Positions 1 to 25,870 of a stretch of 25,870 bases of DNA are shown here, one piece after another. Made by a program: the position numbers and the translations under genes. The notes beneath the pieces are model-generated. The model worked only from the letters and a program-made list of their open reading frames with translations. It searched no databases and was not told the DNA's origin. The number at the start of each line of letters is the position of its first letter. Position 1 is the first letter of the stretch. Source of the DNA: a virus; IMG/VR virus record IMGVR_UViG_3300021378_000142, positions 1 through 25,870 of that record; one strand, 5' to 3'.

Positions 1-2
1 TT

Positions 3-1181
3 AAAAAATTATACGATGACTCAGACGTTACAAAAAGAAATGCCAATGGACAAACTCGTTCAGGATTATATTCTTTGTTCATTCCTATGGAGTGGAATTA
101 CGAGGGATACATTGATTCTTATGGCTATCCTGTCTTCGAAACACCATCAAAAAAAGTGCATGGACCTCATGGAACGCCAATCAAAATCGGGGTTATTGAA
201 TACTGGAATAATGAAGTAGAAGGTCTTAAAGATGATCAAGACGGTTTAAACGAATTTTATAGACAGTTTCCTCGCACAACTAAACATGCTTTTAGAGATG
301 AATCAAAACAATCTTTATTTAATCTAACTAAAATTTATCAGCAAATAGATTTTAACGAAGACGTACAAAACTTTAAGCAAGTAACTAAAGGTAGTTTTCA
401 ATGGGAAAACGGACAAAAGGATAGTAAAGTAATTTTTATGCCAAACAAAAATGGTAGATTTTTAATTACTTGGGTACCACCAATACATTTACAAAACAAA
501 AGATTTACAAGACACGGAATTAATTATCCTGGCAATGAGCACTGTGGTGCTTTTGGATGTGATCCATATGATATATCAGGTACGGTAGACAAAAGAGGTT
601 CTAACGGTTCTTTACATGGCTTAACTAAGTTTAGCATGGAAGAAGTACCGCCAAATCATTTTTTCTTAGAATATATCGCTCGTCCACAAACAGCTGAAAT
701 ATTTTTTGAAGATGTACTTATGGCTTGCGTGTTTTATGGTATGCCGATATTAGCAGAAAACAATAAACCTAGATTACTTTATTATTTTAAACGTAGAGGT
801 TATAGAGGTTTTGCTATGAATAGACCAGATAAAAAAAGAAATAAATTATCTATAACAGAAAGAGAAATAGGTGGTATACCTAATTCTAGTGAAGATATAA
901 AACAAGCACACGCGTCCGCAATAGAAACGTACATAGAAAACTTTGTTGGTAAAAGAGAAACAGGTTATGGTGATATTTACTTTCAAAGAACATTAGAAGA
1001 CTGGGCTCAATTTAATATAAACAATAGAACATCTCATGATGCTTCTATTAGTTCAGGACTAGCTTTAATGGCTTGCAATAAACATAGATACTCACCAGTT
1101 AATAAAATTGAATTAAAAGCAATAGATTTAGGTATTAAAAAATACAATAATCAAGGAACTACATCAAAAATTATAAGTTAA
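3..1181 (+). CDS. Terminase large subunit, C-terminal nuclease part (5'-truncated)
   Basis: This is the nuclease end of the ATP-driven motor that cuts concatemeric phage DNA and pumps it into the prohead. The frame is open from the first bases of the window, so the gene begins upstream and its ATPase domain is missing. The first methionine visible (base 75) lies inside the conserved stretch SLFIPMEWNYEGYID and is not a real start. The RNase H-like nuclease core shows three spaced acidic residues: Asp in FGCDPYDISG (codon at 561), Glu in ILAENNKPRLLYYF (codon at 756) and Asp in TSHDASISSGLALMA (codon at 1038). This spacing matches the D-E-D triad of terminase nucleases. The stop codon directly abuts the portal start (TAAATG), the usual terminase-portal order. 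The triad and context make the family fairly certain; I recall the closest style from crAss-like and marine flavobacterial phages, which is inference. Confidence 0.88.
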   Translation, partial: KKLYDDSDVTKRNANGQTRSGLYSLFIPMEWNYEGYIDSYGYPVFETPSKKVHGPHGTPIKIGVIEYWNNEVEGLKDDQDGLNEFYRQFPRTTKHAFRDESKQSLFNLTKIYQQIDFNEDVQNFKQVTKGSFQWENGQKDSKVIFMPNKNGRFLITWVPPIHLQNKRFTRHGINYPGNEHCGAFGCDPYDISGTVDKRGSNGSLHGLTKFSMEEVPPNHFFLEYIARPQTAEIFFEDVLMACVFYGMPILAENNKPRLLYYFKRRGYRGFAMNRPDKKRNKLSITEREIGGIPNSSEDIKQAHASAIETYIENFVGKRETGYGDIYFQRTLEDWAQFNINNRTSHDASISSGLALMACNKHRYSPVNKIELKAIDLGIKKYNNQGTTSKIIS

Positions 1182-3569
1182 ATGAATATATATACTAACA
1201 CAAACAGTGCTTTCCCTAGTCAAGTAGTAAGTGATGCTGAAAAAGCAAGTTTGGAATACGGAAGTCAAGTTGCTATGGCGATAGAATATGAGTGGTTTGG
1301 TCAAGGCAGAACTTCTGGTAACAGATATTTAACTAATTGGAATCAATTTCACCAATTAAGACTGTACGCTCGTGGTGAACAAAGTATACAAAAATACAAA
1401 GATGAGTTATCTATTAATGGTGATTTGTCTTATCTTAATTTAGACTGGAAGCCAGTTCCTATATTATCTAAGTTTGTTGATATAGTTGTAAATGGTATAT
1501 CAAATAAAAGTTACGACATAAAAGCTTATGCTCAAGACCCTGAATCTATAAAGAAAAGAACAGAGTACGCTTCAAGACTACAAGAAGATATGGTGGCTAA
1601 AGAATATTTAGATTCTTTAAACGCAACATTAGGTATTGATTTATACCAAAGCCCAAACAAAGATGTAATACCAGAAACAGCAGAAGAACTAGAGTTACAC
1701 ATGCAACTTAGTTACAAGCAGTCAATTGAAATAGCAGAAGAAGAAGCTATATCTACTGTTTTAGCACAAAACAAATATGATTTAGTTAAACGTAGAATAA
1801 ACATGGACTTAACTGTCTTAGGTATTGGTGCTGCTAAAACTAACTTTAATACAGCTGAAGGAATTACAGTTGACTATGTTGATCCAGCGTACATGGTGTA
1901 TTCATATTCTGAAGATCCAAACTTTGAAGACATATACTATGTTGGTGAATTAAAAGCTATAACAATACCTGAACTAAAAAAAGAGTTTCCAGATATTAGT
2001 GAAGAAGAATTAAAAAGAATACAAGCAATGCCAGGTAACAGATCTTACGTTACTGGTTGGGGTGATTATGATGAGAACACTGTTCAGGTTTTATATTTTG
2101 ATTATAAAACATACCATAATCAAGTATTTAAAATAAAACAAACAGAACAAGGGTTAATGAAAGCTTTAGAAAAGCCAGACACATTTAATCCACCAGAAAA
2201 TGATAACTTTGAAAGAGTATCAAGATCTATAGAGGTTTTATATAGCGGTGCTAAAGTTTTAGGTACTGATACTATATTAAAATGGCAGCTTGCAGAAAAC
2301 ATGTCAAGACCTACGGCAGATACTACAAAAGTTAAAATGAATTACGCTATATGCGCGCCTAGAATATATAAAGGTAGAATAGAATCATTAGTAAGCAAAT
2401 GTATAGGTTTTGCTGATATGATTCAATTAACACATTTAAAGCTACAACAAGTTATGTCTAGAATAGTACCTGATGGTGTTTATTTAGACATGGATGGTTT
2501 AGCAGAGGTTGATTTAGGTAATGGCACAAACTATAACCCAGCAGAGGCATTGAATATGTATTTCCAAACTGGTAGTATTGTTGGTAGATCTCTCACGCAA
2601 GATGGTGATATGAACGCTGGTAAAGTTCCAATACAAGAACTTAGTAGCTCTAGTGGTCAGCAAAAAATTCAAAGTCTTATTAACACGTATCAATATTATT
2701 TACAAATGATACGTGATGTAACCGGACTTAATGAAGCTCGTGATGGTAGCACACCAGACAAACAAACATTAGTAGGACTACAAAAGATAGCTGCTAACGC
2801 GTCTAATGTTGCCACAAGACATATTAAGCAGTCTAGTTTATATATAAGTCTTATAATAGCAGAAAACATAGCTTTAAAAATAGCTGATGCTTTAGAGTTT
2901 CCACTAACCGCTGCTTCACTACAAAACTCTATATCTAGCTATAATGTAAATACTTTAATTGAAGTATCTAATTTAAACTTACATGACTTTGGTATATTTT
3001 TAGAATTAGAGCCAGACGAAGAAGAACAACAACAGTTAGAACAAAACATACAAGTTGCTTTACAAAAAGGTGGTATTGATTTAGAAGATGCTATAGATTT
3101 AAGACAAATTAAAAATCTTAAATTAGCTAATCAAATGCTTAAGATTAAGCGTAAAGCTAAAGCTAAGCAAGATCAAGCAGCGCAACAAGCTAATATTAAA
3201 GCTCAAGCAGAAGCGCAAGCTCAAACTGCAGAAAAAACAGCTATGGCTGAAGTACAAAAGCAAGAAGCTATATCTGGAGCTACAGTAAAATTAGAGCAAG
3301 CTAAAAATCAAATGGAAATACAACGCATGAATACTGCTCATCAACTTGATCAGCAAAAAATGCAAATGCAACATAAGTTTGATTTAGAATTAAAAAAGCT
3401 AGAGGCTCAGGCTCAAAAACAAAAAGAACAAGAAATTGAAGATCGTAAAGATAAGCGTATTAAAATGGAAGGCACGCAACAAAGTGAATTAATAGCACAA
3501 AGACAAAACGATGATCCACCTATAAACTTTGAAGAAAAAGATGGTATGGACATGCAAGCTTTTGCTTAA
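1182..3569 (+). CDS. Portal protein with long C-terminal coiled coil
   Basis: Portal proteins form the twelve-fold ring at one capsid vertex through which DNA enters and leaves. The protein is 795 residues, large for a portal but in the range I recall for crAss-like phages. Near the N-terminus it carries QLRLYARGEQSIQKYKDEL followed by LNLDWKPVPILSKFVDIVVNG (about residues 60-105), a pattern typical of podovirus portals, and later YVDPAYMVYSYSEDPNFED. The final part, about residues 650-770, is rich in Gln, Ala, Lys and Glu with heptad-like spacing and should form a long helical coiled coil, as in the barrel of podovirus portals. It ends in an acidic tail. The start is set by abutment with the terminase stop. 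No Shine-Dalgarno sequence is present. The position between terminase and scaffold/capsid supports the call strongly. Confidence 0.85.
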   Translation: MNIYTNTNSAFPSQVVSDAEKASLEYGSQVAMAIEYEWFGQGRTSGNRYLTNWNQFHQLRLYARGEQSIQKYKDELSINGDLSYLNLDWKPVPILSKFVDIVVNGISNKSYDIKAYAQDPESIKKRTEYASRLQEDMVAKEYLDSLNATLGIDLYQSPNKDVIPETAEELELHMQLSYKQSIEIAEEEAISTVLAQNKYDLVKRRINMDLTVLGIGAAKTNFNTAEGITVDYVDPAYMVYSYSEDPNFEDIYYVGELKAITIPELKKEFPDISEEELKRIQAMPGNRSYVTGWGDYDENTVQVLYFDYKTYHNQVFKIKQTEQGLMKALEKPDTFNPPENDNFERVSRSIEVLYSGAKVLGTDTILKWQLAENMSRPTADTTKVKMNYAICAPRIYKGRIESLVSKCIGFADMIQLTHLKLQQVMSRIVPDGVYLDMDGLAEVDLGNGTNYNPAEALNMYFQTGSIVGRSLTQDGDMNAGKVPIQELSSSSGQQKIQSLINTYQYYLQMIRDVTGLNEARDGSTPDKQTLVGLQKIAANASNVATRHIKQSSLYISLIIAENIALKIADALEFPLTAASLQNSISSYNVNTLIEVSNLNLHDFGIFLELEPDEEEQQQLEQNIQVALQKGGIDLEDAIDLRQIKNLKLANQMLKIKRKAKAKQDQAAQQANIKAQAEAQAQTAEKTAMAEVQKQEAISGATVKLEQAKNQMEIQRMNTAHQLDQQKMQMQHKFDLELKKLEAQAQKQKEQEIEDRKDKRIKMEGTQQSELIAQRQNDDPPINFEEKDGMDMQAFA

Positions 3570-3590
3570 TTATTTAATTATTTAATTATA
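3567..3590. repeat. 8-bp A/T tandem repeat overlapping the portal stop
   Basis: TAATTATT is repeated twice, followed by a third partial copy, beginning in the portal stop codon and running into the leader of the next gene. It consists only of A and T and could keep the scaffold start region free of RNA structure. Confidence 0.6.
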
Positions 3591-3600
3591 TTATATTATG
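3579..3600 (+). promoter_or_regulatory. A/T-only gene leader, identical to the one before base 6371
   Basis: The 22 bases ending in the ATG of the scaffold gene consist only of A and T up to the G of the start codon. They are identical to bases 6352-6373, which end in the ATG of another gene. I see no Shine-Dalgarno sequence and no Bacteroidota -7 box (TAnnTTTG) in this gap. The element is more likely a translation-enhancing leader than a promoter, but either is possible. Confidence 0.5.
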
Positions 3601-4797
3601 TCAGAAACAAAAACAAATGAACCTGTTAAACAGGAAGGTGACTTTAAAATAAAGTCTAAAAAGAAAACACCAAAAAAATTAACAACACCAAGTGACGAAC
3701 CAATTAAAGTTAACATAAAAGAACCTTTAATTGAAACAGCGCCTGAAGTAACTAAAGTAACAATACCTAAAGAAGATGCCATTCAAATCGGAGAAGCAAA
3801 GGAAGTACCTGTGGAAAAACCATCCGGAGATAGCGCAGAGGTGGGAGAACCTGTACAAGAGTCCAACGAGACTACTGAAGGGTTTTCTCCAATCAAAGAA
3901 GTAACTGAAGCTGAAGTTAAACAAGTTGAAAAAGAAGTAACAAAAGCTATACAAGACGAAAGAATATTAGGCAAAAAGTTACCTGAAAATATAGAAAAAT
4001 TAGTTTCATTTATGGAAGAAACTGGTGGAACTATAGAAGATTATACAAGATTAAATGCTGATTATAGTAGCGTTGATGAAAATACTTTATTAAAAGAATA
4101 CTATAAAAAAGCTAAACCTCATTTAAACGAGGAAGAAATAGGATTTATCATGGAAGATAATTTTTCATTTGATGAAGACTTGGACGAAGAGCGTGACGTC
4201 CGTAAAAAGAAACTCGCTAAAAAAGAAGAGATTGCAAAAGCAAAAAACTTTTTAGAGGAAACGAAAAAGAAATATTACGACGAAATCAAGTTGAGACCCG
4301 GCGTAACTCAGGACCAACAAAAAGCTATGGACTTTTTCAATCGCTATAATAAGCAGCAAGAAACAGCTGAGCAACAACACGCTAAATTTAAAGAAAGTAC
4401 TAAAGAACTTTTTAACAACGATTTCGAAGGTTTCGATATTAAAGTTGGTGAAACAAATTATAAGTACAACATTCAAAATAAAGATAAAGTTGCTGAAAAC
4501 CAATCAAACATTAATAACCTAGTCGGGAAGTTCTTAGACACAGAGGGTAATGTTATTGATACTAAAGGTTATCACAAGGCTATGTATGCTGCTGACAATG
4601 TAGACAGGATCGCAGCTCATTTTTATGAGCAAGGAAAAGCTGATGCCATTAAAGACGTTGTTACTAAGTCTAAAAACCCTGTAGATTCTCAAGCTAGAAA
4701 ATCTCAAGGTGAAGTATTTATTAACGGTATGAAAGTGAAGGCGATTAGTGGTGCTGACTCTACAAAACTAAAAATAAAAACAAGAAAATTTAACTAA
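3598..4797 (+). CDS. Probable capsid scaffolding protein
   Basis: Scaffolding proteins shape the prohead and then leave it. The 399-residue product has a Lys/Glu/Pro/Thr-rich, probably disordered N-terminal third (about 1-110). A helical, charged middle follows, with FMEETGGTIEDYTRLNADYS and a further segment reading EYYKKAKPHLNEEEIGFIMED (positions about 138-190). A coiled-coil stretch rich in Lys and Glu spans about 200-235. The C-terminus is strongly basic and ends TKLKIKTRKFN. A disordered acidic front, helical middle and basic tail that could bind the shell are typical of scaffolds. The place between portal and major capsid gene supports this role. I recall this middle motif from head modules of marine flavobacterial phages, where it is usually unnamed. 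The leader before its start is the A/T-only element shared with base 6371. No protease domain is visible in it. A decoration or capsid-maturation role cannot be excluded. Confidence 0.65.
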   Translation: MSETKTNEPVKQEGDFKIKSKKKTPKKLTTPSDEPIKVNIKEPLIETAPEVTKVTIPKEDAIQIGEAKEVPVEKPSGDSAEVGEPVQESNETTEGFSPIKEVTEAEVKQVEKEVTKAIQDERILGKKLPENIEKLVSFMEETGGTIEDYTRLNADYSSVDENTLLKEYYKKAKPHLNEEEIGFIMEDNFSFDEDLDEERDVRKKKLAKKEEIAKAKNFLEETKKKYYDEIKLRPGVTQDQQKAMDFFNRYNKQQETAEQQHAKFKESTKELFNNDFEGFDIKVGETNYKYNIQNKDKVAENQSNINNLVGKFLDTEGNVIDTKGYHKAMYAADNVDRIAAHFYEQGKADAIKDVVTKSKNPVDSQARKSQGEVFINGMKVKAISGADSTKLKIKTRKFN

Positions 4798-4813
4798 AAA
4801 AAACTAACAAAAA

Positions 4814-6286
4814 ATGGCTTTAAATCCACAATTTGGAGGGTTAATCCCTTCAGGAACTCAGGAAATATTGAACAGCAATTACCTACAATTTAACAGTAAT
4901 GCTGCTGGGAACACGAATACTTTCGCGCAACAATATTTACCTGAAATTTACGAACAAGAAGTAGAAAGATACGGAAACCGTACTCTATCTGGATTCTTAA
5001 GAATGGTTGGCGCTGAAATGCCAATGACATCTGATCAAGTAATTTGGTCTGAACAAAATAGATTACACATCTCTTATTCTGGAGTTGTTGTAGCTAACGC
5101 TGCTGGTACTTCAAGTCTTATTACTGTACAAGCTCCTGCTGTAAACACAATATCAATTAACGATACTATCGTTGTTTTAAATCCTGTTTCAGGAGCTGAA
5201 TCAAAAGGTATTGTTACTGATTCTGGTGCTTACGCTGGTTCTCTTCTTGCTGCTGGTGCAATTAACTTTCAACCGTTTGATAATGTTCAGCTAGCAGTAG
5301 CTGCTGCAGGTGTTGGAGTTAAGATATTTGTATATGGTTCTGATTACCAAAAAGGTCAAAGTATGGCTGGCGCTTTCACTGCCGCTGGTGCTGTGCCTGC
5401 TGCTAATGCTCCTAGAATATCTATTGATCCAGTATTAACTCAATTTTCTAACTCACCAATTATTCTAAGAAACCAATACGTAGTTAATGGTTCTGATATG
5501 GCACAAATCGGTTGGGTTGAAGTTGCAACTGAAGATGGAACTTCTGGATACTTATGGTACTTAAAAGCTGAGTCTGAAACAAGACTACGTTTTGAAGATT
5601 ACCTAGAAATGAGTATGGTAGAAGCTGAATTTAACCAAGTAGGTGGTGCTGCAGGAATTGCTGCTAGTCCAGGTTCAGAAGGTTTATTTGCTGCTATACA
5701 GTCTAGAGGAAATGTACAAACAGGATTTACTGCTGCTGCAGGTCTTGATGAGTTTGATGCAATTCTTAAAAACTTAGACACTCAAGGAGCAATTGAAGAA
5801 AACATGCTTTTCTTACAAAGACAAACTTCTTTAGATTTTGATGATATGCTAGCAAGCATCTCTGGTGGATTTGCTGGAGGAACTGCTTTTGGTTTATTTG
5901 AAAACTCAGAAGAAATGGCTTTAAACCTTGGATTCTCAGGATTCAGAAGAGGTTCTTATGACTTTTACAAAACAGATTGGAAATACTTAAACGACGCATC
6001 TACAAGAGGTGGTATCGTAGGTATCAATTCAATTGAAGGTGTATTAGTACCAGCTGGAACTTCAACAGTTTACGATCAAATTTTAGGAACTAACATCAGA
6101 AGACCTTTCTTACACGTAAGATACAGAGCGTCTCAATCTGATGATAGAAGAATGAAATCATGGTTAACTGGTTCTGCGGGTGGAGCAATGACTTCAACTC
6201 TTGATGCTATGGAAGTAAACTTCCTATCTGAAAGATGTTTAGTAACTCAAGCTGCTAACAACTTTGTATTATTCAGAGGAATCTAA
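4814..6286 (+). CDS. Probable major capsid protein
   Basis: This is the likely shell protein of the head, expected to adopt the HK97 fold. It is 490 residues, similar to crAss-like major capsid proteins as I recall them. The N-terminal part contains YLPEIYEQEVERYGNRTLSG and then VGAEMPMTSDQVIW. An Ala/Gly/Val-rich beta region follows (about 90-195) that could be an inserted domain. Next come LRNQYVVNGSDMAQIGW and a long helix-like segment with LKAESETRLRFEDYLEMSM, which suits a spine helix. The C-terminus is NFLSERCLVTQAANNFVLFRGI minus its first two residues. Codon use differs from neighbouring genes: TTC, TAC and AAC are common here while the next gene uses TTT and TAT almost throughout, as expected for the most highly expressed phage protein. 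A hairpin terminator follows the gene. I infer the identity from size, position and codon bias; no fold search was possible. Confidence 0.75.
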   Translation: MALNPQFGGLIPSGTQEILNSNYLQFNSNAAGNTNTFAQQYLPEIYEQEVERYGNRTLSGFLRMVGAEMPMTSDQVIWSEQNRLHISYSGVVVANAAGTSSLITVQAPAVNTISINDTIVVLNPVSGAESKGIVTDSGAYAGSLLAAGAINFQPFDNVQLAVAAAGVGVKIFVYGSDYQKGQSMAGAFTAAGAVPAANAPRISIDPVLTQFSNSPIILRNQYVVNGSDMAQIGWVEVATEDGTSGYLWYLKAESETRLRFEDYLEMSMVEAEFNQVGGAAGIAASPGSEGLFAAIQSRGNVQTGFTAAAGLDEFDAILKNLDTQGAIEENMLFLQRQTSLDFDDMLASISGGFAGGTAFGLFENSEEMALNLGFSGFRRGSYDFYKTDWKYLNDASTRGGIVGINSIEGVLVPAGTSTVYDQILGTNIRRPFLHVRYRASQSDDRRMKSWLTGSAGGAMTSTLDAMEVNFLSERCLVTQAANNFVLFRGI

Positions 6287-6307
6287 TTGATTCAACAAAT
6301 GTAATTC

Positions 6308-6345
6308 TTACCCTCGTTATATCAACGGGGGTAATTATTACTTTT
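6308..6345 (+). terminator. Hairpin with T-rich tail after the capsid gene
   Basis: Bases 6308-6317 (TTACCCTCGT) pair with 6325-6334 (ACGGGGGTAA) over ten base pairs, including one T-G wobble, around a 7-base loop. TTATTACTTTT follows. It is G/C-rich against a very A/T-rich background and lies 21 bases after the capsid stop, so it fits an intrinsic terminator or an mRNA 3'-end stabiliser that raises capsid transcript levels. Confidence 0.72.
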
Positions 6346-6351
6346 ATAAAC

Positions 6352-6373
6352 TATTTAATTATATTATATTATG
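6352..6373 (+). promoter_or_regulatory. A/T-only gene leader, second copy
   Basis: This is the second copy of the 22-base leader seen at 3579-3600, identical base for base through the ATG. It follows the terminator hairpin directly, so the gene after it either needs its own promoter or relies on read-through. I see no recognisable promoter box in the 18 bases between them. Confidence 0.5.
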
Positions 6374-7189
6374 GCTAAAAAAGCTCAAGCAGAAACTGTT
6401 GAGGTTGCACCTCAAGAGGTAGCGGTAAAAACTGCACCAACAAAACCAGCTAAACCAAGTTGGGAAATAAAAGATAGAGTATATTTTCTTAAAGGTGATA
6501 AAACACCTTTAACATATACCATACCAGGTAAACACACTAGAAAGCATGCGTTGCTTTATTTTGATGAAAATACTGGAAAACAAAGAGAAATAAAATATGC
6601 TACAAATCAAGACTCACCGTTAGTTGATGAACAAAGTGGAGAATGCACAATGGGTCATATACGTTTTGACAACGGCACTTTGAAAGTAGATAAATCTAAA
6701 CAAAATTTACAAAAATTATTATCTTTATACCACCCTTTAAAAGGTAAAGCATATGAAGAATATAGCGCTGTAGAAGAAGCTGTAGATGAATTAGATACTT
6801 TAAACAGTCAAGTAGAAGCAATGAACTCAGCTATGACTATGGAGGTTGATTTTGCTGAAGCAATATTAAGAGTTGAATTAGGTTCTAAAGTAAATGAAAT
6901 GAGTTCTAAAGAAATAAAAAGAGACGTAATCTTATTTGCTAGAAATAATCCTGAGTTATTTATATCATTAGCTAATGATGAAAATGTACAACTTAGAAAC
7001 TTTGCTATAAGAGCAGTTGAAATGGGTATAATAAAAATATCTGGAGATCAAAGATCTTTTACATGGGGAACAAATGATAGAAAGTTAATGAATGTTCCAT
7101 TTGATGAAAATCCTTATTCAGCGTTTGCCTCATGGTTAAAAACTGACGAAGGTGTAGAAGTTTATAGATCTATAGATAAAAAACTATAA
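6371..7189 (+). CDS. Conserved-looking virion-module protein of unknown function
   Basis: I do not recognise a named family for this 272-residue protein, although I recall similar proteins at the same place in phages of marine flavobacteria. The first 35 residues are Ala/Lys/Pro/Val-rich and probably disordered. Residues about 36-130 look like a beta-rich domain: DRVYFLKGDKTPLTYTIPGK, then LLYFDENTGKQREIKYATNQ, then MGHIRFDNGTLKV. Residues about 130-215 are acidic helices with a long stretch of Glu/Asp/Ala. The remainder is a mixed helical end with DQRSFTWGTNDRKLMNVPF. No signal peptide, membrane segment or catalytic motif is visible. It sits between the major capsid gene and the neck proteins, flanked by hairpins on both sides, which makes it its own transcription or processing unit. 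A head-completion, capsid-decoration or head-tail adaptor role is possible, but this is inferred only from location. Confidence 0.7.
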   Translation: MAKKAQAETVEVAPQEVAVKTAPTKPAKPSWEIKDRVYFLKGDKTPLTYTIPGKHTRKHALLYFDENTGKQREIKYATNQDSPLVDEQSGECTMGHIRFDNGTLKVDKSKQNLQKLLSLYHPLKGKAYEEYSAVEEAVDELDTLNSQVEAMNSAMTMEVDFAEAILRVELGSKVNEMSSKEIKRDVILFARNNPELFISLANDENVQLRNFAIRAVEMGIIKISGDQRSFTWGTNDRKLMNVPFDENPYSAFASWLKTDEGVEVYRSIDKKL

Positions 7190-7203
7190 AAACAAGTGAT
7201 ACT

Positions 7204-7235
7204 AATATAGGGCTCGTTTACTCGGGCCCAATATT
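7204..7235 (+). other. Intergenic GC-rich hairpin without a T tract
   Basis: GGGCTCG (7210-7216) pairs with CGGGCCC (7223-7229) around the loop TTTACT, with one T-G wobble. After an A-A mismatch the outer arms AATAT (7204-7208) and ATATT (7231-7235) also pair. Unlike the hairpin after the capsid gene, it is followed by A-rich, not T-rich, sequence, so it is a poor intrinsic terminator. It may be a processing site, an mRNA stabiliser or a factor-dependent stop. Confidence 0.6.
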
Positions 7236-7251
7236 ATAATAAAAAAAAACA

Positions 7252-7995
7252 ATGGTAAATATAAATACAGTATATACAACAGTCTTGTACATATTAAACA
7301 AAGAGCAAAGAGGTTATGTAACTCCAGCAGAGTTTAATAGCTTAGCTACTTTAGTTCAAGATGAAATATTTGAATCATATTTTCCAGATGGAAACCAAGT
7401 AAACCGTCAAAACCAAAACAATACTCAAAATGATACAGAGTTTTTTAACATGTTTAAAGACATTTCATATAAACTATATCCTTTTGAAAGAACAGCTACA
7501 TTTACTTATAACGCAGGTGCTGGTATCCTAGGTTGGGAATACGTAGGAGCTGGAACTATATTTAAATTAGGTGAAATAATATCTACATATAATACAACAA
7601 ACCCTCAGTATGATTCTATTACTGAGTTAGCTAGTCAAAGTGACTTTTCTAAGATCACAAGATCTACGTTGACAGCTCCAACTATGCAATATCCTTTATG
7701 CACAACAGGTACAGGACCAAATAGTTCTGTACTTATAAAAGTTAGCCCTCAGCCAAACGCTTTAAATGTAAACGCTTTGTTTACACCAGTAGCACCAGAG
7801 TGGAAATTTACTACTGGTAACCTAGGTCAATACATATACTCTAATACGTCAGTAAACTTTGAATTAGATATATCAGAGCAAACAAACTTAATAATAGGTA
7901 TATTAAAATACTGTGGATTAATAATAAACGATCCAACAATAATACAATCAGCTGCTGCAGAAGCACAAGAGGTAGAACAAAATATAAAATCTTAA
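7252..7995 (+). CDS. Probable neck / ring (adaptor) protein
   Basis: This 247-residue protein begins with an N-terminal helical region (INTVYTTVLYILNKEQRGYV, then TPAEFNSLATLVQDEIFESYF, about residues 4-45). I recall that pattern as common to small head-tail connector proteins of podoviruses that infect Bacteroidota. A polar Asn/Gln-rich stretch follows (about 46-62). The rest looks beta-rich with short strands and a helical end reading EQTNLIIGILKYCGLIINDP, then SAAAEAQEVEQNIKS. The next gene starts six bases after its stop and looks like the second ring component, so the pair would sit below the portal and extend the DNA channel. No membrane segment or catalytic motif is seen. The exact ring cannot be assigned from sequence; a structural role in the neck is likely, the rest is inference. 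Confidence 0.62.
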   Translation: MVNINTVYTTVLYILNKEQRGYVTPAEFNSLATLVQDEIFESYFPDGNQVNRQNQNNTQNDTEFFNMFKDISYKLYPFERTATFTYNAGAGILGWEYVGAGTIFKLGEIISTYNTTNPQYDSITELASQSDFSKITRSTLTAPTMQYPLCTTGTGPNSSVLIKVSPQPNALNVNALFTPVAPEWKFTTGNLGQYIYSNTSVNFELDISEQTNLIIGILKYCGLIINDPTIIQSAAAEAQEVEQNIKS

Positions 7996-8001
7996 TAAGA
8001 C

Positions 8002-9243
8002 ATGGCATTAATAACAGAAACAAACCAACAGTATTATCAAGGTTCACAAGGTTTTAGAGGAGCGTTCTTAGCAGATGGTGTAACCCTACAAAGTGCCTTT
8101 GTTACTACATTTGATACAGACTTGGTATTTGGCAATTGGAATCCAATAATTGCTGAATACACTTTAAATAATTTTAAAATATACACTAGCACAACAGGAA
8201 CTCCTGGCACATGGTCTGAATATGTTTTACAATATAGTGTAGTTAACAACACTATAACTTTTAACGCGGCTCCTGCAAATAATTTATTTATAATTGTACA
8301 ATTAAAAATATTAGATGGTGGTCAATACGCTAGCACTATACAAGAAGAAGCTATTGGAGATGCTGTAGAAGAAAACTATGGAGGTTACCAATACGTTAAA
8401 CTTAATGATATAGTTAATAACTATATGGTAGGTTACGTAGGTGACGGTAAAATAATTCAAACAGCTAAAAAATCTGATGTATTATTTTTTGCAAAAAGAT
8501 CTTTACAAGAATTTAGTTACGATACTTTAAAAAGTATTAAATCACAAGAGCTTACAATACCTGAAAGCTTATCTTTAGTAATGCCACAAGACTATGTAAA
8601 CTACGTAAGCTTATGTTATATTGATTCAATGGGTGTTAAGAGACCTTTATATCCAAACAATAACTTAACAACAAATCCTTACACTAAACTACTACAAGAT
8701 GATGAAGGTATACCAACACAAGATAGTTTTGGAGAAAACTTAGAGGGAACTTCTATAACAGTTGAAAGATGGCAAGAAGCTAATCAAGCTTTAATAAACT
8801 CTTCATGGTATCAAAACTGGGTTGATAATGGTTACATGTTTGAAGATTATGGAGTTGGAAGTGGTCCTTGGAATTGGGGCGCTTTATATGGTATTAATCC
8901 ACAGTATGCTAATAGCAACGGTTGGTTTGGTATAAACGAAAGAGAAGGTAAGTTTACTTTTTCTAGTAACTTAGTTAATAAGTTAATAGTTGTAGAATAC
9001 ATATCTGATGGCTTAGCTTACGACTTAGATACTAGAGTACCTAAAATGGCAGAGGAAGCAATGTATTTAAGTATATCATATAATCTATTAGCTAATAGAG
9101 CTAACATAGCTGATAACATAGTACAAAGATTTAAGAAAGACAGAAGAGCAGCGCTTAGAAACGCTAAGATAAGATTATCAAATATTAAATTAGAAGAATT
9201 TACTCAAGTAATGAGAGGTAAATCTAAATGGTTAAAACACTAA
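8002..9243 (+). CDS. Probable tail-tubular / ring protein with N-terminal beta domain
   Basis: This 413-residue protein appears to have two parts. Residues about 20-110 look like a small beta domain of the kind found at the front of phage tail appendages: DGVTLQSAFVTTFDTDLVF, a run of short strands, then NNTITFNAAPANNLFIIVQL. After a linker, residues about 128-413 resemble the adaptor/ring proteins of crAss-like and flavobacterial podoviruses, with YVKLNDIVNNYMVGYVGDG, KSDVLFFAKRSLQEFSYDTL, KSIKSQELTIPESLSLVMPQ and YVNYVSLCYIDSMGVKR. The C-terminal helices are basic (RFKKDRRAALRNAKIRLSNI) and could contact DNA or the portal. A Trp/Asn/Gly-rich insertion lies around 255-310. It is tightly coupled to both neighbours, with gaps of six bases on each side. 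The family resemblance is from memory; a role analogous to T7 gp11 is the best guess. Confidence 0.68.
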   Translation: MALITETNQQYYQGSQGFRGAFLADGVTLQSAFVTTFDTDLVFGNWNPIIAEYTLNNFKIYTSTTGTPGTWSEYVLQYSVVNNTITFNAAPANNLFIIVQLKILDGGQYASTIQEEAIGDAVEENYGGYQYVKLNDIVNNYMVGYVGDGKIIQTAKKSDVLFFAKRSLQEFSYDTLKSIKSQELTIPESLSLVMPQDYVNYVSLCYIDSMGVKRPLYPNNNLTTNPYTKLLQDDEGIPTQDSFGENLEGTSITVERWQEANQALINSSWYQNWVDNGYMFEDYGVGSGPWNWGALYGINPQYANSNGWFGINEREGKFTFSSNLVNKLIVVEYISDGLAYDLDTRVPKMAEEAMYLSISYNLLANRANIADNIVQRFKKDRRAALRNAKIRLSNIKLEEFTQVMRGKSKWLKH

Positions 9244-9249
9244 AATTTA

Positions 9250-12200
9250 ATGGCAAAAGCAACTAATAGTTTTGTTACTGGTAAAATGAATAAAGATCGT
9301 GATGATCGACTTTTACAAGCTAACGAATATAGAAACGCAATGAACGCTCAAGTGAGTAGATCTGAAGGTGCTAACGTTGGTGCGCTAGAAAATGTTTTAG
9401 GTAATTCTTTAATTAGTGACTTTAGAGTTTTAACTGGTGGCGGTAACGTAGTATCTATAGGTTATTGTTCTGATGAAATAAATAATAGAGTTTTTATTTT
9501 TTTAACAGATAACAATAACTCTACATTATCATATAATACTGCTCAAAAAAATTCTATAGTTGTTTACAACACTGTTACTGAGTTGTCTTCAGTTCTTGTT
9601 TCTGGTGCGTTTTTAAATTTTTCAACAGCTTTTCCTATAACAGGGGTAAATATATTAGAAGGTTTATTATACTTTACAGACAATAGAAATCAACCTAGAG
9701 TTATAAACGTAACCTTAGCCGAGTCTAATTTTGTTTCTGAAAACAATCAATATTATACTATAGAAGAACAAATATCTGTAGCAAAATATAACCCTTACCA
9801 ATCAATACAGCTTTATAAAGAATCCTCTATATCTAATGAATATGAAACTACAATGTATGATGTTGTTAGTTTGTATTACCCTGATGGAGGTCTTGGAAAT
9901 TTAAATGCAGACGCTGCCACAGGTCAATCTAATTTACAAATTTTAAAAGCAGGATTTCAAGGAGATATAGTTACTAGTATGGGTGGTGGTGGTGGAACGG
10001 CTGGTGTAAAAGTTGGTCGTAGAGACAAATCAACTGGAGTTATTACAGATACTGGATTAACTGTTAATTTTTCTTCAGATCAAACTACATATTGGCAGGT
10101 TGGTCTTAGCGGTAATATAACTGGAACATTAATTGATAAAGATGACGAAGAAATTGTATTTAGCTTTAATCCATATTATAACCCTGATTATAATGGTGAT
10201 AAAGATTATTTAAGAGATAGGTTTGTAAGATTTGCATATAGATTTAAATTTATTGATGGTGAGTATTCTATAATGTCACCATTTACCCAAGAGTGTTTTA
10301 TACCTAAGCAAGATGGTTATTTTATGACCAAGCAAAATCCTTTACCTAGCGGAACAGAAATAGAAGAATCTCCACCTCTTGATATACAAGATGAAGAAGA
10401 CACTTACAGAAGTACAGTCGTAGAGTTTATGGAAAACAAGGTTAATAAAATAATTCTTAGAATACCTTTACCTTACAGTTCTGTTCAAACTCAAACTATA
10501 TTACACGTAGAAGAAATAGATATATTGTTTAAAGAGTCTGATTCTAATATTATAAATGTTATAGAAACTGTAGAAATGTCTAGAGTAAGAGCTCAAACAG
10601 CTGGTAGTGTTTATGAATATGAATACCAGTCTAGAAAACCTTACAAAGTTCTACCTTCATCTGAAACAACTAGAACTTATGATAAAGTTCCAGTGAGAGC
10701 GTTGGCTCAAGAAGTTATAAGTAATAGAATTGTTTATGGAAACTTTGAAAACAAACATATACCACCTTCTACTATAGATTACAATGTTGCTGTTAGTCAA
10801 AAATCTACATTTGATTTAGGTGCGGCTACAGCTACAACAAACGGTTCAACAGTTAGTGGGGCTGAAACAATAAACATAAACACTTTAGCCGCAGGTTTAT
10901 CAATACAAAATGGTTATATAGTTACAGCCAGCAATATCCCAGCTAATACTGTTATTGTAAGCTTTACATCTACAAGCGTTACTATAAGCAACGCAACAAC
11001 TGGTATTATACCTAACGCAACTACATTAACTTTTGCAGCTCCAAGCAATGTTAGATACACTACAAGTAAAGTAGAATATCCTAACTCTTCACTTAAACAA
11101 AATAGAAATTACCAAGTTGGTATAGTATTGTCAGATAAATTTGGTAGATCATCTACTGTTATTTTATCTAATAGTGATAGTTCTGTAGAATTTAGTAATG
11201 AACAATATTTAGGATCAACTGTTTTTTCAGATTATATAAACAATAATATAACCGCGGATACTTTTCCAGGTAATTCATTAAAAGTTTTATTTAATAATCC
11301 AATACCAGGAGGTTCTACAGGTATATACAATGGAGACACAACAAGTACTGACTATAATCCACTAGGTTGGTACTCATATAAAATTGTTGTAAAACAAACA
11401 GAGCAAGAATATTACAATGTTTATTTACCAGGTATAATGGCTGCATATCCTAACGACCCTTTAAAAGAGTTAGGAAAAACTTCACACGCGGTATTAATAA
11501 GTGACAATATAAACAAAGTACCTAGAGATTTAACAGAGGTTGGACCAGAACAAAAACAATTTAGAAGTAGTATTAACTTACATGGTAGAGTTGAAAACTT
11601 AGCTAGTACAGTAACCAACTTAAACAATATACAATATTACCCAGGCCCAACATCACCTATTGTAAGTGTTATTGGTACTGATAGAGATTTGTTTGATGGA
11701 ATACCTACAGCAAGTTATGTTGGTAGTCCAGATTTTTATAATGTGGTTTCAAATCCTTTGATAGCTAGAATAAATACTCCTTCAAAACAAATAGGAGTTC
11801 AAGCAGTTATAACAACAGGAACAGTAGGATCTACATCGCTAGGTGGTTTAAATACTATTGGTATAACTCTAGCTAGTATATCTCCACAATCAAATCCTTT
11901 TGCTGCTGTAAATAGTATATTCGCTGGACAAACCGTAACAGGTAATGGTATACCTGAAGGAACTATAATAACTGGCACAATAACTGATAGTGGTTTTTGG
12001 AAAATAACATTAAGCAATAACTTAGAAGGAACAACGGTAAACGATGTGTTAACTTTTTCACCTACAAATGACAGTATACTTTACGATTGGGTTACTATGC
12101 CTCAGCTAGCTGTAATGGAAACTGATGGTGTTAATTCTAATTTAGATATATTTTGGGAAACTACATCTGAAGGTTTGATAACTGAATTAAATCAGGCTGT

Positions 12201-13191
12201 TCTAGGTGGAACTGCAGATGCTGTTTCTTTAAGTGGATTTAACGCAAGCGCATTTAAAGAATCATTAGCTTTAAACTCAGAAATTCTAAGTGCTTCATTT
12301 ACAATATTAGATCAATTTGGTAATGATATTGTTTATGCCGCTACAACACCGCCTCAATTGCAATTACATAGTGTTTTAGATTATAGCGGAAGTGATGTTA
12401 CTAGTACTTTTAGTTTAGCAAGAACTGGTAATAATTATAATGTTGAGCTAGAAGATTATTTATATTTTAGCAATCAAAGTTCTACTAAACAAACATATTC
12501 TTTTACTTTTGAAGTAAACTACGAAGGTATACAATCTTTTATAACTCAACAACCAGTTTCATTAATAAACGTTATACCAACATTTGCTCAACCTGCAAAC
12601 GTAACATACATACCTGGAACTGATGGTGGAGGAAATGGAACAATAACAAATGTTCAAGCACAAAATGGCGCTTTTGCTGGTGTAGCAATCCCAAGTCCAG
12701 ATGTAGCTTGGAAAGATATATCATGGTCCTTAACAGTAACAAAAGATAGTGTTAACTATGGTCCATCAGGAACTGGAAATATTTTAATAAGTCAATCAAG
12801 AGTAAATGCTTTTTGGAATGGTCGTGTATTTTTTAACGGCAGTAACCCGCCTAATTCTATGGTAGATGGAACATATGTTTGTGTTGCTACTGCTACAGAT
12901 GCTGGAGGTTTATCTCAATCTCGTACTTTTAATTTAGTTATAAATAGAACTCCTTGTTATTCTTATAAGTTTACTTATGGAGGAACTGGTAGTGTTATTA
13001 GCGGAACATTTACCACATGTGAAGGTGTTGACGAGGGTGTGGTTAGTTTTGTAGATCCACCAGTTAATACGTTTCCTGGTTACGCTGTTGTTTGCGCAAG
13101 AGATACAACATACACTCAAAACAATTTACCAAACTCTTTTGTTAAATTAGCTTTAGACGCAAATGATCCAGCAAACACTTGTAATGTTTAA
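9250..13191 (+). CDS. Large muzzle / stabilisation protein, N-terminal part (P22 gp10-like)
   Basis: This 1313-residue protein probably forms the distal tail muzzle that closes the DNA channel. The N-terminus FVTGKMNKDRDDRLLQANEY and the segment SEGANVGALENVLGN match the start of stabilisation proteins of P22 gp10 type as found in crAss-like and marine podoviruses. The core continues with RFVRFAYRFKFIDGEYSIMS and then PFTQECFIPKQDGYF. Further on are DKVPVRALAQEVISNRIVYG and YQVGIVLSDKFGRSSTVILS. Two beta modules interrupt this core at about 522-600 and 852-940. From about 1110 an Ig- or cadherin-like segment is seen (DGTYVCVATATDAGGLSQSR), then a C-terminal domain with cysteines at 1236, 1257, 1282 and 1311. 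The next gene carries what looks like the C-terminal part of the same machine. No signal peptide is seen. The muzzle assignment is fairly likely; the exact fold is inferred. Confidence 0.7.
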   Translation: MAKATNSFVTGKMNKDRDDRLLQANEYRNAMNAQVSRSEGANVGALENVLGNSLISDFRVLTGGGNVVSIGYCSDEINNRVFIFLTDNNNSTLSYNTAQKNSIVVYNTVTELSSVLVSGAFLNFSTAFPITGVNILEGLLYFTDNRNQPRVINVTLAESNFVSENNQYYTIEEQISVAKYNPYQSIQLYKESSISNEYETTMYDVVSLYYPDGGLGNLNADAATGQSNLQILKAGFQGDIVTSMGGGGGTAGVKVGRRDKSTGVITDTGLTVNFSSDQTTYWQVGLSGNITGTLIDKDDEEIVFSFNPYYNPDYNGDKDYLRDRFVRFAYRFKFIDGEYSIMSPFTQECFIPKQDGYFMTKQNPLPSGTEIEESPPLDIQDEEDTYRSTVVEFMENKVNKIILRIPLPYSSVQTQTILHVEEIDILFKESDSNIINVIETVEMSRVRAQTAGSVYEYEYQSRKPYKVLPSSETTRTYDKVPVRALAQEVISNRIVYGNFENKHIPPSTIDYNVAVSQKSTFDLGAATATTNGSTVSGAETININTLAAGLSIQNGYIVTASNIPANTVIVSFTSTSVTISNATTGIIPNATTLTFAAPSNVRYTTSKVEYPNSSLKQNRNYQVGIVLSDKFGRSSTVILSNSDSSVEFSNEQYLGSTVFSDYINNNITADTFPGNSLKVLFNNPIPGGSTGIYNGDTTSTDYNPLGWYSYKIVVKQTEQEYYNVYLPGIMAAYPNDPLKELGKTSHAVLISDNINKVPRDLTEVGPEQKQFRSSINLHGRVENLASTVTNLNNIQYYPGPTSPIVSVIGTDRDLFDGIPTASYVGSPDFYNVVSNPLIARINTPSKQIGVQAVITTGTVGSTSLGGLNTIGITLASISPQSNPFAAVNSIFAGQTVTGNGIPEGTIITGTITDSGFWKITLSNNLEGTTVNDVLTFSPTNDSILYDWVTMPQLAVMETDGVNSNLDIFWETTSEGLITELNQAVLGGTADAVSLSGFNASAFKESLALNSEILSASFTILDQFGNDIVYAATTPPQLQLHSVLDYSGSDVTSTFSLARTGNNYNVELEDYLYFSNQSSTKQTYSFTFEVNYEGIQSFITQQPVSLINVIPTFAQPANVTYIPGTDGGGNGTITNVQAQNGAFAGVAIPSPDVAWKDISWSLTVTKDSVNYGPSGTGNILISQSRVNAFWNGRVFFNGSNPPNSMVDGTYVCVATATDAGGLSQSRTFNLVINRTPCYSYKFTYGGTGSVISGTFTTCEGVDEGVVSFVDPPVNTFPGYAVVCARDTTYTQNNLPNSFVKLALDANDPANTCNV

Positions 13192-13215
13192 AAAAAATAA
13201 GTAATAATAATATAT

Positions 13216-14682
13216 ATGGCTGCGATAATAGAAGTAAAATACTTCAACACATTCCTTCTTAAGAAAGTAAACAAAGCGCAAACTACGCCATCACCTGGTT
13301 ATGGTAACATACCTGTGTGGAATGGTTCAATGGGTATACCTGCTGCTAAAGGAGGTTATCCTAGACCTAATGGAAACGCTGTTCCTAATAATTGGGTGAT
13401 AGAAGAATCAAGAATAAACGGTGGTTATAATAACACAACAGTATCTTTTGGCGCTAAAGCTTATTTAGTAGAAGAAGAACCTAACGGAACTAGACGTGGT
13501 AACTCATTAATATACTCTGGTATATTTAACTCTAGAACCGGTATTAATAATACAAATGTGTTTTCAGTAGCAGAAGACATAATAAAATCTGTAGACCCAG
13601 CAAATGGTTCAATACAAAAACTATATGCAGAAGATACTAATTTAAATATATTTCAAGAACTAAAAGTAAGTAGAGCGTTAATAGATAAAGACGCTATATA
13701 CTCTGCTGAAGGTGGAGGAACCGTAACAAGTGCTAACTTAGTTATTGGAGCAATACAACCGTATTTAGGTAAATTTGGTATAAGTAAAGATCCTACTAGT
13801 TTTGCAATATATGGAAGAAATAAATATTTTTCTGATAGAAATAACAATGTTATATTAAGACTTTCTCAGTCAGGTTTAGATGAAATATCATCTGCTAATA
13901 TGGTAGATTATTTTAGAGATACTTTAGGTGGTTTAACAGTTGCTGGTGTTGAAGGTAAAATACTAGGTGGTTATGATATTTATAACAAACAGTATGTTGT
14001 ATCAACACAAGAACCTAACAACAACGCTATTGATTCTGGTTATGACACTTTAGCTTATGATGAACTTGTAAAAGGTTGGACTAGCTTTTTTAGTTATAAA
14101 CCAGATCAAATGTTTAGTTTAGGTAATCAGTTTTATAGTCTTAACTCAGGTAAACTTTATCAACATTATTCACAAAGTGGCACAAGAAATGTTTTTTATG
14201 GACAGACACAAACACCAACGTCTATAACTTTTGTATTTAACCCTAGCGTTGCAGCTTCTAAAAACTTTAAAACAGTTTCATACGAAGGAAGTAATGGGTG
14301 GCAAGTTAGCAGTTTTATATCAGATACAGTTGGTAGAAACTTAAACTTTTCAAATAACAACTGGGCTAATAGTGAAGATACTACAGCTCAAGTTTATAGT
14401 TATACACAAGGGGCTTATGTTCAAGATGGTATACAATACTATGCTGGATTTAATAGAAAAGAAAATTTATATGTAGCTAACTTAATAAACAATAGTCCCG
14501 CTACAAACGGAGAAGTTGGTAATATTCAAATAAACGCAGGTGGTGTTAGTTACAATGCTATGTCTGGTATTAAAGGATTTTACGCTACAGTAACAATATC
14601 AACAGATGCTGTTACAAATTTAGGAGGAGAAAAAGAATTATTTGCTGTAAGTACAGAATACGTAGCAAACAATGGATATTAA
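13216..14682 (+). CDS. Muzzle / stabilisation protein, C-terminal part as a separate gene
   Basis: The 488-residue product carries motifs that I recall from the C-terminal part of single-chain muzzle proteins: NGSIQKLYAEDTNLNIFQEL, KVSRALIDKDAIYSAEGGG, NLVIGAIQPYLGKFGISKDP, FAIYGRNKYFSDRNNNVIL, EGKILGGYDIYNKQYVVSTQ, and KGWTSFFSYKPDQMFSLGNQ followed by FYSLNSGKLYQHYS. The recurring short blades with aromatic and Gly-Tyr positions suggest a beta-propeller, as in P22 gp10. The first 120 residues are Gly/Asn/Pro-rich and less regular. It begins 24 bases after the stop of the 1313-residue protein, in a different reading frame offset and with its own A/T-rich leader, so it is translated separately. 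Either the ancestral gene split, or this lineage always had two subunits. Presumed location is the tail tip. A role as receptor-binding platform is possible. Confidence 0.66.
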   Translation: MAAIIEVKYFNTFLLKKVNKAQTTPSPGYGNIPVWNGSMGIPAAKGGYPRPNGNAVPNNWVIEESRINGGYNNTTVSFGAKAYLVEEEPNGTRRGNSLIYSGIFNSRTGINNTNVFSVAEDIIKSVDPANGSIQKLYAEDTNLNIFQELKVSRALIDKDAIYSAEGGGTVTSANLVIGAIQPYLGKFGISKDPTSFAIYGRNKYFSDRNNNVILRLSQSGLDEISSANMVDYFRDTLGGLTVAGVEGKILGGYDIYNKQYVVSTQEPNNNAIDSGYDTLAYDELVKGWTSFFSYKPDQMFSLGNQFYSLNSGKLYQHYSQSGTRNVFYGQTQTPTSITFVFNPSVAASKNFKTVSYEGSNGWQVSSFISDTVGRNLNFSNNNWANSEDTTAQVYSYTQGAYVQDGIQYYAGFNRKENLYVANLINNSPATNGEVGNIQINAGGVSYNAMSGIKGFYATVTISTDAVTNLGGEKELFAVSTEYVANNGY

Positions 14683-14704
14683 AAATTAATTAAAACAATA
14701 TAAA

Positions 14705-15370
14705 ATGGCAGTAATAACAAGCGCTATAATAGGAGGAGCAATGTCTTTAGCCGGTGGAATTTTTGGCGGTAGAGCAGCTAGAAGACAAGCTAGAGCAGCA
14801 AAATCAAGAATGAGAAAACTAAACTCTAAGCTTAATAGTTTAGAAGCTAATAGACAAGATATAATAAATCCTTACGCAGATGTTACAAGTACAGCTGATA
14901 TGCTAAGTAATCCTTTTACTCAGTTAAGTGTTTCTACAGCTGCTATGGATATGCAGATAGAACAAACAGACCAAGCCTTAGCAAACACGCTAGATGCACT
15001 TAGACAAACAGGTGGCGGATCTGGTGGCGCAACTGCTTTAGCTCAAGCTGCTTTACAAAGTAAAAAAGATGTTGCTGCAGACATTGAAAGACAAGAAGTT
15101 CAGAACGATAAAGCTAGAATACAAGGTGAAGCTAATTTACAAAAAGATTTAATAGCTGAAGAACAAAGAATGCAAAGTGTAGATGTACAAGGTAAGCAAT
15201 TTGTTTATAGCGAAACAGAACAAAGAGAACAACAACAATTAGATAGAGTTTCTAATCAAATAGCAGCTCAACAACAAAACTTAGCAACTGCTCAAGCTAA
15301 TCAATCAGCGGCTACCTCTGGTATGTTTAACGCACTTGGTGGTATTGCTACTAGCGCTTTTGGATCGTAA
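14705..15370 (+). CDS. Small internal virion protein, T7 gp14-like
   Basis: This 221-residue protein has the make-up of podovirus internal proteins that are ejected and insert into the cell envelope. The N-terminus is hydrophobic with glycine-zipper spacing (VITSAIIGGAMSLAGGIFGG, residues 3-22), followed by a very basic stretch (RAARRQARAAKSRMRK). A long Gln/Ala/Glu-rich helical region follows, with a glycine-rich break at about residue 102 (TGGGSGGATALAQAALQSKK). The C-terminus ends in a short hydrophobic Gly/Ala/Phe segment (MFNALGGIATSAFGS). T7 gp14 and P22 gp7/gp20 share this style: membrane-active front, coiled-coil body. It is followed at gaps of ten bases by a mid-size protein and then a giant one, the T7 gp14-gp15-gp16 order. 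Sequence similarity to T7 gp14 is not claimed; the call rests on composition and gene order. Confidence 0.65.
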   Translation: MAVITSAIIGGAMSLAGGIFGGRAARRQARAAKSRMRKLNSKLNSLEANRQDIINPYADVTSTADMLSNPFTQLSVSTAAMDMQIEQTDQALANTLDALRQTGGGSGGATALAQAALQSKKDVAADIERQEVQNDKARIQGEANLQKDLIAEEQRMQSVDVQGKQFVYSETEQREQQQLDRVSNQIAAQQQNLATAQANQSAATSGMFNALGGIATSAFGS

Positions 15371-15380
15371 ATTTTAAAAC

Positions 15381-16478
15381 ATGGAAAACAAAAATACAGT
15401 AAAAAATCTTTTCATAAGGCAAGCGCAAAATAGCGATGCGTTAGGTTATAATTTAGATTATCTGTCTGCACGTGTAGATAATAATTTTAATATATTAGGT
15501 AATGCATACGAAGGATCTGGTAGAGTATATGCTTATTTAAAAAATAAAATAAACAATAACAATTGTGATAGTGAAAACTGTAAAGATGAAATGCTAAAAC
15601 TACAACAGTTAGAAGCAGCTCCTCAAGCTTCTTTAGATTTTTTATCTGATATTGCAGCTGAACTACAAAAAACAGAAGACACTAATTTTGATCCAAACAA
15701 TAATTACATGTATTCTGTAGCTAATTCAGTGCTGTTAGGTAAGCCAGGTTTTTCTAAAACAGAAGGATATAATATTGTTTTAGATTTATTAGACAATGGA
15801 TCTCAAGAAATAACTTTTTCAGGTCCGTTTTTTGAAAGACCTTTAATAATAAACAATGTAACGCTAGGCTCTTTGCTAGATTCTGATACATCTATAGTTG
15901 CAACTACGCCTGATATAAATAAAGACATGTTAAGACTATTAGTTGAAACTGGTATATTTAACAAAGAAGATGTTTCTGATGAAGGAGATTTATTACCTAC
16001 AGCAAAGATACAAGAAACGTTTATATTAAAAGGACCTGATCAGAAGCCTGATTATGAAATTATAGATATAGGTATGGGAAAAGGTAGAAACGTTCTTAGG
16101 TTTGATCTAGACAAGATAGAAAAGAAAGCTACACCGTTTATAAACGCAGAGGTTGCAGGTTTATTAAGCTCTGAGCAAGAAGCTGTAGCTGCTTGGAACG
16201 TTTACATAGCTAAAGGTTCTAGCGTAGAAGAAGACGATCAAATGGTTCAAGATGCAAACGCTGGAAGTTTAGCATGGTCTTACGAAGAAGATTTACCTTT
16301 AACGCAAGATAATAAAGAATTATTCTTAGACAAATACAAAAAATATTTTATGAATAATTATTTAAAACAATTCATAACAAATAAATTTCCTACTGTTGAA
16401 GAAGACGCTGCTGTGTTTGATTTAGCAGAAGCAAGAAAAGCAAAGGCTGAAAAACTAAACCAAAGTCTAACAAGTTAA
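15381..16478 (+). CDS. Unknown protein in the gp15 position of the ejection cluster
   Basis: I do not recognise a family for this 365-residue protein. It is soluble, acidic and helical, with no signal peptide or membrane segment. Residues about 54-64 are Asn-rich and contain a Cys pair (NNNNCDSENC). A segment at about 220-245 (DQKPDYEIIDIGMGKGRNVL) is beta-like. The C-terminus is a charged helix rich in Ala, Lys and Glu. It lies between the gp14-like gene and the giant gene with ten-base gaps on both sides, the position of T7 gp15, the ejected protein that forms the periplasmic tube. A packaged internal protein is therefore the best guess, but only from location. A virion cargo protein of another kind is equally consistent. 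Confidence 0.68.
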   Translation: MENKNTVKNLFIRQAQNSDALGYNLDYLSARVDNNFNILGNAYEGSGRVYAYLKNKINNNNCDSENCKDEMLKLQQLEAAPQASLDFLSDIAAELQKTEDTNFDPNNNYMYSVANSVLLGKPGFSKTEGYNIVLDLLDNGSQEITFSGPFFERPLIINNVTLGSLLDSDTSIVATTPDINKDMLRLLVETGIFNKEDVSDEGDLLPTAKIQETFILKGPDQKPDYEIIDIGMGKGRNVLRFDLDKIEKKATPFINAEVAGLLSSEQEAVAAWNVYIAKGSSVEEDDQMVQDANAGSLAWSYEEDLPLTQDNKELFLDKYKKYFMNNYLKQFITNKFPTVEEDAAVFDLAEARKAKAEKLNQSLTS

Positions 16479-16488
16479 ATTAAGTTAA

Positions 16489-19400
16489 ATGACATTATTA
16501 GAATTTATAACAGACTTACAATCTCAAGGTTTTACAGACAAAGAGGTTTTTGACAAAGCTCAAGAGTTTAAAAAAAATAACGCTACTGAAGAAGTAGTTG
16601 AAGAAACTGAAGTAGTTGAAGAAATTGTAGAAGTGGGAAATTCAAACGATTCACCACCAACGGGTGCGGATGTGAATCAAACAACTGCTGCGCCCGACAA
16701 AAAAGAAACTACGGATTTAATATTGGAAGATGGTTCTTCGGTATCAGCAGAAGAGTTTGAAAAAAGAAAAGCTCAGTATGAAGAATATACAGCTGTGGCT
16801 AAACCAGAAGAAGTTATAACAGAAGGAGGTTATGACTACAAATATGATAACAAAGGAATTTATTATTATAAACCAAAAGGTTCTGAAGAAGAATGGAAAA
16901 CATATGAAAATAAAAAATCAAAGGCTAATTTATCTATAGCTTCTTTATTTAATCATTCAGATTTTAGCATTGAGGAATCTATAAAAACTGAAAAAGCATT
17001 AGAACAAAGTGAAAATTTATTAATTAACATTGATAGTAATGTAGAGGTTTCTAATAATAAAAACAACGAATTAGATAAAGAGCAACAAGTTTTTATTGAC
17101 GATTTTGTAAAAGACACTTCTTTAACAAAAAAAGACAATGTTAAGATATCTGAAGAAACTGATAAATGGTTTAATGTAGGTGCTGAAATACCAGAAACAG
17201 AATATGATACTACATACGCTAAAGAAGTTCCAACAGGAAAAATGCTACCAAATTCTGAATGGGTTGAAGCAGAGCAAAACGCAAAAGCAGCTTGGCAGGA
17301 TTTAAAACCTAAACCTGAAGGAGTTAACGAAGACGAGTGGATAAAAAACAAAATGAAACTAGACCACTCTGCTAAATTAACTGAAAAAGAAAAAGGAGAA
17401 AAACTAGAAACTTGGATAGAGAATAACGATGAAGATGGTTTTAATTGGAGAGCTTTAGCTTTAAAATTTTCACCTGCTGGTAGCGGTGTTGAAATGAAAG
17501 ATATATTTGATAGATCTTCAAAACAAAAACTTGCCGAGGCAATAGTTAAAAAACAACAACTAAACTTACAAGGTAAAAATAAAGATATAATTCAATGGTT
17601 TGATAATGCTAAAAAAAGTGTTGAAGAAATAAACACAGCTATATCTTCTATATATGAATCTAAATTTCAAACACCTAAAGAGGCTGAAGAAGCTAAAGCT
17701 TTAGTCACTAAACTAAGAAACAAAAGAGACGAAATAGTTAAATTAGGCGAAGAAAAAGAGGTTGATTTAAACAGTATAATAGAAGAAGGCAAAGATGTAA
17801 ACCAAAGAGTAGACTATTTAGAAAGAAATTTTAATTTTGTACCTATATTAACCACAAACTTAGAAACAGCTGGCTTACAAATGGGCGTTGCTTTAGCAGA
17901 TGTAGCTCACATGGCTTTAGACGTACCAAACGCCTTTGGTCTTGCAGATAACAAATATTTTAATGCTGTAGCACCTGTAGCTAATTTAGCTGCTAAACTA
18001 GTTCAATCACAACCTTATAAAGAGACTAGAGAAAAAATGAAAAGCTTTGTAGATAATTATACAGAGCAATCAATGAGCGGTATAGCTCACGCGCAAAGTT
18101 TATCTGATTTAGAAGACGGTGAAGACTGGGGTAGATATATGTCTACTTTGTTAGGTAGCCAAGCTATAAACACAGCTATATTATTTGGTACTGGTGGCGC
18201 TGCCTTGCCTATATTAACCGCGTCTGCTGTTGGTAGCAGTTATGGTGAAATGGAAAAAGAAATGAAAAACAATCCATTAATTAATTACTCTCCTTGGCAA
18301 ATGTATGGGGTTGCTATGGGTAATGGTGTTTTAGAATATGGTTCAGAAAGAATATCTTTAGGTATAATAGGTAGGTCTAAAGCTTTATTTAAAGCTTCTG
18401 GCCCTAAGGTTAGAAAAGGATTTGCGGAACAAGTTGCGAGCTTAACTACAAAAAAAGGAGCAACAAGAGCTTTTAAATCAGGAGCATACACTACGGCTGA
18501 TTTAGCAAAAGAATCTGGTTCAGAAGGTTTTGTAGAATATGGTGGTAACTGGTTTGATAGATATGTTTTAGGTAAAGATGTAAACTTGTTTGATGGCGTA
18601 GCTGACGCTACGTTTAGTGGTTTGGTGATGAGCGGTGGTGTATACAAAGCACCTTCTATATTTGCTAGCGTTTCACAGATGGTTCAAGGTCCAGATAGTA
18701 ATGCTAAAATAGCTAAAAATAGAGAAAAAATACAAGGACTGCAAGAGGCTTTAATGTCTAGTCCTGATATGTCAGATGCTAATAGAGCTAGGCTTAATGA
18801 TCAAATAGTTAGTCTTACAAAAGATTCTTCTAATGAAATAAATAAAACATTAAATAGATTTACTGAAATGGATAGATCTGAAATAGATGCTTTATCAGAT
18901 TTAGAACTATCTACATATAAAAATAGATTAGCAGTTGATGAGGTTAATTCAGATCCTAATTTTAACAATAAAGAAATTGAGTTAAAAAGATTAGCAGATG
19001 AAAGATATGAAATTAATCAAAAGAAAAACAAAATACTAGAGCCATATATTAAAGCAGATGCTGACATAGACACAGCTAATACAGTTAAACTAACTGAAAG
19101 AATAGACGCTGGTTCTAAAACTATAGCAGATCAATTAAAAAACGTGGGTGGTTTTAATGTTATTGAAAGTTCTAAAGAATTTGCTGATATTATAAAAGAA
19201 AAAGGCATTGATGGTAAAAGATCAAACGATTATGGTGTAATATATAAAAGCCCTGAGACCGGTAAAAAAGAAGTATTAATAAACCAACAACAAGCCTTAA
19301 AAGATAACGTTGCCACAACTTCGCAACATGAAGTATTACATGCTGTTGGTGCAAAAACTTTTGACTCTAGTCCAGAAAGCGCTATAAATGTAGGTAAGGC

Positions 19401-22400
19401 TTTAAAAAGCGTTATGGACAGTAAAGATATGTCTGTAGGTAAAGAAACTCAAGACATGTTTGATGATCTTAAAAAAGATTATAACGATGTAGTTAATAAC
19501 TCTAACTCAACGCCTGATCAAATTAAACAAGCAGAGGCATTATATATGGAAGAATATGTAATGACTGCTAGCGAAGGCATGCAAACTGGAGATATAAAAG
19601 AAACACCAACATTGTTAACTCAATTAAAAGAGTTTGGTAAAACTTTATCACAATTTTTTAAATCAGGACCTACACCTATAAATGTTAAATGGAACACTGG
19701 TAAAGACGTGTACGAATTTATAAAAGGTTTTAACAAGTCTGTTTTAGAAGGAAAAGGCTTAACTAAAGAGCAGTTAGACGTCGCAGAAAAAGGAGCTGAA
19801 GGAAAATTAATTTCTAAACCAACTATTGTTAAACCTGTTGAGAGTAAGTCTTCAAAAAAACTTACTAATGATTCTTATGATCAAACTAATAAATTAATGT
19901 CTGATCCTGATTTTGATGTTACATCTTCGCTTGACGCAAAAAGAGCATTGAAAGCCGCTGGTGCTGTTATAGAAACAACAACTAAAAGACTATTTGATAG
20001 TGTTTTACCAATGAATAGACAAGGTGTAACTAGAAATGATTTTAAAAAAATTATTGAAAGTGAATACATAAAAGTTCTTAGCGAGTACAATGCTGATAAA
20101 GACGTTAATATGCAAGGCGCTGGAAAACAAACAAGCACTTTGTTTAATTTAAGAGCAAATAAATTAGCTACTGAAAACTTTAAACAAGGGCAAGCGCAAA
20201 GTATTGATAGTGAAAAAGCTATTCAAATAGCTGACGAAACTAGTAGCAAAGAGTTTGATGAAAAAGCAAAAGAAGATACAGGTAGAAAAAAAGCATATCC
20301 ATCACAAATGGAATCTATTAGCAATACTATAAAACCTGAAACAATAGCTTCTATAAAAGAAGACGCTAAAAGAGAAATATTATTAAATGCTAAAAAAGGA
20401 CCTGATGCAATTATAAAGTCTATAAAAGAAGAAGCTAGAAATATAGCTAAAAAACTAGGAAAAGACACAGGTACATTTAAAAAAGGTTGGCCTAATTTTG
20501 TTAACAATATAGTAAAAGAAGGTTTAACTAAAGTTATACCTGCGGCTGCGTTAAAAAGAAGGTTTGGATCTGTATTAAACATAAAGCAAACAGGTGTTAC
20601 ACCTACTAAAAAAGTAAACCCTGTAACTGGAAAAGTAACAAACTTTAACAAACCAGTTTATGATATACCTAAGGCAAAAGATCAAGACTTAATAGATTAT
20701 TTTACAGGACAAGAAAAAAGAAAAACATCTTTGTTAGAGGTTTTAGGACAAGACTTAGTTGTTGAGCAAATGCAGGAACTAATGAATGATTCTGATTTTA
20801 TGTCTAAACTAGATACAGCAACTGATGGTAAAGCTGTTGAAATAATGGATAATCTTGATAAAAACTTAGACGCCAGACAACTAGAAGACTTGTCTTTAGA
20901 TACAGTTAAATCTAAAAAGAAAATTATAACTCCTAAAAAATCAGAAAAAGGTGTTCAAGCTGATCAAAGAAACGCTTTACCTAAAGGAGTAAAAGCTATA
21001 GAGCAAACTCCTGAAGATATTTTAAAAGTTGTTGATTTTTTATTAAATGATATAACTAAAGCCTTTAAAGACCTTAGTGGATTAATTGTAAAGGCTAGTA
21101 ATTTATCACCAGGAAACAATGCTTTAAGCGCTATAAAAAGAGGTTTTGCTTTTATTAGTAATTTTAAACAATCATCAAAAGAAAATATAAAATCTAACGA
21201 ACAAGCTTTACAAGAAGGTATTGTTCAAGATTTATCTGTTGCACAAAATAAAATAAAAAAACAAGGGTATAGTTTAGCTAAAGCCGACAAACTTAATAAA
21301 GAAGCCTTAAATAAAGCTATTGGTTCTCAAGTTGGTAAAACAAAAGTAATAGCAAATCAAAAAATACCAAAAACAATAGCCAAAGGTAAAAAAATATTTT
21401 ACGACGCTATAAAAAACATTGTTAAAACAAACCCTAAAAGTATTGCTGCAATTCAATTTATACTTGGTAATCAAAATGCTAACTCTGGTATTGCTAAAAA
21501 TTTAGCAACATTAACAAATGATGCTACCAAACCAGGAGATAAAAATTACGAAGAACATTGGTTTCCAACTTCTCAGTTTGTTTTAAATTTTATAAAATCC
21601 ATAAGTAAAGGTGTTTCAACTTTTAACAACTATATAAATTTTACTAACAAGCATTATTATCAAGAAATAATAAGTAAAGAAACACAAGCTATTGTTGATG
21701 CAACTTATGATATAACATTAGAAAATGGAGATGTTTTTGTTTGGAAAAGAAAAGACAACAACCATCCATTAATGACAAAAGCTATGGACAAGGCTATAGA
21801 TACTAATTCCAAAGAAGCTTGGGATATTGTTGATAGTCTAGCAGACATAAGAAAATATCCAGGAACTAATATAAAGTTATCAGGTGGAAAAGAAGGGCCT
21901 ATTGGTTTTGTTAACCCTTTTTTACATGGAAGAAATGGTGTTAGTGACGCTTTAAGGTACGGTATAAACGTGGCAAAAGTTAATCAAAAAAATCCTAATA
22001 TTCAGTATGAAGTTGCTGCTGTTATTCATGAAATAATTTTATTTGAGTCCACAAATGGCAAAAAAGGTATTTCTCGTCAACAGGCTAAACAGCGTACAAA
22101 AATATATGAGCCTATAGCTAATTTAGAACAAAAGTCTAGTAAAAAAAGAGCAAAAGAACAACCTAATAAAGTTAATGAAAACATGACAGCTCAGCAGCAA
22201 ATTGACGTTTTAGGTAATTTTGACAAAGCTGCTCAATTAGCTAGATCATTAAATACTCCTGAAAAAGGTATTAGTGTTTTTGATTTTGACGATACTTTAG
22301 CTAAAACAAAAGAAAAAGTAATAATAAATATGCCTGATGGCTCTAGTAAATCTATAAGCGCTTCTCAATTTGCTCAGCAAGCAGGTCAGCTAGAAAAACA

Positions 22401-24927
22401 AGGAGCTGAATTTGATTTTACTAATTTTGAAAATGTAAGTAAAGGAACTCAAAAAGGGCCATTAGCTGATCTTGCTTTAAAACGTCAAGACAAGTTTGGT
22501 AGTAAAGATATATTTGTATTAACAGCTAGACCACAAATAGCAGCAACAGGTATTAAAACATTTTTAGATGGCATAGGTTTAAACTTACCTCTTTCTAATA
22601 TAACAGGTTTAGAAAATGGAACTCCGCAAGCTAAAGGCGCTTGGGTTGCTGGAAAAGCAGCCGAAGGTTATAATAACTTTTATTTTGCAGATGACGCTTA
22701 CAAAAACGTAAAAGCTGTTTCAAACATACTTGATCAAATAGATGTTAAATCTAAAGTTCAAATAGCTAAATCAAGCAAAAAAAGAACCTTTAACACTGTA
22801 ATGAACAATGTCTTAGAAGATTCTACAGGTATAAAATCTGAGGCTGAATTTTCTAGAGCAAGAGCACAAACTGTTGGCGCTAAAAAAGGTAAATTTAATT
22901 TCTTTACAACACCATCTGCAGAAGATTTTGTAGGTTTAATATATAAGTTTTTAGGTAAAGGAAAAGTTGGTGACGCGCAGTTTCAATTTTTTCAAGACAA
23001 TTTAATTGATCCTTATAATAGAGCAGAACAAGCTGTAACTAGAGCTAAAATAACTGCTGCCAACGATTTCAAAGCATTAAAGAATAGTCTTAAGACATTA
23101 CCTAAATCATTATCTAAACAAACAGGTATTGGAGGATTCACATTTGGTCAAGCGTCTAGAGTTGCAGCGTGGACAAGACAAGGTATGGAAGTTCCTGGTT
23201 TATCTAAAAGAGACGCTAAAGAACTAAATGATTTTGTAAAAAACAAAGCTGAATTAGATGTTTTTGTTGATGAATTGATAAAAATACAAAAAGGTAAACC
23301 ATACCCTAAACCTGGTCAAAACTGGTTAGCTGGTAACATAACGTCAGACATTGTTAATGAAATAAATAAAGTTAACAGAAAAGAATACATGCAAGAGTTT
23401 AATGAAAATGTTGATATAATATTTTCAGATAAAGTAATGAATAAACTTGAAGCTGCTTATGGTCCTAAATACGTAGAAGCTTTACGTGATACGTTGCGTA
23501 GAATGAAGTCAGGTTCTAATAGACCTGTAGGTAATTCAAGAATTGTAGATGGATTATTAAATTGGTTAAACAACTCTGTTGGTGCTATAATGTTCTTAAA
23601 CACAAGATCTGCAGTGTTACAAACTATATCTGCAGTAAACTTTATAAACTTTGGTAACAACAACCTTGTAGCTGCTGGTAAAGCTTTTGCAAACCAAAAA
23701 CAATATTGGAAAGACTTTATGACATTATTTAATTCACCTTACTTAGTTGAAAGACGTGATGGGTTAAAGATCAATGTTAGTGAATCTGAAATAGCAGATG
23801 CTGTAGCAGAAAGTTCTAATAAACCAAAAGCATTTTTAAACTTACTACTTAATAAAGGTTTTGTTCTTACGAGATTTGCAGATAGTTTTGCTATTGCAGC
23901 TGGTGGCTCTACGTTTTATAGAAATCAAGTTGCTGCTTATGTTAAAAGTGGTATGGATCAAAAAGCTGCAGAAAAACAAGCGTTTGATGATTTCTATGCT
24001 ATTGCAGAAACAAGTCAACAGTCTAGTAATCCTAGTAAAATATCACAACAACAAGCCTCAGGTGCTGGTCGTGTAATATTAGCTTTTGCTAACACACCAA
24101 TGCAATATGCTCGTATAATAAAAAGAGCTAGTCAAGATCTTATAAACGGTAGAGGTGATTGGAAAACTAATGTTTCTAAAATAGTTTATTACGGAGCAAT
24201 GCAAAATCTTATGTTTAATGCTCTGCAAACAGCGTTATTTGCTTTAGCGTTTGGTGAAGAAGATGAAGAACAAGAAGACAAAACAGGTAGAATAGCAAAT
24301 GGTATGGCTGATTCATTGTTAAGAGGTCTTGGTATACAAGGAGCTGCAGTTGTTGCAATGAAAGATGCGTTAATTACTATATACGAACAAGCTAACAAAG
24401 AAAAAGGAACGCCTGAGTTTAGAAAAGCTATAGCTGATCTGTTTGGTTTTTCACCACCATTAGATTCTAAAGTTAGAAAACTAACAAGTGGTCTTAATAC
24501 ATTATCATGGGAGCGTGAAAAAATGAGTCAAGAAGGTTTTAACTTAAATAACCCTGCTTATTTAGCATTTGCTCAAGTTTTAGCTGGCTTAACAAACGTA
24601 CCGCTTGATAGAGCAATACAAAAAATAAACAACTTAAGAGCTGTAACAAGTGATAGTTCTGCTAAGTGGCAAAAGGTTGCTTTGCTTATGGGTTGGTCAA
24701 CATGGGATTTAGGCTTACCATATTATGGTGTTGAAGACAAGGTTGAAATGACACCTCAAATGATATTAAAAGAAAAAGTAAATAAAATGAAAAAAGAAAC
24801 TAGTACTAAACAACAAAAAGAAACGTTGTTAGAATTAGGACTTACTAAACAAGAAATAAAAGCTTTAAAATACGAAGAAGCAAGGGTTAAAAAAATAATT
24901 GAATTACAAGAAAAAAACAAAAAATAA
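16489..24927 (+). CDS. Giant polyvalent internal virion protein with metallopeptidase and HAD domains
   Basis: At 2812 residues this fits the large polyvalent proteins that phages package and inject. The N-terminus is acidic and low in complexity (EVVEET repeats at 35-46). Hydrophobic segments lie at about 445-480, 553-583 and 608-632. A zincin motif HEVLHAVG has H947, E948 and H951; E1021 or E1022 in YMEEYVM could be the third zinc ligand. A complete HAD phosphatase set follows: DFDDT (D1932, D1934), T2012 in VLTARP, K2049 and D2068/D2069 in YFADDAY. The last 650 residues contain PSAEDFVGLIYKFLGKGKVG (from 2143) and FANTPMQYARIIKRA (about 2532), familiar from marine phage giant proteins, and hydrophobic stretches at about 2358-2392 and 2566-2590. 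KSSKK occurs at 1120, 1882 and 2094, all at domain borders. It occupies the T7 gp16 position, but no lytic transglycosylase motif is visible. No RNA polymerase motif is visible either. The gene overlaps the next by one base. Confidence 0.8.
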   Translation: MTLLEFITDLQSQGFTDKEVFDKAQEFKKNNATEEVVEETEVVEEIVEVGNSNDSPPTGADVNQTTAAPDKKETTDLILEDGSSVSAEEFEKRKAQYEEYTAVAKPEEVITEGGYDYKYDNKGIYYYKPKGSEEEWKTYENKKSKANLSIASLFNHSDFSIEESIKTEKALEQSENLLINIDSNVEVSNNKNNELDKEQQVFIDDFVKDTSLTKKDNVKISEETDKWFNVGAEIPETEYDTTYAKEVPTGKMLPNSEWVEAEQNAKAAWQDLKPKPEGVNEDEWIKNKMKLDHSAKLTEKEKGEKLETWIENNDEDGFNWRALALKFSPAGSGVEMKDIFDRSSKQKLAEAIVKKQQLNLQGKNKDIIQWFDNAKKSVEEINTAISSIYESKFQTPKEAEEAKALVTKLRNKRDEIVKLGEEKEVDLNSIIEEGKDVNQRVDYLERNFNFVPILTTNLETAGLQMGVALADVAHMALDVPNAFGLADNKYFNAVAPVANLAAKLVQSQPYKETREKMKSFVDNYTEQSMSGIAHAQSLSDLEDGEDWGRYMSTLLGSQAINTAILFGTGGAALPILTASAVGSSYGEMEKEMKNNPLINYSPWQMYGVAMGNGVLEYGSERISLGIIGRSKALFKASGPKVRKGFAEQVASLTTKKGATRAFKSGAYTTADLAKESGSEGFVEYGGNWFDRYVLGKDVNLFDGVADATFSGLVMSGGVYKAPSIFASVSQMVQGPDSNAKIAKNREKIQGLQEALMSSPDMSDANRARLNDQIVSLTKDSSNEINKTLNRFTEMDRSEIDALSDLELSTYKNRLAVDEVNSDPNFNNKEIELKRLADERYEINQKKNKILEPYIKADADIDTANTVKLTERIDAGSKTIADQLKNVGGFNVIESSKEFADIIKEKGIDGKRSNDYGVIYKSPETGKKEVLINQQQALKDNVATTSQHEVLHAVGAKTFDSSPESAINVGKALKSVMDSKDMSVGKETQDMFDDLKKDYNDVVNNSNSTPDQIKQAEALYMEEYVMTASEGMQTGDIKETPTLLTQLKEFGKTLSQFFKSGPTPINVKWNTGKDVYEFIKGFNKSVLEGKGLTKEQLDVAEKGAEGKLISKPTIVKPVESKSSKKLTNDSYDQTNKLMSDPDFDVTSSLDAKRALKAAGAVIETTTKRLFDSVLPMNRQGVTRNDFKKIIESEYIKVLSEYNADKDVNMQGAGKQTSTLFNLRANKLATENFKQGQAQSIDSEKAIQIADETSSKEFDEKAKEDTGRKKAYPSQMESISNTIKPETIASIKEDAKREILLNAKKGPDAIIKSIKEEARNIAKKLGKDTGTFKKGWPNFVNNIVKEGLTKVIPAAALKRRFGSVLNIKQTGVTPTKKVNPVTGKVTNFNKPVYDIPKAKDQDLIDYFTGQEKRKTSLLEVLGQDLVVEQMQELMNDSDFMSKLDTATDGKAVEIMDNLDKNLDARQLEDLSLDTVKSKKKIITPKKSEKGVQADQRNALPKGVKAIEQTPEDILKVVDFLLNDITKAFKDLSGLIVKASNLSPGNNALSAIKRGFAFISNFKQSSKENIKSNEQALQEGIVQDLSVAQNKIKKQGYSLAKADKLNKEALNKAIGSQVGKTKVIANQKIPKTIAKGKKIFYDAIKNIVKTNPKSIAAIQFILGNQNANSGIAKNLATLTNDATKPGDKNYEEHWFPTSQFVLNFIKSISKGVSTFNNYINFTNKHYYQEIISKETQAIVDATYDITLENGDVFVWKRKDNNHPLMTKAMDKAIDTNSKEAWDIVDSLADIRKYPGTNIKLSGGKEGPIGFVNPFLHGRNGVSDALRYGINVAKVNQKNPNIQYEVAAVIHEIILFESTNGKKGISRQQAKQRTKIYEPIANLEQKSSKKRAKEQPNKVNENMTAQQQIDVLGNFDKAAQLARSLNTPEKGISVFDFDDTLAKTKEKVIINMPDGSSKSISASQFAQQAGQLEKQGAEFDFTNFENVSKGTQKGPLADLALKRQDKFGSKDIFVLTARPQIAATGIKTFLDGIGLNLPLSNITGLENGTPQAKGAWVAGKAAEGYNNFYFADDAYKNVKAVSNILDQIDVKSKVQIAKSSKKRTFNTVMNNVLEDSTGIKSEAEFSRARAQTVGAKKGKFNFFTTPSAEDFVGLIYKFLGKGKVGDAQFQFFQDNLIDPYNRAEQAVTRAKITAANDFKALKNSLKTLPKSLSKQTGIGGFTFGQASRVAAWTRQGMEVPGLSKRDAKELNDFVKNKAELDVFVDELIKIQKGKPYPKPGQNWLAGNITSDIVNEINKVNRKEYMQEFNENVDIIFSDKVMNKLEAAYGPKYVEALRDTLRRMKSGSNRPVGNSRIVDGLLNWLNNSVGAIMFLNTRSAVLQTISAVNFINFGNNNLVAAGKAFANQKQYWKDFMTLFNSPYLVERRDGLKINVSESEIADAVAESSNKPKAFLNLLLNKGFVLTRFADSFAIAAGGSTFYRNQVAAYVKSGMDQKAAEKQAFDDFYAIAETSQQSSNPSKISQQQASGAGRVILAFANTPMQYARIIKRASQDLINGRGDWKTNVSKIVYYGAMQNLMFNALQTALFALAFGEEDEEQEDKTGRIANGMADSLLRGLGIQGAAVVAMKDALITIYEQANKEKGTPEFRKAIADLFGFSPPLDSKVRKLTSGLNTLSWEREKMSQEGFNLNNPAYLAFAQVLAGLTNVPLDRAIQKINNLRAVTSDSSAKWQKVALLMGWSTWDLGLPYYGVEDKVEMTPQMILKEKVNKMKKETSTKQQKETLLELGLTKQEIKALKYEEARVKKIIELQEKNKK
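16591..16626 (+). repeat. 18-bp tandem repeat inside the giant gene
   Basis: Two adjacent 18-base units (16591-16608 and 16609-16626) differ at one position and encode EVVEET and EVVEEI in the acidic N-terminal tail. The unit length is a multiple of three, so copy-number change would keep the frame. Confidence 0.75.
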
Positions 24928-25235
24928 TGGGTGCTGAAAAAAGATTACAAAGAAAACTAGACCGTATGGGTAAGAAAAAAGGTAACACTGTTGATATTGA
25001 AGACGGTGGGCAAGAAGTTGGAGAGTTTATACAAGACCACGGTACAAAAGGTCAAAAACGTAGAGCAACAAAACTTTATGATAAAATAAATAAAGGTTCT
25101 GGCATTAAAATGATTAGCCCTTTGGATAAAAAGAAAACAAGTTGCTGGACAGGTTACAGTAACATTGTAGATGGTAAACCTACTTACAAAAAGAAAGGCA
25201 ACAGAACAGTACCTGATTGTAAACCAATAAATTAA
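24927..25235 (+). CDS. Small basic protein with a C-W-x-G-Y / V-P-D-C module
   Basis: This 102-residue, Lys-rich protein starts on the last base of the giant gene's stop (TAATG), so its translation is probably coupled. The first 65 residues are basic and helical. The end holds a compact motif, KKTSCWTGYSNIVDGKPTYK followed by GNRTVPDCKPIN, in which two cysteines frame an aromatic and basic stretch. I recall short modules of the form CWxGY...VPNC in many phage and large DNA virus proteins, usually as domains of unknown function. The two cysteines alone are too few for a classical zinc finger. The basic charge would suit nucleic acid binding or charge neutralisation in the particle. Its place after the ejection cluster suggests a virion or accessory role. 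The function is not known to me. Confidence 0.72.
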   Translation: MGAEKRLQRKLDRMGKKKGNTVDIEDGGQEVGEFIQDHGTKGQKRRATKLYDKINKGSGIKMISPLDKKKTSCWTGYSNIVDGKPTYKKKGNRTVPDCKPIN

Positions 25236-25241
25236 AAGATT

Positions 25242-25328
25242 ATGGTAAAAATTAAAAAACTTTGGAACTCATTAATGTATAAATTAATGTTTAAGAATTA
25301 CGAATGCGAATGCGAAAATAAAAAATAA
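25242..25328 (+). CDS. 28-residue microprotein ending in a C-E-C motif
   Basis: A short open frame sits exactly between two genes, six bases after one stop and two bases before the next start, filling the gap. It encodes a basic, amphipathic helix-like peptide (KIKKLWNSLMYKLMFK) followed by NYECECENKK. The tight fit argues that it is translated, and the A/T-rich leader is like that of its neighbours. The mix of basic and hydrophobic residues could bind membranes, and the neighbourhood (membrane protein, secreted protein) agrees. Length and lack of a known family keep confidence moderate. Confidence 0.5.
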   Translation: MVKIKKLWNSLMYKLMFKNYECECENKK

Positions 25329-25330
25329 AA

Positions 25331-25636
25331 ATGGCACAAGAAATAAGTGAACAAACTAAAGTAACACTTGACCTTAAAACTATAGGAACAATAGTAGGAT
25401 TTACTATAGCGCTAGCTACAACTTATTTTACTTTAAAAGCAGATATAGCTATCGCTATGGAAATGCCTGAACCTGAAATATCTAGTGTAGAGTTTAAATA
25501 CAAAGACGAACTAATACGATCTAATGTAGAAAAAGTAATAGAACAAGTTGATAACATTGAAAAAGATGTTGAAGAAATAAAAGAAATGATGAAAACTTTA
25601 GACGCAAGATTGTATGAAATACAAAAAAGACCATGA
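25331..25636 (+). CDS. Single-pass membrane protein with cytoplasmic or periplasmic coiled coil
   Basis: The 101-residue product has a short polar N-terminus, one membrane segment (about 17-36, TIGTIVGFTIALATTYFTLK), then a linker with MEMPEPEISSVEF and a long charged heptad region (about 60-98, EKVIEQVDNIEKDVEEIKEM). It has no Cys and no catalytic motif. I recall proteins of this shape near lysis genes in marine flavobacterial phages, where they are annotated as holin-like or unknown. A holin, a spanin-like or an antiholin role would fit one membrane helix plus coiled coil, but no lysin is in view to support that. Its stop overlaps the next start (ATGA), so it is translationally coupled to the secreted thioredoxin-fold protein. 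Confidence 0.7.
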   Translation: MAQEISEQTKVTLDLKTIGTIVGFTIALATTYFTLKADIAIAMEMPEPEISSVEFKYKDELIRSNVEKVIEQVDNIEKDVEEIKEMMKTLDARLYEIQKRP

Positions 25637-25870
25637 AACATGTGATAATAATAGTAGGGCTTTTATTCACAACCTTAAGCTTTGGCCAATATAAAGATGG
25701 CATTAGCGTAGTACAGTTTAGCGCTAAGTTTTTAGTTGACAAACAAATCTCATTAAAAAAGTTTAAAGAATTTAATACGCATACTTTATTTATAAGCGAG
25801 CATGGTAAGTTTTTTAAAGAAGAAAAGGTGGAATATTTACCAACTGTTATAATATACAATAATGGTGATG
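25633..25870 (+). CDS. Secreted thioredoxin-fold protein lacking CxxC (3'-truncated by window)
   Basis: Only 79 codons are visible. The N-terminus MKHVIIIVGLLFTTLSFGQ is a clear signal peptide, with an SFGQ end like that of flavobacterial exported proteins. After it, GISVVQFSAKF matches the first core strand of thioredoxin folds where the active-site WCxxC normally follows. Here the segment reads SAKFLVDK and contains no cysteine. Later EYLPTVIIYNNGD matches the cis-proline loop and strand (Pro at 70). The fold is therefore probable while redox activity of the usual type is unlikely. A phage protein exported to the periplasm of its host could block or mimic a host folding factor, or help with lysis or superinfection exclusion; this is speculation. 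The start is fixed by the ATGA overlap with the membrane protein gene. Confidence 0.68.
   Translation, partial: MKHVIIIVGLLFTTLSFGQYKDGISVVQFSAKFLVDKQISLKKFKEFNTHTLFISEHGKFFKEEKVEYLPTVIIYNNGD

What the first reader, a model, noticed from the sequence alone, without database searches (positions are those of the whole stretch)
16489..24927. Giant injected protein joining a zincin peptidase and a HAD phosphatase
The 2812-residue product carries HEVLHAVG (residues 947-954) with a downstream EE pair (1021-1022) that could supply the third zinc ligand, and the full HAD set D1932/D1934, T2012, K2049, D2068/D2069. Both active sites look intact. Hydrophobic segments flank them. If packaged and ejected, this would deliver a protease and a phosphatase to the host cell in one chain. 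Large polyvalent proteins are known in phages and plasmids, but the targets of such a pair are, to my knowledge, unstudied.
Basis: partly seen in the sequence, partly recalled or inferred. Interest (0 to 1): 0.75.

Follow-up and report, generated by a model that had tools for sequence, protein, structure and literature searches.

The report
Giant phage protein with two enzymes
A marine bacterial virus carries a 2812-residue protein, probably packed in its particle and injected into the host, that joins a zinc-protease domain with a phosphatase domain; hundreds of related uncultured viruses carry the same phosphatase, and most of those examined also keep the protease, but what the two enzymes act on is unknown.

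Summary
The ORF at 16489-24927 encodes 2812 aa with HEVLH at 947-951 and the HAD motifs as listed. In 81 relatives chosen for HExxH, the third ligand E1022 (not E1021) is invariant, also when held out of the alignment (80/80), in a region with only 16% mean identity. All six HAD catalytic residues are invariant in 81 relatives. Predicted models give a zincin core and a HAD Rossmann core; PDB neighbours of the second are almost all HAD enzymes. The gene is the last and largest of a conserved small-medium-giant trio behind the tail muzzle gene of a crAss-related flavophage. In cultured phage phi18:3 all three counterparts carry MS/MS-based annotation, so packaging is well supported; injection, zinc binding and both activities are untested. 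The C-terminal fold matches phage 'polyvalent' proteins. This is a new domain architecture of a known kind (polyvalent/ejection protein). New here: the first 1900 residues, zincin included, stay near 25% identity even where the C-terminus is 94% identical, while catalytic residues stay fixed; two relatives insert a zeta-toxin/PNK-like kinase into the HAD; the cultured relatives checked lack the HAD.

The parts
16489..24927 (+). giant gene, 2812 aa, zincin + HAD polyvalent/ejection protein
   Evidence: ORF; 27 relatives by tblastn; 96-member family set
17671..19005 (+). N-terminal module, residues 395-839, with the strongest hydrophobic stretch at 563-581 (18175-18231)
   Evidence: about 24% identical to structural proteins of cultured Cellulophaga and Tenacibaculum phages; hydropathy
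19126..19668 (+). zincin-fold metallopeptidase domain, about residues 880-1060
   Evidence: model pLDDT 85, core strand-helix-strand-strand, HExxH helix, Glu helix; invariant ligands
19327..19341 (+). HEVLH motif, residues 947-951
   Evidence: invariant in 81/81 relatives chosen for HExxH
19552..19554 (+). E1022, predicted third zinc ligand
   Evidence: 81/81 aligned, 80/80 held out
21406..22068 (+). third conserved segment, residues about 1640-1860, EEHxxP, function unknown
   Evidence: E1689 and H1690 in 58/59 relatives; basic residue column 1789 is R in 57/59, K here
22261..22758 (+). HAD phosphatase domain, residues about 1925-2090
   Evidence: motifs I-IV invariant in 81/81; model topology; VIA-align neighbours Z 6.5-9.3, almost all HAD enzymes
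22816..24858 (+). conserved helical C-terminal domain, residues 2110-2790
   Evidence: BFVD matches to phage proteins named polyvalent/large polyvalent protein; sequence homology to Gundel_1 gp74
13216..14682 (+). muzzle (MUZ) C-terminal domain protein of the tail
   Evidence: Pfam PF25729 and PF25731 over their cut-offs; upstream of the giant gene in 72 of 95 loci
14705..15370 (+). small ejection-type virion protein, 221 aa
   Evidence: profile homology to the small virion proteins in the same slot of cultured relatives, hhalign E 6.7e-14; upstream in 84 of 95 loci
15381..16478 (+). medium protein of the trio, 365 aa
   Evidence: adjacent upstream in 33 of 95 loci; no family match
25331..25636 (+). 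small downstream protein, weak holin-like match
   Evidence: PHROG 1296 holin E 9e-5 over a short stretch; downstream in 49 of 95 loci

Best explanation
The protein is the largest of three virion-packaged ejection ('cargo') proteins of a crAss-related flavobacterial podophage. Position and homology place it inside the particle (supported). It is proposed to leave through the tail before or with the DNA (inferred). Its N-terminal hydrophobic module would help it enter the envelope (inferred). The zincin domain refolds and cleaves either its own chain, freeing parts of the polyprotein, or a variable host or defence protein (inferred, not separated). The HAD domain acts in the cytoplasm as a phosphomonoesterase on a substrate shared by many hosts, such as nucleotides, nucleic-acid ends or a signal molecule (inferred from its conservation). 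The helical C-terminus is the shared polyvalent-protein scaffold for packaging or anchoring (fold match shown, role inferred).
For: Invariant zincin ligands and HAD residues. Predicted folds. C-terminal fold shared with phage proteins named polyvalent. Conserved order muzzle - small - medium - giant in relatives and in cultured phages, with the small protein homologous by profile. In phi18:3 the counterparts gp120, gp121 and gp123 are annotated from MS/MS proteomics, and gp123 matches residues 526-799. In crAss001 the genes behind the muzzle gene encode virion cargo proteins (PMC10172136). elemoF gp18 has a homologous zincin.
Against: No virion proteomics exists here for a HAD-bearing member, and phi18:3 gp123 has neither the zincin nor the HAD motifs. 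Full-length relatives exist whose zincin motif is lost or altered (HExxxH in L076 and L089, degenerate in others), so the protease is not essential everywhere. The zincin fold match is only moderate (Z 6.1, and Foldseek found none at E below 0.001).
Confidence: 0.72

Rival explanations
1. The zincin is a self-processing protease: it cuts the giant chain during assembly or after ejection, and has no host target.
For: Proposed for zincins of polyvalent proteins; P1 DdrB is processed before packaging (PMC5512222). A cis-acting protease could drift together with its own site, which fits the divergence.
Against: N4 virion RNAP, which has a zincin, is packaged unprocessed (PMC5512222). No cleavage site could be tested here. 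The split ORFs seen in relatives are single-base frameshifts, not natural processing products.
Confidence: 0.4
2. The HAD is a nucleic-acid end-healing phosphatase, like the phosphatase half of polynucleotide kinase-phosphatase, repairing RNA or DNA ends made by host defence.
For: Two relatives (L019, L021) nest an AAA_33/zeta-toxin-type P-loop kinase in the HAD after motif I, and L018 has one between zincin and HAD. PNK-HAD fusions and HAD end-repair phosphatases are known in jumbo phages (PMC7824862).
Against: The window protein has no kinase. AAA_33 and Zeta_toxin both pass their cut-offs, so the kinase may act on UDP-sugars instead. PDB neighbours include many HAD classes.
Confidence: 0.25
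3. It is a structural virion protein whose enzyme-like domains are relics with no catalytic role.
For: Homologues are annotated only as structural proteins; some members have a degenerate zincin.
Against: Catalytic residues are the only invariant positions of the zincin region while the rest diverges to about 25% identity; all HAD motifs are invariant.
Confidence: 0.12
4. The protein is made late and is not packaged.
For: No direct virion data for this family.
Against: Gene slot and homology to MS/MS-annotated virion proteins; packaged cargo in crAss001.
Confidence: 0.08

Closest known systems
Polyvalent proteins (Iyer et al. 2017, PMC5512222)
   Same: One chain joins unrelated enzyme domains; encoded with portal-terminase virion genes; zincin is their most common domain; C-terminal fold matches proteins so named
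   Different: The passages returned name no HAD or phosphatase domain ('phosphatase' 0 occurrences in the main text); supplementary lists were not read
Giant structural proteins of cultured flavophages (elemoF gp18, Gundel_1 gp74, phi18:3 gp123, phi38:1 gp101)
   Same: Same gene slot; parts of the N-terminus, zincin or C-terminus homologous
   Different: None of the six phage records checked has the HAD
crAss001 cargo proteins (PMC10172136)
   Same: Encoded behind the muzzle gene and carried in the virion
   Different: No sequence homology to solved gp45 found for the neighbouring small protein; no zincin named in that paper
N4 virion RNA polymerase
   Same: Giant ejected protein with a zincin-like HExxH domain and a large helical C-terminus (PMC12633501)
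   Different: Carries an RNA polymerase, no HAD named
T4-type polynucleotide kinase-phosphatase
   Same: HAD joined to a P-loop kinase in two relatives
   Different: Kinase absent in the window; nested in the HAD rather than N-terminal

Membership tests
Zincin metallopeptidase | HExxH on a helix plus a Glu on a second helix | tested here: met
   H947, E948, H951, E1022 invariant; HExxH in helix 128-137 and E206 (= E1022) in helix 193-217 of the model
Zincin metallopeptidase | three-stranded sheet flanked by an N-terminal helix | tested here: met
   model strands 70-76, 100-104, 111-116 and helices 35-66 and 79-89, pLDDT above 90 in most of the core
Zincin metallopeptidase | zinc binding and peptide cleavage | not testable with these tools
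HAD phosphatase | motifs DxDxT, T, K, DD in order | tested here: met
   81/81
HAD phosphatase | Rossmann-type HAD core | tested here: met
   secondary structure order and VIA-align neighbours, Z 6.5-9.3
HAD phosphatase | phosphatase activity | not testable with these tools
   needs biochemistry
Polyvalent protein | two or more unrelated enzyme domains in one chain | tested here: met
   zincin and HAD
Polyvalent protein | encoded among portal-terminase virion genes | tested here: met
   TerL, portal and muzzle genes upstream
Polyvalent protein | injected into the host | not testable with these tools
   supported only by homology and gene position
Crassvirales cargo protein | homology to crAss001 gp45 | tested here: inconclusive
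   no PDB sequence match for the neighbouring small protein; the giant itself was not compared with gp45 directly
Polynucleotide kinase-phosphatase | P-loop kinase in the same protein | tested here: not met
   the only pattern match in the window protein is GSQVGKT, not a typical kinase P-loop, and no kinase family matches; present in relatives only

The most novel reading that the evidence does not exclude
A two-enzyme injected effector: a fast-diversifying zincin that cleaves variable host or defence proteins, joined to a conserved HAD that removes phosphate from a universal host substrate, in some lineages with an added kinase, forming a modular early-infection weapon in uncultured marine flavophages.
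Probability: 0.3. Interest if true: 0.8.

Novelty: new variant of a known kind. Interest (0 to 1): 0.6.

Why it matters
Phage ejection proteins are among the first viral proteins in the host. A protease-phosphatase pairing in one such protein, seen in many uncultured phages, offers a testable route to new host targets or counter-defence functions. The contrast between a diverging protease scaffold with fixed catalytic residues and a conserved phosphatase suggests different kinds of target for the two halves.

Tried and rejected
Pfam, PHROG and NCBIfam searches with the whole protein gave no family. PDB sequence-profile searches with the zincin, HAD and C-terminal alignments gave nothing significant. 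Foldseek against PDB gave no hit at E below 0.001 for either model; the VIA-align second look was needed. The split ORFs in L016, L023 and L027 looked like natural domain splits but are single-base frameshifts, probably sequence errors. Plasmid search: no match. HAD alone in cultured phages: no tblastn match and no profile match in six records, though that empty answer had no positive control. The medium protein shows no significant profile match to its counterparts. An LPD3 family search in the record was empty and its controls were empty too, so it shows nothing. A family absent from the fold lists is not taken as evidence.

Full report
The window is a whole IMG/VR virus record of 25,870 bases, probably a genome fragment, since the terminase gene runs off its start. 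The ORF 16489-24927 encodes 2812 aa, and the named residues are at the stated positions. No Pfam, PHROG or NCBIfam family matches the whole protein.

Relatives. After removing duplicates, 96 proteins with a HAD were used. Most complete ones are about 2000-3600 aa with HExxH typically 830-1230 residues before the HAD. Of 96, 81 have HExxH; the other 15 include partial ORFs, two with HExxxH and several with a recognisable but altered zincin. The set was fetched largely through the HAD, so it cannot show how often the HAD itself is lost.

Zincin. In an alignment of 81 relatives chosen for HExxH the only invariant columns are H947, E948, H951 and E1022, at 16% mean identity. E1022 was not a selection criterion and is E in 80/80 held-out sequences; E1021 varies. 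The model of residues 817-1111 has mean pLDDT 85 and the order strand, helix, two strands, HExxH helix, Glu helix. The best structural neighbours are lethal-factor-type zincins, Z 6.1, rmsd 4.7 over 170 residues, which is moderate, and one of these alignments covers the non-catalytic domain of that fold. Iyer et al. matched the N4 zincin to the same fold (PMC5512222).

HAD. D1932, D1934, T1936, T2012, R2014, K2049, D2068 and D2069 are invariant in 81/81. The model of residues 1905-2790 (pLDDT 79) shows the HAD order of elements with the motifs at strand ends. Its VIA-align neighbours over model residues 18-185 are almost all HAD enzymes, Z 6.5-9.3, including phosphoserine phosphatase, acid phosphatases and the HAD domain of the Legionella effector Lem4. 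The substrate is not predicted.

C-terminus. The C-terminal fold matches many predicted phage proteins, several named 'large polyvalent protein' or 'PolyVal', E about 1e-7 to 1e-5, besides four close homologues from uncultured viruses at E below 1e-49. It is homologous by sequence to part of Tenacibaculum phage Gundel_1 gp74.

Place in the virus. The window holds terminase, portal and muzzle genes. The nearest cultured portals are from Maribacter, Flavobacterium, Cellulophaga and Tenacibaculum phages and one uncultured spring virus. Behind the muzzle gene come a 221-aa and a 365-aa protein and then the giant. The same small-medium-giant order is present in phi18:3, phi38:1, Gundel_1, elemoF and Panino. 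The small protein is homologous to theirs by profile comparison. In phi18:3 all three are annotated as virion proteins from MS/MS proteomics. Across the relatives the muzzle protein is upstream in 72 and the small protein in 84 of 95 loci. This supports packaging; ejection is inferred from crAss001 (PMC10172136) and, from general knowledge, from podophage ejection proteins such as those of T7 and P22.

Mosaic evolution. Against L001, L006 and L008 the first 1900 residues are about 22-28% identical, the HAD 68-77%, the C-terminus 89-93%, and most upstream neighbours (muzzle, small, medium) about 48-59%. Over 400 pairs of relatives, median zincin identity stays at 24-29% while median C-terminal identity rises from 0.46 to 0.76 between bands; against L008, whose C-terminus is 94% identical to the window's, the zincin is 26% identical. 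The fixed ligands in this background argue for retained catalysis. Recombination of the C-terminal part and fast divergence of the N-terminal part both fit; they were not separated.

What it does. The best reading is an ejected polyvalent protein with an active protease and an active phosphatase. Whether the protease acts on its own chain or on a host protein cannot be decided here: a self-cutting protease could drift along with its own site, so divergence alone does not show a host arms race. The conserved HAD suggests a substrate common to many hosts. Kinase modules in L018, L019 and L021 (AAA_33 and Zeta_toxin over cut-off) hint at phosphate chemistry on nucleotides, nucleic-acid ends or sugars.

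Novelty. Polyvalent proteins and their zincins are known. In the parts of Iyer et al. 2017 that were read, no HAD is named, and six phage records checked lack it. It is a new architecture of a known kind.

Noticed in passing
L019:10190-10717, L021:13439-13972, L018:11843-12475: P-loop kinase modules (AAA_33 and Zeta_toxin over cut-off), nested in the HAD after motif I in L019 and L021, between zincin and HAD in L018.
   Followed up: partly
window 21406-22068: Third conserved segment with EEHxxP and a conserved basic residue about 100 residues later; no family match.
   Followed up: partly
window 16489-22188 against 22201-24927: Sharp identity jump at about residue 1900: variable N-terminal 1900 residues, conserved HAD and C-terminus.
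   Followed up: yes
L016, L023, L027: Giant gene split by single-base frameshifts, probably sequence errors.
   Followed up: yes
L112:741-12320: The 3859-aa giant protein of the Manatee Spring virus has two HExxH motifs.
   Followed up: no
L111:12229-17718: The giant protein of Maribacter phage Panino is annotated as a tRNA methyltransferase; no Pfam match supports this.
   Followed up: partly
L114-L126: HAD relatives in MAG contigs assigned to unrelated taxa (Woesearchaeota, Aliivibrio, Ilumatobacteraceae and others), possibly viral contigs binned with them.
   Followed up: no
L028:7924-15372: Gundel_1 gp74 has a weak GNAT acetyltransferase match at residues 896-966 besides its HExxH.
   Followed up: no
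L113:16719-27803: elemoF gp18 (3694 aa) has a DUF3293 domain upstream of its zincin.
   Followed up: no
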